A model generated the notes under the pieces. It ran no database searches and was not told the origin of the DNA. It saw only the letters and a list, made by a program, of their open reading frames with translations. The translations under genes and the position numbers were made by a program. Shown one piece after another: positions 1 to 64,000 of a stretch of 64,000 nucleotides of DNA. The stretch is taken from NCBI GenBank assembly GCA_005222965.1, contig NJBG01000001.1, positions 270,323-334,322 on the forward strand. The letters are read 5' to 3'. Source of the DNA: Candidatus Woesearchaeota archaeon B3_Woes. Lineage in GTDB: Archaea; Nanobdellota; Nanobdellia; Woesearchaeales; B3-WOES. Each line of letters opens with the position of its first letter. Position 1 is the stretch's first letter.

Positions 1-666
1 CTTTTTATGCACAGAAAAAACTCTAACCTGATTAACAAGGTGAATCTGATTAGTCAAAGCTGGGTCCAAAGCAACATTTTTTTCTTTTAGTTTTGCAATT
101 AAATTACCTAATCCAATACCAGGGCTTTTCTCTAAAATGTCTTGGCCAGTAACATCATAATACTTTCTATGTAAAGCAGCCTCTAAAACCCTTCCGCATA
201 ATATAACAGAACTTCTATAGCATTCATTTTTATAACATTTTTCTAATTCTTTCAAATCCAAAACAACATCCGATCTAATATCAGATGGAATATTCTTTGG
301 AATCTTAATAAAAGATTCTTTCCTTTCAGAAGGAAAAGTTATATATTTTATCAACAAATCAATCTTTTTAATAAATTTCTGTAATTCCTCAATATTTGTT
401 GTATCTAATTGAGGCAGAATTTCCATAAGGTGATTAAGTTTTTCCTGTCCAACAGCACTATCCTGTACAATAGTCTGTAATTGTAATGGGGCATTTTTTA
501 CCTTCTTTATGGCCTTTTGTAATGCTTGTTGATAGTATTTTCTTTGATTTAAATCATAATCCAACATTGCCTTATTAGGGTCTATATGTTTGTCTAACTG
601 AACATTATGTTTAACAGCAGTTTCTAATGCGAATTTTAATTGTTGAAAATCTTTTTTGAAACTCAT
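1..666 (-). CDS. HEPN-domain protein, C-terminus cut by window edge
   Basis: Unrecognised in its first half, HEPN-like in its second. The minus-strand frame opens at the ATG at 664-666 (MSFKKDFQQLKF...) and stays open to the window edge, so at least 222 residues are present and the end is missing. The N-terminal half is helical and Lys/Gln-rich. The second half reads like the DUF4145/HEPN fold, with RSSVILCGRVLEAALHRKYY followed by a helix ending in RVFSVH. RVFSVH fits the RX4-6H motif of HEPN ribonucleases, so RNA cleavage is possible, but many family members only bind. The start was chosen because a 70-bp tandem duplication places a second, dead copy of the 5' end just upstream (ATG at 736, stopping after 23 codons). 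No partner toxin or antitoxin gene is visible on this side. Confidence 0.6.
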   Translation of the reverse strand, partial: MSFKKDFQQLKFALETAVKHNVQLDKHIDPNKAMLDYDLNQRKYYQQALQKAIKKVKNAPLQLQTIVQDSAVGQEKLNHLMEILPQLDTTNIEELQKFIKKIDLLIKYITFPSERKESFIKIPKNIPSDIRSDVVLDLKELEKCYKNECYRSSVILCGRVLEAALHRKYYDVTGQDILEKSPGIGLGNLIAKLKEKNVALDPALTNQIHLVNQVRVFSVHKK

Positions 667-760
667 TTTAATACCTCAAGATTTCAACCTTGAAAACTTT
701 AATTTTCATTGGTTGAAAATCTTTTTTAAATCCCATATTTATACCTTAAAATTCAAAACT
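641..760. repeat. Tandem duplication of the HEPN gene's 5' end
   Basis: Positions 641-710 and 711-about 760 align at an offset of exactly 70 bp. Both contain TTGAAAATCTTTTTT, a CAT start codon (664-666 and 734-736) and an ATACCT element. On the minus strand the outer copy encodes MGFKKDFQ and then stops, and the inner copy begins the real gene with MSFKKDFQ. The copies have diverged, so this is not a recent event. Confidence 0.75.
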
Positions 761-778
761 TTTATAGTTTTCTATCAA

Positions 779-1969
779 TTAAGCTAAAAAATACTTTAAT
801 TTTCTTTGTGTTTTCAATTTATTCAATATAACACTATTAGATAAAACCTTGTCTAAATCAAATCTAAAATTTTTTTGGACCATTGTCCGCGCATAATCAA
901 TCATCTCTTCTTTAGATGAAAATATTATAGGTTTATTTTGCATGGCCTTTCTCGTTGCTTCTCTAACAACCCATACACCTAAAGGAGCATAATACTCATT
1001 TGTTATAAATCTTAAACATAATACAGTTGATTTTCTTTTTATATTCTTTAATTTCTTTAAAATAGGCAACCTAGAAGCGTAATAACCACCAGCAGTTTCT
1101 CCAGCATAAGATTTTCTGCCATAAACATCTTCATAATCCGTTGCATAAAATTTCTTGTGTTTGCTCCAGGGATTTATTTGTAAAGGAACTCCCATCTCAA
1201 ATAACTCAAAATTCCAAACATCTGGAAACATCAAAACCAGATAATAATTTCCTAAATACCCTCCAAAAAAAACCATATAATCTGTTTCAGAATAATACTT
1301 AATCTCATTAATAATTCTTTTACTTAACATATCATCAGTAGCTGTAATGCTCCACTTTGTTGGAACAAGCTTTCTATTATTCTTAATCCCTATATTTCCA
1401 ATAGATAGTAATTTACTTAAAAAATTCTCATCAAATCCTTTATCATATAAATAATTTAAAGCTCCTTCTGCTTTCAAATCATAATCATCAACAACTTTTT
1501 CAACTTTAGAACTAACAAAAGAGTTAGATGTTATTTTTGCCTGTTTAAGCTGTGCTTTAGGACCAGTGGGTGTCATAATTCTATCAGTATAAAGGCCAAA
1601 AACAGGTTTATCCTTAAGATGAATTTCAACATCAACTGGTTTAGAAGCCATACCTACTTCCTGTGCAATTTCTAAAAATTTTGTAGAGTTTTTTACATGA
1701 GTTTTGAATCTAGAATTTATTAACGCGCTTCTATAATCTACAATATCAGGAATCTTAAATTGATTATCAGCCCAGTATCTCGGTGCATCATAAATCCACG
1801 CCTTTTCTTTAACTTCAACAGGGCTCAATAAGCCAACATTAAGATTAGGATATCCTACATGTCCAACAAAAGGAGCAGGAGAACTTCCCTCAAAATCTCT
1901 TTTAGTAAGCTTAGGCTTTACTCTAAACATAGCTTCCTGTGCAATATTACGAGAGAATTTTACATTCAT
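779..1969 (-). CDS. nreA: Nre-family archaeal DNA repair protein (NreA-like)
   Basis: Archaeal Nre proteins take part in DNA damage repair and contact the sliding clamp PCNA. The 396-residue product has the family N-terminal signature SSPAPFVGHVGYPNLNVG at about residues 29-46, the SPVE-to-WIYDAPRYW region after it, and a conserved YAPLGVWVVREATRKAM block near residue 330. The last residues, QRKLKYFLA (388-396), form a good PIP box (Q, then L three residues on, then an aromatic pair), as in haloarchaeal NreA. Length is normal for the family. It diverges from the DHH phosphoesterase gene across about 100 bp, and its own ATG is preceded by an AT-rich promoter region. Both neighbours act on nucleic acid, so a shared DNA-maintenance context is plausible but not shown. 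Confidence 0.88.
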   Translation of the reverse strand: MNVKFSRNIAQEAMFRVKPKLTKRDFEGSSPAPFVGHVGYPNLNVGLLSPVEVKEKAWIYDAPRYWADNQFKIPDIVDYRSALINSRFKTHVKNSTKFLEIAQEVGMASKPVDVEIHLKDKPVFGLYTDRIMTPTGPKAQLKQAKITSNSFVSSKVEKVVDDYDLKAEGALNYLYDKGFDENFLSKLLSIGNIGIKNNRKLVPTKWSITATDDMLSKRIINEIKYYSETDYMVFFGGYLGNYYLVLMFPDVWNFELFEMGVPLQINPWSKHKKFYATDYEDVYGRKSYAGETAGGYYASRLPILKKLKNIKRKSTVLCLRFITNEYYAPLGVWVVREATRKAMQNKPIIFSSKEEMIDYARTMVQKNFRFDLDKVLSNSVILNKLKTQRKLKYFLA

Positions 1970-2075
1970 GTTAAGAGTATGTTTTCCTCATATTTAAATC
2001 TGCTTCCTGTCCATGGCAAATGGATAATGAAAGCATAAACAAAGATTTAAATATATATTCTAACAATTGAAAAAT

Positions 2076-3104
2076 ATGCTGACAGAAGAACAAGTAAAGG
2101 ACTTAAGAGGAGAATTAGATAATTGTAAAAAGCCCTTAATTTTCTTTCATGATGACCCAGATGGTTTTTGTTCATTTCTGTTATTCTATAAATATATAGG
2201 GGATGGACGTGGAATTACTCTAAAAACTTCAGCTGAAATGGGTCCTGGATTTGCAAGAAAAGTAGAGGAATACCAACCAGATAAAGTATTTATCCTAGAT
2301 AAACCTTCTGTAAGCCAAGAGTTCCTTGATAAAGTTAAACAGCCAGTTATATGGGTTGATCATCATCCTGCAATAAAACGTCATAAAGTAAAATATTTTA
2401 ATCCAAGAGTAAATAATCCTGATATAAATTTGCCTGCCTCTTATTTGTGTTATCAAGCCACACAACAAAATAAATGGATTTCAATGGTTGGTTGTACAGG
2501 AGACTGGGTTATTCCGCCTTTTATAGATGAAATAAAAAAAGAATATCCTGACTTAATAGATAAAAACATCAAAAAACCAGAAGACGCATTATTTAACTCA
2601 AAATTTGGAAAACTGGCAAGAATATTCTCATTCTGTCTAAAAGGAAAAATGGATGATGTTATAAAATGCATAAAAATAATGACAAGAATTAAAACACCAT
2701 ATGAGATTCTTAACCAAGAAACAGCTCAAGCAAAATTTATCTATAAAAGATACAGCTCTATTGAAAGAGAATATCAGGATACCTTAAAAAAAGCAATTAA
2801 ACAAAAAACAGAAGATGAAATCTTATTTTATTTATATGAACAAAATAAGATGAGTTTAAATCAAGATTTAAGCAATGAATTATTATATAAATTCCCAGAT
2901 AAAGTGATAATTGTAGGTAGAGAGAGGAATGGTGAAGCAAAATTGAGCTTAAGAGCGAATAATTACAATCTTCCACAAATACTCAAAAAGGCGCTTGAGG
3001 GTTGTGAAGGTTATGGAGGAGGTCATGAACACGCTTCAGGAGCGAACATAAAAGTAAAAGATTTTGACAAATTTATGCAGCAATTTAAACAACAGATTAA
3101 GTAA
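2076..3104 (+). CDS. DHH/DHHA1-family phosphoesterase
   Basis: DHH phosphoesterases include RecJ-like exonucleases and oligoribonucleotide or cyclic-dinucleotide hydrolases; archaeal members act on single-stranded DNA or RNA ends. The N-terminal DHH domain shows FFHDDPDGFCS near residue 25, LDKPS, and the defining VDHHP near residue 95. The C-terminal DHHA1 domain ends with GYGGGHEHASGANI, the substrate-binding GGGH motif. An in-frame TTG lies at 2067, but ATG 2076 is preferred because the TATA-like box TTTAAATATATA at about 2046-2057 would put transcription initiation almost at that ATG, giving a leaderless mRNA. tRNA-Gly follows 34 bp downstream on the same strand. The exact substrate cannot be read from the sequence. 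Confidence 0.85.
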   Translation: MLTEEQVKDLRGELDNCKKPLIFFHDDPDGFCSFLLFYKYIGDGRGITLKTSAEMGPGFARKVEEYQPDKVFILDKPSVSQEFLDKVKQPVIWVDHHPAIKRHKVKYFNPRVNNPDINLPASYLCYQATQQNKWISMVGCTGDWVIPPFIDEIKKEYPDLIDKNIKKPEDALFNSKFGKLARIFSFCLKGKMDDVIKCIKIMTRIKTPYEILNQETAQAKFIYKRYSSIEREYQDTLKKAIKQKTEDEILFYLYEQNKMSLNQDLSNELLYKFPDKVIIVGRERNGEAKLSLRANNYNLPQILKKALEGCEGYGGGHEHASGANIKVKDFDKFMQQFKQQIK

Positions 3105-3138
3105 ACTTTATAAAGAACTTTTTTCTCCTTTCTCATAC

Positions 3139-3210
3139 GCGGTGATAGTCTAACGGCTAGGATAGAGGCCTTCCAAGCCTTTGATCCGGGTTCAAATCCC
3201 GGTCGCCGCA
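3139..3210 (+). tRNA. tRNA-Gly (anticodon TCC)
   Basis: A full cloverleaf is present. The acceptor GCGGTGA pairs with TCGCCGC. The anticodon stem-loop is GAGGC-CTTCCAA-GCCTT, with TCC at the anticodon, and the T arm is CCGGGTTCAAATCCCGG. The discriminator base is A, no CCA is encoded, and there is no intron. Confidence 0.96.
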
Positions 3211-3222
3211 TTCTAACAAGAA

Positions 3223-4374
3223 CTAGCTATTTGAAACACATTCTTCTCTAATATTGGTATCACTTATATATTCACAATAATCATTATTAGAGTTGATTAC
3301 AGCCATACATAAATTATAATAATCAGTTTTTAAACCACCACATACTGCACCACTATAACTTCTACCCCCTAATGAAACATAAACATCTTTAAAACAATCT
3401 ACAGTTTTATATTTAACAAAACCAGATTTAGTACAAAGTTCATAATCTCCTTTAGTAACAGCAACATTTCGATAACAATCATCAGGTTCATCATCTGCTT
3501 GATCACTTATTTTCTCGCATATTTTCTCATTTTTTAGAGATATTGCAACTGTTTTAACACACCTATCTATCAAAGTGGTGGTATATGTCATAAGTCTTTC
3601 TTTTGTTTCATTAATCTCATCACAAACTTCATAATCTTCATATTTAATTGCAGCATCTGTTAAACAAATCTCTATTATATCAAGATGTTCTTCTTTACAA
3701 TCTGCTACTGCTTCATCTTTTGTCATATCACAATCAACAGAACAAGCACTATAATTCTCTCCTTCTTCACAAACACCATTTCCACAACAAGGATTTATTG
3801 GTTTCTTACTACAATTTCCCAAAGAAAAATCATAATAATCTTCTGTACATTTATCATTATCATCACAAGTCGGACAATCTTTAGAAGGATATTCTCCTTT
3901 CTCACAAATACCATTGCCTAAACAATTAATTATTTTTATATTTTTACATAAAGAAGTGCTAAAATCATAAATATCTTCAGTACATGCATCATTATCATCA
4001 CAGTTTGGACAATCTCCAGAAGGGTATTCTCCTTCTTCGCATCTTCCGTCACCTAGGCAAGTTACTCTTGTATATTTACAAGAAGGTATACTATAATCAT
4101 AATCATCTCTAGTGCATGAATTATTATCATCACAGTTTGGACAGTCTTCGGAAGGATATTCTCCCTCTTCGCATTTTCCATCACCTATACAAGGCACTAT
4201 TAGTAGATTTATGCACTTAAATTTTGTTTCATCTGCACAAAAATCATCAGTACATTCATCATTATCATCACACGATTTAGGACACTCACGTGAACAACCA
4301 ATTAAAATAAGAAGTATTAAAATAAATATTACAAAAATTATTTTTTGTATACTAAAATATTTCATTAAATTCAT
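3223..4374 (-). CDS. Cys-rich repeat lipoprotein
   Basis: Function unrecognised; probably a cell-surface lipoprotein. The N-terminus is a Lys-containing start followed by a long hydrophobic stretch ending in LIGC, with Cys27 as the likely lipidated residue. Residues 30-215 hold four to five tandem units of about 45 residues, each with GDGxCEEGEYPSxDCPNCDD and then CTEDxYDFS, so Cys spacing and acidic Asp/Glu clusters are strictly periodic. This looks like a small disulfide-bonded or metal-binding repeat. The C-terminal part (about 215-383) lacks this repeat but keeps many Cys in DxEICxK-like contexts. An internal ATG at residue 4 is also possible. It diverges from the glycosyltransferase gene, with a 16-bp palindrome just before its start codon. 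An Lgt homologue is encoded at 49433-50218. Confidence 0.75.
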   Translation of the reverse strand: MNLMKYFSIQKIIFVIFILILLILIGCSRECPKSCDDNDECTDDFCADETKFKCINLLIVPCIGDGKCEEGEYPSEDCPNCDDNNSCTRDDYDYSIPSCKYTRVTCLGDGRCEEGEYPSGDCPNCDDNDACTEDIYDFSTSLCKNIKIINCLGNGICEKGEYPSKDCPTCDDNDKCTEDYYDFSLGNCSKKPINPCCGNGVCEEGENYSACSVDCDMTKDEAVADCKEEHLDIIEICLTDAAIKYEDYEVCDEINETKERLMTYTTTLIDRCVKTVAISLKNEKICEKISDQADDEPDDCYRNVAVTKGDYELCTKSGFVKYKTVDCFKDVYVSLGGRSYSGAVCGGLKTDYYNLCMAVINSNNDYCEYISDTNIREECVSNS

Positions 4375-4376
4375 TC

Positions 4377-4392
4377 TATAGTTTAAACTATA
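4377..4392. promoter_or_regulatory. 16-bp perfect palindrome between divergent genes
   Basis: TATAGTTTAAACTATA is a perfect inverted repeat. It begins 2 bp upstream of the lipoprotein ATG and lies 54 bp from the glycosyltransferase ATG. It may be an operator, or an AT-rich core promoter that happens to be symmetric. Its position beside a start codon resembles the inner operators of the two AbrB loci at 7958 and 56346. Confidence 0.45.
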
Positions 4393-4445
4393 AAAATATT
4401 TGTTTTTTAGTAAATTTTATAATAGATAAAAATTTTAAAATTAAT

Positions 4446-5564
4446 ATGACAATCAAACAAAAATTATTAATTGTAACAGATTCTTTTTTACCAAGATGGG
4501 ATGGAATATCTAGGTTTTTATCATATATAATCCCAGTTTTTGTAAATAAATTTGAAGTAACAATTTTATGTCCTAAATATCCTGGAGATTTAAAGTTTAG
4601 TGACAAATTAAGAGTAATAAGATTGCCTATTAAAAAACCAAAACAAGAAGAATACAGTAAAGTTGATCTAAAACCAATTACTAAGATAATAAATGATTCT
4701 GATATAATTTTTGTACATTCTTTAGGACCAATAGGTGAAACTTCTATAAATATAGCAAAAAAAATAAAAAAACCTTTAATCATGCATATCCACAATCTTT
4801 ACTGGGAAACTCTCTCTAAAAATAGAACACTGGAACCTTTCATAAAAAGCCTAATTTTGTTAAAATCTAAAAATCTCTATAAAAAATGTTCTTTGCTTAT
4901 TGTTCCTTCAATACATACAGCAAAAATTCTGGAAAAACAAGGAATAAAAGTGTCTAAAGTCGTTGTTAAGTATGGTGTTGATACAGAAAAATTTATTCCA
5001 ACAAAAGACAAACAAAACTCAAAAGAAAAAGTTGGTATTGAAAAAAGTAAAAAAGTGATAGGGTTTGTTGGAAGATTAAGTAAAGAAAAAGATTTGATGA
5101 CACTCTATGAAGCTTTTAAAAAATTAGAAACAAGACACAATAACTTGTTTTTATTAATTGTTGGAAAAGGAAACGAAAAATTGGAAAAATTGTTCAAAAA
5201 AGAAGAAAATATAAGATTAATAAAATCCACAAACAATATTGTTCCTTATTTACAAGCAATGGATATATTTGTAATGCCATCTCTAGCAGAAACATCATCT
5301 CTTGCAACAATAGAAGCAATGTCTTGTGCGTTGCCTGTTATAACAATAAAAACAGGGGACCTAAAAAAATACATAAAAGACAAAGAAAATGGTGTTTTTT
5401 TCTCAAAAAAGAATAGTCTATTGTTAAGTTTGAAAATAGAATGGCTTCTGAAAGAAGAATATGTTCGAAAAGTAATTGGTCTAAACGCTAGGGAAACAGT
5501 TCAAAGGATATTTAAACTTGATAAAACACAGAAAAAAATAAAAAGAATTCTAGAGAGTTTTTAA
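4446..5564 (+). CDS. Glycosyltransferase, GT4 family
   Basis: Retaining GT-B glycosyltransferase that moves a sugar from a nucleotide donor to an acceptor, probably at the cytoplasmic membrane face. The N-terminal half begins with a Rossmann strand and an acceptor-side motif DSFLPRWDGISRF. The C-terminal half opens at about residue 200 with VIGFVGRLSKEKD, and near residue 278 has the EX7E signature in AETSSLATIEAMSCALPVI. The 372-residue length is typical and no transmembrane segment is seen. The start ATG follows an AT-rich promoter region by a short distance. The acceptor is unknown. Surface glycan or N-glycan assembly is a reasonable guess, since this genome encodes proteins crowded with Asn-X-Ser/Thr sequons. 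Confidence 0.85.
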   Translation: MTIKQKLLIVTDSFLPRWDGISRFLSYIIPVFVNKFEVTILCPKYPGDLKFSDKLRVIRLPIKKPKQEEYSKVDLKPITKIINDSDIIFVHSLGPIGETSINIAKKIKKPLIMHIHNLYWETLSKNRTLEPFIKSLILLKSKNLYKKCSLLIVPSIHTAKILEKQGIKVSKVVVKYGVDTEKFIPTKDKQNSKEKVGIEKSKKVIGFVGRLSKEKDLMTLYEAFKKLETRHNNLFLLIVGKGNEKLEKLFKKEENIRLIKSTNNIVPYLQAMDIFVMPSLAETSSLATIEAMSCALPVITIKTGDLKKYIKDKENGVFFSKKNSLLLSLKIEWLLKEEYVRKVIGLNARETVQRIFKLDKTQKKIKRILESF

Positions 5565-5607
5565 ATTCAAAACATTTTTATATTAACAATTATTCTAGAT
5601 AAACACA

Positions 5608-5949
5608 ATGATACCTGGAATGAACCAGAGAAAAATGCAGCAGATGATGCGAAAGATGGGTATGCAGCAAACAGAAATAGAAGCAAAAGAAGTTGTTATA
5701 AGATGTCAGGATAAAGAAATTGTAATTGAAAATCCTCAGGTTTCTAAAGTTAATATGATGGGACAGGAAACATTTCAAATAGTAGGAACTCCTGTAGAAA
5801 AAGAATTAACTAAAGAACCAGAAATAAATCAAGACGATATAAAAACAGTAATGGACCAAGCAAACTGTGATGAAGAAACAGCAAAAAAAGCCATTCAAGA
5901 AAATAAAGGGGATTTGGCTGCTTCCATAATATCATTAAAAAAAGAATAA
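5608..5949 (+). CDS. nac: Nascent polypeptide-associated complex protein NAC
   Basis: Archaeal NAC is a homodimeric ribosome-bound chaperone that contacts nascent chains at the tunnel exit. The 113-residue protein has the Met/Gln-rich ribosome-binding N-terminus (residues 1-20) and a NAC beta-barrel at about 23-65 with VVIRCQDKEIVIENPQVSKV and the MGQETFQIVG strand pair. A linker follows, then a UBA domain at about 75-113 containing DQANCDEETAKKAIQENKGD. Length and domain order match archaeal NAC. It follows the glycosyltransferase by about 43 bp that include a TTTTATATTAA promoter-like stretch, so it probably has its own promoter. Confidence 0.93.
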   Translation: MIPGMNQRKMQQMMRKMGMQQTEIEAKEVVIRCQDKEIVIENPQVSKVNMMGQETFQIVGTPVEKELTKEPEINQDDIKTVMDQANCDEETAKKAIQENKGDLAASIISLKKE

Positions 5950-5996
5950 TTTTTTTTAATGAAAAATTATTTAAACTTCTATATGATTCTTATCAT

Positions 5997-6482
5997 ATGG
6001 AAAAGTTTCAGGAACTAAGAGAGAATTCTAAAAAAAAGATATTACTAGCAGATCATATTCTAACCCAAACATACCCCCTATTAAAAGATCCAAAACTTCT
6101 TTTATCTGTAGTTGAAAACCTTTTTTTAGCATATACTAATTCAATAGGGGCATTATTACACTATGATAGATTGTTTAAAAGAATCCCTCAATTCCAGGAT
6201 AATTTTGACAGTAAGTTTAAAATGTTCAAAGAAAAATGTGCTGTAAGACATAACATAAAACAAGAAGATATAAATACAATAAAAGAAATTAAACAGATTA
6301 TTGTCCAACATAGAAAAAGTCCAATGGAATTTGCAAGAGAAGATAGGTTGGTTATATGTTCGGATAAATATAGTATGAAAACAATAAAAGTAGATGGATT
6401 AAAAAAAATGATGATAAATGCAAAAGAATTTGTAGATAAAATAAATAATATTACTAGCAAAAATGAGGAAATATTCAGATGA
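5997..6482 (+). CDS. Uncharacterised helical protein, paralogue of the next gene
   Basis: Not recognised. The 161-residue product is charged and predicted to be all-helical, with no signal peptide or membrane segment. It aligns by eye with the next gene. Both have a helix with alternating hydrophobics around residues 38-60 (LLLSVVENLFLAYTNSIGAL here, VIKSVIVRLINVFEFSIDSL there), and near the C-terminus EFARED...KTIKVDGLKKM matches the neighbour's EFRKHV...MDITIETIQEY. The shape resembles HEPN-like helical bundles, but no RX4-6H motif is present, so that assignment is not made. Its last codons overlap the next start (ATGA), so the pair should be translationally coupled and may form a heterodimer. 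The spacing from nac holds a TTAAACTTCTATATG promoter-like stretch. Confidence 0.72.
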   Translation: MEKFQELRENSKKKILLADHILTQTYPLLKDPKLLLSVVENLFLAYTNSIGALLHYDRLFKRIPQFQDNFDSKFKMFKEKCAVRHNIKQEDINTIKEIKQIIVQHRKSPMEFAREDRLVICSDKYSMKTIKVDGLKKMMINAKEFVDKINNITSKNEEIFR

Positions 6483-6943
6483 AAGAAGCAATAGAAAAGG
6501 CGAAAGAAGAATTAAAAAGAGTTGACCATTTGTTTTATGTTAGTCTAAAATATACAAAAACAGTTGATGTAATTAAAAGTGTTATTGTGCGTTTAATTAA
6601 TGTCTTTGAATTTTCAATAGATTCTTTGCTTTTGTATATGCAAAACAAGAAAAAAATAAAAGAGATACCTACTAATCCAATAACCAAAAGCATAGAAGTA
6701 AGAAAATTGTTTGAAGATGATGCTCAACTTCTTGAAGATATTGATCTTTATCTTTTGTTAAGGAGAATAAACAGAGCAGAATATACAAGTGCAAGAGAAT
6801 TCAGAAAGCACGTTACAATGACTGCTACAGTAGATGGTAAAAAGATGGATATAACCATAGAAACAATTCAAGAATATTTTGAAAGAGCTAAAAGTTTTGT
6901 TGAAAGAACAAACAAATTAATTCACAACATAAAAGATGAATGA
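6479..6943 (+). CDS. Uncharacterised helical protein, paralogue of the previous gene
   Basis: Not recognised. It has 154 residues, is helical and charged, and has no membrane segment. Its start overlaps the preceding stop by 4 nt and its own end overlaps the following membrane-protein gene by 8 nt, which makes a tight three-gene cluster. It is related to the preceding protein over most of its length, best seen in the SVIVRLINVFEFSIDSLLLY helix and in the C-terminal REFRKHVTMTATVDGKKMD region. A soluble pair of related proteins followed by a membrane protein suggests a complex at the membrane; that is inference only. Confidence 0.7.
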   Translation: MKEAIEKAKEELKRVDHLFYVSLKYTKTVDVIKSVIVRLINVFEFSIDSLLLYMQNKKKIKEIPTNPITKSIEVRKLFEDDAQLLEDIDLYLLLRRINRAEYTSAREFRKHVTMTATVDGKKMDITIETIQEYFERAKSFVERTNKLIHNIKDE

Positions 6944-7439
6944 TTTAAAAAAGAGGCTCAAGAAAAAAGGTTGGACCAACAACGACATAAACAAAGCAGT
7001 TGCAATTATTAAACACGGGAAAAATAAAAGATCAAAAAAAATTCTTTTTCTTGATTCTATAACCTATTGGATGATATGGTTTGTTGCTTTAATAGGCAAT
7101 TTTGTAATTTCAATAATATTCATACCTTTTCTTTTGATTATGCAAGGATTTAAACTCTATGTTATAATATTAGCTGTTGGTCTTGCGTTTGGTGCTTTTT
7201 TTAATCTTTTAATAAGGGAAATTGAGAATAAAGATATAATTATTGAAGGTATCTTTTTATTGGTATTAACAGTCATAAATATCATTCTAATAGTCAAATT
7301 TTCTAATTATTTGCAGCAAAACATAGGATTAAATAATGTTCAACATAATCCTTTGTTTGTTGGAATTGTCTATTTGTTTGCTTTTCTTCTACCATCTGCT
7401 ATAAAAAGTTTAATGATATATAAAGAAGAAAATAAGTAA
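6936..7439 (+). CDS. Small multi-spanning membrane protein with N-terminal helical motif
   Basis: Function unknown. The first 35 residues are a basic helical segment, LKKRLKKKGWTNNDINKAVA, which closely resembles the repeated cytoplasmic motif at the C-terminus of the giant surface protein at 8268-19583 (for example LKSKGFSQKIIDNAI). About four hydrophobic segments follow (near 44-70, 75-95, 103-122 and 140-158) with short loops, so the helical motif should sit in the cytoplasm. The start lies inside the end of the previous gene, and coupling to that paralogue pair is likely. An intron-containing tRNA-Arg follows 55 bp downstream. Confidence 0.68.
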   Translation: MNDLKKRLKKKGWTNNDINKAVAIIKHGKNKRSKKILFLDSITYWMIWFVALIGNFVISIIFIPFLLIMQGFKLYVIILAVGLAFGAFFNLLIREIENKDIIIEGIFLLVLTVINIILIVKFSNYLQQNIGLNNVQHNPLFVGIVYLFAFLLPSAIKSLMIYKEENK

Positions 7440-7494
7440 TTCTACTCTAATATGTAAAAACATTTATAAATTACTAACTTTCTCTTTACGCTAT

Positions 7495-7624
7495 GGCCCC
7501 GTAGCCTAGCCTGGATAAGGCGACAGAAAATAATTAAATTTATTTTTCGCTAGAGCCTTCTAAGCTTTTGCTAAGAAGAAGCCAGGAAAGCTGTAGACCG
7601 AGGGTTCAAATCCCTCCGGGGCCA
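7495..7624 (+). tRNA. tRNA-Arg (anticodon TCT) with two introns
   Basis: The acceptor GGCCCCG pairs with CGGGGCC, the D arm GCCTAGCCTGGATAAGGC is intact, and the T arm is GAGGGTTCAAATCCCTC with discriminator A. The middle is 55 nt too long. Removing one 29-nt insert inside the 5' anticodon stem (about 7516-7544, near tRNA position 29/30 or 30/31) and one 26-nt insert at canonical position 37/38 (about 7552-7577) restores a perfect ACAGC-CTTCTAA-GCTGT stem-loop and a 75-nt tRNA. The first insert can itself fold (AAAATAA against TTATTTT). The second has a GCTT/AAGC helix flanked by bulges, as in a bulge-helix-bulge site. Exact splice points are ambiguous by up to 3 nt because of short repeats at the junctions. 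Confidence 0.88.
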
Positions 7625-7635
7625 TTTTATTAATC

Positions 7636-7706
7636 GGGAGTATGGCCAAGTAGTAAGGCAAGCGGCTGCAACCCGCTGATCGAGGGTGCAAATCCCTCTA
7701 CTCCCT
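7636..7706 (+). tRNA. tRNA-Cys (anticodon GCA)
   Basis: The acceptor GGGAGTA pairs with TACTCCC. The anticodon stem-loop AGCGG-CTGCAAC-CCGCT shows GCA, and the T arm is GAGGGTGCAAATCCCTC. The discriminator is T, the usual identity base for tRNA-Cys. It lies 11 bp after the tRNA-Arg and is probably co-transcribed with it. It has no intron and no CCA. Confidence 0.95.
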
Positions 7707-7849
7707 TATTTTTCCTAAAGTGGACTTATTATTTAAATTTGAGAAAAATCAATAAAATTGCAATTTTATTAAAAAAATTTAAATTAATGAATTATAAATC
7801 TTATGAATTCTAAATATATATTTCTTACTATATTCTACAAAATACAAAG
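7707..7849. other. AT-rich spacer with a 20-bp palindrome
   Basis: No gene is seen here. It holds a perfect palindrome, AATAAAATTGCAATTTTATT, at 7751-7770, followed by seven A residues. This could be a terminator-like hairpin for the tRNA pair or another protein-binding site. A second AT-rich promoter-like stretch, TAAATATATATTT, lies near 7811-7823. Confidence 0.5.
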
Positions 7850-7885
7850 CTTTATATACTATTTTATCTGAATATCAGATAAAAT
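7850..7885 (+). promoter_or_regulatory. Promoter core plus outer operator of AbrB locus 1
   Basis: The TATA-like box CTTTATATACTATT occupies 7850-7863. A 25-bp perfect inverted repeat overlaps its end at 7861-7885, with half-site ATTTTATCTGA on each side of an ATA centre. Transcription should start about 25 bp downstream of the box, inside or just past the palindrome, so a bound protein would block initiation. The same 14-nt core occurs at 56291-56304, with a different palindrome starting at the same +11 offset. Confidence 0.75.
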
Positions 7886-7957
7886 AGTTGAAAGTTCAAA
7901 TAAAGAGCTAAAATTCATACAAAAACAAGGATATTCCATATATTATACATTCAGATG

Positions 7958-7980
7958 TTTTATCTGAATATCAGAATAAC
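7958..7980 (+). promoter_or_regulatory. Inner operator copy abutting the AbrB start codon
   Basis: The 18-nt core TTTTATCTGAATATCAGA (7958-7975) is identical to 7862-7879 in the outer operator. Only the right arm has decayed. It ends 5 bp before the ATG at 7981. A second TATA-like stretch, ATATATTATACAT, lies at about 7938-7950, so this copy may control a second promoter or sit in the 5' leader. Confidence 0.7.
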
Positions 7981-8271
7981 ATGAAAAAGTATCCAAAAAT
8001 CGTACAATGTGATAAGAGGGGTCAGATAGTAATACCCAAAGATATAAGGAGGGACCTAAAAATTGATGAAGGTACAGGTTTTTGGATGTATTCTGTCACA
8101 AACGAAGGAATTCTTCTCAAAAAAATTGATATTCTGCCATTAGACGAAAATGAAGAGATGTTAGATGAAATCGAATCAAAATCAGACAAACTAAAAATCA
8201 AAAAATCAAATGTTTCAAACTCAGTTAAAAAATACAAAAAAACAAAAGATGGAAATTTAGAAGTAATATGA
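7981..8271 (+). CDS. SpoVT/AbrB-domain transcriptional regulator
   Basis: Likely DNA-binding autoregulator of this locus. Residues 4-50 form a swapped-hairpin AbrB/MazE-type domain: KIVQCDKRGQIVIPKDIRRD, then LKIDEGTGFWMY and a strand ending GILLKKID. The rest (about 52-96) is an acidic then Lys-rich tail without recognised domain; it may serve for protein contacts. Two copies of an identical palindrome core lie directly upstream, one over the expected transcription start and one beside this ATG, which is what autoregulation by an AbrB dimer or tetramer would need. Its stop overlaps the giant surface-protein start by 4 nt (ATGA), so the two are translationally coupled. No MazF- or PIN-type toxin is adjacent, so an antitoxin role is unlikely. 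Confidence 0.85.
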   Translation: MKKYPKIVQCDKRGQIVIPKDIRRDLKIDEGTGFWMYSVTNEGILLKKIDILPLDENEEMLDEIESKSDKLKIKKSNVSNSVKKYKKTKDGNLEVI

Positions 8272-11200
8272 AGAAGTCAAACGCTAAAATAAGAATTGTA
8301 CCGATTTTCCTAATAATTGCAGTTCTTCTATCACTAACTATCTCCTCTGAATTAAATAGAGAAATAACCATAAAACTTGAATTTAGTAATTCAACAAATT
8401 ATGATTTAGATAATGATGGTATAGAAACAACAAGAGGGGTTGTAGATTTAACAGTTGAAAACACAGAATTTAATTGGAATGTCGATCAAACAAAACTTTT
8501 AACAAAATGGACAATTACTAATGAAGATACTTTAACTACCACTGATATTTGCTATGGAAACGAACAAGGATGTGCATTTATTGATTTAGTAAGTTCATCA
8601 AAAAAATGGAATGATTTATTCTATGTAAACTATGGTAAAGATGGTGCTGGTTACAATAATATAGTATCAACTAAAATCATTTATTATGATGTTGATATAT
8701 CTACTAACCTAGTAGAAATCTATAATTCAAAAGAAGTTGAAAAAGATGTTAAATTTTATGAAGATGTTTCTACTTCATTATCTGACTTAAAAGTTATTGT
8801 TAAAGATAAACAAAAAAGAAGTATTGGACATCACAAAATCACAAAAAACAAAGGGGATTATGATTTAGTAATATCTAACAAAAAACCATCATTAGGACTA
8901 AGAACAGCTTCATCAACACAAGAAACATCTTTAAAACCAGAATCAAAAGTTAAAATAAACAAAATAAGAAAGATAGAAAATGTAGAAGCTATAATAGACG
9001 ATCCATCTGAAAAAGAGATTACAACAGATATAATAGCAATTAATGCTTATACTTTAGAATTTGAAAATGCAGAAATAACCCTAGCAAAACAAAGTGATGT
9101 TAGTGTAATTATGCGTTGTGAAAACTTTGACTTTGAAAATTCTGTTTGTGAAGATTGGCAGCCAACAAACATTCAATTTACAGATGATGGAGATGTAATT
9201 AGATTTAATGTTACTGGATTTAGTGCTTATGGTGGAGGAAATATAACAATCTTAAATGTTCATAGCTACCCTCCGTTATATGGAAACTGGACTGTTAGGT
9301 TTAACACAACAGGTAAAGCAGACTTAACAATCAGAGCTGTAAACGGAACAACCTGGACCAACATATACGATGTTGGTTCTGGTTATGATCTTAAATTCCT
9401 AGAATTCAAATGCGGAGATGAAATATTAAATTATGACTGGGTAAATGATTCAATAGTTATTCAAAATTATTCTTGTCCTGAACTTAGTTATGAAACCCAA
9501 AAAGAATTAACAACAGGAGAACATATATTAGAATTTACATATGGCAACCAAAAAGCTTTTGCTTATAATAATGTTTCAGAAGTAAGTTTTACTCCTGCGT
9601 CTGATGTTTATATTGGTGAGGCTCTTCAAGTTGATTATCAAGGAGATGATGAGTGTGCAGATGTAACTCTAGATCCTGAAGGAGCGTGTGCTGCCGACCC
9701 TGTTAGTGCTTGTACTGTCGCTCTAGTTACAACTCCTGATCTCCTTCCTGGTGTGTGTACTGTTATATATTATGATACAGATGACTCGGGTAGCGAATCA
9801 ATTAGTATTGGAAGAAGGGTGATGACGCTTACAGCAGGTTCTAATCCTCTTGAATTGGGTTCTTCTACTACTGTAACTACAGCAGATCCTGATGCTTATT
9901 GTGTATGGTCAGATTCAAATTGTACTACGCCCACTGTTCTTAGTAATTATCCAACAGATGGTACTTGTACTTGGACCATAACAGCAAACCAAGTTGAATT
10001 GGATACTTGCAGTATTAATGTTAGTGATTATTATGATTATGCTGCTAATGATTCTTTCATACTTCAAATTAGAGATACAACATCACCATTAAACGATATG
10101 TCAATAAATGCTTATGATACTCCAGGAGATCAATGGGAAGACGGAATAACTATAAATTGGAATTTATCATCTTCTTCTGATGTTTATAATTATATTCTTA
10201 GAATATCTAATGGTTCTGCATCAAATGGTATGGAGATTTTAAACACAACAGATACTTCTCAAACTAGTTTTACTAACCTTGTTAATCGTACTAATAGGAC
10301 TGAAGTAAATTATTATTATAGTATCCAGGCTTGTGATATTTATAGTAATTGTAATACTGAATTATGGACAGGTCCAGTTAATATAAACGCACAACCAATT
10401 CAAAACTTAACAAAAATAACAAATATGGCTGGAAATAACACACAAGAAAAAGAAGATAGTATAACAACAGATATAGCAGGGAACACATCAGATACGTGTG
10501 ATGAGGACGCTTTAACAAAAATAACACAACCTTTATACCAATGGTGCGCTCCAGATGAATATAAGATATGTATAGATGCTTTTAGTAATGTAACAGATAA
10601 TTATTCAAGAACTATTACATGTAATATAGCTGAAGTTAATACTACAACATCAAATGATCTAAAATGTGTTGGAATAGCTTATGACAGAGATCTTGAAGAA
10701 GTAACAATGGATTATAATATTACTATTCTTGAAACTTATGCAAGAGGGAGTACTTCTTTTTTAAGTGGTACAGCTACGGATTGTATTTACCATTCTGAAG
10801 ATGTGTTTGGATGGCAGAATAGGTATGATTTACCAGCTGGATCTACTTACTGTTTTGTAGATATTCCTTCTAGTGACACGAGTAAAGGAGATAAAATTAT
10901 TTGTACTATGACCCCTTATGATACAAAAGAATATGGAGATAGTATGCACAGCAATACTACTTATGTAAGAAACACAGCACCATCTTCATATGCAGGAGAT
11001 ATAACACCTTCTGCTCCAAATGAATCTTCTACACTCACTTGTAATTATATCTTTACAGATATTGATACTGATGAAGAAAATGTTTCTGAAGCACAATACG
11101 AATGGTGGATACAAAATGAGGGAGATCCACTTAATGACTTTATAAAAATACCTGACCCATATAATGAATCAACTCTATCATCAATATTTGATAAAGATGA

Positions 11201-14200
11201 TATTATAAAGTGTTCAGTAAAAGTAAAAGATATAGATGAGGGTTGGCTTAACAGACCATTATTTGATGACCATTATGTCAATTCATCATCAACAGTCACA
11301 ATAATAGACAACGCAAAACCACAAATAATAGATTTTAATGATACTTCTAATATAACAATTCCAACAACATTAGGAGAAATTGTACAATTTGATGTAAAAT
11401 GGGTTGATTATGAAGACCCAGGAGAAAGCGCACAGATGTATGTATGTGATAGTACAATAGATCAACAATCAATGGGTGTTATCGGAACAACTAATTATAC
11501 AATGATAGGATGGAATAATCTAAATAACAGTATGGCGAATATGACTTATTACGCTAACTCATCAGGAGATTATGTTGAAACAATAGCAATAAGACCAGAT
11601 AGTTTTACTAACGCTACTGATGGAGACAGGAATGCAAAGGGCTCTACATGGGGAGATACAACAGATTATGTATATGATTTATATGCTTTTGAAGTAGATG
11701 AAATAGGAGATAGAATTAATACTAGTGGTCAAGGTGCTTTACAACCAATTGCTGAAGATCATAATAACGCATTTGTAATGGGAAGTTATAATTATATTAA
11801 ACTACAATATAATTCACAACCATTGCCAAATAAAATAATAGCTATTTTAATGTGTATTGATCCTGATGATACTAACAATTTATATTGTGAGGGGAGTAGT
11901 AGTAATTTGCAATCTTTACAGATTAATGCTACTTCAGCGACTACTAGTGATTATTATATAAATGTTAGTAATGGTACAGGTGGGACTGGAAATATAGGTA
12001 AGTTATACAAAGAGGCAGATATAAAAATAAATTATAAATCAGTTTCTAATGGAAGTACAAGTAACACTGGTTGTGTAGGTACTGAATATTGTCATACAGA
12101 TCTTTCAACTGATAATACAGTCTCATGTAATTATACCACGTTAGAAACAGATTCTAATGGATCTAATACTTATTATACAAAAGCATGTGATGATGGGGAT
12201 GCTTGTTCTGTTTATAGACAAGGAACCTTCTTTGTAAATGAAAAACCTGAAATGAATTGGACAAATTTAACAACAACAGATAACACAGAATACTTTAACT
12301 TCACAAATGATGCACATCTTAATTGTTCATATGACTGGGCATATGATGAATGGAAGAAGAATTCGAGGTTTAACTTTACATTTAAATGGTATTTAAATAG
12401 AGGAGGAGTCTTTACTCTCTATAATACTCTGTCTAATCAATCAAACTTAACTAGTGGAAACACACAAGAAGGAGATCAGTGGATTTGTGAAGTTACACCA
12501 AATGATGGGTTTGTTGATGGAATACCAAAGAATTCTAGTATTAGATCAATTGGAGGAAGTGGTTCTCAAGGAGATGGAACTCCAGAAATATTAAGTGTAA
12601 TAGATAATTCAAATTTGACTAATCCTACTACTGCTGGAGAGAATATAACATTTGAAATAACATGGACTGATTCAAATTCATCACAGATTTATGTATATAT
12701 TTGTAATTCAACAGGTGTAAGTGTAACAGGATGTACTGATGCTTTTTATTGGAAAGAGATACATACACTTACTTCAGATAATCCAGTTAATGTAACTTTT
12801 GTAGCAAACGAAAGTTGGAGTACAACACCACAACCAAATCAAACAGCAAATATCTATATTTATGATGAGACTTGGTTAGCTTCTCCAGTTTATAAGGAAA
12901 ACTTTACAATAAATATTAAGCCTGAAATGAATTGGACAAATTTAACACCAGAAGCACGTAATGATTCTGAGTCTATAATTGATAGTGATTATCTCAATTG
13001 TACATATGAAAGAGCGTATGATATATGGAATGGGTCAGCATTCACATTTACATATAAATGGTATTATAATAGAACAGGTTCATTTGAATTATTTAATATA
13101 CCATCAGAAACATCTATAATAGCATCTAACAACACTCAAAATGGTGATCAATGGATTTGTGAAGTTACACCAAATGATGGGTTTGTTGATGGAACATCAA
13201 TGAATTCTTCAACTAGGTCTATTGGCACTAGTATTGGTAGAACAGATGGAATTCCAGAAATTATAAATATAATAGACAATTCAAATACAAGCTATCCTAC
13301 TCAAAATGGGTCTAGTATAACATTTGAGATAAATTGGACAGATTCAAATTCATCAACACTTAATGGAGTTTATATATGTAACTCAACAGATGTTAACCCA
13401 TCAGGATGTCTTGGTTATGAATTTGGAAGAGCAACAAATACTTCAGATAATCCATTATCTATTACATTCACATATAATCAAAGTGTTAATACAACTTATG
13501 TTTATATTTATGATAATACAAATATAAACTCCTCAGTTTATACAGAGAATTTTACAATAAACTATCCACCAGAATTAAATTGGGTAAATTTAACAACAAC
13601 AAACAACACAGGCGGAGGATTCCTTAATTTCACAGATGATGCTAATCTTAATTGTACACATAATGCTTCAAGTGATTCATTGACAAATGGAAGTATTGAC
13701 TATACTTATAAATGGTATAGAGATAGAACAGGAACTTTTACATTTTTTAGTACTCCATCTACTCAACAAGTGGTAAGTAATGGTGAAACAGAACCAGGAG
13801 ACCAATGGATTTGTGAAGTTACACCAAATGATGGATTTATTGATGGAACACCAACAAACTCTAGCTCTAGAATTATAGAAGGTAGTACGTCAACAGATGG
13901 GATTCCAGATATTACAAATGTTATAGATAATTCAAACTATTCAGATCCAACTACTGAAGGAGCTAGTATAAACTTCCAGATATATTGGACAGATTCAAAT
14001 TCATCAATCCTTAATAATGTATTTATTTGTAATACATCGGATGTTAATCCAACAGGGTGTCTTGGTTATAAATTTGGAGAAGCAACATCAACTTCATCTA
14101 ATCCAGTATCTATTACATTTATTGCAAATGAAAGTTGGGAGACAAACCAATCAACTTATATATACCTTTATGATGATACAGGTATAAATTCTTCAGTTTA

Positions 14201-17200
14201 TAAGGAAAACTTTTCAGTAAATCACAGACCTAATGCAACAATTTCAGTAGATTATATAAGTTCAAGTTCATTACAATGTAAAATATCCGCTTTTGTAGAT
14301 GAGGATGGGGATGATATAAATAATAGTCTTAGTGAATTTAGATGGTGGCTAAATGATACTTTACAAGCTACAACAACTGAAAATCTAACATATGTAGAGA
14401 TTCCAGAGAATACATTCAAATGTGCTGCTAGAATTTATGATAATCGTAGTTTATCATCATTAGATTATATTGAATCAATTGATTTCTATGGAACAGATAT
14501 CATAATAGCCCCAATTGTACAAAGTCTTCCAGAAGCAGTTTCATCAATACCAATATACATAACAGGTTATATAAATAAAAGTAATAAAAATTTGAATACA
14601 ACAGCAATTGCATTACAAGAGTATGGAGCACCTTTTGTTACTACAACAAATAGTTTAACAGGCAATTCAACACTTAATGGAAGTACTATATCTGCTGATA
14701 ATTTTGCTGCTGGACTTAATTATACAGCTGTTTATGATGGAGAAGAATCTATTTTTAGTGCAAATCACTACATACGATTTGCAAATCATGATAGGCACTC
14801 TTTCCTTAGATACAATATAACAAGCAAGGTGGATTTATTTGGAAAATGGAAAATAAATTTAAATGAAAGCTTAACATCATCAGTATCAAAATTTGAAGAA
14901 ATATATGTATATAATAGTTCAAAACCAACAGGGTGGTTCAATATATCATTAAATTTATTCCAAGGAGACAATGAAATAAAAGTAAAAGGGTATGAAAATG
15001 TTTCACAAAATGTTACACTAACAGGTATAGCAACAACATTTAATATATACTTTGATAATCAAACACCTCAAATAAATATATCTCTTATACAATTATCATC
15101 AAATGATAACATACATACAATAAATTTCAGAGTAACAGACGACTTTAAAATAAATCTTTCAACATTGCTTCTTAATATAACAAATGGAACATATAATGTG
15201 ACTCATAGGTATGATTCATTAATATACTATAACGAATCATGGAATTGGGGTAATAATATAAATTGTAGTGGAAACAACACCCTCAAAGACTGTAATGTAA
15301 CATTAAATCTAGAAGATGGAAATTACACTATGACTCTTTCAGTAAATGACTCAGTAAATAATCAAAATATTACTACAATAACAACATACTTAATTGATTC
15401 AACTAAACCAACAGCTCCATCTGTTTATGCAAAGGCAATACAAAATTCAACAAACCTTTCATTAGTTTGGAAAAGTCCATCTAGTAACATGGTATCTGCT
15501 CAATACTCTGTTGGAACAGACAAATATCCTAACAGTGGATGGTATTCAGTAATTAATTGGACAAACGTATCAGAAAACACATCTTATAAGATGATTGACT
15601 CAAATAATAATAATTATCATGATGATAATGAAACCATTATAATTTCAGCAGATTATAATTTAAGTAGTGATGATATTGTCAATAGAACCGGTTATGCTGC
15701 TTTAAATAATTTCTTAAATGGAACTGAAATGTTTAATGATTCAAATAATAATCATCTTTTTGAGAGTAATGATTGGATTGTTTATGACAGTGATAGTGAT
15801 GGTATCTATAATAACGTAAGTGATACAATTCTTTATGGAAATAATTCTCTTCCAAATGGATCTACTCTTTTAAATTTCACAATTAATATTACATATTCTG
15901 ATGAGAACCAAGATAGTAATTATAGTGTTGGTGAAGCAATTGTTATGGACAATAACACAAACTTAGAATTAGATGTTGGTCTATTAAATGGTTCAGGAAA
16001 CGACACAGTTATTGTAAATGGTACAGCAGATATGTTTAATCCATTAAAAACAGTTAATTTGAGTTTAATAAATCATAATTTCTATTATGTAAATGTTCGT
16101 TATAAGAATGATGAAAATCTTTTCTATAGTTTAGTTGGATCTTCGCTTATAATTAAATATAAAACAACAACAAGTGGCACAACAGAACAACAAGACAACT
16201 ACACTGGTCCTTCCGCTGTGATTGTATATGCTACTGCACAATCTGCTACAAGAAACCTAACTGCTAATTGGACAGAAAGCATAGATGATAGATATAATAT
16301 TTCATACTATCAATATTCTATTGGTACAGCAAAATACCCTTCTTCTGGTTGGAATTCAATAGTTACATGGACAAATAATAGTGTAAACAGAACAGCAACT
16401 TACAATAGCAGCGAATATACAGACGGAACATATTATTACTGGAATATTAAAGCCATTAATGAGATTGGCAACGAAAGTAATGTAAATTCTAGTGAAGGTA
16501 CTCTTTTCCACGATCAAATTCCACCAATTTTAACTTTACTACAGGTAGCAAATGACACAAATGGTTCAGATGGGTGGTTAGATAATTTAAATGATAATTC
16601 AACAGAAATAAGAGTACAAGGCGACGAAAATATGACTTGTTTTGTGTCACCATATGATAAATGGTATACTGATTATAACTCTGATGATGATGTGTGGTGT
16701 GCGCCAAATTCATCAATCAATATGACTTGTAATATAACAGACGTAAACGTTGCTGAAGTAGATAATTATACTTATCATATTGTATGTAAAGATAATTTAG
16801 ACCTTCCAAATGGACATAATACATCACAAAACCTAGATGTAACATTTGAAGTAGATTGGCCTACTTCACCAGAAGTAAGAAATCTAACAGTATGGATGTA
16901 CTATCCAAATATGACTCTAAGAGGAAATGCAAAAAATCTTTCAAATACCACATACACTAATGAGATTTTAAAATGTAATAGTACTTATTATGATCAAGAC
17001 GGAGATAATTTAACTAATGAAACCTGGGCATGGGCAATCAATGGTACTGTCTATATAGATAATGCAAACACATCTCAATTAAATTTAAGTGTAAATGGTT
17101 CAAAAGGGGACAACATAACATGTTTCTATAATGTAACAGATTCTTCTAATATGACCTCAATAACATATAATTATACAGTTTACATAAATAATACTAAACC

Positions 17201-19583
17201 AACAGTGGATACTCCTTTAATAAACTCTAGTGCTTCAGAAAACAGAAGCAATGAAAGTTTAAATTGTTATGTACAATCAGCATCAGATGATGATAATGAC
17301 ACTCTAAATTACACATATAAATGGTATAAAAACAATATATTAAATACAACAACAGATAACACAAATATATCATATGGTGTTTTGGGTTCTGGAAACACCT
17401 CAAAAGGAGAAAATTGGACATGTAGTGTGATACCTTATGATGGAGAAGAAAATGGTACAGCCAAGAACAGCACACAATTAACAATTGTAAATACTGGACC
17501 AGAATTTAGCGCAACAATAAGTAATATTTCGTGGTCTAAAAATACAGATTATACAATGGACCTAGATAATTATTTCTCAGATATTGATAGTGAGAATTTA
17601 ACATATAATTATACTAGTGTTACAAGTATAACTGTAACCATAAATCAAATCACAAACGTTGTTACACTTACACCAGATAATAACTTTGTAGGAATTAAAT
17701 CTATAAGATTTAATGCTACTGATGGAGAATATTGGACTGGTTACAGTAATCTTGTTACTTTAAACGTAACAAATAGTACTATTAATATTACTCTAAATAG
17801 TCCAGTAAATTATTATAATTCATCAGCTGCTTCGATTAATTTCAACTGTTCAGCTAACATTATTAGTGGAGATAATAATTTAACAAATATAACATTAAAT
17901 ATATGGAATTCATCTGGATTATATTATACAGATACAAATACTTCAATTGGTGCAAATTCAGGAAATTCAACTAACAGTACATTTAATGCTACAATATCAT
18001 CAGATGGAGATTACACATGGAACTGCCAAGCGTGTGACAATGGAAGCGAATGTACATCTGATGAAGAGAGTTATCAATTTACAATGGATACAACATATTC
18101 AATAATAACTTTCTCAAGTGGAACAGAAAACAACTTTACAAACGTTTCAAGAACATGGATTTATGCAGATGTAAATGTAACTGAATTAAATGAAAAGAAT
18201 ATAACATTTAGTTTGTATAATGATACATCTGGTTTAATATTGGATAACACAAGTTATACAACAGCGCAAAGATCTATAAATTGGACAGGATTATCAAATG
18301 GAAGTTATAGTTATAATGTTACTGTATGTGATTATGTTGATTATTGTAATACAACAGAAACCAGATTAATTATTTTAGATACGACTCCACCAGACGAAAT
18401 TACAGGATTGGTAAATACAACACCAACTGAATCATCAATAAATTTAAGTTGGGCTGCTGCAACAGATAGTGGTTCTGGTGTTGCAAAATATCTTGTTTAT
18501 AGGAATGATACAAACATTATTAATACAACTGTAACAACATATAATGATACAACTGTAAATAGTTCAAGTACTTATATATATAACGTATCTGCTATGGATT
18601 ACGCAGGAAATGAAGGTTTACTAGATAATATAACCGCGAACACATCAGCAGATGTTACAGCACCAGTCATAAGTAATATTGCAAATAGCTCTATAACAAC
18701 ATCTGGAGCAACAATCACTTGGTCAACTGATGATTATGCTAATTCCACTGTTTATTATGGAACCAATAGTTCAAATTTAGATTCAACAAGTGGTAGTTCA
18801 ACTCTAACAAAATCTCATTCAATAACGTTAGGATTAGACCCAGGTACAACATATTACTACCAAGTTAATTCATCTAATAGAGAAGGTTGGGCAACAAATT
18901 CTACAATATATAGCTTTACAACAGCATCTAGTGGAGGATCATCCACAGGAGGGGGAGGTGGGGGAGGAACCACCACTATAATTACTTCTTCAGTCGAAGA
19001 AGGAGTAGAAGAACCAAAACCATTAGAAGTAATATATTTACCAAAAACTCCCAAAGAAGAAGAGAAAAAATCTCCACCTAAAAAACCAACACCAAAGCCA
19101 AAAGTTAAAGAAGATATCCCTCCAGAAAAAGAAGGAGATTTACTTACATATGCTATATCAGCGTTCATAACAATTGCATTAATTGGTGGATTGTTTATGA
19201 AAGAGAGAATGAGAATTAACTACATGAACAACCAACCAGAACTAAAACTGCAAGGTTTCATAAAGAAAGCGAAAACAAAAGGATATAAAATAGATGACAT
19301 AAGAAAAATCCTTGTTTCAAAAGGATGGCCTTCACACTTAGTTGACACAGCAGCATTACATGATCCAATATCTGGGCTATTGAAAAAAGGACACAACCAC
19401 ACAATGATAAGAGAAGTACTAAAAAGCAAAGGATTTAGTCAGAAAATAATCGATAATGCAATACTACATAACCACATAAACAAGGAACTTAGGAAGAGAA
19501 GAAGCGTAAAAAGCATAAGAAATGAATTACTCAAAGCAGGATGGACTAAAAAAATAATAGATAAAAAACTTCCTGCTAAATAG
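8268..19583 (+). CDS. Giant exported surface protein, 3771 residues
   Basis: Probable cell-surface adhesin or S-layer-associated protein. A signal peptide spans residues 1-27. An N-terminal region with CYGNEQGCAFIDL and NYGKDGAGYNN (about 95-135) is paralogous to the giant protein at 56.5 kb. Then come many Ig-like or fibronectin-like beta domains crowded with Asn-X-Ser/Thr sequons, including three tandem 216-225-residue units at about 1327-1985. A fibronectin III domain lies near 3372-3463 (TPPDEITGLVNTTPTESSIN), and a phosphatase-N-terminal-like beta domain near 3464-3553. A Gly-rich and then Pro/Lys-rich linker leads to one transmembrane helix at about 3624-3645. The last 125 residues are cytoplasmic and carry three copies of a KGW/KGF-xxxx-IxxxA helical motif. 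It is coupled to the AbrB gene by a 4-nt overlap. The open frame is unbroken despite its length. Ligand unknown. Confidence 0.85.
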   Translation: MKKSNAKIRIVPIFLIIAVLLSLTISSELNREITIKLEFSNSTNYDLDNDGIETTRGVVDLTVENTEFNWNVDQTKLLTKWTITNEDTLTTTDICYGNEQGCAFIDLVSSSKKWNDLFYVNYGKDGAGYNNIVSTKIIYYDVDISTNLVEIYNSKEVEKDVKFYEDVSTSLSDLKVIVKDKQKRSIGHHKITKNKGDYDLVISNKKPSLGLRTASSTQETSLKPESKVKINKIRKIENVEAIIDDPSEKEITTDIIAINAYTLEFENAEITLAKQSDVSVIMRCENFDFENSVCEDWQPTNIQFTDDGDVIRFNVTGFSAYGGGNITILNVHSYPPLYGNWTVRFNTTGKADLTIRAVNGTTWTNIYDVGSGYDLKFLEFKCGDEILNYDWVNDSIVIQNYSCPELSYETQKELTTGEHILEFTYGNQKAFAYNNVSEVSFTPASDVYIGEALQVDYQGDDECADVTLDPEGACAADPVSACTVALVTTPDLLPGVCTVIYYDTDDSGSESISIGRRVMTLTAGSNPLELGSSTTVTTADPDAYCVWSDSNCTTPTVLSNYPTDGTCTWTITANQVELDTCSINVSDYYDYAANDSFILQIRDTTSPLNDMSINAYDTPGDQWEDGITINWNLSSSSDVYNYILRISNGSASNGMEILNTTDTSQTSFTNLVNRTNRTEVNYYYSIQACDIYSNCNTELWTGPVNINAQPIQNLTKITNMAGNNTQEKEDSITTDIAGNTSDTCDEDALTKITQPLYQWCAPDEYKICIDAFSNVTDNYSRTITCNIAEVNTTTSNDLKCVGIAYDRDLEEVTMDYNITILETYARGSTSFLSGTATDCIYHSEDVFGWQNRYDLPAGSTYCFVDIPSSDTSKGDKIICTMTPYDTKEYGDSMHSNTTYVRNTAPSSYAGDITPSAPNESSTLTCNYIFTDIDTDEENVSEAQYEWWIQNEGDPLNDFIKIPDPYNESTLSSIFDKDDIIKCSVKVKDIDEGWLNRPLFDDHYVNSSSTVTIIDNAKPQIIDFNDTSNITIPTTLGEIVQFDVKWVDYEDPGESAQMYVCDSTIDQQSMGVIGTTNYTMIGWNNLNNSMANMTYYANSSGDYVETIAIRPDSFTNATDGDRNAKGSTWGDTTDYVYDLYAFEVDEIGDRINTSGQGALQPIAEDHNNAFVMGSYNYIKLQYNSQPLPNKIIAILMCIDPDDTNNLYCEGSSSNLQSLQINATSATTSDYYINVSNGTGGTGNIGKLYKEADIKINYKSVSNGSTSNTGCVGTEYCHTDLSTDNTVSCNYTTLETDSNGSNTYYTKACDDGDACSVYRQGTFFVNEKPEMNWTNLTTTDNTEYFNFTNDAHLNCSYDWAYDEWKKNSRFNFTFKWYLNRGGVFTLYNTLSNQSNLTSGNTQEGDQWICEVTPNDGFVDGIPKNSSIRSIGGSGSQGDGTPEILSVIDNSNLTNPTTAGENITFEITWTDSNSSQIYVYICNSTGVSVTGCTDAFYWKEIHTLTSDNPVNVTFVANESWSTTPQPNQTANIYIYDETWLASPVYKENFTINIKPEMNWTNLTPEARNDSESIIDSDYLNCTYERAYDIWNGSAFTFTYKWYYNRTGSFELFNIPSETSIIASNNTQNGDQWICEVTPNDGFVDGTSMNSSTRSIGTSIGRTDGIPEIINIIDNSNTSYPTQNGSSITFEINWTDSNSSTLNGVYICNSTDVNPSGCLGYEFGRATNTSDNPLSITFTYNQSVNTTYVYIYDNTNINSSVYTENFTINYPPELNWVNLTTTNNTGGGFLNFTDDANLNCTHNASSDSLTNGSIDYTYKWYRDRTGTFTFFSTPSTQQVVSNGETEPGDQWICEVTPNDGFIDGTPTNSSSRIIEGSTSTDGIPDITNVIDNSNYSDPTTEGASINFQIYWTDSNSSILNNVFICNTSDVNPTGCLGYKFGEATSTSSNPVSITFIANESWETNQSTYIYLYDDTGINSSVYKENFSVNHRPNATISVDYISSSSLQCKISAFVDEDGDDINNSLSEFRWWLNDTLQATTTENLTYVEIPENTFKCAARIYDNRSLSSLDYIESIDFYGTDIIIAPIVQSLPEAVSSIPIYITGYINKSNKNLNTTAIALQEYGAPFVTTTNSLTGNSTLNGSTISADNFAAGLNYTAVYDGEESIFSANHYIRFANHDRHSFLRYNITSKVDLFGKWKINLNESLTSSVSKFEEIYVYNSSKPTGWFNISLNLFQGDNEIKVKGYENVSQNVTLTGIATTFNIYFDNQTPQINISLIQLSSNDNIHTINFRVTDDFKINLSTLLLNITNGTYNVTHRYDSLIYYNESWNWGNNINCSGNNTLKDCNVTLNLEDGNYTMTLSVNDSVNNQNITTITTYLIDSTKPTAPSVYAKAIQNSTNLSLVWKSPSSNMVSAQYSVGTDKYPNSGWYSVINWTNVSENTSYKMIDSNNNNYHDDNETIIISADYNLSSDDIVNRTGYAALNNFLNGTEMFNDSNNNHLFESNDWIVYDSDSDGIYNNVSDTILYGNNSLPNGSTLLNFTINITYSDENQDSNYSVGEAIVMDNNTNLELDVGLLNGSGNDTVIVNGTADMFNPLKTVNLSLINHNFYYVNVRYKNDENLFYSLVGSSLIIKYKTTTSGTTEQQDNYTGPSAVIVYATAQSATRNLTANWTESIDDRYNISYYQYSIGTAKYPSSGWNSIVTWTNNSVNRTATYNSSEYTDGTYYYWNIKAINEIGNESNVNSSEGTLFHDQIPPILTLLQVANDTNGSDGWLDNLNDNSTEIRVQGDENMTCFVSPYDKWYTDYNSDDDVWCAPNSSINMTCNITDVNVAEVDNYTYHIVCKDNLDLPNGHNTSQNLDVTFEVDWPTSPEVRNLTVWMYYPNMTLRGNAKNLSNTTYTNEILKCNSTYYDQDGDNLTNETWAWAINGTVYIDNANTSQLNLSVNGSKGDNITCFYNVTDSSNMTSITYNYTVYINNTKPTVDTPLINSSASENRSNESLNCYVQSASDDDNDTLNYTYKWYKNNILNTTTDNTNISYGVLGSGNTSKGENWTCSVIPYDGEENGTAKNSTQLTIVNTGPEFSATISNISWSKNTDYTMDLDNYFSDIDSENLTYNYTSVTSITVTINQITNVVTLTPDNNFVGIKSIRFNATDGEYWTGYSNLVTLNVTNSTINITLNSPVNYYNSSAASINFNCSANIISGDNNLTNITLNIWNSSGLYYTDTNTSIGANSGNSTNSTFNATISSDGDYTWNCQACDNGSECTSDEESYQFTMDTTYSIITFSSGTENNFTNVSRTWIYADVNVTELNEKNITFSLYNDTSGLILDNTSYTTAQRSINWTGLSNGSYSYNVTVCDYVDYCNTTETRLIILDTTPPDEITGLVNTTPTESSINLSWAAATDSGSGVAKYLVYRNDTNIINTTVTTYNDTTVNSSSTYIYNVSAMDYAGNEGLLDNITANTSADVTAPVISNIANSSITTSGATITWSTDDYANSTVYYGTNSSNLDSTSGSSTLTKSHSITLGLDPGTTYYYQVNSSNREGWATNSTIYSFTTASSGGSSTGGGGGGGTTTIITSSVEEGVEEPKPLEVIYLPKTPKEEEKKSPPKKPTPKPKVKEDIPPEKEGDLLTYAISAFITIALIGGLFMKERMRINYMNNQPELKLQGFIKKAKTKGYKIDDIRKILVSKGWPSHLVDTAALHDPISGLLKKGHNHTMIREVLKSKGFSQKIIDNAILHNHINKELRKRRSVKSIRNELLKAGWTKKIIDKKLPAK
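12246..14221 (+). repeat. Three tandem domain-length repeats inside giant protein 1
   Basis: Units begin at about 12246, 12921 and 13569, each about 650-675 bp. Each encodes ExNWxNLT, LNCxY, YKWYxNRTGxF, GDQWICEVTPNDGF and WTDSNSS in the same order. The stretch coding for QWICEVTPNDGFVDG is nearly identical in DNA in all three (around 12477, 13149 and 13804), so the duplication is recent or maintained by gene conversion. Unequal crossing-over could change copy number. Confidence 0.85.
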
Positions 19584-19618
19584 ATAGATTTATATTATTT
19601 CTTTTTTTATTTTTCCTT

Positions 19619-20395
19619 ATGGCAAAAATATTGTTCAAAAAAGAAAAAAAAGAGTTTGTCAAGGATTTAAACAAAGAGATAACCCTCTCCAGACAAAGAT
19701 TCTTCTATGTTTTTGATACTGATAAGGAGTTTATAACAGAAGATGGCAAAATAGATAAAAAAGACCTAAAGAAAAAAGATGGAAGCACCATAAAAACTAA
19801 TAAAGATAAAGAATTTATTATATTCTCAACAACTTTTATAGACGATTTCAAAAGGATTAAAAGAAAAGCTCAAATAATAACACCAAAAGACATTGGAATT
19901 ATAATAGCTGAAACAGGCATTAACAATAAAAGTAAAGTTGTTGATGCTGGTACTGGCTCTGGGGCTTTAGCTTGTTATTTAGCTCATATATGTAAAGAAG
20001 TTACAAGTTATGATATAAGAGATGATTCAATAGAAACAGCTAAAGAGAATAAAAAATTCTTAGACTTAAAAAATTTAAAAATAAAGAAGAAAAGCATCTT
20101 TAAAGGAATTGATGAAAAAGAGTTAGACTTAATTGTTCTAGATATACCAGATCCATGGAATGCAATAAAATCTTGTGAAAAATCACTAAAAATTGCAGGA
20201 TACCTTGTTGTATACCTTCCTTCAGTTTCTCAAATATCTGATTTTGTAAATGAAATAAAAAAATATAATGGTTTTGTCTATCTAAAAACAACTGAATTAA
20301 TCGAAAGACACTGGAAGATTGATGGAAGAATTTCAAGACCAAAATCAGGAGCACTAGGCCATACAGGATTCTTAAGTTTTGTTAGAAGAATTTAG
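19619..20395 (+). CDS. trmI: tRNA (adenine-N1)-methyltransferase, TrmI family
   Basis: Archaeal TrmI methylates N1 of adenine 57 and 58 in the T loop of tRNA using S-adenosylmethionine. The 258-residue protein has a short N-terminal beta domain and then KRKAQIITPKDIGIII, which introduces the Rossmann fold. Motif I is VVDAGTGSGALACYL near residue 108, and motif IV is LDIPDPWNAI near residue 175. The C-terminal block has ERHWKIDGRISRP and HTGFLSFVRR, typical of the family. It follows the giant protein by 35 bp containing a TTTATATTA box and starts essentially leaderless. Its last 24 bp overlap the end of the convergent glmM gene. Confidence 0.9.
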   Translation: MAKILFKKEKKEFVKDLNKEITLSRQRFFYVFDTDKEFITEDGKIDKKDLKKKDGSTIKTNKDKEFIIFSTTFIDDFKRIKRKAQIITPKDIGIIIAETGINNKSKVVDAGTGSGALACYLAHICKEVTSYDIRDDSIETAKENKKFLDLKNLKIKKKSIFKGIDEKELDLIVLDIPDPWNAIKSCEKSLKIAGYLVVYLPSVSQISDFVNEIKKYNGFVYLKTTELIERHWKIDGRISRPKSGALGHTGFLSFVRRI

Positions 20396-21802
20396 AAATA
20401 TTTCTTCTCCTTTTAATAATAAATCTTCAGAAGATTTTTTTGAAGTAGAATCTGCGATTATTCTAAAAATTCCGGCTTCTGTTTTAGACGCCCTATACCA
20501 AACCCAGCTATTATCCTTCATTACAATCTTAAAACCGCCTGTTTCATCTCCTGTTTTTCTTATTTCCTTAACATAGGGTTGTTCGTTCCATAGTTCTTCT
20601 AATTTTTTCCTTAATTTAATAGATTTTTCAGGATTGCACTCTATTTTTTTTCTTAAAGTATAATAATCAGGAAATTCTGTTAATATATCTGTTATTTTCC
20701 CTCTTTTTGCTATTAAATCTAAAATGAGGACTAAAGACAAAGTTCCATCTCTGCATTTTGATGGAGGAAATATTCCACCCGAACTAGACCCCTCTCCTCC
20801 AACAATAGCATTTACTTCATCCATCTTTTCAACAACATTTATTTCTCCTACTTCAACTTCAAGAACATCTGCATTGTGTTTTTTTGCAATTTCTGTTACT
20901 AAATCAGAAGTTGCATCATTAATTACAACTGTTTTTTCCCCATTATTGTAATCTGTTAAAACTTCTTCTACTAACAAAGCTAAAACCTGTTGACCAGATA
21001 AAACTCTTCCGTGTTTTTCTGAAAAAACAGAATATTTTGGAATAACTAACTCAACCCTGTCTCCATCACAATCCCATCCTGCTCCTAAATCTGCATTATT
21101 TTCATCTATAGATTCTGCTAAAGAAGCCAATGATTCTTTATTTGGTTCTATCAATCTATTAAAAATCCCTAATTCCATATTTTTACAAACTACATCAACA
21201 TTTAATTTTTCTAGAATTTGTTTTATTATTGTTGCAGCTGTTCCACCATTTGGATCAACAGCAATCTTCAAATTTGCTTCTTTTATCTTATTCATTCTTT
21301 CTTCACCAAGAATATCTAAAACAAAATCAATATAATTTTCCTGTAGTTCTTTTTCTTTATTCTCTTCTGTTCCTTTATTTTCAGATTTTTGAACATCTAT
21401 ACTTCCTCGTGTTTGAATTACCTCTTGAATTTCTTCTGGTTTTAATACAGAACCAGTGTTTCTTAAGAATTTCCATCCATTATATTCTGGTTCATTATGG
21501 GAAGCAGTTATAATAATTCCTCCATCTGCTTTAAAATATCTAACACCCTGTTGAATTGCAGGAGTTGTATTAAAACCAACATCAACAACATCTGCTCCTT
21601 GCTCTAATAATGTTTTTTTCATTAATTCATTTATAGAATTTGAAGATTCTCTTGTATCCATCCCTAAAACTATTTTTATTGATTGGTTTTTTTTCTTTAA
21701 AAAATTTACAAAGCTTTGAGTATAGTTTATTATAACTTCTTCAGTAATATCTTCTTCATACAATCCACGAATTCCTGAGAAAGATTCGATTAACATTTTC
21801 AT
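20372..21802 (-). CDS. glmM: Phosphohexomutase, probably phosphoglucosamine mutase
   Basis: Alpha-D-phosphohexomutase that interconverts hexose 6- and 1-phosphates through a phosphoserine. The phosphoserine loop ITASHNEPEYNGW puts Ser at residue 101. The Mg-binding loop GWDCDGDRVELV lies near 240, and the sugar-binding GGEGSSSGG near 335. Length is 476, normal for archaeal members. The family alone does not separate glucosamine, glucose and mannose phosphates; the operon does. It is the last gene of glmS-GNAT-glmM with 4-nt overlaps, so conversion of GlcN-6-P (or GlcNAc-6-P) to the 1-phosphate is the best reading. Its 3' end overlaps trmI by 24 bp in convergent orientation. Confidence 0.82.
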   Translation of the reverse strand: MKMLIESFSGIRGLYEEDITEEVIINYTQSFVNFLKKKNQSIKIVLGMDTRESSNSINELMKKTLLEQGADVVDVGFNTTPAIQQGVRYFKADGGIIITASHNEPEYNGWKFLRNTGSVLKPEEIQEVIQTRGSIDVQKSENKGTEENKEKELQENYIDFVLDILGEERMNKIKEANLKIAVDPNGGTAATIIKQILEKLNVDVVCKNMELGIFNRLIEPNKESLASLAESIDENNADLGAGWDCDGDRVELVIPKYSVFSEKHGRVLSGQQVLALLVEEVLTDYNNGEKTVVINDATSDLVTEIAKKHNADVLEVEVGEINVVEKMDEVNAIVGGEGSSSGGIFPPSKCRDGTLSLVLILDLIAKRGKITDILTEFPDYYTLRKKIECNPEKSIKLRKKLEELWNEQPYVKEIRKTGDETGGFKIVMKDNSWVWYRASKTEAGIFRIIADSTSKKSSEDLLLKGEEIFLNSSNKT

Positions 21803-22269
21803 TCAAAAATTATACTAAAAACAAATTCATTTTCATTTTTATAAAAATGTTCTTTTAGTACTGTTTCGTGTTTAAATCCTAATTTTTCATAAAAAGCATG
21901 AGATTCTTTATTTGTTGATCTTGTTAACAGAAATACTTTTCTTACATTTGCATCATGTTTTTTATATTCCTCCTCAATATCTTTCATCATTGATTCAAAT
22001 AATTTTTTTCCTGTTCCTTTTCCTCTTGCTCCTTTTAAAGTTACAATATGGTATAACTCCACTAATCCGTGTTTTGGTCTTCCATGCATAATCCATGATA
22101 CTAGTCCTATTATTTTTCCGTTTTCTTCTGCGACAATGTAATTATCTCCTTTATTTATTTCTTTTAAAAAAGATTGTTCTGCCTCTTCTATCTTATCAAC
22201 ATTCAATAGTTCTAATAATACTTCTGCAACCTTTTCTTTGTCCTCTGTTGTTGCTTTTCTTAATATCAT
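21799..22269 (-). CDS. GNAT N-acetyltransferase between glmS and glmM
   Basis: GNAT-fold acetyl-CoA-dependent acetyltransferase of 156 residues. Motif A, the acetyl-CoA pyrophosphate loop, reads GARGKGTGKKLFESMM near residue 82. Motif B near the end has NKESHAFYEKLGFKHE. The N-terminal strand-helix is LRKATTEDKEKVAEVL. Its start overlaps glmS and its end overlaps glmM by 4 nt each, so all three are one translation unit. In the UDP-GlcNAc pathway one acetylation is needed, at GlcN-6-P (eukaryal GNA1) or GlcN-1-P (bacterial or archaeal GlmU-type). The location suggests this enzyme does it, but the sequence resembles generic GNATs more than GNA1, so the substrate is inference. Confidence 0.8.
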   Translation of the reverse strand: MILRKATTEDKEKVAEVLLELLNVDKIEEAEQSFLKEINKGDNYIVAEENGKIIGLVSWIMHGRPKHGLVELYHIVTLKGARGKGTGKKLFESMMKDIEEEYKKHDANVRKVFLLTRSTNKESHAFYEKLGFKHETVLKEHFYKNENEFVFSIIFE

Positions 22270-24083
22270 TCTACTGTAACTGATTTTGCTAAGTTTTTTG
22301 GTTTATCTATATCACATTCTCTTAGTTTAGCAATATGATAAGCTAATAATTGTAAAGGAACTACTGTTAAAAAAGGATACAATAATCCAGATGTCTCTGG
22401 AACATATAAAACATGATCTGATATTTTCTTTATTTCTTCATCTCCTTCAGTAGCAATAGATATTATTATTCCTCCTCTTGATTTTATCTCTTCCATATTT
22501 CCTTTTATTTTAACATAAGATTCATCTTTAACACATATTACTACAACAGGCATTTGATTATCTACCAAAGCAATTGGACCATGTTTCATTTCAGCTGCAG
22601 GATACCCCTCTGCATGAAGATAAGAAACCTCTTTTAATTTTAAAGCACCTTCTAAAGCTATTGGAAAGTTTGTTCCTCTTCCAAGATAGATTGCGTTTGT
22701 TTTACGATAATAATCTTTAGCACAATCCATTATCTCTTTATCTTTTTTCAACATAGATTCTATTTGTTCTGGGATTCTCTTCAAATAATCTAATCTCTCA
22801 ATAAGATGTTCTTCAGGCCATGTACCTCTTAATTGAGCAAGATAAACACCCAATAAATATAAAACAGATAATTGTGTTGTAAATGCTTTTGTCGAAGCAA
22901 CACCAATTTCAATACCTGCTCTTGTATAGATGGTTTCGTCAGCTTCTCTTGGAATAGAACTTCCAATAACATTACAAATAGAAAGAACAGTTGCTCCTTT
23001 TGATTTTGCTTCTTTCATAGCTGCTAATGTATCTGCTGTTTCTCCTGATTGGCTTATGGCAATAACTAATGTCTTGTCATCTAAGATTGGATTTCTATAC
23101 CTAAACTCAGATGCATAATCAACTTCTACTGGAATTTTTCCTAAAGATTCTAATATTAATTTGCCGACTAACCCTGCATGCCAAGATGTCCCACATGCAA
23201 CAATCATAATTCTATTTATTGATTTTAAATAATCGTCAGTTAATTTAAAATCTTCAAAAAAAACTTTGTTGTCTTTAATCCTAGAAGTTATTGTATTTTC
23301 AATTGCAACTGGCTGTTCAAATATTTCCTTTAACATAAAATGTTCAAATTCTCCTTTTTGTGCCTGCTCTGCATCCCAATCTATTTCCACTTGATTCTTT
23401 TTAAATTCCTTTCCTGTTTCAATATTTTTTATTTTATATTCATCATTTATAACAACCATTTCGTTATCCTCTAAGAAAATAACTTTTTTTGTATATTCGA
23501 GAAAAGCAGGAACATCTGATGCAATAAAAAATTCTTTTTCTCCAATACCTAGAACCAAAGGGGAAGCTTTTCTTGCTGCAATAATCTTATCAGAATCATT
23601 ATTAATAACAATTATTGCATATGTTCCTTCTAATTTTTTTAATACTAAAGTTACTGCTTCTTCAAACTCATTATTTTTAGCATATTCTTCTATTAAATGA
23701 GGAATTACTTCTGTATCTGTTTTAGAATTAAACTCATAACCTTTTTCTATTAGCTCATTTTTTAATTCTTCATAATTTTCAATAATACCATTATGAACAA
23801 CAGCTATTTTCTTATTTGATGAAATATGTGGATGAGCATTTTTTTCAGTTACTGTTCCATGAGTAGCCCATCTTGTATGCCCCATTGCAATATTTGCGCT
23901 TTTTATTTCAGAAAAATCATTATACTCTCCTATCTTCCCAATTTTTTTTATTATTTCTAACCTATCTTTGTATTTGGATGCAATTCCCCATGAATCATAA
24001 CCTCTGTATTCTAATTGTTTTAGGCCTTTTATGATTATCTTGTTTCCGTCGTTTGGTCCTTTATAACAGATTATCCCGCACAT
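22266..24083 (-). CDS. glmS: Glutamine-fructose-6-phosphate aminotransferase
   Basis: Makes glucosamine-6-phosphate from fructose-6-phosphate and glutamine, the first step of amino-sugar synthesis. The start is set at the ATG at 24081-24083 so that the product begins MCGIICYKG: the N-terminal Cys after Met removal is the glutaminase nucleophile. An upstream in-frame ATG at 24098 would bury it. The glutaminase domain covers about 1-220 with GHTRWATHG and HNGIIENY. Two SIS domains follow with CGTSWHAG, SQSGETADT and EIGVASTKAF, and the C-terminus is KPKNLAKSVTVE. A CTTATATAC box about 25 bp upstream of ATG 24083 supports a leaderless mRNA. It is the first gene of the glmS-GNAT-glmM operon. Confidence 0.95.
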   Translation of the reverse strand: MCGIICYKGPNDGNKIIIKGLKQLEYRGYDSWGIASKYKDRLEIIKKIGKIGEYNDFSEIKSANIAMGHTRWATHGTVTEKNAHPHISSNKKIAVVHNGIIENYEELKNELIEKGYEFNSKTDTEVIPHLIEEYAKNNEFEEAVTLVLKKLEGTYAIIVINNDSDKIIAARKASPLVLGIGEKEFFIASDVPAFLEYTKKVIFLEDNEMVVINDEYKIKNIETGKEFKKNQVEIDWDAEQAQKGEFEHFMLKEIFEQPVAIENTITSRIKDNKVFFEDFKLTDDYLKSINRIMIVACGTSWHAGLVGKLILESLGKIPVEVDYASEFRYRNPILDDKTLVIAISQSGETADTLAAMKEAKSKGATVLSICNVIGSSIPREADETIYTRAGIEIGVASTKAFTTQLSVLYLLGVYLAQLRGTWPEEHLIERLDYLKRIPEQIESMLKKDKEIMDCAKDYYRKTNAIYLGRGTNFPIALEGALKLKEVSYLHAEGYPAAEMKHGPIALVDNQMPVVVICVKDESYVKIKGNMEEIKSRGGIIISIATEGDEEIKKISDHVLYVPETSGLLYPFLTVVPLQLLAYHIAKLRECDIDKPKNLAKSVTVE

Positions 24084-24124
24084 GATATTAAAGAACAAAA
24101 TAAAGGTATATAAGCATTATGAAA

Positions 24125-25876
24125 CTAGATATAGTAATATTTCTCTTTTGTTTTTTGTTCTCTGTCTTTTACAGAATCCTCTTTATTTGCTCTAGGCCTA
24201 TTACTCTCTCCATCTCTTCTAAAAGTAATTTTCATATCTTTTAGGAAAATATTCATACCTTCTTCCATCTCAAAAGGTCCTTTTGCTTCTCCTTCAACAG
24301 CTGGTTTTCCGTCAAAAACCAATAATTTCTGGGAAAGATAATCTAAAAACAATAAATCATGATCAACTATCAAAGCTGTTTTTCCTTTTATCTCCATTAA
24401 ATCTCTTATTATTTTTGAGATGATTAATCTTTGTTCTACATCTAAGTAAGCAGAAGGTTCATCTAATAAATACAAATCAGCATCTTTGCCCAAACAAAAA
24501 GCTATAGAAACTCTTTGAAGTTCCCCTCCTGATAACTCATTTAATTTTTTATTCAGCAAAGGTTTTATGTTTAATGGATTAATTATTTGATTTTCATACT
24601 TCTTAATTACATCTTTAAGCAAGTCCTTTACTATTTTGTTTGATTCAGATTCAAGATATTGTGGTTTATAACTTACTTTTATCTTTTTATCAATCTCTCC
24701 TTTATCTGGTTTTATTTCTTCTGCTAAAATTTTAGCAAAACTTGTCTTTCCAATACCATTCTCTCCTAAAATTCCAACAACATCCTTTCTATATACTTCT
24801 CCTTTTTGTGCTTTTAGATCAAATTTGCCTAATTTTTTTTCAATATCTTTCCATGATGTTAGCATATTATCTTCCTGGCTCTTTATTGGTGGTCTTTTTT
24901 CAAACTTAATCTTATGATCTCTAAATCTCATATTTTCTTCTCTTAAGAATCCCTCTAAGTAAGTATTAATTGCTGTTCTTGTTGCCCTAGGTTGTGCAAC
25001 AACTCCATAACAATTCTCTTTTCCATACATTATATGAATCAAATCAGTCATATAATCTAGAATGATTAGATCGTGTTCAACTACAAGGATAGCTGTATCT
25101 TCATTTGCTAATGATTTTATGAATTTGCTTATATTTATTCTTTGTTTTATATCTAAATAAGATGTTGGTTCATCAAAAATGTATAAATCTGCTTTTTTTA
25201 AGACAGCTGCTGCAATAGCAACTCTTTGTAATTCTCCTCCTGAAATCTTTTTAATATCATTGCCTAATATATTTTCAATATCTAACTTTTTTGCTATTTT
25301 GTCTAATTGTTTTTTTTCATCAACTTTTTTTAATAAATCTTTTACCTTTCCTTTTTCTGCTTTTGGAATTAAATCAACTTGTTGAGGTTTATAACTAATC
25401 TTTATTTTTTTATCTTTAACCTTTTCAAAAAAAGATTGAGCTTCTGTTCCTTTAAAATATTCTATTAACTCTTCATATTTTGCTTCCTTATCTTTTCCTA
25501 GGTTTGGTTTAAGTATTCCTGCTAAAATTTTAATTGCAGTAGATTTTCCAATTCCATTTACTCCTAAAACCCCTACTACTTTTCCAAAAATTGGTGTTGG
25601 TAAACTGAATAACTCAAATTGATTTTTTCCATATCTGTGAATTGGTCTTTCTTTAAGTTCTTCTGGCAAATTTATTATATGAATTGCTCCAAAAGGGCAT
25701 CTTTTTGGACAAATTCCACAACCAGTGCATAATTTTTCATCTATCTCTGCTTTATTGTCTACTTTTGTAATACATTCATCTCCTGCTCGGTTAACAGGGC
25801 AAAGCCTAATGCAAAGATAGTCTCCACATGCATGCGGATTACATTTTTCCTTTTCAACAATAGCTAATCTTGTCAT
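24125..25876 (-). CDS. abce1: Ribosome-recycling ATPase ABCE1
   Basis: ABCE1 (Rli1) splits ribosomal subunits after termination. The N-terminal region has two 4Fe-4S clusters, with Cys in CNPHACGDYLCIRLC (12, 17, 22, 26) and CTGCGICPKRCPFG. Two ABC ATPase domains follow: Walker A GVNGIGKST near residue 108 and GENGIGKTS near 371, signatures ISGGELQRVAIAA and LSGGELQRVSIAF, and Walker B IFDEPTSYLD and LLDEPSAYLD. The hinge and C-terminus match the family, and the 583-residue length is normal. A TTATTTAAATCTC element lies in the 48-bp gap before its ATG, so it has its own promoter, separate from the purine operon upstream on the same strand. Confidence 0.95.
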   Translation of the reverse strand: MTRLAIVEKEKCNPHACGDYLCIRLCPVNRAGDECITKVDNKAEIDEKLCTGCGICPKRCPFGAIHIINLPEELKERPIHRYGKNQFELFSLPTPIFGKVVGVLGVNGIGKSTAIKILAGILKPNLGKDKEAKYEELIEYFKGTEAQSFFEKVKDKKIKISYKPQQVDLIPKAEKGKVKDLLKKVDEKKQLDKIAKKLDIENILGNDIKKISGGELQRVAIAAAVLKKADLYIFDEPTSYLDIKQRINISKFIKSLANEDTAILVVEHDLIILDYMTDLIHIMYGKENCYGVVAQPRATRTAINTYLEGFLREENMRFRDHKIKFEKRPPIKSQEDNMLTSWKDIEKKLGKFDLKAQKGEVYRKDVVGILGENGIGKTSFAKILAEEIKPDKGEIDKKIKVSYKPQYLESESNKIVKDLLKDVIKKYENQIINPLNIKPLLNKKLNELSGGELQRVSIAFCLGKDADLYLLDEPSAYLDVEQRLIISKIIRDLMEIKGKTALIVDHDLLFLDYLSQKLLVFDGKPAVEGEAKGPFEMEEGMNIFLKDMKITFRRDGESNRPRANKEDSVKDREQKTKEKYYYI

Positions 25877-25924
25877 ATTACTTATTTCTCTATAGAGATT
25901 TAAATAAGTTTGTGTTTTTAGAAT

Positions 25925-27781
25925 TTATTCCCAACAAGTTGTTGCTGGAGGTTTATCTGTAACATCAATTACAAAGGCACCAACATTATAATCTTGTTTC
26001 AATTTATGTCCTATCTCATCTAAACATTCCCAGGACATTCTTTCAGGATCAATTGGAGAAACTGGAGAAACTGTCATAAAATCATCTGTTGTTACAGCTC
26101 TTAATACTGCCATTCTCTTATTAGTGTCATATACATCTGCTCCAGATAAAACAAATATTGTTTGAGCAATATTTGGTGTAAATCCATGAGAATAGATTAC
26201 TTCTCTTCCTACATAATCTATTTCTTTAAGTTGATCTATAGTTTCTCTTGTTACTTGTGTTTGTATAAAATTGTCTAAATATTTTTGATCTATTTGATCA
26301 TTTCCTATATCATATACAATTCTATTTATTTTATGAATTTCTTTAGGTATTCTTTGTGCAGCTTCTCTTATCTTATTCCAATATCTTCCGCCTCTTAACA
26401 ATGCTAAGTATGTATAAGTTCTATTATCACCTTGTACACCTACAGTTTTTACAGGCAATACATATCCTTCCAACCCAAACTCAGAAGCAATCTCCTTAAC
26501 TCTATCATTTGTTCTATAAAATTCTTTATTAACCCAATTTGGGAGGCTATCTACAATTCTGATTCCCAATCCTGGACCAGGATAAGGTTGTCTTTCACTA
26601 ATATTTAACGGAAGACCAATAGCTCTTGCAGCTTCTCTTATTTCATCTTTAAATATAAGTCTATTTGGTTCAACAATTCTTCCCTCTTCTCTTAAATCTT
26701 CAATAAATTTACAACCCACATTATGGTGAGATTTAATATTTGCGGCTTTTTTTCCAACACCTTTCCCACTTTCTATTAGATCTGTGTATAGTGTTCCTTG
26801 TGCTAAGAATGTTTTCTTTGAATCAATTCCTTGTTCTTCGCATACTTCCTGCATGAGGGTTCCAAATAAATTTCCAATAGCCTTACGTTTATCTTCAGGA
26901 TCACTCATTCCCTTAACAGCATCAATAAATCTATCTTCTGCGTATTTAACAATTAAATTTTCAACACCTGCTTGTGTTAAAGCTTTTATCACTTCTTCTG
27001 ATTCCCCTTTTCTCATTAAAGCATCTATATATACAAAATATTTTTTTCCAGGTATGTCTGTTTGTGCTAATAATGATGCAACATAGGTTGAATCAACTCC
27101 CCCAGAAACAAAACATAAAACATCATTATTTCCAACAGTTTCTCTTATGTATTCTTTACTTTGTTCAATATAATTTTCCATTGTCCATTCACTACTACAA
27201 CCACAAATGTTATGTACAAAATTAGAAATAATTTGTAATCCTTTTTCTGTATGTGTTACTTCAGGATGAAATTGAACTCCATAAATTCTTTTTTCATCAT
27301 TTGCAATCCCAGCAACATGATATGTTGTCATAGCTATTTGTCTAAAACCTTCTGCAAGGTTTTCTAAATCAACACTATCTCCATGGCTCATCCATCCTCT
27401 TATTTTGCTATCTAAATTAGAAAATAAAGGGTGATTAGAATCTAAAGAAACATCTGTTTCTCCATATTCCTTATCAACTGAATCTCCATATAGAGTTCCT
27501 CCTTCAAGTAAATGATTTGTTAGTTGCATCCCATAACATATTCCAAGAACAGGTATTCCTAAATTAAACAAATTTGGGTCAACAAGTGGTGCATTTTCTT
27601 CATAAACACTCTCAGGACCTCCTGATAAAATAATCCCCTTTGGACTCCTAGTAACAATATCATCTAAGTTAGTATCAAAAGGCAAAATCTCTGAAAAAAC
27701 ATGAGATTTTCTAACAGATTTAGCAATTAGTTGGGTATATTGTCCTCCAAAATCCAATACTAAGATTTCATCCTGCGTCAT
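25925..27781 (-). CDS. guaA: GMP synthase (glutamine-hydrolysing), long form
   Basis: Converts XMP to GMP with ATP and glutamine. The glutaminase domain has Cys82 in GICYGMQ and His172/Glu174 in FHPEVTH. The ATP pyrophosphatase domain has the PP-loop SGGVDST at about 226. The dimerisation domain has ERQPYPGPGLGIRI and ends PPATTCWE. At 618 residues it is about 90 longer than typical bacterial GuaA; extra sequence lies between the PP-loop domain and the C-terminus (around 470-570), as in longer forms. Its ATG follows the purH stop with no spacer (TAAATG), so translation is coupled. It is the last gene of the purine operon and makes this branch yield GMP, but guaB is not in the window. Confidence 0.93.
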   Translation of the reverse strand: MTQDEILVLDFGGQYTQLIAKSVRKSHVFSEILPFDTNLDDIVTRSPKGIILSGGPESVYEENAPLVDPNLFNLGIPVLGICYGMQLTNHLLEGGTLYGDSVDKEYGETDVSLDSNHPLFSNLDSKIRGWMSHGDSVDLENLAEGFRQIAMTTYHVAGIANDEKRIYGVQFHPEVTHTEKGLQIISNFVHNICGCSSEWTMENYIEQSKEYIRETVGNNDVLCFVSGGVDSTYVASLLAQTDIPGKKYFVYIDALMRKGESEEVIKALTQAGVENLIVKYAEDRFIDAVKGMSDPEDKRKAIGNLFGTLMQEVCEEQGIDSKKTFLAQGTLYTDLIESGKGVGKKAANIKSHHNVGCKFIEDLREEGRIVEPNRLIFKDEIREAARAIGLPLNISERQPYPGPGLGIRIVDSLPNWVNKEFYRTNDRVKEIASEFGLEGYVLPVKTVGVQGDNRTYTYLALLRGGRYWNKIREAAQRIPKEIHKINRIVYDIGNDQIDQKYLDNFIQTQVTRETIDQLKEIDYVGREVIYSHGFTPNIAQTIFVLSGADVYDTNKRMAVLRAVTTDDFMTVSPVSPIDPERMSWECLDEIGHKLKQDYNVGAFVIDVTDKPPATTCWE

Positions 27782-29611
27782 TTAATGTTTAAAATGTCTC
27801 ATCCCTGTAAAGACCATTGCTATATCATATTCATTTGCTGCTTCTATAACGCTCGGATCTCCATTTGAACCACCTGGTTGAATAACATTTTTAATTCCAA
27901 AACCTGCAACTGCATCTAATCCATCTCTAAATGGAAAAAATGCATCAGAAGCTAAACAACAATCTTTTAATTGAGTTTTAATATACTGTTCTTTTGTTTG
28001 TCCAGCAATTACCTTACTAGCCGAATCCATTAATGTATCATATTCACTTGTTAACATTGCTTTTGCATGCTCTGTTGCTTCCTCTAAATTTGCTAGCACT
28101 TGATATTCCATTTCAAGATTCTCATGAGCTTTTGTTATTGCTAATTTTCCACCAGCATCTTTTCTGTTAGGTTGACCTGCCCCCATTCCTAAAACTTGGT
28201 ATTGGCCAGGTGAATATTCTCTACAAATAACTATAGCATTTGATTTTGTATGTTTAGCTGCTTTCATTGCAAAATCATATAACCCTTCTGAATTTTCTTT
28301 TGGTTTTGTTTCTGTTACAATTCCAACAGTTAATTCTTTTTGGCTATTTTGACATGTCAATTGATATGGTTCTCTAAATAACTCTTCAACAGTATCTGTT
28401 AAATATAATCTACTGTCTCTTTCTTGTTTTAGAATTCCTCCAAGTAGTTCTCTATATTCAATATCTTCAACTACCCCTGCAGCCATATCCCCTACTTCTA
28501 ATATTCTTAAATTTGATTTTGTTTTTTTGCCTTGAACATACTCTAAAGCTTGTGGACTAACACTAGGAGCAATCATTGCTTCAACAAACCACCCTTTTTT
28601 ACCAGTTGTATTTGGTCTATCACAAATAACCTTCATAGTATCAAGATCAACTTCTCTATTAAACGCAATTACACTTCCAAATGCACTAACAGGGTCACCC
28701 TGCCATGCTCTCTCCAATGCATTTTCTAATGTGTCTGCAGTTGCAATACCACAAGGTTCACTATGTTTAATTACAACAACAGTTGGTTGATCTTTATATT
28801 CTTTAACTGTTCGAAGTGCAGCCTCTGCATCTAAAAAGTTATTATAACCTAATGGACCCCCATGAACTTGATTAGCTATAACAGCGTTTGGTTCACTAAT
28901 GTTTGGGTCAACAAACAACCATGATTTTTGATGCCAATTTTCTCCATATCTTCCAAGTTCTTTTCCATCTACAAATTTTCTCCTTAAGGTTTCTTCTCCT
29001 GTAAATCTTCTTGTTAATTCTACTGCGTTAGCAGATCTATAATCAGCAATAGTGTTTATTGCAAATGCTGCTAAGTCTCTCCTAGTCTCTTTTGTTAATA
29101 CTCCATTATTTAAATCCATTTCTGAAATAATAGTTTCATAAATTGCAGGGTCAGCTAATACTCCTACGTGTTTCCAATTCTTTACAGCAGAGATAGTAGC
29201 AGTTGGACCTCCAATATCCATATTTTCAATAATGTCATCTTCAGTTGCACCTGGTTTTGCTGCTGTACTTTCAAAAGGATATAAATTATTTACAACTAAA
29301 TCAATTGAAACAATATTGTTGTCTTTTGCTTCTTGTACATGTTCAGGATTAGATCTATCAAATAAAATTCCACCTAAGATAGCAGGATGTAATGTTTTAA
29401 CTCTTCCATCAAATAATTCTGGATAGCCTGTTACATCTGAGACATCAATAACATTAATATCATAACCGTTTTCTTCAATAATTTCTCTAAGTACCCTAGA
29501 TGTTCCACCAGTTGAAATTATTTCATAATTGTGATGACTTAAACCTTCAGCTAATATATCCAAATTTGTTTTATCAGTTACTGTTATTAATGCTCTATTT
29601 TTTTGATCCAT
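27782..29611 (-). CDS. purH: Bifunctional AICAR transformylase / IMP cyclohydrolase
   Basis: Catalyses the last two steps to IMP. The N-terminal IMP cyclohydrolase (MGS-like) domain has ALITVTDKTNLDILAEGL, STGGTSR and VTGYPELFDGRVKTLHP. The C-terminal AICAR formyltransferase domain has KHSEPCGIA, the catalytic region FFPFRDGLD, and the end QPGGSNGDPSVIEAANEYD with RHFKH. It has 609 residues, longer than the usual 510-530, with extra sequence in the middle of the transformylase domain. A GGAGG box sits 9 nt before its ATG. Most archaea use PurP and PurO instead of PurH, so presence of this enzyme supports a bacterial source for the operon. Confidence 0.94.
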   Translation of the reverse strand: MDQKNRALITVTDKTNLDILAEGLSHHNYEIISTGGTSRVLREIIEENGYDINVIDVSDVTGYPELFDGRVKTLHPAILGGILFDRSNPEHVQEAKDNNIVSIDLVVNNLYPFESTAAKPGATEDDIIENMDIGGPTATISAVKNWKHVGVLADPAIYETIISEMDLNNGVLTKETRRDLAAFAINTIADYRSANAVELTRRFTGEETLRRKFVDGKELGRYGENWHQKSWLFVDPNISEPNAVIANQVHGGPLGYNNFLDAEAALRTVKEYKDQPTVVVIKHSEPCGIATADTLENALERAWQGDPVSAFGSVIAFNREVDLDTMKVICDRPNTTGKKGWFVEAMIAPSVSPQALEYVQGKKTKSNLRILEVGDMAAGVVEDIEYRELLGGILKQERDSRLYLTDTVEELFREPYQLTCQNSQKELTVGIVTETKPKENSEGLYDFAMKAAKHTKSNAIVICREYSPGQYQVLGMGAGQPNRKDAGGKLAITKAHENLEMEYQVLANLEEATEHAKAMLTSEYDTLMDSASKVIAGQTKEQYIKTQLKDCCLASDAFFPFRDGLDAVAGFGIKNVIQPGGSNGDPSVIEAANEYDIAMVFTGMRHFKH

Positions 29612-29633
29612 TTTCTATTTCCTCCATTAAATT

Positions 29634-31490
29634 TTAAGATTTATATCTTCTTAATAATTTCTGAGTTTGTCTTGCATTATCTATCATAACTCTTGTATCC
29701 TCAATAGCCGTTCCAAAAAGGGGTGTTCTAGCTTCATTTTTATTCGCAGCAGCAATTTCTTCTAATAATTGTTCTTGTTCTTCAGGGTCTGCCATATAAA
29801 ATCGATCTATAAGTCCATTAGTGTCCATAACACTATGAAGCATATCTTCCACACGTGCTGCAGTTTTCTCATTAATTACTTTATCTTGCACCATCCTATT
29901 AACATAATCTGTAATCTCTTGTGGCTGAACTCTTGGTTTCATAACAAGATCTTTTATCCTATCATATGCATCAGGTACGTCTCTCTCTTTTAAGTAGGTA
30001 TTTATTGCAGAGGAGATTACTTGTGGCCCAGATTGATAAATTTCGTTCTCTAATGTAACAAAATTTGGTTCATATTTTTTTAATTCACCAATCAATCTTT
30101 TCGTGCCTATAATTGATAACATAATTGGATGAAATAATTCACGTTTTGTGATAGATCTTCTTAAATCTCCTTGTCCCCTATAAGCCACAATCGCATCTTT
30201 TATTGGATTCATCATACTGGTATAAATAGAAACTAGTGCTTCACAACCTTCTGCAAAAAAAGGATTTGTTTTTTGAGGCATAGCAGAAGAACCAGATTCT
30301 CCTTTTTGAGTCAGTTTTGCTAAGATTCCTCTAGATGCATAAAGCCAAACATCTGTTGCGGTTTTTTTTACAACAGATCCAACATTAACTAATACATCTA
30401 GTGCTTGTGCCAATGAGGCATTGCTACAATCCTGATCATTTCCTTTATCAACATAATTAAGACCAAATATATTTTCTACAATTTTCTTATACATTGGAGT
30501 AAAATCTATATCTGGGAATGTTGCTTTCATATCAACATCAGTGCCAATAGCTCCTGAAATTGTACCATCAATTTTGAACATATCTTTTTGTAAAAATGGT
30601 TTTGCATGCAGTTTAAGTTGTTCTGCAAGATTAGCATATACATGACCAAAGTTTTTTAATTGTGCCTTCTGCCCATGGGTTTCTGCTGTAAATGATGCAT
30701 CCATGTATTTTTCTGCTCTTTCTTCTAATTCAGATACAAAATCTGCTAAAACAGAAGTAACTTCTCCTATTGCAGCCATATAAAGTTGTCCTGTAACATT
30801 AGTATTAACATCTGCAGAAGTTCTTGCAAAATGAGTTATCTTTTTCATTAAATTATCATCTAATCCTAATTGTTGTGCCCTAATTGTTATCCAAGTATTT
30901 GCTGCAACAATATCGTGGTTTGTTCTTCTTTCAATAATTTTAATAGCAAGATAATCTTTTGTACGGAATTCCTTGTATATACTTCTTAATGTTTCTTTTT
31001 CTTCTTTAGTAAATGGTCTTTCTACTAAAGGAGTATCTACATCTCCCAATACGTCTACAAGCTCTATAACATATTCAATACCAAATTTCATTCTTCCTTG
31101 AACTAAAGCTTGTTCAGAACTTATATCCTTAAATGGACTAACAAATCTATTATATCTTCCTGTTGTAATCTCTTCAGAATCTCCTTTATCTAAAATAAGT
31201 TCTATTCTTGATTTTTGTTCTCTTCTTTCTGCAAAACCCTCATCAGGAATTCGCATTACTTCATCTAAAAATGTAAATTCTCCTAATCTAAGATTTTTAT
31301 CTAAAAGAAAAGAAACACTACCATCTGAAAAATTATATTCTTTTATTAAGGTTCCTGTTGCTTGTTCTAATTCTTTATTATATCTTTGCTGTAATCTTCC
31401 TTGTTCAACTGTTTCTAATTCAGATTTAGGAGTATCCAAATGTTGACTCAATTGATTTACTAACTCTTCAAAGGGTAGTTCTTGGTTCAT
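29634..31490 (-). CDS. purB: Adenylosuccinate lyase-type fumarase-fold enzyme
   Basis: Adenylosuccinate lyase releases fumarate from SAICAR and from adenylosuccinate. The superfamily signature GSSAMPQKTNPFFAE lies at about residue 416. The catalytic-His region is TAETHGQKAQLKNFG near 268, and helical bundle segments lie between. The product is 618 residues against about 430-480 in most PurB, with long N- and C-terminal extensions that I cannot assign. Position between purC and purH in the operon fixes the role as the SAICAR step. Its ATG lies 2 nt after the purC stop and has no clear Shine-Dalgarno, so it is probably translated by coupling. Confidence 0.87.
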   Translation of the reverse strand: MNQELPFEELVNQLSQHLDTPKSELETVEQGRLQQRYNKELEQATGTLIKEYNFSDGSVSFLLDKNLRLGEFTFLDEVMRIPDEGFAERREQKSRIELILDKGDSEEITTGRYNRFVSPFKDISSEQALVQGRMKFGIEYVIELVDVLGDVDTPLVERPFTKEEKETLRSIYKEFRTKDYLAIKIIERRTNHDIVAANTWITIRAQQLGLDDNLMKKITHFARTSADVNTNVTGQLYMAAIGEVTSVLADFVSELEERAEKYMDASFTAETHGQKAQLKNFGHVYANLAEQLKLHAKPFLQKDMFKIDGTISGAIGTDVDMKATFPDIDFTPMYKKIVENIFGLNYVDKGNDQDCSNASLAQALDVLVNVGSVVKKTATDVWLYASRGILAKLTQKGESGSSAMPQKTNPFFAEGCEALVSIYTSMMNPIKDAIVAYRGQGDLRRSITKRELFHPIMLSIIGTKRLIGELKKYEPNFVTLENEIYQSGPQVISSAINTYLKERDVPDAYDRIKDLVMKPRVQPQEITDYVNRMVQDKVINEKTAARVEDMLHSVMDTNGLIDRFYMADPEEQEQLLEEIAAANKNEARTPLFGTAIEDTRVMIDNARQTQKLLRRYKS

Positions 31491-31492
31491 TT

Positions 31493-32596
31493 TTATGCTG
31501 CCATCTCTATTACCCCATAAGGTTTAAGTGCATCTACTATCTCTGCTCTAGCATCTCCTATTTCAGGAACAGGTTCTCCTGTTATTTTTTCTGCTAATCC
31601 TTTATATAATGCACTTGTTTCCATAAACACACTATCAGGAACTCTATAAGATTCTGCAAGTTGTGTTCTCTCATCCATTCTACTTTTATTTACTAAAACA
31701 TCTCTATCAGGTACACTAGCCTGAAGAGCTTCCCTAAACATTTCTTTAGATTCTTCTACTGTTTGACCTCGTTGATATAACTCCTTATCCCAATATCTTG
31801 AAGAATCTGGTGTTCCAATTTCATCAATATAAATCAATTGTTGTTGACCATCAACTAAAACATAACCAAACTCAAATTTAGTATCAACAAAAACTTTTCC
31901 AACAGCATCAAGTTCTCTATCTATTAAACTAAATCCTTCTGTTAATAATCTCTCATATAATTCTACATCTGCTTGTGATTTAAATCCAAACGCAGTATAG
32001 TTATCTAAAATTTGTTGTCTTGTTACATTAACATCATCTACTTCTGGTACACCAGGTATTCCTCTAAGAAGCCCTTTGGTAGAAGGTGTAATTAATAATT
32101 GGTCTAATCTTTGATCTTTCTTTAAACCTTCCGGAACAGATATACCACAAATTTCTCTATCTCCTTTTTCATAACCTCTCCACATACTTCCTGTAATATA
32201 TTGTCTTGCAATCGCTTCAACCATAACTGGTTCTGCTCTTTGAACAATCCAAACTAAAGGATGAGGTGTAGCTACAATATGATTTCCTGCTAATCCTTCT
32301 TGTTCAAATCTTTCGAACCAATGTTTTGATATTGCATTCAAAGATGCTCCTTTTCCAGGAATACCTTTTAACCCACTTTCAGTTTCCCATGTAAATTCAT
32401 AAGCAGATATTCTGTCACTAATAACTAGGGCGCCCAATTCTGGATTAGATCCACTAAAACCAGTTTGTTCTGCTACTCTTTGACTATCTTCTTGACTAAA
32501 CCAATAAGCAGATCTCACCTTTCCGTCATGTACATCTCCTTGGTGTCTTATTGGTAAATCATTTGTTTTAACAATTGCTAAATTTTCTACAGACAT
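31493..32596 (-). CDS. purC: SAICAR synthetase, long form
   Basis: Joins CAIR and aspartate with ATP to give SAICAR. Recognised by GDVHDGKVRSAY near residue 18, VISDRISAYEF, PHPLVWIVQRAEPVMVEAIA, YITGSMWRGYEKGDREICG and VDTKFEFGY. It has 367 residues, the longer version known from some bacteria rather than the 235-260-residue version usual in Bacillus and archaea. A GGAGG lies 9 nt before the start ATG at 32594-32596. The neighbours purM and purB are the flanking steps of the pathway in this operon. Confidence 0.92.
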   Translation of the reverse strand: MSVENLAIVKTNDLPIRHQGDVHDGKVRSAYWFSQEDSQRVAEQTGFSGSNPELGALVISDRISAYEFTWETESGLKGIPGKGASLNAISKHWFERFEQEGLAGNHIVATPHPLVWIVQRAEPVMVEAIARQYITGSMWRGYEKGDREICGISVPEGLKKDQRLDQLLITPSTKGLLRGIPGVPEVDDVNVTRQQILDNYTAFGFKSQADVELYERLLTEGFSLIDRELDAVGKVFVDTKFEFGYVLVDGQQQLIYIDEIGTPDSSRYWDKELYQRGQTVEESKEMFREALQASVPDRDVLVNKSRMDERTQLAESYRVPDSVFMETSALYKGLAEKITGEPVPEIGDARAEIVDALKPYGVIEMAA

Positions 32597-32635
32597 TTTT
32601 TACATCCTCCATTTATTTATTTTTTAATGATTAAT

Positions 32636-34006
32636 TTAATTTTTGCTAATTCCACCTATAACTGCAGCTTGTCTATCAACACCTTCAACACTATGTCTAA
32701 AATTATCATTAACGTATTTTACTACTTCGTCTGCAATGTCTGGTGATACTGTTATAGTAAATCCAACACCCATATTAAACGCCTCATACATTGCTTCCAT
32801 ATCAGCTCCATGCTTTCTAAAATGTCTAACAATTGGAGGTAAAGGTAATATTTCTCTTTGAACATCTGCCAGTAATCCCTCTGGAATCATTCTTTTTATG
32901 TTATCGCTTTGTCCTCCTCCTGTTATATGTGCTGTTGCTTTAATTTGTCCTTGATATTTTGAAAGTATTCCTTCTGACTTCTCATTTCCAAACAATATAT
33001 CTGTATATGGAATATGTGACTTTGAGAGCTCTCTTGTTATCGCTTCATGTGTAAGATCCCCTACTTCAGGCTCACCTATCATTTCTAAGTATTTTCTTGC
33101 AAGACTATATCCATTTGTCATTAAACAGTCGGTTGCAAATCCAATTATTACGTCGTTTGCTTTTACATCTTCTCCAGTAATCATATTTTTTTCATCAATA
33201 ACCCCAATAACTGTTCCAGCAATATCAACCTGTCCAGAATTATATTCATCAGATTTTACCATAACATAAGGGTCTAATGCTTTTATTCCCAAAGTATCAC
33301 AAATCTTTTGGGATTTTGCAACAATTTCTTCAAGTGCTCCTTTTTCAACATTTCCTGCAACATATAAAGAAAATGCAACAGGTTTAACACCTATCGCTCC
33401 TAAATCATTGCTTCCATGGTAAATTATATCTCTTGGATCTTTCACAATTCTTGTTTTTGTTCCAGTACCATCAGTACTTCCACAAAGAAGTGGCCTATCC
33501 ATATTTTTTATTAATTTTGCAAGATCTACTGTTGTTCCTTGATTTCCATTAAATAATAAACTAACATAAGCATCTTGTTGTCCTGGTTTATATGTTCCTG
33601 GCATTTCAGCACTCTCTCCACCAATCGTAGGAACGTCATGTTCAAGCAGCCCTTCCTTTGCAATTGCTATTGCAAATGATGGAAACCACTCATTCATATC
33701 GGGACCAGCACAATAATCTAATAATGCAATTGGGGTAGTTCCTTCTTTTATTTGATTAAATGCAAGCTGTGTTACATTTTGTCCCATTTCTTCCGGAGTT
33801 TTTCCTCTAAGAAGAGAAGCACATATAATACCAATTGGAACACTATCTTCTCCTTTAAGGTGACTTATATCTACTGCACCACCAAAAGAACCTTCAGCAT
33901 TTAATCCAAGATCATTAAGTCCTTGTTTTATTCTAGCATTGACTTTATTTTGAGCTATAAGTGAAACTCCTGCATCTGCATAATCTATATCTGAAATATC
34001 TTCCAT
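32636..34006 (-). CDS. purM: AIR synthetase
   Basis: Phosphoribosylaminoimidazole synthetase closes the imidazole ring using ATP. The N-terminus shows DYADAGVSLIAQNKVNARIK. The glycine loop is GGAVDIS; GIICASLLRGKTPEEMG and LDYCAGPDMNEWFPS follow, then PTIGGESAEMPGTY and the sugar-phosphate region DGTGTKTR. The C-terminal domain has TNGYSLAR and THITGGG-like AHITGGGQSDNI. It has 456 residues against about 345 for most PurM, with added segments in the middle. AGGAGG lies 6 nt before the ATG. It sits between purE and purC. Confidence 0.9.
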   Translation of the reverse strand: MEDISDIDYADAGVSLIAQNKVNARIKQGLNDLGLNAEGSFGGAVDISHLKGEDSVPIGIICASLLRGKTPEEMGQNVTQLAFNQIKEGTTPIALLDYCAGPDMNEWFPSFAIAIAKEGLLEHDVPTIGGESAEMPGTYKPGQQDAYVSLLFNGNQGTTVDLAKLIKNMDRPLLCGSTDGTGTKTRIVKDPRDIIYHGSNDLGAIGVKPVAFSLYVAGNVEKGALEEIVAKSQKICDTLGIKALDPYVMVKSDEYNSGQVDIAGTVIGVIDEKNMITGEDVKANDVIIGFATDCLMTNGYSLARKYLEMIGEPEVGDLTHEAITRELSKSHIPYTDILFGNEKSEGILSKYQGQIKATAHITGGGQSDNIKRMIPEGLLADVQREILPLPPIVRHFRKHGADMEAMYEAFNMGVGFTITVSPDIADEVVKYVNDNFRHSVEGVDRQAAVIGGISKN

Positions 34007-34016
34007 TTTAATCCTC

Positions 34017-34568
34017 CTAATCTATTTTAAGCAATCTTCTTTGGTATTTTTGTCTAATAGTGATATCATCTCCTTGAAGTGATTCAACCTTTCTATAATT
34101 TCTATCATTTAATAAATCTCTAGCGCCAGGATGAACGCTAGAAAACATTTGCGAAAGAAATTTACCAACATTTTCTGGTCTTGCAATATAAGCATTACTG
34201 CTTCCTGGTGGGTTTGTTAAACAAGATTCATTAGGTACATCAGGAGGGCAACTTATAACTGGGTGAAGTGAATGATAAGATACAGTACCTGACAAAGCAT
34301 CTGTTCCTCCTGCTACTGCAATAATCGCAAGAGGTTGATTAAATTGATTGTATTCTCCTATCATTTCCATTAATTTGTCTGGTTGTTTATGTGCTGAACA
34401 CACTCTTACATCATAAGGAATAGCGTGAAATTCAAGAGAGTCTGCTATTTTCTCTATATGTGAAGGTTTACCTTCTTGTTTTGGTTTATCATCGCTTCCT
34501 GAACCAGCCATAATAACTGCAAAACCATGTCCTTGTTCAATTAATTCTCTTATTTGATCATCTATCAT
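34017..34568 (-). CDS. purE: AIR carboxylase, probably class II PurE
   Basis: Carboxylates AIR to CAIR, or mutates N5-CAIR in class I enzymes. Visible are VIMAGSGSDD near residue 19, YDVRVCSAHKQPDKL near 52, AVAGGTDALSGTVSYHS near 86, VISCPPD and NPPGSSNAYI. The segment after the AGGTDAL loop reads like class II (direct CO2-using) enzymes, with V(I/N)xCPP and a Ser-rich second loop, not the MPGGVPVATVAIG of class I. The absence of purK anywhere in this otherwise full operon fits class II. It has 183 residues. AGGAGG lies 8 nt before its ATG. Confidence 0.85.
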   Translation of the reverse strand: MIDDQIRELIEQGHGFAVIMAGSGSDDKPKQEGKPSHIEKIADSLEFHAIPYDVRVCSAHKQPDKLMEMIGEYNQFNQPLAIIAVAGGTDALSGTVSYHSLHPVISCPPDVPNESCLTNPPGSSNAYIARPENVGKFLSQMFSSVHPGARDLLNDRNYRKVESLQGDDITIRQKYQRRLLKID

Positions 34569-34580
34569 TTTATTTACCTC

Positions 34581-35450
34581 CTATGCAGCACGTTGAAAAC
34601 CTTCATAAGGCATTACTTTGTCATCAACATAAACTCCTCTCCATTCATTGTGATGGATGTTTTCTGTACCTAAAGCAATTCTTCCATTTGCTATCATCTC
34701 TAAAGCTCCTGTTAAAGCAGGCCAATCACTCCTTACCTTTTGCATACTTTGATGAGCATCTGCATATTCTCTTAAACATTCTTCTCGCTCTGCATCTGTC
34801 CCTTGCAAAAATTCATGCCAAACTTCTACTTCTGGACCTTGTGTTAAAATTTCTCCATGATCTACACCTTTATCAACCATTATTACTGAAGATTTTGTTG
34901 ATGTTTCTCCTGCCTTTACTACATCGTAAACAGCATTGTCCCCTACAAAAACCCTATAAAATTCTGGAATACCATCAACTACCTTTTCATGTTGTTTTAC
35001 TATAGATAAATCAGCAGGATGAACATTAATTATTTTATCCTTGTATGCTTCTAGTAAAGGCTCCATAACTAGTCTCATATATCCTCCTAAAACAACTAAA
35101 TCAAAAGGAGCTTCTTGTATTTCTTCATACTTATGTAATAAATCAACAATTGCTTGATTAAACTCTAGACTTCTCTCTTGATATTCTGATTTTAATTGAG
35201 AATTTCCTTGTGCTTTTTTCCAGCTTCCACAAGATTTATACCCATTAATAGATTCCTTCATAACTCCTCTTCCCAATGATAATTCTTCCAAATCAAATAA
35301 ACTAGCACTAGGTCTATCAGAAAATATTAAAGAAGGTGTTATAACTTTAGCACACTCTCTTAGATTAGTTCCACTACCAGAACCAAAACCTGCCCAATGA
35401 AAATCTTCTGGTTTTCCTGAATAAATAGGTATTTTTTCTTCTATTTGCAT
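34581..35450 (-). CDS. purN: GAR transformylase-like formyltransferase, divergent
   Basis: Formyltransferase fold; by position it should transfer a formyl group to glycinamide ribonucleotide. The N-terminal GFGSGSGTNLREC matches the PurN phosphate-binding loop. FDLVVLGGYMRL near residue 115 and INVHPADLS near 140 replace the usual INIHPSLLP with its catalytic Asn/His. STKSSVIMVDKGVDHGEIL corresponds to the HxVDxGxDxGxII block, but the catalytic His is not evident at its usual place. It has 289 residues, about 80 more than normal, with insertions in the first half and an extra C-terminal segment. Its start overlaps the end of purD by 10 nt. Catalytic competence is less certain than its placement. 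Confidence 0.78.
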   Translation of the reverse strand: MQIEEKIPIYSGKPEDFHWAGFGSGSGTNLRECAKVITPSLIFSDRPSASLFDLEELSLGRGVMKESINGYKSCGSWKKAQGNSQLKSEYQERSLEFNQAIVDLLHKYEEIQEAPFDLVVLGGYMRLVMEPLLEAYKDKIINVHPADLSIVKQHEKVVDGIPEFYRVFVGDNAVYDVVKAGETSTKSSVIMVDKGVDHGEILTQGPEVEVWHEFLQGTDAEREECLREYADAHQSMQKVRSDWPALTGALEMIANGRIALGTENIHHNEWRGVYVDDKVMPYEGFQRAA

Positions 35451-36757
35451 AAAGCCTTTGCTCCAATATCTGTTCTAAAATAAAATGGATGATTATTATT
35501 AAGAGCTATTGTGGCAACATTAATCAAATCTACTGCTTCATAAACTCTTTCTTGAGCTTCTTTCAATCCTTTCGGAGAATATGCAGTAACATCTAAGACT
35601 CTTCCGCCTGTTGCTATTATGTCCCCTTCTCTATCTACTCTAGTTCCTGCATGGAATATTTTAACTCCTTTTAAATCAGAAGCTTCTTCTAATCCCTCTA
35701 TTAAATATCCTGTTTTAGGACTTTCAGGATAACCATTAGAAGCCATAACAACACAGCATGAAGCTCCTGGTTTTAAACTAAGGTCTATTTCATCAAGTTT
35801 TCCATCCAATGCTAAAGATATAGAATCATATAAACTTCCATCGAGCATCATCATTGCAGGTTGAGCTTCAGGATCTCCAAACCTTGCATTAAACTCTAAA
35901 ACCTTTGGTCCATCTTCTGTCATTATCATACCAGCATATAAAAATCCCTTATATTCAGATCCTAAACTCTTCATTTGTTGGACTACTGGTGTCATTACTC
36001 TATCTGCAACAAATCTTAAAACTTCATCTGAAGCAATAGGAGCAGGACCATAAGCACCCATTCCGCCAGTATTAGGACCTTTATCTCCATCTAATAAAGG
36101 TTTATGGTCTTGGAAAGCTGCAGGAATTGTATAAACTCCATTACCATCTGAAAATCCAAAAACAGAAAATTCCTGACCAAATAATCTTTGGGATATTAAT
36201 ACTTCTTCACCATATATTTTAGCATGTTTGGTTATTTGTTCTAGTGCTTGTATTCTTGAATCACAAACATAAACCCCTTTTCCGCCTGTAAGACCATCTG
36301 CTTTAATAACAATTCCTTCAGAAGTTGCCATTTTTATAATGGCTTTTTCAGCTTCCTCTACTGAAAAACACATTTCAAAATCTGCTTGTGGTATGTTTGC
36401 TCTCTTCATTACTTCTGCTGAAAAAAATTTACTAGATTCTAATTTAGTAGCATCTCCTGTAGGACCAAAAACTCTATCATAACCCTCTCCATTAAGATAA
36501 TCAACTAATCCTTCTGCTAAAGGCCCTTCAGGTCCAACTATAGTTACACCTATATTTTCTTTTTCAATTATTTTTAATAAATCAGGAAAATTTTCTTTTT
36601 TTATACCTGATTCAATATGTCTTACTTTTTCTTCTTGTGCTATTCCTGCATTTTCAGCACCAATTTGAATAACTTCTGAAACATCTTTATCTTGAGCAAG
36701 TGTCCAAATTAATGCGTGCTCTCTTCCACCATTTCCTATAACTGCAACATTTTCCAT
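35441..36757 (-). CDS. purD: GAR synthetase
   Basis: Phosphoribosylamine-glycine ligase, an ATP-grasp enzyme. The N-terminus VAVIGNGGREHALIWTLAQD is diagnostic. VGPEGPLAEGL, FGPTGDATKLESSK and KADGLTGGKGVYVC (ATP-grasp glycine loop) follow, with DHKPLLDGDKGPNTGGMGAYG and EFNARFGDPEAQ later. It has 438 residues, normal length. AGGAGG lies 7 nt upstream of the ATG. It overlaps purN at its 3' end and follows purQ by 11 bp. Confidence 0.95.
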   Translation of the reverse strand: MENVAVIGNGGREHALIWTLAQDKDVSEVIQIGAENAGIAQEEKVRHIESGIKKENFPDLLKIIEKENIGVTIVGPEGPLAEGLVDYLNGEGYDRVFGPTGDATKLESSKFFSAEVMKRANIPQADFEMCFSVEEAEKAIIKMATSEGIVIKADGLTGGKGVYVCDSRIQALEQITKHAKIYGEEVLISQRLFGQEFSVFGFSDGNGVYTIPAAFQDHKPLLDGDKGPNTGGMGAYGPAPIASDEVLRFVADRVMTPVVQQMKSLGSEYKGFLYAGMIMTEDGPKVLEFNARFGDPEAQPAMMMLDGSLYDSISLALDGKLDEIDLSLKPGASCCVVMASNGYPESPKTGYLIEGLEEASDLKGVKIFHAGTRVDREGDIIATGGRVLDVTAYSPKGLKEAQERVYEAVDLINVATIALNNNHPFYFRTDIGAKALCK

Positions 36758-36768
36758 TTTAATTCCTC

Positions 36769-37635
36769 CTATAATAAATTTTCAACAACATAATCAATTC
36801 CATTTCTAAAAATTTGTAATCCTAATCCTTCATGAGGTAAATCTCCTGATCTCTTTAACCTATCAGCCACACATGGATGAGATAAATCTATATAATCCCT
36901 ACCAAGTATTTCTTGTAAAGAAGCTAAAGGATGATTACGAGGATGATTATATCTTTCTGGATGAGGCATTAAACCAAGTATTCTTCCAGTTTTATCACAG
37001 ATTCCAGCAATAGAAGAATAAGAACCATTAGGATTATCAGGAAATTTCATTGTAGGATTTCCTTCTTGATCTGCATATTGATATACAACTTGTCCTTGTT
37101 CAAATAAATCTTTAATAGTTGATTCATCAGCTACAAACTTACCTTCACCATGTGCTACAGGCATCTCAATATCATTAACCCCTTTTGTCCATATGCATGT
37201 ATCATTATAACTTTTTAGTCTAACCCATCTGTCTTCAAATCTTTGACTGTCATTATATGTTAATGTAACTGTTTGTTCTTCTGAATTTCCTGGCAAAAAC
37301 CCAGCTTGTACAAGAACTTGAAATCCATTACAAATACCAATAACTAATTTACCATCATCAATAAATTGTTGAACTTCTTCTCCTAAATATTTTCTTAAAT
37401 CCTGTGCAAAACTCTTTCCTGCTCTAATATAATCTCCCTTAGAAAATCCTCCAGGAATAGCAAGAATATGATAGTCATCCAAGCTAACCTCTCTTTGTGT
37501 GACAGAATCATACTTTTCTCTCAAAGAATTAATATGAACTATTTCACTATTTCCTCCTACTAAATCAAAAGCTCTCTTTGTTTCTCTATCACAATTTGTT
37601 CCATCTGTTCTTATTACACAAACTTTTGGTTTCAT
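36769..37635 (-). CDS. purQ: FGAM synthase, glutamine amidotransferase subunit
   Basis: Class I glutaminase that supplies ammonia to PurL. It shows VCVIRTDGTNCDRET, AIPGGFSKGDYIRAG and the nucleophile loop GICNGFQVLVQAGFLPG. The catalytic His/Glu pair is in GLMPHPERYNHP. It has 288 residues, longer than the 220-230 of PurS-dependent PurQ and close to the glutaminase domain of large fused PurL. A GGAGA lies about 15 nt upstream of its ATG, too far to be ideal, and the purL stop falls just before the ATG, so coupling is likely. Confidence 0.93.
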   Translation of the reverse strand: MKPKVCVIRTDGTNCDRETKRAFDLVGGNSEIVHINSLREKYDSVTQREVSLDDYHILAIPGGFSKGDYIRAGKSFAQDLRKYLGEEVQQFIDDGKLVIGICNGFQVLVQAGFLPGNSEEQTVTLTYNDSQRFEDRWVRLKSYNDTCIWTKGVNDIEMPVAHGEGKFVADESTIKDLFEQGQVVYQYADQEGNPTMKFPDNPNGSYSSIAGICDKTGRILGLMPHPERYNHPRNHPLASLQEILGRDYIDLSHPCVADRLKRSGDLPHEGLGLQIFRNGIDYVVENLL

Positions 37636-37636
37636 C

Positions 37637-40600
37637 TTAATTCTGTATTTCTCCTTTATTTGCTTCTCTTGCTACCTCAACAGTTGTAGAAAAAACTGTT
37701 TTACCATTATATTTCACATTCATCTGATTATCTAAACCAACAATTCCTATTTTTCTTATATAATTTCCTTCCATTTGTTTTTCAAATTCTGCTTGCTGTG
37801 TTGGATGAATTGTTACAACAGATCTTCCTGTTGTTTCAGAAAATAATATTTTATCTGCTCTACCTAAACCTTCATCAAGTGAACTCAAATCTGCATCAAA
37901 TCCAATATCCCCAGACATTGCAGAATTTATAAGACCTTCTGCTAATCCTCCTTTAGTTAAATATCTTACAGAATGAACTAATTGAGATTCTGTTGCTTCA
38001 CTTAAAGAAGAATATCTTGGTTTTATTTCTTCCAAATTAGACTTAGGAACATTTCTTCCTGTTTCTCTTTGCATTAAATAAAATTCACTTCCACCCAACT
38101 CATCTCTAGTGTCCCCTACAACATAAATAAGATCTCCAGGAAGTTTAAAATCACTAGTAGTCAATGTTGAATCATCAGGCATAACAGCCATCGCACTCAT
38201 TAATAATTCTGGTTTTGCTTTTACAGTAACTTTTTTTCCTGTTTTAGTGCTTATATAATCTCTTTGTACTGAGGTGCTGTCTTTACCAGAAATTCTTGGA
38301 GTTCCAAATGCTAACTCAGCATCAGCAGAACCTTTTAGCATTCTAATAACTTGAGCAGCTATATGAGGATCTTCTTCAGGTTTAGGACAAGTAATATTTC
38401 CATTAAATGTCAGTTTATATGTATCTTTATCAGGAAGTTTTCCTCCTGCTGAAATTACCTTTCCAACAGCATCAACGACATTATTAACACCCATGTGATA
38501 AGCATCAATATCCCCCTGCCATGGATTAGACCCCCATGTTTCAATAACAATTTCGCTATGCTCTGGTTCTGGTCTACTAGCAACAACATCATTTTTGCCT
38601 TTTCCCAAACCAACCAAAGGTTTTATTCTGCTTCCTCCCTGAACTTCATGATCAAATCTTGTTACAATCCAATCATAAGTTTGTAAATTTGGTCTTCCTA
38701 TCATTTCTAAAGCAACATCAGTTAAATCCTCTAAAACAGGTAGTTCTGGTTCTTTAAATTCACAAGGCTTCCAATGAGCTTCAATTGTCATTTGAGGTAA
38801 TTCTGTTCCTATAAACTCAATTGGAAGATAAGCTATTGGAGTGTCTTGATCAAGAACATGGTAATCTCCACTATTATTGAAATCACCCATTACTGTTAAA
38901 TCAACATTATTCTGTTCGCAAATTTCTATAACTCTATTCATATTTTCTGGTTTAATAACAAGAACCTCTCTTTCCTGAGCTTCTGAAACAAGCTTTTCCC
39001 ATCCTGTCAATCCTTTATATTTTTCAGGAACATGGGTTAAATCCATTTTTATTCCGCCCTTTCCGTTTGTTTTCGTTGAAAAGATTTCTCCAGATTTGAT
39101 TTCTGACTTTATTTGGTCAATAAAAAGGGAAGCGATTCTATTTACATCAATAACATCAGAAGCAGCTTTTAGTCTATCGTCATAAGAACTTTCTAAAGTA
39201 ATTCCTTTTTCTTCAAAAACATTTTGTAATTCATACCTTTTTTGTTCTAAATCGTTTAATAATTCTGTAAGTTCGCCAACAGCAGAATTCCAACCACCTG
39301 CTCCACAATCTTGAGTAGCTTCAACTAAATCTAATTGTTGTAATAGATTCATAACCTCAAAAACGCCTTTTTCAACAATTGGATCTCCGATTTGTACTGC
39401 CTGACTAACATCCTTTCTTTCTTCTGCATCTGCTTTTATATCAGTTGAAGATGCTGTTGCTCCATGTATTCCATCTTTTCCAACCTTTCCTCCCAAAGAC
39501 ACAGCAACATATCCTGGTCTAATATCTTTTGTATGTGTCTTTCTTCCATTGATTTCAGCTTCAACAGTAGCTAAACCACCTACATAACAAACGCACTTAA
39601 GCCAACCTGGATCAACCATAACATTTCCACAACTTGTTGGAATTCCCATCTTATTTCCATAATCTTCAACACCATCAACCATCCCTTCTAATGTTCTTGT
39701 AGGAGTTTGTATATCAAGTGGGAGATCGTTATAATAATTAGGATGAGCAACTCTAAATCCATATTGACTTAAACGAACAATCATTCCCTTTCCTACACTT
39801 ATAAGATCCCTAAGGATTCCTCCAACACCAGTATTTGACCCACCAAAAGCATCTAAAGCAGTAGGAAAATTGTGTGTTTCAACCTTATGAGAAATATTTA
39901 TCCTATCGTTTAATTTTATAGCACCTGCATTATCTTCAAGTACAGAAACAAGCCAATCGATCCCTTTAGCTATCTTTTGTGTTGTTTCCTGTATCATTGT
40001 TTTAAAAACATTATCAACAACAGGGGGTAATTGGGATTCGTCATTTGAATCTTCAGAAGTGTATTTCCAAATTGCTTTTAATTTTTTATGAATGCAATGT
40101 TCAGACCAAGATTGTCCAAAAGCCTGTAATTCTGCATCTGTTGGTATTGCCTTTAATCCTGCTTTTTCTCTTCTTGCAATAAAATCAGGATCATAAGAAC
40201 CATCATATAATCCTTTTATTTTGCTGAATTCTTCTGAATTCAATTCTAACATCATTGCATTGCTTAATTCCCTTAATTTTCCAGAACTTATATTAATATC
40301 AACATATTCAAACGCTGGAATTTCTGGTAAATCAACAACAGGGAAATGAAATCCAATACCATTTGAAGTCCATTCGCTACTATCTATTTTAAGAAAATCA
40401 TTGATAAGAGGATTGCCTATTTGTTTTTGTAAAAGAATATAATCTGTTTCATTTAGTTCTCCTCCCCACAAGTATTGTTCTGAAAATGATACAGGTCCAA
40501 TTTCTCTATCTAAAACTTTTTGTATTGCGTTTCTTGCTTCTTTTCCTTCAGGATCATTCACACCAGGTCGAGGGGATTTTTCTATAACTGCTTCGTTCCG

Positions 40601-40795
40601 AGCTGGTTTTAATAAAGGGCTATCAGTTGAAAATACATCAACAACAGGGTCTGCAAGAAGTTCTTCAATAGCTACTATTTCTTCATTTGTAAAGCTATCA
40701 TCAATATTATATACTTTTATGGGTTGTTGTAGAATTAGGCCATCAGAATCACTAGTAAATTCTTCTCTAGACATCACTTCTATCCTTGTGCCCAT
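37637..40795 (-). CDS. purL: FGAM synthase, large PurL without glutaminase domain
   Basis: Makes FGAM from FGAR, ATP and ammonia. It is a large-type PurL: an N-terminal PurS-like region, a linker domain with FGQSWSEHCIHKK near residue 225, then duplicated AIR-synthase-like halves. Landmarks are KVETHNFPTALDAFGGSNTG, GGKVGKDGIHGATASS and the later GTPRISGKDS. The glutaminase domain of enterobacterial PurL is missing and is supplied by the separate purQ, 1 bp downstream. The start is placed at ATG 40795 (MGTRIEV): a GGGGAA element lies 5-10 nt before it, and a TATATAAATA box at about 40827-40837 would start transcription near 40806, downstream of the other candidate ATG at 40816. First gene of the ten-gene operon. 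Confidence 0.92.
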   Translation of the reverse strand: MGTRIEVMSREEFTSDSDGLILQQPIKVYNIDDSFTNEEIVAIEELLADPVVDVFSTDSPLLKPARNEAVIEKSPRPGVNDPEGKEARNAIQKVLDREIGPVSFSEQYLWGGELNETDYILLQKQIGNPLINDFLKIDSSEWTSNGIGFHFPVVDLPEIPAFEYVDINISSGKLRELSNAMMLELNSEEFSKIKGLYDGSYDPDFIARREKAGLKAIPTDAELQAFGQSWSEHCIHKKLKAIWKYTSEDSNDESQLPPVVDNVFKTMIQETTQKIAKGIDWLVSVLEDNAGAIKLNDRINISHKVETHNFPTALDAFGGSNTGVGGILRDLISVGKGMIVRLSQYGFRVAHPNYYNDLPLDIQTPTRTLEGMVDGVEDYGNKMGIPTSCGNVMVDPGWLKCVCYVGGLATVEAEINGRKTHTKDIRPGYVAVSLGGKVGKDGIHGATASSTDIKADAEERKDVSQAVQIGDPIVEKGVFEVMNLLQQLDLVEATQDCGAGGWNSAVGELTELLNDLEQKRYELQNVFEEKGITLESSYDDRLKAASDVIDVNRIASLFIDQIKSEIKSGEIFSTKTNGKGGIKMDLTHVPEKYKGLTGWEKLVSEAQEREVLVIKPENMNRVIEICEQNNVDLTVMGDFNNSGDYHVLDQDTPIAYLPIEFIGTELPQMTIEAHWKPCEFKEPELPVLEDLTDVALEMIGRPNLQTYDWIVTRFDHEVQGGSRIKPLVGLGKGKNDVVASRPEPEHSEIVIETWGSNPWQGDIDAYHMGVNNVVDAVGKVISAGGKLPDKDTYKLTFNGNITCPKPEEDPHIAAQVIRMLKGSADAELAFGTPRISGKDSTSVQRDYISTKTGKKVTVKAKPELLMSAMAVMPDDSTLTTSDFKLPGDLIYVVGDTRDELGGSEFYLMQRETGRNVPKSNLEEIKPRYSSLSEATESQLVHSVRYLTKGGLAEGLINSAMSGDIGFDADLSSLDEGLGRADKILFSETTGRSVVTIHPTQQAEFEKQMEGNYIRKIGIVGLDNQMNVKYNGKTVFSTTVEVAREANKGEIQN

Positions 40796-40918
40796 ATATT
40801 CCCCTTTAATAACCATTTTATAAGCTTATTTATATACTTTTTCATAATTTTGTCGTCCTAAACATGGGACAACTAACAAACCAAAAGATTAATAAGAAAT
40901 AACCAATTTTATTACAAA
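40796..40918. promoter_or_regulatory. Divergent promoter region, purine operon and hpt
   Basis: The minus-strand promoter box TATATAAATA lies at about 40827-40837. A short interrupted inverted repeat, TTGTC...GACAA, spans about 40850-40872 around GTCCTAAACATGG and could be an operator. On the plus strand a 12-codon reading frame, MGQLTNQKINKK, runs from ATG 40864 to a TAA at 40900-40902, ahead of the hpt ATG at 40919. It starts with the same Met-Gly-Gln as hpt. Confidence 0.5.
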
Positions 40919-41452
40919 ATGGGTCAATTTGAAGTTCTAATAAGCCAAGAAGAAATAGCAGATTTAGTAAATGGATTGGCTCAGGAAATTGTTAAGAATC
41001 ATCAAGAGCAATTCCCACTATACCTTGTAACTGTTCTTAATGGGGCAAGGACTTTTTCTGATGATCTCCAAAAAAGGATATTAGGTATTCAAAGTTTTGA
41101 AATTGTTGATTATGAAATTAAACTAAGTTCTTATGGCAACTCAACAGAATCAAGTAGAGATGTAGAGATTGTAAAATATATTGAAGAAAATGTTGAAGGA
41201 TTGGATTTAATCATAGTTGAAGATATTGTTGATACAGGTTTAACATTAGATTTTCTAAAAAATTATTTGTTAAATGAAAAAGGAGCTCATTCTGTAAGAA
41301 TATGTAGTTTGTTAAGCAAACCATCTAGAAGAGAGACAGATGTACAAATCGATTATCTTGGTAGAGAGATTCCTGATAAGTTTATATTTGGTTATGGGAT
41401 AGATAAAGGAGAACAATATAGAGGATTGCCAGATATTGTTTTGCAGGAATAA
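40919..41452 (+). CDS. hpt: Hypoxanthine/guanine phosphoribosyltransferase
   Basis: Purine salvage: transfers the phosphoribosyl group of PRPP to hypoxanthine or guanine. The bacterial-type HPRT fold shows LYLVTVLNGARTFSDDL near residue 34, KLSSYGNST in the flexible loop, and the PRPP-binding motif IIVEDIVDTGLTL near 99. The C-terminal base-binding region is PDKFIFGYGID, with an acidic residue after YG and RGLPDI. It has 177 residues, normal for bacterial Hpt. It is divergent from the purine operon and likely responds with it to purine supply. The start follows a possible 12-codon leader frame. Confidence 0.92.
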   Translation: MGQFEVLISQEEIADLVNGLAQEIVKNHQEQFPLYLVTVLNGARTFSDDLQKRILGIQSFEIVDYEIKLSSYGNSTESSRDVEIVKYIEENVEGLDLIIVEDIVDTGLTLDFLKNYLLNEKGAHSVRICSLLSKPSRRETDVQIDYLGREIPDKFIFGYGIDKGEQYRGLPDIVLQE

Positions 41453-41454
41453 AT

Positions 41455-42153
41455 TTATTTTACATAATAAACTATGTTTATATTTGCTGTGACTGTCACA
41501 TCTGATGGCATTACAGTTGCTGCTTCATCAACTGCTTTTGCACCAACAGATTCTGCCATTGCATAAATATAAGGTCTGGCATAATAATTACTTTCTGAAA
41601 CACTCTTTATTTTGCCTAGTGTAACTCCTAAACTATCTGCAATAGTTTCTGCTTTTGACTTGGCATTCTTACTTGCCTCTGATAATGCTTGTTTTTTATA
41701 CTCCTGTTCTTTTGCTTCGCTTAACTCAAACATTATATTATTGATTTGATTAGCTCCATTATTAACAGTGATATCAACAATAGTTCCAACTTTTCCTAAA
41801 TCTTCTGTCTTTATATTTAATGTTTGAGTCGCTCTCCATCCAACTGATTCAGATTTGCCATCTCTCCATTCCTTTTGTTCATATAAATTTAATCTTTCTG
41901 TCTCAATATTTTCTTCTGAAATTCCTTCAGACTTTAAGCCATTTAAAATGGCATTTATTACTCTGTTTGCTTCTGTTTGTGCTTCATCTGCACTTGACTT
42001 TAAGATAGAAATTCCAGCTACAACTTTTGCTTGGTCAGGATCAAATGTAAGTTCAGAATCTCCCTGAACATTTATTGTATTTCCTTCTTGTTGTATACAT
42101 CCTGTTAATATTGCTAAAGCAAAAACAATCATTAATATATTTTGTATCTTCAT
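41455..42153 (-). CDS. SIMPL-domain (DUF541) lipoprotein
   Basis: Exported SIMPL/DUF541-family protein of unknown function. The N-terminus is a signal peptide with lipobox LTGC (Cys19). The SIMPL domain covers about 27-232, with NVQGDSELTFDPDQAKVVAG, the helix ADEAQTEANRVINAIL, and LNLYEQKEW. The second helix-strand unit has QALSEASKNAKSKAETIADS, which precedes LGKIKSVSES. The last strand DVTVTANINIVYYV is typical. Its stop codon lies 2 bp from the convergent hpt stop. It is a candidate Lgt substrate. Confidence 0.9.
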   Translation of the reverse strand: MKIQNILMIVFALAILTGCIQQEGNTINVQGDSELTFDPDQAKVVAGISILKSSADEAQTEANRVINAILNGLKSEGISEENIETERLNLYEQKEWRDGKSESVGWRATQTLNIKTEDLGKVGTIVDITVNNGANQINNIMFELSEAKEQEYKKQALSEASKNAKSKAETIADSLGVTLGKIKSVSESNYYARPYIYAMAESVGAKAVDEAATVMPSDVTVTANINIVYYVK

Positions 42154-42234
42154 AATATCACCTTAATTCAAAATCAAATCAGAATTTATAAAGGTTTGCA
42201 AACATTTATTAATAATAAAAGATTTGGTAAAAAC

Positions 42235-42387
42235 ATGAAATGTGACATATGCAAAGGTAATGTTGAAGAAACTTTCTTAAAAAAACCTATTGGAACCTAT
42301 ATGAAAGATTCCAAAGGAAAAAAACATTTAGTCTGTAATCAATGTCAAAAGAAGAATAAAAAAGAAGAACTCCTCACGAAGTTTTAA
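42235..42387 (+). CDS. Small zinc-ribbon protein, 50 residues
   Basis: Tiny protein with two Cys pairs, CDIC at residues 3-6 and CNQC near 37-40, and the conserved middle ETFLKKPIGTYMKDSKGKK. This is a small treble-clef or zinc-ribbon type seen widely in archaea, of unknown function. The ATG at 42235 is preferred over an in-frame ATG at 42142: the extra 31 residues are low-complexity, and a TTTATAAAGG box lies 40-50 bp before 42235. It ends 25 bp before tRNA-Thr. Confidence 0.8.
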   Translation: MKCDICKGNVEETFLKKPIGTYMKDSKGKKHLVCNQCQKKNKKEELLTKF

Positions 42388-42412
42388 ATACTTCATTTTC
42401 TTATTAAAATGT

Positions 42413-42512
42413 GCCTCTGTAGCATAGTAGCTATTGCGGCTGACTCGTAAAAGCAATAATAACAGCATAACAAGAAATCAGCAGGTCGGGAGTGCAAATC
42501 TCCCCAGAGGCT
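42413..42512 (+). tRNA. tRNA-Thr (anticodon CGT) with one intron
   Basis: The acceptor GCCTCTG pairs with CAGAGGC, and the T arm is GGGAGTGCAAATCTCCC. Removing a 27-nt insert at about 42450-42476 (position 37/38) gives anticodon arm GCTGA-CTCGTAA-TCAGC with CGT. The spliced tRNA is 73 nt and the discriminator is T, as expected for archaeal tRNA-Thr. No CCA is encoded. The intron is A-rich, and a few nt of junction ambiguity remain. Confidence 0.93.
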
Positions 42513-43262
42513 TTACTTATTTTTTCTTTCAGCAGATTCAATCATATCTATCAGATAGTCAATATAATTAACTATTTGTAGGGCTCTCTCTTTCTCAATT
42601 TCTCCTTCTCTATGACCTTTAGCATTTCTATGAAACATTACAATTCCTCTTAATATATGAAAAAAACCTTCTTCTTCGGCTACTGTTTTACAAGAAGGAA
42701 TTCTTAAACATCCATTATCTACATGAAATGATTTATTCATTAAAGTTGTACCAGTATCTGTTGCATCTAATCTAGCTTTTTCTCTGATTCTAACTTCTAA
42801 ATGTCTTGTTGCATTAAATACAAAATTCCAGTAGTCTTCAGATTCAAATGTAGATTTGCATGATTCATATAATTTTTGGTCTTTTAATTTTAAAGATTCA
42901 TTGTTTAAAGTATTTGAATCAATTTGTTTAATTTCTTCAGATTCTTTTTCTATATCATCTGGTTCTTTATCTTTTAGTACATCAATAATCTCGATTATTT
43001 CTTTAACAATTGGATCAGAATTAGAAGCTTGTTTTGGAGAGATATACAATACCCTAGAGTTCCCACTAGACCTATATCTTTGATAAAAAGATTCTACTTT
43101 TTTCATTAAAAATTCTAATCCACTTAAATCAATAGGGTTATTATTAACTTCATTATTCAAATTAGTTACAAATGGAACAATTGATTGAAAAAATTTCTTA
43201 TCTGAATTAACTATATCTAATAAAGAACTGATGTTTATTTTTAATTTTTGGAGGTCATTCAT
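42513..43262 (-). CDS. TIGR02391 (Ymh)-type HEPN protein
   Basis: Likely RNA-targeting HEPN protein of the TIGR02391/Ymh type. The C-terminal 110 residues carry the family pattern: WNFVFNATRHLEVRIREKA, then GTTLMNKSF, a strand with LRIPSCKTVAEEEGFF, and the motif MFHRNAKGHR, in which RNAKGH fits RX4-6H. The N-terminal 130 residues are helical and acidic with no recognised domain. Members are known from phages and defence-associated settings. Its stop codon directly abuts the 3' end of tRNA-Thr (42512/42513) on the opposite strand. It has its own TTTATATATTTTATC-type promoter upstream of its ATG. Confidence 0.82.
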   Translation of the reverse strand: MNDLQKLKINISSLLDIVNSDKKFFQSIVPFVTNLNNEVNNNPIDLSGLEFLMKKVESFYQRYRSSGNSRVLYISPKQASNSDPIVKEIIEIIDVLKDKEPDDIEKESEEIKQIDSNTLNNESLKLKDQKLYESCKSTFESEDYWNFVFNATRHLEVRIREKARLDATDTGTTLMNKSFHVDNGCLRIPSCKTVAEEEGFFHILRGIVMFHRNAKGHREGEIEKERALQIVNYIDYLIDMIESAERKNK

Positions 43263-43343
43263 CTTAGTTTTATTAAATTAGATAAAATATATAAACTTTT
43301 GTAATTTAAAAATATTGAAACTGAATCTATATTATTAAAAGCT

Positions 43344-44009
43344 TCAATAAAAAACGTCAATAACATTAAAATTTTCTTTCTTTAATAAATCAACTAAATC
43401 TTTATGCCAATTTCCCCTTACTATCATAAAAGAAGCCTTTGGATTTTGATTAGATAGTAATCTAATTTGTCGAACGATAAATCTATCCCTCATATCATTC
43501 ATTGGTTTTTGAAATTTCTCATTGTCTAAATGGGGTTCTGAAAAATTCCCATTTCTTATATTTTCCATAATCATTTTTGGCATATTTATCCTTAAAAATT
43601 TATGACAATCCCTTACAAATTTTTTGTATTCATCAAAAGGAACGTTCTCTAAGACTAATTCTGCTCCCAAATCTAAAAGAAGATTTAGATTTAATTCATG
43701 GAATGGAGAAGTAGTGATATTAGGTTGGCTTTTTCTATTCTTGATAAAAAAAATAATATCTTCATTGATAAGCGTTCTTTGCTCATCAAAATATTCTTTA
43801 AATTTTTCATCAGAAGATACCACATCTTCAGAGATTGTCCAACTTGGAAGATATGGTGGGCCCCCATATTCAATTATAGATATCAATTTTTCTTTTTTTG
43901 ATAATTCTTTAGATAATTGACCTACATTAGATTTTAATCTTTCAAAATCGGGTTTGTCTAAATGGGGCCCTAAAAATAAATAAATATCGGTCATAATTTT
44001 AATTAACAC
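43344..44009 (-). CDS. Divergent TraB/GumN-like protein
   Basis: Weakly recognised. The C-terminal 60 residues, MRDRFIVRQIRLLSNQNP followed by SFMIVRGNWHKDLVDLL, follow the TraB/PrgY/GumN pattern of a RD-motif helix, a beta strand and a GxxH loop. The N-terminus starts with a strand, IYLFLGPHLDKPD, and contains IEYGGPPYLPSW. The family's GxxH/ExxR arrangement is only partly kept, so catalytic activity is doubtful. ATG 43994 (MTDIYLF) is an equally plausible start. It lies between the Ymh-type gene and a small membrane protein on the same strand, all with separate gaps. Confidence 0.55.
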   Translation of the reverse strand: MLIKIMTDIYLFLGPHLDKPDFERLKSNVGQLSKELSKKEKLISIIEYGGPPYLPSWTISEDVVSSDEKFKEYFDEQRTLINEDIIFFIKNRKSQPNITTSPFHELNLNLLLDLGAELVLENVPFDEYKKFVRDCHKFLRINMPKMIMENIRNGNFSEPHLDNEKFQKPMNDMRDRFIVRQIRLLSNQNPKASFMIVRGNWHKDLVDLLKKENFNVIDVFY

Positions 44010-44062
44010 AACTAAGATATTAAAGTTTTCTATTATTCTTCATCCCAGAACCCATTAGAAGA

Positions 44063-44344
44063 CTATCTTCTCTTCTTGAATTTTTTCTTTTTTTTAGATG
44101 TCCAAGAAAAAGTTGATGCATATAATATGATTAATATAATTATTTTAACAAAAATAGGTATCTGTTTGGGTGTCGTACTCGCAGCAATACCTACCAAGAC
44201 TAAAATTAAAGATATAATATATTTATTTGTAGGATTTAGTCTCCCTTTTGATAATTTTCTAATAAATTTAGTAATGGGGGGTATCAATAACAGGAAGTAT
44301 ATGCCTATAAAAAATAGTACAATAAAATCAATTGGTTGCCACAT
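44063..44344 (-). CDS. Small membrane protein, 93 residues
   Basis: No recognised family. It has three hydrophobic segments (about 6-27, 43-60, 65-82), a basic loop between the first two and a strongly basic tail, SKKKKKFKKRR, which by the positive-inside rule is cytoplasmic. The overlapping plus-strand frame at 44076-44384 is less convincing because this strand agrees with its neighbours and gives a sensible membrane topology. Function unknown. Confidence 0.55.
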   Translation of the reverse strand: MWQPIDFIVLFFIGIYFLLLIPPITKFIRKLSKGRLNPTNKYIISLILVLVGIAASTTPKQIPIFVKIIILIILYASTFSWTSKKKKKFKKRR

Positions 44345-44463
44345 ACTTATATCATTATTATATCTTGTATTTAATTCTTTCTAACTATTAAGCCATTTAT
44401 TTCTAATTAAATTTGATTTGTATTAATTTATAATGCTGTTTATGATAAAAAAAACTACAAACA

Positions 44464-44504
44464 CAAACCTTTTTATTTAGAAACATTTTATTACAATTAG
44501 AATG
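44464..44504 (+). repeat. 41-bp direct repeat, copy 1 (HD gene promoter)
   Basis: It begins CAAACCTTTTTATTTAG and ends ACAATTAGAATG. The terminal ATG is the start codon of the HD-like gene. Identical to 45088-45128. Confidence 0.9.
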
Positions 44505-45062
44505 AATATTGTCAAACTATCAAAAGAATTAATGTTTAAACAAACCAAAAAAAATAAAGCACCAGCTTGGTTACTAACAGAAATTGCAATAAAAAAAGGA
44601 AAAGAACTTTCTAAAAAACATAAAGTTGATGAAAAATTAGTCTTAACTTCATTATATCTCTCACATACTATCTTTAACAAAATTTGGAAAGGAAAAATAC
44701 AACAAAATCATCCAAAACTAAGTTCAAACTTTGCAAAAAAATATTTAAATAAATGGAAAGTTAACAAAAATGACCAAGAAATAATTCTAAACTCTATTGA
44801 AGCACATCATAACAAAGTTCCAACAAAATCAAAGACAGCAGAAGTAGTAAAAAATGCAGAATGTTTCAAATTCGTAACAATCGAGGGTTGTTTAATCTTA
44901 TTACATGAATTAGGTTTAAGAAAAATTCCTTTTGAAGAAGCGATTGATAAAGTAAAACAAAAAATGGAGCAAAAAAAGAGTTTAATCACTCTAACAGATT
45001 GTAAAAAAGAAGCAGAAAAAAACTGTAAAGAAATTCTAAAGTTATTGAAAAAGATGTATTAA
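44502..45062 (+). CDS. Degenerate HD-domain-like protein
   Basis: It resembles an HD-phosphohydrolase helical bundle that has lost key residues. The segment AWLLTEIAIKKGKELSKKHKV followed by VLTSLYLSHTIF has the helical layout in which HD proteins carry His and His-Asp (HALLHDIG); only one His remains. SIEAHHNKVPTKSKTAEVVKNAECFKF fits the later helices with the EAHH and Ala-Glu/Asp parts. It has 186 residues with a Lys-rich C-terminus. Loss of metal ligands suggests a binding rather than catalytic role. The gene is bracketed by 41-bp identical direct repeats, which makes a 665-bp unit. Confidence 0.6.
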   Translation: MNIVKLSKELMFKQTKKNKAPAWLLTEIAIKKGKELSKKHKVDEKLVLTSLYLSHTIFNKIWKGKIQQNHPKLSSNFAKKYLNKWKVNKNDQEIILNSIEAHHNKVPTKSKTAEVVKNAECFKFVTIEGCLILLHELGLRKIPFEEAIDKVKQKMEQKKSLITLTDCKKEAEKNCKEILKLLKKMY

Positions 45063-45087
45063 TCTTACTCTGCTGACGAAATTCACC

Positions 45088-45128
45088 CAAACCTTTTTAT
45101 TTAGAAACATTTTATTACAATTAGAATG
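45088..45128 (+). repeat. 41-bp direct repeat, copy 2 (orphan promoter and ATG)
   Basis: Identical to 44464-44504, including the terminal ATG (45126). Here that ATG opens only a 14-codon frame (MDVIYVLLTNSCIF) that runs into the 3' end of the opposite-strand DUF1284 gene. It is a promoter copy without its gene. Confidence 0.9.
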
Positions 45129-45132
45129 GATG

Positions 45133-45657
45133 TTATTTATGTTCTTTTGACAAATTCTTGTATTTTTTAACCAATTTTTTTAAATCATGACCTGTATAAA
45201 TTTTACCATGCTCCAACTCAGACATCCAATTATGAGCATCTGCATCTGCTTGCTGAACAATCTTATAGGAATCATGTTTTTCATCATGACATTCTTCTTT
45301 CTTATCGCAGCCTTCACAAATTGAATCCAAATTGGAAATATACTTGAATTTTGTATTTGGATCATCAGAGATTCTTTTTACAGAATCCCTCGCATGAAGG
45401 ATTAACTCGTCAGAATGAAAATTATATGCATATTCACCTGATTTCTTAATATATTCTTCACTCCGTCCAGATTGTCTTGCGGATTCTTCTGCTTGCTTTC
45501 TTTTACCTTCTCTAAAATTGGAAATATATTTTTCATCAGACAAACTATAAAGTTCGGGTTGGGCTTCATGACCAATATAACCTAATACATGATGAGGTCT
45601 TAATTCTAAATCAACTTTTTCTTCAGATTTCTTTTTTTGTTTACTTTTCTTTACCAT
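45133..45657 (-). CDS. DUF1284-like protein
   Basis: The family signature LELRPHHVLGYIGH lies at about residues 17-30, and the Cys pattern LDSICEGCDKKEEC near 110-123, as in DUF1284 proteins, which are proposed iron-sulfur or metal-binding proteins of unknown function. The N-terminus is a Lys/Gln-rich extension, and the centre is an Arg/Gln/Glu-rich helix with SARQSGRSEEYIKKSGEY. It has 174 residues, somewhat longer than typical members. The 3' end converges on the orphan 41-bp repeat. Confidence 0.72.
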   Translation of the reverse strand: MVKKSKQKKKSEEKVDLELRPHHVLGYIGHEAQPELYSLSDEKYISNFREGKRKQAEESARQSGRSEEYIKKSGEYAYNFHSDELILHARDSVKRISDDPNTKFKYISNLDSICEGCDKKEECHDEKHDSYKIVQQADADAHNWMSELEHGKIYTGHDLKKLVKKYKNLSKEHK

Positions 45658-45769
45658 TAATATAATAAAATGATTAAATACTATAAAAAATTACTGCTTC
45701 TATCCCTCAATTATTTTAATATGAGGACTAACCCCAAACCTTTTATACATTAATTTACTTTCTAACTGT

Positions 45770-46684
45770 ATGAAAACAATATACTTTGAAAGGGCCATAT
45801 TCATAAACTGGTTTTGCTCTAAACGTGATTGCACTTTTTGTTATTTAAGCACAACTAACAAAAATCCAAATCCTCTAAAAGACAGAAGAACAAAAGAAAG
45901 CATCCTAGCAGAAGCTATGATATGCAAAGCGTGTAATTGGCCTATAGAATTCATTTCAGGTGGATGTAATTGTCAATCAGACAAAGAAATTTTAGATATA
46001 TTAGAAAACATATACAATATTACAAAACAAAAACAATGGTTAAATCTAGGAATTCTAAATGAAAAACAACTAAAACTCTTCAAACCATATGTTAAAGGGG
46101 TTAGTGGAACAGTTGAATGTATAACTCCTAAACTAAGGGATAAAATTTGTCCTTCTAAACCATTATATGAGATTGAAGATATGTTTAAAGTGTGTGACAA
46201 ATTAAAATTAAAAAAATCAATCACAATTGTCTTAGGAATTGGAGAAACTCTAAACGATATTAAACTTCTAAAACAATTTATAAGAGAATATAAAGTTGAC
46301 AGAGTCACATTTTATAGACTAAAGCCTCAAAAAGAAACAGTTTTTGAAAAAGCCAAACCAATTACTTCAAATTATTATGTTAAATGGGTTAAAGAAATCA
46401 GAAAAGAGTTTCCAAAAATAAAAATCATTACAGGTTCTTGGTTAACTCATTTAGATGAACTACATTTATTATTAAAAGCAGGTTCAGATGGAATTACTAA
46501 GTTTCCGTCAATAAAACAGTTTAATTCTAAATATGCAAAACAAATCAAAAAAGAAGTTGAAAAAGCAGGAATGAAATTTGGAAGTAATTTTACAAAACCA
46601 CCAAAAATAACAGCAGAAGGTAAAATACAAATAAAACTAAACAATTATCTAAAAACAATGAACAAACCATATAAAAATATATAA
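45770..46684 (+). CDS. Radical SAM protein with CX4CX2C cluster motif
   Basis: Radical SAM enzyme of unknown substrate. The cluster motif near the N-terminus is FINWFCSKRDCTFCYLSTTN, with Cys at 16, 21 and 24. This is CX4CX2C rather than the classical CX3CX2C. A GG-like motif EFISGGCNC follows near 62, then a BioB/HydE-like series of strands, with SGTVECITP, ITIVLGIGET and DRVTFYRLKPQ. The C-terminal 60 residues are basic. No B12-binding or SPASM domain is seen. A TATA-like TTTTATACATTAA lies about 27 bp before the ATG. HmdB-like enzymes also have altered Cys spacing, but no methanogenesis genes are nearby. Confidence 0.82.
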   Translation: MKTIYFERAIFINWFCSKRDCTFCYLSTTNKNPNPLKDRRTKESILAEAMICKACNWPIEFISGGCNCQSDKEILDILENIYNITKQKQWLNLGILNEKQLKLFKPYVKGVSGTVECITPKLRDKICPSKPLYEIEDMFKVCDKLKLKKSITIVLGIGETLNDIKLLKQFIREYKVDRVTFYRLKPQKETVFEKAKPITSNYYVKWVKEIRKEFPKIKIITGSWLTHLDELHLLLKAGSDGITKFPSIKQFNSKYAKQIKKEVEKAGMKFGSNFTKPPKITAEGKIQIKLNNYLKTMNKPYKNI

Positions 46685-46760
46685 GATATGTTAAAAGAAC
46701 ACTGTAGTTTATTCAATAATTCAGAAAGATTTATATTTTATTTCAAACCTCTATTTCCTA

Positions 46761-47318
46761 ATGAACAAACCTATAATGCTTGAACAAGTAATGGAGTTGG
46801 GAGAACATGTTGTTCAGTTCTCCACAAGTCCGGAAATTTCAAACAAGGTTTTGCAACAATTCTATGATGATGTTACTCATGCTTTAAAAATACTAGATCC
46901 TGCAATAAATTACGAAAGTGGAATTGATCATATGCAACCAAAACATAAAATCACTGGAAAGTATAGAAGAATAGAGAAGTATTTGCAAGTTCGGAGAGAT
47001 CCGAACATAAAAAAATTCGACATCCGTAACGTGATAAGACATAATAAAATTGCTTATGTTGAAGACCCAAGTTCACTTTCTCGAGGGGATTGTGGGTCGG
47101 AAATCAATGTGGATAAAAACATGTTCAGAGATATTATGTTATTTGAACCTAATCTAGTTGTAACTTCTACCCACCCCATATATGATGTGATTGATTTATT
47201 AAATATAATTAAAGATTTTTCTTATATTGATGTTTCTGATAGATACACAGAACAACATTTTAACCTACGTGAAATTGCAGACAATTTAGGAAATGTAGAT
47301 AGTCCTGGACTTTCTTAA
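46761..47318 (+). CDS. Hypothetical protein, 185 residues
   Basis: Not recognised. It is a soluble protein with a helical N-terminal third (EQVMELGEHVVQFSTSPEISN), a basic middle with YRRIEKYLQVRRDPNIKKFD, and a mixed C-terminal part with LVVTSTHPIYDVIDLLNIIKD. A TTTATATTTT promoter box lies about 28 bp before the ATG, so it is probably a leaderless single-gene transcript between two radical SAM genes. Codon use looks like that of its neighbours. No motif supports a function. Confidence 0.7.
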   Translation: MNKPIMLEQVMELGEHVVQFSTSPEISNKVLQQFYDDVTHALKILDPAINYESGIDHMQPKHKITGKYRRIEKYLQVRRDPNIKKFDIRNVIRHNKIAYVEDPSSLSRGDCGSEINVDKNMFRDIMLFEPNLVVTSTHPIYDVIDLLNIIKDFSYIDVSDRYTEQHFNLREIADNLGNVDSPGLS

Positions 47319-47375
47319 AATAAACTATCTAAAAACAATGAACAAATTTATAAACAAATAACTCATTCAAAATAT

Positions 47376-48701
47376 ATGACAAAAGTTCTTCTTGTCCAAC
47401 CAGTTGAATACAGAAGGTATTATAATTCTAATCCTGATTACAAAAGATATTTTTCAAGAGAATTAGGATTATTACAATTAGCTTCTTTTCTAGAGCAAAA
47501 CAATGTAGAATGTAAACTAATTCCAGGACACTACAAAAAAGAAGATTTCTATAAAATCCTTAAAAAAGAAGTAAAAAAATATAATATTATAGCAACAACC
47601 TGTCTAACTCCAGAGTACAATATTGCCTGTGACATTCTTAAGTTTGCAAAACAAATAAACCAGAACATCAAAACAGTAATTGGAGGCCATCATGTAACAT
47701 GGCTTGATAAAGAAGTTTTAAAAAATTCTTTTATTGATATTGTAGTAAAAGGAGAAGGGGAACAAACCTTTCTTGATATTGTAAATAATAAAAAAGACAT
47801 AAAAGGAATAAGCTACAAAAAAAATAATCAAATAAAAACAACTGAAAATCAAAAATCTTTACACATAATACCAAAACTAAACAACAATATTCTAAAAGAA
47901 TATAACAAAACCATTAAAAAATCAGACATAAAATTTTTCCAATTTAACTACACATCAACAAGAGGGTGCCCTTACAATTGTTCATTCTGCACAGAACCAT
48001 TGTATTGGGGAAATAGGGTAAGATACAAAGACATTAATCATGTTAGAGAAGAAATTGACACAATCCTAGACAATAAAAAATGCAAAAGAATATTTTTTAT
48101 GGACAGTAATTTTACAATTAATCAGAAATATGTAAAACAATTCTGTAAAGAAATAAAAAGTAACACATCTTTCAAATGCTATACAAAAATTAATTATTAT
48201 CCTAAGGAAATAGCCAATTTACTAAAAAAAGCAGGTTTTGATGTTGTTCATTTTGGTGTAGAACATTTTAACAAAGACATTCAAAAATCAATAAACAAAG
48301 TTAATTCATTAAGTGATATTAAAAAAACACTAAAAAACGCAAAAGAAGGAAACCAAAAAACAGGAATCTACATTGTTGTTGGTTTGCCAGGAGATAATGT
48401 AGAAAGAGCAAAATATAATTATAAATTAACACAAGAACTAGTAAAAGAAAATCTTCTTGATGAAGTCATACCATTCATATTCATACCCTATCCTGGAACA
48501 GATCAGTTCAAAAACCCAAATAAATACAAATTGAATATCTTAACAAAAGATTTTTCCAAATATTCAAGAACCCATCAACCAATAATCAGTTATAAAAACT
48601 TTACAAATGATGAAATAGAACTTATGTTTAGATTATTCACAGATTATGCTTATGAACTATCTCTGAAAAACCCGCATACAAGCATGTTCTCAGAACCATA
48701 A
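47376..48701 (+). CDS. B12-binding-domain radical SAM protein
   Basis: The N-terminal 150 residues form a cobalamin-binding-like Rossmann domain (KVLLVQP, GLLQLASFLEQNNVECKLI, VIGGHHVTW, IVVKGEGEQTF). The classic DxHxxG loop is not clear, so bound B12 is uncertain. The radical SAM domain follows at about 195-380 with the cluster motif TRGCPYNCSFCTEP, then IFFMDSNFT, FDVVHFGVEHF and IVVGLPGDN. The C-terminal tail is helical. This class includes methyltransferases acting on unactivated carbons and tRNA or lipid modifiers. Its 3' end overlaps the convergent ZIP gene by 12 bp. Confidence 0.85.
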   Translation: MTKVLLVQPVEYRRYYNSNPDYKRYFSRELGLLQLASFLEQNNVECKLIPGHYKKEDFYKILKKEVKKYNIIATTCLTPEYNIACDILKFAKQINQNIKTVIGGHHVTWLDKEVLKNSFIDIVVKGEGEQTFLDIVNNKKDIKGISYKKNNQIKTTENQKSLHIIPKLNNNILKEYNKTIKKSDIKFFQFNYTSTRGCPYNCSFCTEPLYWGNRVRYKDINHVREEIDTILDNKKCKRIFFMDSNFTINQKYVKQFCKEIKSNTSFKCYTKINYYPKEIANLLKKAGFDVVHFGVEHFNKDIQKSINKVNSLSDIKKTLKNAKEGNQKTGIYIVVGLPGDNVERAKYNYKLTQELVKENLLDEVIPFIFIPYPGTDQFKNPNKYKLNILTKDFSKYSRTHQPIISYKNFTNDEIELMFRLFTDYAYELSLKNPHTSMFSEP

Positions 48702-49436
48702 CAAAACAAGCATTAACAGAATTCCAAAAACTAAACTTAATAATTGAGCAAAAGATTTTGAACCACTGCATTCTTTATGCATTTCAGGTATTAAATCAGA
48801 ACCAGCAATATAAATAAAACCTCCTGCAGCTATTGGCAACAAAATTACAGAAAACTCAATAGCTTTATATCCAATTATCAAAGAAACAATTACTCCAAAA
48901 ACAGATGTTAAAGCAGATAAAAAATTCAACAATAAAGCTTTTGATTTTTTAAACCCGCCATGTAATAAAACACCAAAATCTCCAATCTCCTGAGGAATCT
49001 CATGTAATATAACAGCAATTGTTGTAGTAAATCCCAATGGAATACTAATAAGATAACTTGCTCCAATTATCAAACCATCAATAAAATTATGAAGACCATC
49101 TCCAATTAGATTCATTATTGCAAATGGGTGTGGATGCCTTTTAGATGTTGGAATATGACAGTGTCTCCAATGTATAAATTTTTCAAGTATAAGAAAGAAT
49201 AATATACCAGATAAAATCAATAAAGAAACTATTCTTGTTGAACTAATATTTTCCAAAGCTTCTGGAATTAGATGTAAAAAAGCTCCTCCAAATAAAGCAC
49301 CTGCAGAAAAACTAACCAATAATAATAATATTTTCTGAAGAAACTTAGCTTTTATTGCTAATGTTACAACACCAATGAATGAAATTAAACTTATAATAAT
49401 CACGCTCAATAAAGAATATAACCAAACATTATTCAT
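48690..49436 (-). CDS. ZIP-family metal transporter
   Basis: Imports zinc or other divalent metals across the membrane. It has eight predicted membrane segments in 248 residues. The metal-site helices are GDGLHNFIDGLIIGASY (near 108) and HEIPQEIGDFGVLLHGGFKKSKAL (near 144), where His/Asn/Asp and HExPxExGD are the family ligands. A His-rich cytoplasmic loop, HWRHCHIPTSKRHPHP, lies between segments 3 and 4. It overlaps the end of the lgt gene by 4 nt, so the two are co-transcribed. Confidence 0.92.
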   Translation of the reverse strand: MNNVWLYSLLSVIIISLISFIGVVTLAIKAKFLQKILLLLVSFSAGALFGGAFLHLIPEALENISSTRIVSLLILSGILFFLILEKFIHWRHCHIPTSKRHPHPFAIMNLIGDGLHNFIDGLIIGASYLISIPLGFTTTIAVILHEIPQEIGDFGVLLHGGFKKSKALLLNFLSALTSVFGVIVSLIIGYKAIEFSVILLPIAAGGFIYIAGSDLIPEMHKECSGSKSFAQLLSLVFGILLMLVLLWF

Positions 49437-50218
49437 TTGAATTTACTCCTTTGATTAGGCTTATAAAGTTTTTGTTTGATTAAAAAATATAAACCAACAA
49501 TAACAAAAATTACAGAAAGATATTGCCACACAGTCAATCCAATAATCCTTGCATCTTCCCTAACAAAGTCAGTAATAAACCTTAAAACAGAATAACCAAT
49601 AACAAATGTTGTGAATATTAAACCATTTCTCAACTTCTTAGTATTTTTAATTTTATTAACAAATAACAAAATACCTAATAAAACTACATGTGAAAAAGAA
49701 GCATATATTTGATAAGGGTGTCTGCAAACATAGTCTATTTTCGGGAATATAACACACCAAAAAACATTTGAAGGTGTTCCAATTAATTCACCATTTATAA
49801 AATTGGCAATTCGACCTAAAATTAGCCCAATTGTAGCTGCTATAACAATTATATCTGCAAATTTTTTCCAATCTAACTTTATTTTCTTCAAATAAAAAGT
49901 AGCTGCTAAAAAACAACCAACCAAAGCTCCAAAAAAAGACATTCCACCTTGCCATATCCTAAAGATCTCTAAAGGATTTCTTACAAAAACCAAAGGATCT
50001 GAAAATAAAAAATGAAAAAACCTGGCTCCAAGAAGCAATCCTAAAAAGAGAAATAATATCAAATTATCGACTTGATCTCTTGTTATTTTAAGCTCTTTTC
50101 TTTTCTTATAAATAAGCCAATAAACCAATAAAAAACCAAAAGCATAAACAATTCCATAAAACCTCACTTCTAAGAAACTTATTTTCAACAATGTTGGATC
50201 TATATTGTGGACAAACAT
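49433..50218 (-). CDS. lgt: Prolipoprotein diacylglyceryl transferase-like protein
   Basis: Lgt attaches diacylglycerol to the lipobox Cys in bacteria. The 261-residue protein has about seven membrane helices, the N-terminal RFYGIVYAFGF (Tyr21, matching the essential Tyr of Escherichia coli Lgt), the loop GGMSFFGALVG and the signature GRIANFINGELIG (136-148). A later HPYQIYAS corresponds to the HPSQLYE region. Two positions differ from bacterial enzymes: Phe96 stands where E. coli has the important His103 (GGxSFHGG), and Ser replaces Glu after QIY. Archaea use different lipids, so the donor may differ. At least three lipobox proteins are encoded in the window. It overlaps the ZIP gene by 4 nt. 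Confidence 0.88.
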   Translation of the reverse strand: MFVHNIDPTLLKISFLEVRFYGIVYAFGFLLVYWLIYKKRKELKITRDQVDNLILFLFLGLLLGARFFHFLFSDPLVFVRNPLEIFRIWQGGMSFFGALVGCFLAATFYLKKIKLDWKKFADIIVIAATIGLILGRIANFINGELIGTPSNVFWCVIFPKIDYVCRHPYQIYASFSHVVLLGILLFVNKIKNTKKLRNGLIFTTFVIGYSVLRFITDFVREDARIIGLTVWQYLSVIFVIVGLYFLIKQKLYKPNQRSKFK

Positions 50219-50230
50219 TTTAAATTAAGT

Positions 50231-50501
50231 GGAAGGCGCGTTTGAAAATTGATATTAGAAATATTCAAAGGCAACCCCAACTCTTCCTCCATCCCGCAAC
50301 CCATTGAGCATCTATCTAATTAGTTAGAGCTGCTCGGTTCCCCGCCTGACTCGGTTTCTAAAAAAACAGATCCCAAAGGACGGAACTTCAACGTCCAAGT
50401 TAAGACCTTTAAATATAACCAACACCTCCTCCCAAACTTCGACTCCGTCTAAAGCGTATTTACGGTTACAGGAGAGCGCTAACCCCCCAGTCTAGCCTTC
50501 C
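50231..50501 (-). ncRNA. ffs: 7S signal recognition particle RNA
   Basis: On the minus strand the 5' GGAAGGC pairs with GCGCCTTCC at the 3' end. The Alu-domain start has CTCTCCTGTAACC, as in archaeal 7S RNA. The S domain contains the helix-8 hallmark GTCAGG...GGAA...CCGAGCAGC (about 50330-50352), with the GGAA tetraloop and the symmetric loop that binds SRP54. The region is markedly GC-richer than its surroundings. A CATAAATATTA box at about 50509-50521 is well placed for initiation near 50501. Ends are accurate to a few bases. Confidence 0.9.
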
Positions 50502-50603
50502 ATAAGACACTAATATTTATGGCTTTTTAAGGATTATGGTTTTAATAGAAAAAAACATAATTTATTTAAACACAGACTTCTTACTTAACTTGAGGGGGAT
50601 TAT

Positions 50604-51443
50604 ATGGAAAATCAAATACTTTTCTTAGGAACTGGAGGGGATGAAGTTATAGTTAGTAAGCAAATTAGAGCTTCTGGAGGTATAATAATAAATACAGAAG
50701 GTTATCAATTCCACATTGATCCTGGCCCAGGTGCATTAGTTCAGGCAAAGAAATATAATGTGAATATAAGAGAAAATACTGCAGTATTAGTAAGTCACGC
50801 TCATATTAACCATTGCAATGATGTTAATGCTGTTTTAGCTGCAATGAGTCATAATAAACTTGACATAAAAGGTGTATTAATTGCTAACGATACTCTGGTT
50901 AATGGTGATGAAAAAACAAGACCCTACATAACAGAATTCCACAAACAATGTGTAGAAAGAGTCATTGTACCTAGTCCTGGCCAAAGAGTAGGTATAGAAA
51001 ATATTGAAATAGTAATGTTAAAAGCGAAGCATACAGACCCAAAAACAATCGGTTTTAAGTTTATTACACCAAAGTTTATCTTAGTATATTCTTCAGATAC
51101 AAGATATAATCCTGAACTAATAAGAGAATATGCAGATGCAGATATACTAATACTTAATGTAGTTGGTCCATTTGATAAAAAAAGAGAATTTAATCTTGGT
51201 TCAGATGATGCAATTAATATAATAAAAAGAGTCAATCCAAAACTTGCAATACTAACTCATTTTGGAAAAGATATGATTGAAGCAAATCCAGTCTATCAGG
51301 CAAGAGAAATAGGCAGAATGACAGATGCCCACGTTATAGCAGCAGATGATGGAACAACTATAGACCCTTTAGCCTACTCATCTAAAACAAGACAAAAAAG
51401 ATTAGAATCCTTTGAAGAATCTGAAGTTAAAACAGAAGAATGA
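50604..51443 (+). CDS. Metallo-beta-lactamase-fold hydrolase, altered HxHxDH
   Basis: MBL-fold protein of 279 residues. Strand LFLGTGGDE, IDPGPGA and the metal motif VSHAHINHCND are present; His65, His67 and His70 are kept, but Asn69 replaces the Asp of HxHxDH. Further ligands are His in LKAKHTDPKT, Asp in YSSDTRY and His in ILTHFGKDM, all expected places. The Asp-to-Asn change removes the second-metal ligand, so activity may be one-metal or lost. A GGGGG lies 8 nt before the ATG. Its end overlaps the Nudix gene by 4 nt. Confidence 0.86.
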   Translation: MENQILFLGTGGDEVIVSKQIRASGGIIINTEGYQFHIDPGPGALVQAKKYNVNIRENTAVLVSHAHINHCNDVNAVLAAMSHNKLDIKGVLIANDTLVNGDEKTRPYITEFHKQCVERVIVPSPGQRVGIENIEIVMLKAKHTDPKTIGFKFITPKFILVYSSDTRYNPELIREYADADILILNVVGPFDKKREFNLGSDDAINIIKRVNPKLAILTHFGKDMIEANPVYQAREIGRMTDAHVIAADDGTTIDPLAYSSKTRQKRLESFEESEVKTEE

Positions 51444-51856
51444 ATTTTGAAAATTTTTCATTAGCTGCAAAATCTTTTATCATGAATGATAATAAATTGT
51501 TGATAATAAAAAGATCAGATGATAATGTTCAAAAACCAGGTATATGGGAAGTACCAGGGGGAAGACTAGGTCTAGAAGAAAACCACATAGAGGGTCTTAA
51601 AAGAGAAATAAAAGAAGAAACAGGCCTTAATATTGAAGTTGTAAGACCCTTAACATTAAGAAAATTTACAAGGGATGATAATCAAAGAATAGAATTGACT
51701 AATTTTCTATGCAAGCTATCAAATCCATTAGACAAAAATATAAAATTAAGTCAAGAGCATACAAACTCTGAATGGATTGGTTTGGATGATGTTAAAAACA
51801 AAATAACCTCTTTTTTCTATAAGGAAATTGATTTAATAAAAAATCTAGAAATTTAG
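51440..51856 (+). CDS. Nudix hydrolase
   Basis: Hydrolyses a nucleoside diphosphate linked to another moiety. The Nudix box is complete: GRLGLEEN, seven residues, then REIKEETGL, matching GX5EX7REUXEEXGU at about residues 42-64. The N-terminal strand AAKSFIMNDNKLLIIKR and WEVPGG are typical. It has 138 residues. Coupled to the MBL gene by 4 nt, it converges with the PfkB gene with 12 bp of overlap. Substrate not predictable; house-cleaning or NUDT2/MutT-like roles are possible. Confidence 0.92.
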   Translation: MNFENFSLAAKSFIMNDNKLLIIKRSDDNVQKPGIWEVPGGRLGLEENHIEGLKREIKEETGLNIEVVRPLTLRKFTRDDNQRIELTNFLCKLSNPLDKNIKLSQEHTNSEWIGLDDVKNKITSFFYKEIDLIKNLEI

Positions 51857-52819
51857 ATGTTCTTTTAATTCATAATCCAAACGAGCGCCTGTTTGTTCAA
51901 TAACTTTTGTGGCAGCATAAGACGCTATTTTTCCAGCATCTTCTAAACTAAGTTTATTAGATATACTATACAAAATTCCAGCAGCATATATATCTCCTGC
52001 ACCAGTTGTATCGACAACTTTTTTAGGTTTATAAGCTTTAAATCTTAAAACTTTATTTTTAGTTTTAATTATAGAACCACATTCCCCTAATTTTATTATT
52101 GCTAATTTAACCATACGAGAAACATCTAAAAGTGCTTCTTCTTCATTTTTACCTGTAAATGATCTTGCTTCGTCTTCATTCAAAAACAGAATATCACAAT
52201 ATTTTTTTACTATTTTCTTAAAATCCTCTAAATTTCTTTCTATTAGAGCTGAATCAGATAAATCAATTGAAATAATTACACCATTTCTCTTAGCTATTTT
52301 CATAGCATGTAAAGATGCTTTTCTAAGATTTAAATTTTCAAGCATATATCCTTCTAAATGTAATATTTTGCTTTTCAATAATTCTTTTTTATTAATATCT
52401 TTTTTACTAAATTTCACAGCACTTCCAAGATATGTTATAAATGTTCTTTCAGAATCTTTTGTTATTAATGAGATTACATTACCAGTACCAACATCATCTT
52501 TTTTCAGATCACAATGAACTCCTTGTCTCATCATAATCATTTCATAGTCAAATCCTAATTTATCGCGTCCTACTTTTCCTGTAAAAAAAGATTTCCCGCC
52601 TAAATTAGCTACACCCGCAATAGTGTTTGAAACAGAACCTCCTGCTTGTTTTTTAGAATTTTTGTTTTTTAAAAAATTTGTAACAAAACTAACATGCGCT
52701 TCTTCAACTAAGTGCATTGTTCCTTTTTTTAGTTCTAAATCATTAATATCCCTATCGTCAACTTCAACTAAAGTGTCCATTAATGCATTTCCTATTCCAA
52801 AAACATCATATTTTTTCAT
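51845..52819 (-). CDS. PfkB-family kinase, adenosine-kinase-like
   Basis: Ribokinase/PfkB sugar or nucleoside kinase. The N-terminus is YDVFGIGNALMDTLVEVDD. The substrate-lid region is KQAGGSVSNTIAGVANLGG near 57, followed by GKVGRDKLG. The anion hole and catalytic Asp lie in VVDTTGAGDIYAAGILY near 273. The NALMDTL start and the GGSxSNT pattern fit the adenosine kinase branch best, which would suit purine salvage beside Hpt and the purine operon, but ribokinase-like substrates remain possible. Its own minus-strand promoter lies before ATG 52819. Confidence 0.85.
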   Translation of the reverse strand: MKKYDVFGIGNALMDTLVEVDDRDINDLELKKGTMHLVEEAHVSFVTNFLKNKNSKKQAGGSVSNTIAGVANLGGKSFFTGKVGRDKLGFDYEMIMMRQGVHCDLKKDDVGTGNVISLITKDSERTFITYLGSAVKFSKKDINKKELLKSKILHLEGYMLENLNLRKASLHAMKIAKRNGVIISIDLSDSALIERNLEDFKKIVKKYCDILFLNEDEARSFTGKNEEEALLDVSRMVKLAIIKLGECGSIIKTKNKVLRFKAYKPKKVVDTTGAGDIYAAGILYSISNKLSLEDAGKIASYAATKVIEQTGARLDYELKEHLNF

Positions 52820-52870
52820 ATATTAAAACTAAAAATTAGCACTATTTAAATCTTCCTATTGTAACTACTC

Positions 52871-53836
52871 TTAAGAAGTTATAAATAAAGAGTCAAACTC
52901 TTCTAAATATTTCTGAGCAATCTCTCTATTATGTATTATTAATATATTCTCATCATTTTTTGTATTGGCAGATTTGGTTGGATTATAACTGCCAGTTATA
53001 ACAGTCTTATTGTCTATTATAAACACCTTATGGTGCATGGTATAAGGGTTTGTATCTTTTTTAACTATTATTCCATTCATAACCAAATTGTTATATTGGT
53101 TATATTGCATGTTTGTTCTTTTTGATTCCAGAACCCCTTTTACATCTAAACCTGCTCGTTTTTTTAGAGCTAATAATTCAACAATATCAAAATCTGTAAA
53201 TGAAAATATCATAAAATATATACTCTGAGTAGCTTTTTCTAAAATATCAAGAACGTGTTGTTTACAATTATCTTCAGGGCAAAAATAATTTTCATATTTT
53301 TTATTATTTAAGTAAACAATTGGTTCTACTGTTTTATGACCTTTTCCAAAATTATAATTCCATAATTCATTAAATTCTAATTCATAATTATTAGCTAAGT
53401 TTCTAGATTCAATAATAATAACATTATTGTTATTTTTATAAGCTCCATTGTTAGTAGGATTAAAGCTTCCTGTCCATAAAATTTTATTATCAAACACACA
53501 AAATTTATTATGAGTTAATTGAGAAGAGGTATCTTTAATAATTCCTCTTCCACTCATCTTTTTGTCAAAATTAGTATTATCAATTACAACTTTAATATCA
53601 ATCTCTTTGCTTTTTTCAGATAAGGTCTTTAAAACATTCTCTAAATCTATATCGAATAAAGCGCAATGTACACTTTTATCTGAATTATTTATATATCCTA
53701 TTAACAAATCTTCACAAGGATCATAAGGACAAAAAAACACTAAAGGTTTTTCTACTATTTCTTTTACCACATTACCAGTAATATCATACACACAACCGCT
53801 TATAATAAGAATTATTAATAAAAATATTAATTTCAT
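52871..53836 (-). CDS. Exported phospholipase D-fold lipoprotein
   Basis: PLD-superfamily hydrolase, probably a nuclease or phosphodiesterase outside the cell membrane. It has a signal peptide with lipobox ISGC (Cys15). Two PLD repeats carry the catalytic HxK motifs THNKFCVFDNKILWTGSFNP near residue 104 and MHHKVFIIDNKTVITGSYNP near 268. Both lack the final Asp of HKD at the usual distance, but keep GSxNP as nuclease-type PLDs (Nuc, PLD6) do. Cys in CPYDPCEDL and CPEDNC occur at the start of each repeat. It overlaps the upstream gene at 53833-54279 by 4 nt. Confidence 0.88.
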   Translation of the reverse strand: MKLIFLLIILIISGCVYDITGNVVKEIVEKPLVFFCPYDPCEDLLIGYINNSDKSVHCALFDIDLENVLKTLSEKSKEIDIKVVIDNTNFDKKMSGRGIIKDTSSQLTHNKFCVFDNKILWTGSFNPTNNGAYKNNNNVIIIESRNLANNYELEFNELWNYNFGKGHKTVEPIVYLNNKKYENYFCPEDNCKQHVLDILEKATQSIYFMIFSFTDFDIVELLALKKRAGLDVKGVLESKRTNMQYNQYNNLVMNGIIVKKDTNPYTMHHKVFIIDNKTVITGSYNPTKSANTKNDENILIIHNREIAQKYLEEFDSLFITS

Positions 53837-54279
53837 TTCAAAGATTCTATACTTTTTGCTAAGCTAAACCTTGTCTGAGGATATGATTTTTCAAGACTAT
53901 CAAGAAGCTCTTTTATTTTTTTATTCTTCTTATTAGGACTAAACTTAATATGATTATACCTGGAAAACAACAGCGCCTCTTTGTCTGTTATTGTTCTTAA
54001 TAATTTAATTTCTTTGACTTGTTTTTTCTTTTTATTATAGAATAATTTTTCAAGAAAATCATTGCATTCATCATCTAAAGTGTATTTTATAACCTTCTTA
54101 TTGGCCTTTTTTAGATCATTTGTAAATGTCTTTGGCAAAGTGCCTATGATTTTATCTATAAAAAATCTGCTTAATTTATCCTTAACATATATCCTATCAT
54201 TCTTCTGAAACAGCTTATTTACTCTTATATCTTTTCTTATTCTTTTCTCTATATTTTTAAAAAATTTTGATTTTTCCAT
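53833..54279 (-). CDS. Shrunken TtuA/NcsA-like protein lacking the PP-loop
   Basis: It looks like a TtuA/NcsA/CTU1 tRNA thiolase with its centre removed. Residues 6-30 (FFKNIEKRIRKDIR...LFQKNDRIYV) match the segment that precedes the PP-loop in that family. LDDECNDFLEKLF near 68 matches the conserved LDDEAQTxLMNLL, and KLLRTITDKEALLFSRY near 92 matches LRxIPEKEVxLYA. The end, KSYPQTRFSLAKSIESL, matches the family C-terminus. The SGGKDS ATP loop and both Cys zinc fingers are absent, and the length is 148 against about 300. The frame is intact and coupled to the PLD gene, so it is not an obvious pseudogene. It cannot catalyse ATP-dependent thiolation as written. Confidence 0.6.
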   Translation of the reverse strand: MEKSKFFKNIEKRIRKDIRVNKLFQKNDRIYVKDKLSRFFIDKIIGTLPKTFTNDLKKANKKVIKYTLDDECNDFLEKLFYNKKKKQVKEIKLLRTITDKEALLFSRYNHIKFSPNKKNKKIKELLDSLEKSYPQTRFSLAKSIESLK

Positions 54280-54348
54280 AGAGAAATATACAATATATTC
54301 AGTATATTAATCATTTGTTACTACTTAGGAATGGAATAAAAACGAAAG

Positions 54349-54434
54349 ATTTATATATAAGTTATACCACTCTATAGTAATATAAATATCACCTCTTTTT
54401 CCTAGGACACCTCTTCGGAGGTCTCCTGGGTTTT
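54349..54434 (+). ncRNA. Possible small structured RNA with UUCG hairpin
   Basis: A promoter-like ATTTATATATAA lies at 54349-54360. About 25 bp on, an expected transcript of roughly 55 nt contains ATCACCTC (54388-54395). A hairpin spans 54401-54430 with 12 pairs, one C-C mismatch and a C(UUCG)G tetraloop, followed by TTTT. No reading frame is present. On the other strand the hairpin lies 8 nt after the Lon-like gene's stop, so it could instead be that gene's 3' element, but the stable UUCG loop and T-run favour the plus strand. Confidence 0.4.
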
Positions 54435-54437
54435 AAA

Positions 54438-56204
54438 TCATTTCTTAGGCTTTTTCTTTCCTATCCATATACCTATCAATAATCCAGAAATAAAGATTAA
54501 AACAAAACTCACAACATTATTATCAAAGTCAATATTAAAATCAATCTTCTTACTTTTTTCTTTAAAATATATATCTAAGTTAGACAACTCCAAACTATAT
54601 TCAACAAAAAGCATGCTCGAAAAAATATCCCTTTCTTTTAAGTCATTTGCGTATTCATAATAAGAATACCCTATTACAGGGAATACTCCTTCTCGTTGAC
54701 CCTCTATTATATTATTTTTAATAATATCTAATTTTTGATTAGTTACATCAAGCAATTGTGATTCTTCAACCCCAATTGTATTCAATATTAGATCAGAATT
54801 TGCTTTTGCTTTTGATGCCTTAAACAAACACAATTCATAATCTCCATTCTCTAGGTCATTTTTAGCCAAATTAATCTCTTTTTGTGTATCTTCAAAATTA
54901 TTTAAAGAAAAAGTATTTAGATAATTATAACGCTCTTCTGCTTCATAGATCTTATCCATACATGATTTTTTTATATCTTCTTCATTTATTACAAATTCTT
55001 TTTGGCCTTTATCAAAAAAAACAGACCAGGAAATAGCAGAATTTAATCTTTCCATGCCATAGGATAAATAATAGATCTTTTCTGTTGTGTTTTCTACATC
55101 TAAAACCTTATCTATGTTTTCTTCAGCCTCAATAATTCTCTCTTTTACAATCATATATGTTTCTAAATCTGTTATTGTTTTAAGTTTTTTCTCATCAATA
55201 ACCTTATTCATATTAGCTATGTGGCTTTTTATTTCAGTTATTTTTGTTAATATTTCACTATTAGTTAGATCTTCTTGTTTAAGTGTTAAATAAGCAAATT
55301 TTGTATTTGCTCCAAAACAATAAGATGCTGCAGAATAATACTTTTCATTTTCTACTGCTTTTTTGTATCTTTTGGTTAAATTAACAGCATTCTCAAAAAT
55401 TTTTTGATCACTATCCTCAAATTCATTAATGGATAATTCTTTTTGAAAATTAAGTGCTTTTGAACACAAACCATTTGTTACAGATTTCATTGTTTCCATA
55501 TACTCTTTGTCTATCTCTAATGTTTGATTCAATTTTTTTATTTCTCTTCCAGTTATATAATATAAAACTTCATCTATTGTAGAAACTTCTAAAACATTTA
55601 CCCCTTTGCTTTTTCCATATTTTATCAAATCAATAATTGATTTATTTTCTATAGATATATTGATTACATAATCTGCTATTGTAATATTTTCAATTTCAGC
55701 TGTTCTTTCTCCGTGTGGGATTAATATTGTGATAATTCCAATTTCAGAAGCAGCATCTATCTTTTCTTTTAATCCACCAACAGGACCGATTAATCCTCCA
55801 GAATTTATAGTTCCTGTTATTGTTATGTTTTCATTTAATTCTAAATTTTCTAAAGCTGCAATTGTCAATAATGTAATTGCAGCACCTGCAGAAGGCCCGC
55901 CAACAATAACAGAATCGGATTTTATAGTATAAATAAAATCATAATTACTGCAATCAAAATCTATTTCTGAACAGGCAATTTCTTTTGCAAATCTTGTAGA
56001 CATTTGTGTGTCAAGTTTTGTTAGAGGATAAGTATCAAGAAAGATTCTTCCTTTGCCTTTTTGTATCTCTAAATAAAGATCTGCAGTTGAACCTTCAAAA
56101 CCAGATGTTGTTTCTCTAACAGCCAACAAAGGTATATGATACTCTTTTGCATATACAAAAGGCATTATCAACAAAAACATAAGTAGAATAATTATCTTTT
56201 TCAT
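54438..56204 (-). CDS. Exported Lon-like (S16) serine protease
   Basis: Archaeal Lon-like protease without an AAA+ domain, probably acting at the outer face of the membrane. It has a signal peptide (1-19, ending VYA). The S16 domain covers about 28-225, with catalytic Ser105 in GGPSAGAA and Lys146 in GPVGGLKEKI; the 41-residue spacing is close to that in Lon. About 300 helical residues rich in Glu/Lys/Tyr follow, with repeats of YEAEERYN type (helical hairpins). A C-terminal membrane helix, SFVLIFISGLLIGIWIG, ends in KKKPKK, so the protein is anchored with its bulk outside. It has 588 residues. A CTTTATATATC box precedes the ATG by about 25 bp. Confidence 0.9.
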   Translation of the reverse strand: MKKIIILLMFLLIMPFVYAKEYHIPLLAVRETTSGFEGSTADLYLEIQKGKGRIFLDTYPLTKLDTQMSTRFAKEIACSEIDFDCSNYDFIYTIKSDSVIVGGPSAGAAITLLTIAALENLELNENITITGTINSGGLIGPVGGLKEKIDAASEIGIITILIPHGERTAEIENITIADYVINISIENKSIIDLIKYGKSKGVNVLEVSTIDEVLYYITGREIKKLNQTLEIDKEYMETMKSVTNGLCSKALNFQKELSINEFEDSDQKIFENAVNLTKRYKKAVENEKYYSAASYCFGANTKFAYLTLKQEDLTNSEILTKITEIKSHIANMNKVIDEKKLKTITDLETYMIVKERIIEAEENIDKVLDVENTTEKIYYLSYGMERLNSAISWSVFFDKGQKEFVINEEDIKKSCMDKIYEAEERYNYLNTFSLNNFEDTQKEINLAKNDLENGDYELCLFKASKAKANSDLILNTIGVEESQLLDVTNQKLDIIKNNIIEGQREGVFPVIGYSYYEYANDLKERDIFSSMLFVEYSLELSNLDIYFKEKSKKIDFNIDFDNNVVSFVLIFISGLLIGIWIGKKKPKK

Positions 56205-56290
56205 GGGAATAATTTGTTATTAAAGATATATAAAGATTACTAAATTGATCATGATATTTTTATGTTGATTGTATATTCTAAAACAACAAT
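56205..56290. other. Divergent spacer, Lon-like gene and AbrB locus 2
   Basis: Contains the minus-strand TATA-like box CTTTATATATC (about 56226-56236) for the protease gene. It also has a short palindrome, ATCATGAT, near 56247, and no reading frame of note. Confidence 0.5.
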
Positions 56291-56313
56291 CTTTATATAC
56301 TATTAGTACTAAT
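56291..56313 (+). promoter_or_regulatory. Promoter core plus outer operator of AbrB locus 2
   Basis: CTTTATATACTATT at 56291-56304 is identical to 7850-7863. The perfect 12-bp palindrome ATTAGTACTAAT covers 56302-56313, starting 11 bp after the first base of the core, exactly as at locus 1. The palindrome sequence itself is unrelated to that of locus 1. Confidence 0.72.
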
Positions 56314-56345
56314 TAAGGTATAATTAAGTATTTAATTAATAATAT

Positions 56346-56357
56346 ATTAGTACTAAT
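56346..56357 (+). promoter_or_regulatory. Inner operator copy abutting AbrB2 start codon
   Basis: Second exact copy of ATTAGTACTAAT, directly followed by the ATG at 56358. It lies 44 bp from the outer copy, about four helical turns, so both could be held on the same DNA face by one oligomer. Confidence 0.72.
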
Positions 56358-56516
56358 ATGGTAAAAGTTGTAGTAAATAATGGACAGTATAAGATAACTA
56401 TTCCTAAAGAACTAGCTCTAGCTAAAGGCTGGAATAAGAAAACAATTCTAAGATTTGTTGAAGATCAAGATGGAAATATCATATTGAAAGAGGTTAAACT
56501 AAAGAAAAACGAATAA
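56358..56516 (+). CDS. Minimal SpoVT/AbrB-domain regulator, 52 residues
   Basis: Small AbrB/MazE-fold DNA-binding protein. It reads MVKVVVNNGQYKITIPKELA, then LAKGWNKKTILRFVEDQDGN and IILKEVKLKKNE. This is one complete swapped-hairpin unit with nothing else, without the acidic tail of the regulator at 7981. Two exact palindromes flank its leader, one at the promoter and one touching the ATG, consistent with self-repression. A giant surface-protein frame follows immediately and partly overlaps it. No toxin gene is present. Confidence 0.82.
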   Translation: MVKVVVNNGQYKITIPKELALAKGWNKKTILRFVEDQDGNIILKEVKLKKNE

Positions 56517-56586
56517 GGCAAAAAAAATAACGGAAAATAGAATAATTACAATAGCAGCTCTACTAACAGTTATCTTTGGCTTCTTT

Positions 56587-59500
56587 ATGATAAAGGCCTC
56601 TATAACTGGTTTTGTTGTTTTTGAAGGAGATAATATTTATACAGATGAAGTTGATATTAATATTATTTCTGATACTTTCTACACTTGGATACCTAATCAA
56701 GAAGGCCCATTAATATCCTTAGGAATTTCAGGATATCTAGAAGGAGATTCTGCTGAAGTTTATTTAGGAGATAAACTAATTTATTCCTCAGGTAAATTAA
56801 ATAGAACTTCTGTTACGGTTAGTAATGGTTCTGGAGAGATTTTACTTGAATTTAATTATGGTGATAATGAAGGTTATGACAACAATAATGATGGTGTTAG
56901 TTATATAGAAAATGTAATTGATTATGAAGTTAAAGGTATATTTGATTTTGATGTTAATTATTCTAAATTATGTACAAAATATGTTGTTAATAACTTAGAT
57001 GATAATTTAAGCCAACCTGTTTGTTATGGTGATAGTGAATGTTGTAGTTTCCTTAATTTAGAATCTAAGAATGATTTGTGGAATGATAGTTTGTATTTGA
57101 ATTATGGTAAGTATAGTGCAGGTTACAACAATTCTGTATTAGCTCAAATTATTTATTATGATGTTAGTTTAAACGAATCTGATTTACACTCTTACATATA
57201 TAATTCTGAACTTAAGAAATTAGATGCTAATTTTGTAGATAGGATTTACTTTAACATAGAATGTGTTGATACTTGTTCATTACCTTCTTATTCAGATGAA
57301 TTTTATGATTTAGAAGTTAAAGTTGATGGTTTAGTGCATATATCTAATGTTAGTTATAGTTTAGAGAAAGTTGAAAAAGTCGATATTACTACAACAGTTT
57401 CTACAAAACAATATGATGCTGTTCTAGGAAAACCAGTTAAATGGCAAAAAAATATTAAAGTAAACATTAAGAAGAATAAAGTATTAAACAACTTAACAAT
57501 CGATGTTCCTAGCATAGCTGAAAATATTTCTGTCAATAAAATAGATGCTAAAAAAGGAACACAAAGAGAAGTTTCTGTTAAAGAAGATAAAAAATTAGAG
57601 AAATTAATTAAAAAAGATAAAAAGCTTATTATCGAAGAAGAAATAAAAAATGAAGATGAAGTTATTGTAGAATACTACACAACTGCTCCTTATTCTGAAG
57701 AACAGATTATAGATGATAAAAGTAAAGAAATAATTATAATTGGGCCAGAAGAAGTTCATTATGAAAATGTCTCAGTATCAACTAATCTCCTTATTGAAGT
57801 TAGTGATATTAGCAATGTAAAACTCTATTGGATAATTAATGAAAGCAAAGAACTAGTTAGTTTTGAATCTTATGATTTAGATGGAAATGGATTATATGAC
57901 AATATTGGATGGGTTGTTCCTCACCTATCCAATCAAACTTATGAATTAATAATTGAGATAACTAAAGCAGAGCACTTGGACGAGAATAAAACTTTCATCT
58001 CTGATATTTATGAAGAAGTAAAAGAGTTAGATGATGTTTGGAGTGAAACAATTCCTTCAGAAGATTATGTAAGAGTAACTTTTGAGAAAGAATTAGATTC
58101 TTCAAGAGATATAACAATTTATCCAAGAATTGTTAGTGGAACCCCAAGAATTGAAGTTTATGAAGTTGATGGAACAGAACTAATTGCTGAATTTACTAAT
58201 ATTAATTCAGAGGAGTATAATAAAGTTTATCTAACCAATCTTCAAGGAAACCAAGATACTTTTGATTTATTAATATTAGATGGAAGTATTGAAATTGATC
58301 ACATTATTGATCCAACAGAAATATTTTATGAAGATTTTGAGAGTGGGGGATTTGCTACAAATTGGACACAAGATGCTCAAGCAGATTGGTTTGAGGAAGC
58401 AGTTATATCACAATGTGGGGCATCAAAATCTGCAGGAGTTCAGTTTTCAACAGACGCATGGTTACAGACTAAAAATAATTTTTCTTTAGACAGTTATGAT
58501 GATGCAGAATTATCAGCAGCATTATATATTGATGGTTCTTTTATTGCTGGTGAATATCTTTGTATGGATTATTCATGTAATGGTGGAGTTAGTTGGAATA
58601 GAAATGCTACGCAGACAGATGGTGGTGTAGGAGGATTATGTCAGGATGCTACTTTTGATCCACTAGATAGTTGGAGAAATGTTACATTAAATATAACTTC
58701 TGCATGTGGTGTTTTACCATCAAACTTTAAAGTAAGATTTAGGCACTTTGCTGGTAATAAGGATTATGGATATGTTGATTGTGTAAATATAAGTGCTACA
58801 GAAGGAATACAAGATAACAATTACCCAATCTTCTCAAATTACAATGAAAGTCCTGTAAACAACACAGCGTATGTCCAGGGAGCAGACTATAAATTTAATG
58901 TTACTATAACTTCTACGAATGGGACAGCTGGTCTAGACTTTAATGGAACAAACTATACAGCAACTAATATATCAAGTGTATTTAATGTTACTATTAATGA
59001 TTTAGCAGCAGGAGATTATAGTTATTATTGGTGGTCATATGGAAATGGAACAAGCAATAACCCTAATTCATCTGAAACAAGAGGTTATACTGTTGCAAAG
59101 GCAACAGGACAAGTTACATTATACGTGAACAATTCGGAAAGTAACGTAACAATATTTGTAGGAGATAGTATATGGTTGAATGCTACTTTAACAACAGGAG
59201 ATACAGGAAATTTATATTTGTATAATAATGGAACACTAATCAACAATGGAACTTCACCAATCTCAAATGATACACAATTTAATAGTCCTGGATTATATAA
59301 TATATCTGCTTATTATGTTGGAAGTCAAAATTATACAAGTGATTGGTCTTTAACTTGGTGGGTTAATGTAACTGATAATACTCCGCCATATTTCACAGAC
59401 AACACTCCACAAAATCAAACTATAACTTATAATACAGCTTTAAGCTATGACATAAATGCAACAGATGGTGTAGCATTTGATTGTTTTGCTGTTAATGATT

Positions 59501-62500
59501 CAAAATTCAAAATAAATTGTAGTGGTTTTTTGGAAAATAACACATTTTTGTTGGTTAATATTTATTATTTGAACATTACAATCAATGATACATCTAATAA
59601 TCTAAATTCAACTATTATGTTTGTTAATGTTACTCAGGCAACACCAACCTTAACAAAATACCTTAATGGAACAGATGGTAATTTATCTATAACTTATCCT
59701 ACTCAAGTAAATGCTTCTGCTTCTACAACAGGAGGAACTGTAAATATTTATAGAAACGGAACAGAAGTTACAGGTCAAAACAATCAAAATGTCCTTCTTG
59801 CAGCAGGATATTATGAATATGAGTTTAATGTTACAGGAAACCAGAACTACACAGATTTGAGTAGTGTTTTCTTATATGCAAATATTTCAAAAGCAGCTGG
59901 AGAAGTTTTCATGTACATCAATGGTTCAAGAGCAAACTTTACAACTACAAATGCAAGTTCCAAAAATATTTGGTTAAATGCAACTTTAAATTCAGGAACA
60001 GGGGATATAGAATTATGGCTTAATGGGACCCTTTACAATAGTGGTCCTTCACATCTTTCAAATAAAACCAATCTATCAATTGGATTTTATAATGCAACTT
60101 CTGTTTATTCTGGTAATACTAATTACAGTTCTGATACTGAAGTGTGGTGGATTAATGTAACAGTTGCTGTAGCAGACAGTCCACCAGATGTTAGTATAAT
60201 TTATCCTCAAAATATAAATTATAATATAAATGTGAGTGACTTGAATTACACAGCTTCCGATGATATAAATGTGAGTGCTTGTTGGTATAATAATGGTACG
60301 ATAAACTCAACTCCAGATCCAACTTGTTCAAATTTTACAGGTTTAAATTCAAATGAAGGAAATAATACATGGACTGTTTATGTAAATGATACTGAAGGAC
60401 AGGAAAATTCAGATAGTGTGACTTTTTTTAAAGATACAATTTATCCTTTAATAGAATTTGTATTTCCTACAACTGCTGAAGGAAATTACTCTCAAAATTA
60501 TATTACTGCAAATGTAACAGCGACAGATGATAATTTAGATACAATTACAGTTTACCTGTATAATTCAACAACCTTAGTAAATTCTTCAGAAAATTCTACA
60601 TCTCCATTATTTATTAATTTTACAAACTTAAATGATGGAACTTATTACTTGAATGCAACTGTGAACGACACAACGAATAATGAAAACCAAACAGAAAAAA
60701 GGACAATAATTTTAGACGCAACTCCTGTAATAATTTCAAACTTCCAATTTATAGCATTAAACTCTTCAAAAGCTCAAATAGGAACTGATGAAACAGCATT
60801 CAATTTTTCTAATTTAAAAGACATAGAATATATGAATATAAGTTTTACATTAACTGATGGTTCTGGAATAGAAGGAGATATTAAAATATACTTCACAGCT
60901 AATGGAACAAGTGCTTGTTCATTAGGAAATAATCAATCAACTACCTGTTATAATTTTGATTCAGGATCATGGATAGAATTTCAAAATAACACAGATACTT
61001 CAACATTCAGAGACATAGGAGGTTCTGCACAAGGAGATTCAATTAATTGTTTGTATACAGGAAGCTCAACCCAAAGAAATTATACTTGCCAAATAGATGA
61101 GCATTACAATCCAAATGTATGGAAGCATTATCCTCTTAATTTTTCAGATGCAAAGTGGCAATCATTATCAAGTGAAAGAATAAACAAAGGTAATATTTGG
61201 AAAATAGAACTTGATACTTCAAATATTCCTTTGGATGCAGATTTTTGTAAATTAGATTTTAGAGTAAATGCGACTGTAGGAACAACCCCAACACAACAAA
61301 TTTTGGCTTATATGTGTAACTCAACATATACAACAGGCGACCCATCTGTTTCTTCTTATTGTCAGTTAGTTGCAGGAAAATCACCAACAGATTTACAAGA
61401 TGATGGCACAAAATTTAGGGGGTTATTTGCAAAAAACCTGGCAAGCTCTTTAGGAGATATAAAATATGTTTTAATAACATCAGATAGCCCAACATCAAAA
61501 TATTACTCTATGAAAACTTATGGATTTTTAGGTAGTGATTCAGTAAGAACAAGCATAAGCAATAATGGAGGAAGTTCATATACTCCTTTATCTGATGGAT
61601 ATGAAACAGAATTAAATATAAACTGGTTTTATGATTCAACTGATTCAAATTTAACACAAATGGTCTTTAAGATTTATTCTAATGATACTTATGGAAATGA
61701 TGCAAATTCATCTGAACAAATTATGACTTGGAATGTTGGAGAATTAAATCAACCACCGATTGTAGACACAATTGTGCCAGAAATAGGCTCAAATCACCTA
61801 GGAACTATAGAGATAAATTGGACAACAGCAGAGCCAAATGGAGATAGTTATTTAACAAATGTCACTGCAAACAATGGAACAACCATTGAAAACATTGCCT
61901 TGAATTTAGCAGATTCAATCTCTAACACAACTTGGGATACAACAACTGTTTCTGATGGTTTGTGGAATCTTACTGTGGAGAGTTGTGAGAATTCAACAAG
62001 TGATTTATTTTGTGGAAATGATACTCATCAAATTAGGATTGATAATAATCCACCAGATGTTAGTATAATTTATCCAGAAAGCAAGTCATATGCTGGTGAT
62101 GTAACTGACTTAAATTATACAGCTTCTGATGATGGTATACTAGATAGTTGTTGGTATAATAATGGTACAATAAATTCAACTCCAGATCCAACTTGTTCAA
62201 ATTTCACAGGTTTAAATTCAAATGAAGGGTCTAATACATGGACAGTTTATGCTAATGATTCAACAGGGCAGGAAGGTTCAGTTAGTGTAACTTTCATCAA
62301 AGATACTACAAATCCTTTAGTAACTGGTTTAACAGAAAACCCTCTTGATTCGCCAACATATGTTCAGGGGGCAACATATGAATTTAATGCAACAGTTATA
62401 GATAATATAGATGTTGATACTGTTTTATTAGATTTCAACGGAACAAATTATAATGCAACAAATATTACTGAAAATATTTACAACGTTACTATCATAGATC

Positions 62501-64000
62501 TTGCAGTAGGAACCTATAATTATGAATGGTATGCAAATGATACTGTTGGAAATATTAATAACACTGAAACTGGAACTTATACAGTTAACAAAGCAATACC
62601 AACCGGAACTTTAACAAGCTCAGGTGGTTGGACAATTGATTATGGAACTCAAACAACAATAAACTATTCTGAATCTAATAACGGAGATTCTGGTGTTGTT
62701 TATAACATATATAGAGATGGTGTTGATAAAACAGGTGGAGAAACAGTTACACTAGCTGCAGGAAATTATAGTTATGTATTGAACACAACCGGAGGAACTA
62801 ATTATACATCTAATTCAAGTATGGATAATAAAACATTAATTGTTAGTCAAATAGCTTCACAAACAAATCTAACATTTGATTTAGCCACTCCTCAGACTTA
62901 TGGCACATCTATTACTCCAATATGTTCTGTTATAACAGGAGTAGGAACATCTGTTTTAAAGGTAAATGGAACAACAATAACATCTGGAAATCCAATAACT
63001 CTTGGATCTGGAACATGGAGCTTTAATTGTAGCTTAGCAGAAACACAAAATTATACTTATTCACAAAATACTTCAGACTTTACAATCGACCAAGCAACAC
63101 CTCCTTTAAATTTAACAATAACACCAAGTGCTTCTGTTAATTACCCAACACAAACCACTGCAAATGGTTCAGGATGTCCATCACAATTAACTTGTAACTT
63201 ATATAGAAATGATACAGGAAGTGTTGATGAACCAAATGTTGTAACATTGGGTGCAGGAAGTTATAATTATACATATAATACTTCAGGAAATGCAAATTAT
63301 ACAAGCTATAGTGTTTCAGATATTTTGATAGTTAATCAGGCAATACCTACAGGAAATTTAACAAGTTCAGCAGGCTGGACAATAGAAGAAGGAACACAAA
63401 CAACAATAAATTATTCTGAATCTAATAACGGGGATTCTGATGTTGTTTATAAAATTTATAGAGATAATACAGATATTGGTTCTAATGAAACATGGACACC
63501 ATCATTAGGGACTTATAGTTATGTCTTAAATACAACAGGAGGAACCAATTATACTTCAAATTCAAGTATGGATGCTAAAACACTAACTGTTCAAGATAAT
63601 ACATATCCTTTAATTTCAATTGTCTATCCTTCAAATAATTCATATTCATCAGATACAGAATTATATATTAACTATAGTTTTACAGAAACAAATCCTGGTT
63701 TTTGTTGGTGGACTAATAATTCTGGGGTAAACAACTATTCTTTAGCTACTTGTGGAACAAATATAACAACAGAAACATGGAGTGAAGGCGCACATACTAT
63801 AATTATTTATATAAATGATACAAGTGGGAATGAAAATTCAAGTTCTGTAACATTTACTATTGATACTTTTAATCCTTTATTAACAATTGTTGAGCCACAA
63901 AGCATTACATATACAACTTCATCATTAACTATAAATTACAGTGTTTCTGATGATAATTTAGATAGTTGTTGGTATACAGATGATAATGGAGAAACAAACA
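56587..64000 (+). CDS. Giant exported surface protein 2, 3' end beyond window
   Basis: The frame stays open from 56503 to the right edge, about 2,470 codons so far. The first conventional start codon is ATG 56587, used here, but it lies inside what reads as a signal peptide: codons from 56518 give AKKITENRIITIAALLTVIF and then GFFMIKASITGFVV. The likely native start is one codon before that, at 56515, where AAG stands. The N-terminal region with CYGDSECCSFLNL and NYGKYSAGYNN is paralogous to giant protein 1. A Cys-rich jelly-roll-like domain lies at about 58320-58800 (FEDFESGGFATNW). Then come many short Ig-like repeats rich in Asn, Ser, Thr and Tyr with dense sequons. Probably a glycosylated surface protein or adhesin controlled with AbrB2. 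Confidence 0.8.
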   Translation, partial: MIKASITGFVVFEGDNIYTDEVDINIISDTFYTWIPNQEGPLISLGISGYLEGDSAEVYLGDKLIYSSGKLNRTSVTVSNGSGEILLEFNYGDNEGYDNNNDGVSYIENVIDYEVKGIFDFDVNYSKLCTKYVVNNLDDNLSQPVCYGDSECCSFLNLESKNDLWNDSLYLNYGKYSAGYNNSVLAQIIYYDVSLNESDLHSYIYNSELKKLDANFVDRIYFNIECVDTCSLPSYSDEFYDLEVKVDGLVHISNVSYSLEKVEKVDITTTVSTKQYDAVLGKPVKWQKNIKVNIKKNKVLNNLTIDVPSIAENISVNKIDAKKGTQREVSVKEDKKLEKLIKKDKKLIIEEEIKNEDEVIVEYYTTAPYSEEQIIDDKSKEIIIIGPEEVHYENVSVSTNLLIEVSDISNVKLYWIINESKELVSFESYDLDGNGLYDNIGWVVPHLSNQTYELIIEITKAEHLDENKTFISDIYEEVKELDDVWSETIPSEDYVRVTFEKELDSSRDITIYPRIVSGTPRIEVYEVDGTELIAEFTNINSEEYNKVYLTNLQGNQDTFDLLILDGSIEIDHIIDPTEIFYEDFESGGFATNWTQDAQADWFEEAVISQCGASKSAGVQFSTDAWLQTKNNFSLDSYDDAELSAALYIDGSFIAGEYLCMDYSCNGGVSWNRNATQTDGGVGGLCQDATFDPLDSWRNVTLNITSACGVLPSNFKVRFRHFAGNKDYGYVDCVNISATEGIQDNNYPIFSNYNESPVNNTAYVQGADYKFNVTITSTNGTAGLDFNGTNYTATNISSVFNVTINDLAAGDYSYYWWSYGNGTSNNPNSSETRGYTVAKATGQVTLYVNNSESNVTIFVGDSIWLNATLTTGDTGNLYLYNNGTLINNGTSPISNDTQFNSPGLYNISAYYVGSQNYTSDWSLTWWVNVTDNTPPYFTDNTPQNQTITYNTALSYDINATDGVAFDCFAVNDSKFKINCSGFLENNTFLLVNIYYLNITINDTSNNLNSTIMFVNVTQATPTLTKYLNGTDGNLSITYPTQVNASASTTGGTVNIYRNGTEVTGQNNQNVLLAAGYYEYEFNVTGNQNYTDLSSVFLYANISKAAGEVFMYINGSRANFTTTNASSKNIWLNATLNSGTGDIELWLNGTLYNSGPSHLSNKTNLSIGFYNATSVYSGNTNYSSDTEVWWINVTVAVADSPPDVSIIYPQNINYNINVSDLNYTASDDINVSACWYNNGTINSTPDPTCSNFTGLNSNEGNNTWTVYVNDTEGQENSDSVTFFKDTIYPLIEFVFPTTAEGNYSQNYITANVTATDDNLDTITVYLYNSTTLVNSSENSTSPLFINFTNLNDGTYYLNATVNDTTNNENQTEKRTIILDATPVIISNFQFIALNSSKAQIGTDETAFNFSNLKDIEYMNISFTLTDGSGIEGDIKIYFTANGTSACSLGNNQSTTCYNFDSGSWIEFQNNTDTSTFRDIGGSAQGDSINCLYTGSSTQRNYTCQIDEHYNPNVWKHYPLNFSDAKWQSLSSERINKGNIWKIELDTSNIPLDADFCKLDFRVNATVGTTPTQQILAYMCNSTYTTGDPSVSSYCQLVAGKSPTDLQDDGTKFRGLFAKNLASSLGDIKYVLITSDSPTSKYYSMKTYGFLGSDSVRTSISNNGGSSYTPLSDGYETELNINWFYDSTDSNLTQMVFKIYSNDTYGNDANSSEQIMTWNVGELNQPPIVDTIVPEIGSNHLGTIEINWTTAEPNGDSYLTNVTANNGTTIENIALNLADSISNTTWDTTTVSDGLWNLTVESCENSTSDLFCGNDTHQIRIDNNPPDVSIIYPESKSYAGDVTDLNYTASDDGILDSCWYNNGTINSTPDPTCSNFTGLNSNEGSNTWTVYANDSTGQEGSVSVTFIKDTTNPLVTGLTENPLDSPTYVQGATYEFNATVIDNIDVDTVLLDFNGTNYNATNITENIYNVTIIDLAVGTYNYEWYANDTVGNINNTETGTYTVNKAIPTGTLTSSGGWTIDYGTQTTINYSESNNGDSGVVYNIYRDGVDKTGGETVTLAAGNYSYVLNTTGGTNYTSNSSMDNKTLIVSQIASQTNLTFDLATPQTYGTSITPICSVITGVGTSVLKVNGTTITSGNPITLGSGTWSFNCSLAETQNYTYSQNTSDFTIDQATPPLNLTITPSASVNYPTQTTANGSGCPSQLTCNLYRNDTGSVDEPNVVTLGAGSYNYTYNTSGNANYTSYSVSDILIVNQAIPTGNLTSSAGWTIEEGTQTTINYSESNNGDSDVVYKIYRDNTDIGSNETWTPSLGTYSYVLNTTGGTNYTSNSSMDAKTLTVQDNTYPLISIVYPSNNSYSSDTELYINYSFTETNPGFCWWTNNSGVNNYSLATCGTNITTETWSEGAHTIIIYINDTSGNENSSSVTFTIDTFNPLLTIVEPQSITYTTSSLTINYSVSDDNLDSCWYTDDNGETN
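60181..60450 (+). repeat. Internal repeat A, copy 1, giant protein 2
   Basis: It begins CCACCAGATGTTAGTATAAT and includes a stretch coding CWYNNGTINSTPDPTCSNFT. It matches 62050-62319 closely at the DNA level. Confidence 0.82.
62050..62319 (+). repeat. Internal repeat A, copy 2, giant protein 2
   Basis: Same 270-bp unit as 60181-60450, about 1.87 kb downstream. Synonymous positions in the CWYNNGTINSTPDPTC part are almost all identical, which suggests recent duplication or gene conversion. A partial third copy begins near 63940 at the window edge. Confidence 0.82.
62594..62844 (+). repeat. Internal repeat B, copy 1, giant protein 2
   Basis: A 251-bp unit coding an Ig-like domain with TINYSESNNGDSGVVYNIYR and NYTSNSSMDNKTL. 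It matches 63341-63591. Confidence 0.82.
63341..63591 (+). repeat. Internal repeat B, copy 2, giant protein 2
   Basis: Same length as copy 1 (251 bp), 747 bp downstream. It codes TINYSESNNGDSDVVYKIYR and NYTSNSSMDAKTL. Together with repeat A this points to repeated domain duplication inside one gene. Confidence 0.82.

Follow-up and report, generated by a model that had tools for sequence, protein, structure and literature searches.

A 20-bp phased array of candidate AbrB sites in the leader of an abrB-surface protein operon of Woesearchaeota

The abrB-giant locus and its regulator gene

The stretch of DNA analyzed (64,000 nucleotides of Candidatus Woesearchaeota archaeon B3_Woes, contig NJBG01000001.1; referred to here as the window) carries a small abrB gene (its product is named AbrB96) followed by the gene of a giant exported protein, by GCD14 and by purine genes. 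The features of the locus are listed in Table 1. The abrB frame encodes 96 aa and shares the 4 nt ATGA with the next frame, as stated in the preliminary description. The giant protein has hydrophobic segments at about residues 8 and 3625.

Table 1. Features of the abrB-giant locus in window coordinates
Feature	Position	Strand	Remarks
tRNA-Cys(GCA)	7636..7706	+	5' neighbour; in some genomes of f28 and f55 also close to the abrB ortholog
TATA-box-like TTTATATA of the abrB-giant operon	7851..7858	+	equivalent TATA in most orthologs
Operator end 1, inverted repeat with 14-bp arms on either side of ATA	7858..7888	.	core TCTGA-ATA-TCAGA at 7867-7879
Candidate ladder rung TCAAA, degenerate, step 21	7896..7900	+	presumed from the register of relatives
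Candidate ladder rung TCATA, degenerate, step 19	7915..7919	+	presumed
Candidate ladder rung TCCAT, very weak, step 20	7935..7939	+	presumed
Ladder rung TCAGA, step 16, the sole irregular step	7951..7955	+	20 bp before the last site
Operator end 2, TCTGA-ATA-TCAGA	7963..7975	.	5 nt between site end and ATG
AbrB96: AbrB/SpoVT DNA-binding domain (residues ~7-51) and helical C-terminal tail, family unknown	7981..8271	+	
Giant exported surface protein, 3771 aa	8268..19583	+	signal anchor, N-x-S/T-rich ectodomain, C-terminal membrane segment, cytoplasmic tail
GCD14/TrmI-type tRNA methyltransferase	19619..20395	+	conserved 3' neighbour

The leader of the operon carries an inverted repeat whose perfect 14-bp arms (7858-7871 and 7875-7888) flank the spacer ATA, which is not itself palindromic. 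It had been described as a 25-bp perfect palindrome at the transcription start; the palindrome did not hold, owing to the spacer, while the position did, in that the repeat overlaps the start site expected from the TATA-like sequence. The 18-nt core TTTTATCTGAATATCAGA (7862-7879) recurs, as had been noted, beside the ATG of the abrB gene, in an identical copy 96 bp downstream (7958-7975). These two are the only exact copies in the 1.02-Mb genome, all remaining matches having 3 mismatches, and an exact 18-nt repeat appeared by chance in the window leader in 1 of 2000 Markov-1 simulations. Counted from the first TCAGA, steps of 21, 19, 20, 16 and 20 bp lead to TCAAA, TCATA, TCCAT, TCAGA and TCAGA. 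As a ladder of 20-bp rungs this copy is degenerate, with ends 96 bp apart rather than 100, weak interior rungs and one 16-bp step, and its lag-20 self-match (0.24) was barely the highest among the lags tried. The window copy alone is therefore unconvincing, and its reading as a ladder rests on homology with the relatives described below.

The tRNA was the sole Rfam match over 7400-8400, and a structured RNA at the leader was dropped on this ground. A probable intron-containing tRNA at 7497-7625 was missed by ARAGORN in bacterial mode.

AbrB96 matched TIGR01439 with 36.1 bits (curated cut-off 28.3) and PF04014 with 27.5 bits (cut-off 24.7; E 2.9e-6). Sequence matches in the PDB, the best being Bacillus AbrB and SpoVT, covered residues 7-51 only, leaving the C-terminal half without a solved counterpart at the sequence level. 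The AlphaFold monomer model (pLDDT 77) consists of the AbrB domain and helices at 58-66 and 75-85. Its closest structural matches were AbrB and SpoVT (E 0.003-0.01), and the one match over the whole length, a weak one, was to an integrative AbrB model. As modelled, AbrB96 probably has the swapped-hairpin fold of AbrB/SpoVT. Of the 353 genomes of the order, 41 have a clear full-length ortholog, one per genome. In a scan of 84,980 species representatives such orthologs were confined to entries labelled Woesearchaeota, Nanoarchaeota, Nanoarchaeia or plain 'archaeon', most relatives bearing the label Candidatus Woesearchaeota or Nanoarchaeota; outside these labels identities dropped to about 30-50% over partial length.

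Spacing and phase of the sites in relatives

The 41 ortholog loci were fetched blind to the content of their leaders. Nearly all of these leaders contain sites resembling TCTGA-NNN-TCAGA, located downstream of the TATA box and before the gene. As a rule one site is close to the TATA box, and another, further downstream, often abuts the start codon. The preliminary description had staked its proposal on an upstream palindrome in relatives, and this was borne out for the AbrB96 orthologs, at least two sites scoring at least 9/10 being present in 33/41 leaders.

The centre of the first site lies 18-21 bp from the TATA hexamer in 15 loci and 25-30 bp from it in 11 loci, a bimodal distribution with modes about one helical turn apart; the TTTAWA hexamer was absent in six loci. 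The spacing from TATA box to transcription start is established in archaea, and together with these distances it places the first site over or next to the expected start. Archaeal regulators bound at sites downstream of the TATA box, over start and leader, usually repress. If AbrB96 were an activator, its stacks recruiting the transcription machinery, it would have to act from just such sites, and we regard this as very improbable.

Adjacent sites scoring 9-10/10 were separated by 40, 57, 60, 61, 79, 80, 96, 100-102, 120-122 and 141 bp, and in one case by 171 bp. The Rayleigh R was 0.87 for the 34 adjacent spacings and 0.91 with one spacing per family (n=16, p about 2e-6), with a best period of 20.0-20.3 bp. 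Inside families the span shifted by about 20 bp, from 40 to 60 bp in f64, 80 to 40 in f55, 79 to 102 to 122 in f70, 80 to 102 in f36 and 101 to 120 in f82. Distances from TCAG to TCAG peaked at 20 (47), 40 (31), 60-61 (28), 80-82 (26) and 100-102 bp (15). Most control tetramers placed few distances in the 20-bp phase, the exceptions being ATCA, which overlaps the motif, and GTCA, which gave 4 pairs only. Relatives thus show a phased array and not merely the paired operators first proposed.

The interior of the leaders was analyzed in the same register. Between the end sites TCAG occurred 46 times against 8.3 +/- 2.5 expected from shuffles (5.5-fold), with 39 of the 46 in register, and CTGA 15 times against 2.9. 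With a step of 20, half of the interior slots (n=98) matched TCAGA at 4/5 or better; at other steps such matches made up 0-13% (12-18 and 21-28), 18% (30) and 29% (19), the slot walk tolerating +1 so that step 19 partly reads the step-20 register. Two independent operators, lying at the start site and at the start codon and perhaps joined through a DNA loop, with the interior half-sites incidental, would suit the window, where strong sites are found at both ends only, and spacing by whole helical turns suits looping. However, incidental half-sites would be expected neither to be enriched in 20-bp phase nor to form mostly near-perfect rungs, as they do in L047, L056 and L042, and we consider this explanation unlikely.

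In the rung profile only TCAGA (strongly) and the TCTGA 8 bp upstream of it (weakly) were conserved. Tandem duplication was ruled out as the origin of the 20-bp period, since conservation is limited to the 13-bp site and the sequence from rung to rung is not conserved. In 12/33 loci the two end sites have identical central triplets, compared to 5.0 expected (p=0.001, shared ancestry being included in this comparison). In L059 the variant TCTGAATATAAGA is common to both end sites and the ortholog has PKKIR instead of the PKDIR or PKEVR of most others; site and protein may possibly have changed together. The f81 orthologs (64-65 aa) are without the C-terminal tail and two of them have a site spacing of 57 bp, not 60 bp, which fits a role for the tail and, coming from one lineage only, is a weak hint.

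The sense-strand TCAG was better kept than its partner half (46 versus 15 in the interior), a bias that does not separate recognition in the mRNA leader from oriented stacking on DNA. Control at the RNA level, with AbrB96 or another factor reading UCAGA repeats in the mRNA 5' leader and setting translation, could draw on this bias and on the ladder often reaching the start codon. On the other hand, the end sites are palindromic, and both the strict 20-bp phase and the one-turn bimodality of the TATA distance fit DNA and not single-stranded RNA; since the first site overlaps the expected start, part of it would also be untranscribed. RNA-level control is in our judgement quite improbable.

Cargo genes and specificity of the site

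The gene following abrB overlaps it by 4 nt in 26/41 loci. Most of these downstream genes encode exported proteins, about 700-4565 aa in length. Many of the proteins are anchored at the N-terminus and have a membrane segment near the C-terminus, followed by a cytoplasmic tail. IRxxLxxxGWxxxxID repeats, possibly a docking motif, are found in the cytoplasmic tail of the window giant (19100-19583) and at the C-termini of L019, L021, L022, L034, L036, L039, L040, L045, L048, L050, L052 and L063; two loci encode instead a membrane protein of 255-257 aa, which retains the tail motif. Two tandem abrB genes, the second overlapping or abutting the first, lie between ladder and exported protein in f82 (L056, L057, L062), and in f36 (L039, L044) ladder and abrB are separated by a small ORF with a common HEYS...EWGC.M ending, about 43 aa long in L039.

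The preliminary description had the regulator dedicated to the giant protein, which proved too strong. In f55 the ladder and abrB are kept and the surface gene is missing, abrB lying directly before GCD14 in two f55 genomes, and two f70 genomes have a gene for a 463-aa soluble protein in the surface-protein position. In addition, none of 40 proteins elsewhere with the N-terminal domain of the window giant had AbrB upstream (some of the contigs end less than 1 kb from the gene), and a general partnership of AbrB with giant proteins was rejected. An antitoxin of the type II toxin-antitoxin class (MazE/VapB) was also rejected, since the neighbour of AbrB96 is the giant exported protein and no toxin, and most orthologs likewise precede exported cargo.

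The repeats of about 20 bp next to abrB, itself the gene of a small DNA-binding protein, recall the layout of iteron and par systems. A DNA maintenance array of this kind, an iteron-like origin or centromere with AbrB as its binding protein, nevertheless appears extremely improbable. The array is chromosomal, is syntenic with GCD14 (inside the fetched stretch at 23/41 loci) and in some genomes with tRNA-Cys, lies directly downstream of a TATA box and is present in 41/353 genomes only, and no replication or partition gene was found among the neighbours tested.

The specificity of the site was analyzed in several ways. A search of 371 genomes of the phylum for the pattern TCAGN16TCAGAN15TCAGA, made independently of AbrB, gave 5 matches, 3 of which are these leaders and 2 of which are G+C-rich sequences elsewhere. 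No lag-20 signal was found upstream of the TATA region or inside the cargo genes, and the leaders of seven other AbrB homologs (VapB-type, mostly followed by PIN-toxin-like genes) revealed no 20-bp signal. In 20 genomes TCTGAWWWTCAGA occurred mostly at abrB sites and elsewhere at about control frequency; six other places examined were inside or between ORFs and had no ladder. A global regulon of AbrB96 was rejected, TCTGAWWWTCAGA in these 20 genomes being near control frequency beyond the abrB leaders and, at the places examined, not lying in ladder-like promoters. The presence of the sites in nearly all ortholog leaders and their near absence elsewhere in the genomes support the earlier suggestion of self-regulation, which would act through private cis operators.

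The genome of the window has further AbrB genes. At locus 2 of the window (56302-64000) a 52-aa AbrB (56358-56516) with a twin palindrome ATTAGTACTAAT (56302-56313 and 56346-56357, 44 bp apart) precedes another giant, whose frame is open for 4095 aa in the genome; over the N-terminal domain it and the locus-1 giant are about 38% identical. The locus-2 giant frame has no ATG, GTG or TTG before the signal segment (region 56515-56590), ATA at 56527 being a candidate start unless there is a sequence error. The third AbrB gene (L006:1400-1740) comes first in its operon and is followed by genes for von Willebrand A-like membrane proteins. It has paired TTAATATTAA palindromes at a distance of about 27 bp and lacks an ATG start (candidate ATA at 1483). 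Inspected by eye, neither locus was accepted as the same ladder, the twin palindromes being of other sequence and not in 20-bp steps. At a further locus, L007 (1370-1903), AbrB is paired with a RelE-like protein and the TATA box is followed by just one palindrome, TAAGATAATCTTA, which is the ordinary toxin-antitoxin layout.

Proposed switch and comparison with known systems

We propose, with a probability of roughly 0.7, that ladder operator, abrB96 and giant surface protein gene form an autoregulated operon in which AbrB96 stacks cooperatively and represses. The anatomy of the sequence, its conservation and phase, the operon layout and the scarcity of sites elsewhere are observations; binding, its stoichiometry and cooperativity, repression and the role of the tail are parts of this proposal that we infer from sequence. 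AbrB96 dimers would recognise TCTGA-NNN-TCAGA and be anchored by the strong sites at the start site and the start codon. Half-sites repeated each 20 bp, or two helical turns, would lie on one face of the DNA, allowing dimers to stack side by side, probably via the conserved C-terminal tail. The stack would span the start region and the 5' leader and block initiation, elongation or both, the expected outcome being steep, threshold-like autorepression. Through the 4-nt overlap, production of the surface protein would be linked to repressor synthesis.

Bacillus AbrB and SpoVT, with which AbrB96 has the type of DNA-binding domain in common, are global regulators, whereas AbrB96 would have one local target. 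MazE and VapB resemble it as AbrB-type autorepressors encoded first in two-gene operons; their partner, however, is a toxin and not a giant exported protein, and the VapB-type leaders tested were without the ladder period.

The nearest working analogue of AbrB96 is MraZ. This small autorepressor of the AbrB-like superfamily is encoded by the first gene of the bacterial dcw operon and binds direct repeats past the promoter core, over the start site (PMC7761207, PMC8475190). The Burkholderia repeats are of 7 nt with 3-nt spacers, a 10-bp period, and no end palindromes are described (PMC7761207, PMC8475190). AbrB96 would likewise be a small repressor of the AbrB superfamily, encoded first in its own operon. 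The two differ in that MraZ has a 10-bp period and cell-division cargo, whereas here the period is about twice as long, the ends are 13-bp palindromes, arrays differ in length by whole rungs and the operon carries a giant surface protein as cargo. No dcw cluster was found after AbrB96, among whose neighbours are the giant protein, GCD14 and purine genes.

Two further archaeal and viral proteins are comparable. C68 of pSSVx, an archaeal AbrB-fold protein, binds its own promoter at a strong and a weaker site (PMC5569661). It has no C-terminal domain and no phased array is described for it, whereas AbrB96 has the tail and its relatives' leaders the ladder. For SvtR of SIRV1, a ribbon-helix-helix protein, polymerisation along the DNA has been proposed, beginning at a strong site and reaching into the promoter (PMC5569661); it is viral, its fold is unrelated and no 20-bp ladder is described. 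A cooperative self-repressor switch on a phased ladder, as proposed here, is a design of which we found no description.

Ladder span was also compared to protein length. In 21 loci with a complete surface protein the two correlated in an exploratory, post hoc comparison (Spearman 0.81). The correlation was 0.70 on family means (n=13) and r 0.73 (p 0.0002) on independent contrasts, the latter using a weak tree from the 96-aa protein that misplaces one locus, and it dropped to 0.39 when loci lacking the surface protein were counted as zero. It is conceivable, though doubtful at present, that AbrB stacks on 20-bp ladders represent a new operator class whose rung number evolution can adjust, with rungs being added as the controlled giant protein grows.

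The Woesearchaeota are tiny archaea that are uncultured as a group. To our knowledge, hardly any experiments have addressed transcriptional control in them or in DPANN archaea at large, and full-text searching of the literature for Woesearchaeota together with AbrB turned up no paper. In the present case the regulator, its probable site, the phase and the single target operon are all readable from sequence, which makes the idea testable in vitro. The orthologs provide a natural operator series of about 3 to 8 rungs, in which the scaling of cooperative binding with array length could be followed. The proposed switch would also give a handle on the timing of the costliest surface protein in cells thought to live attached to others.
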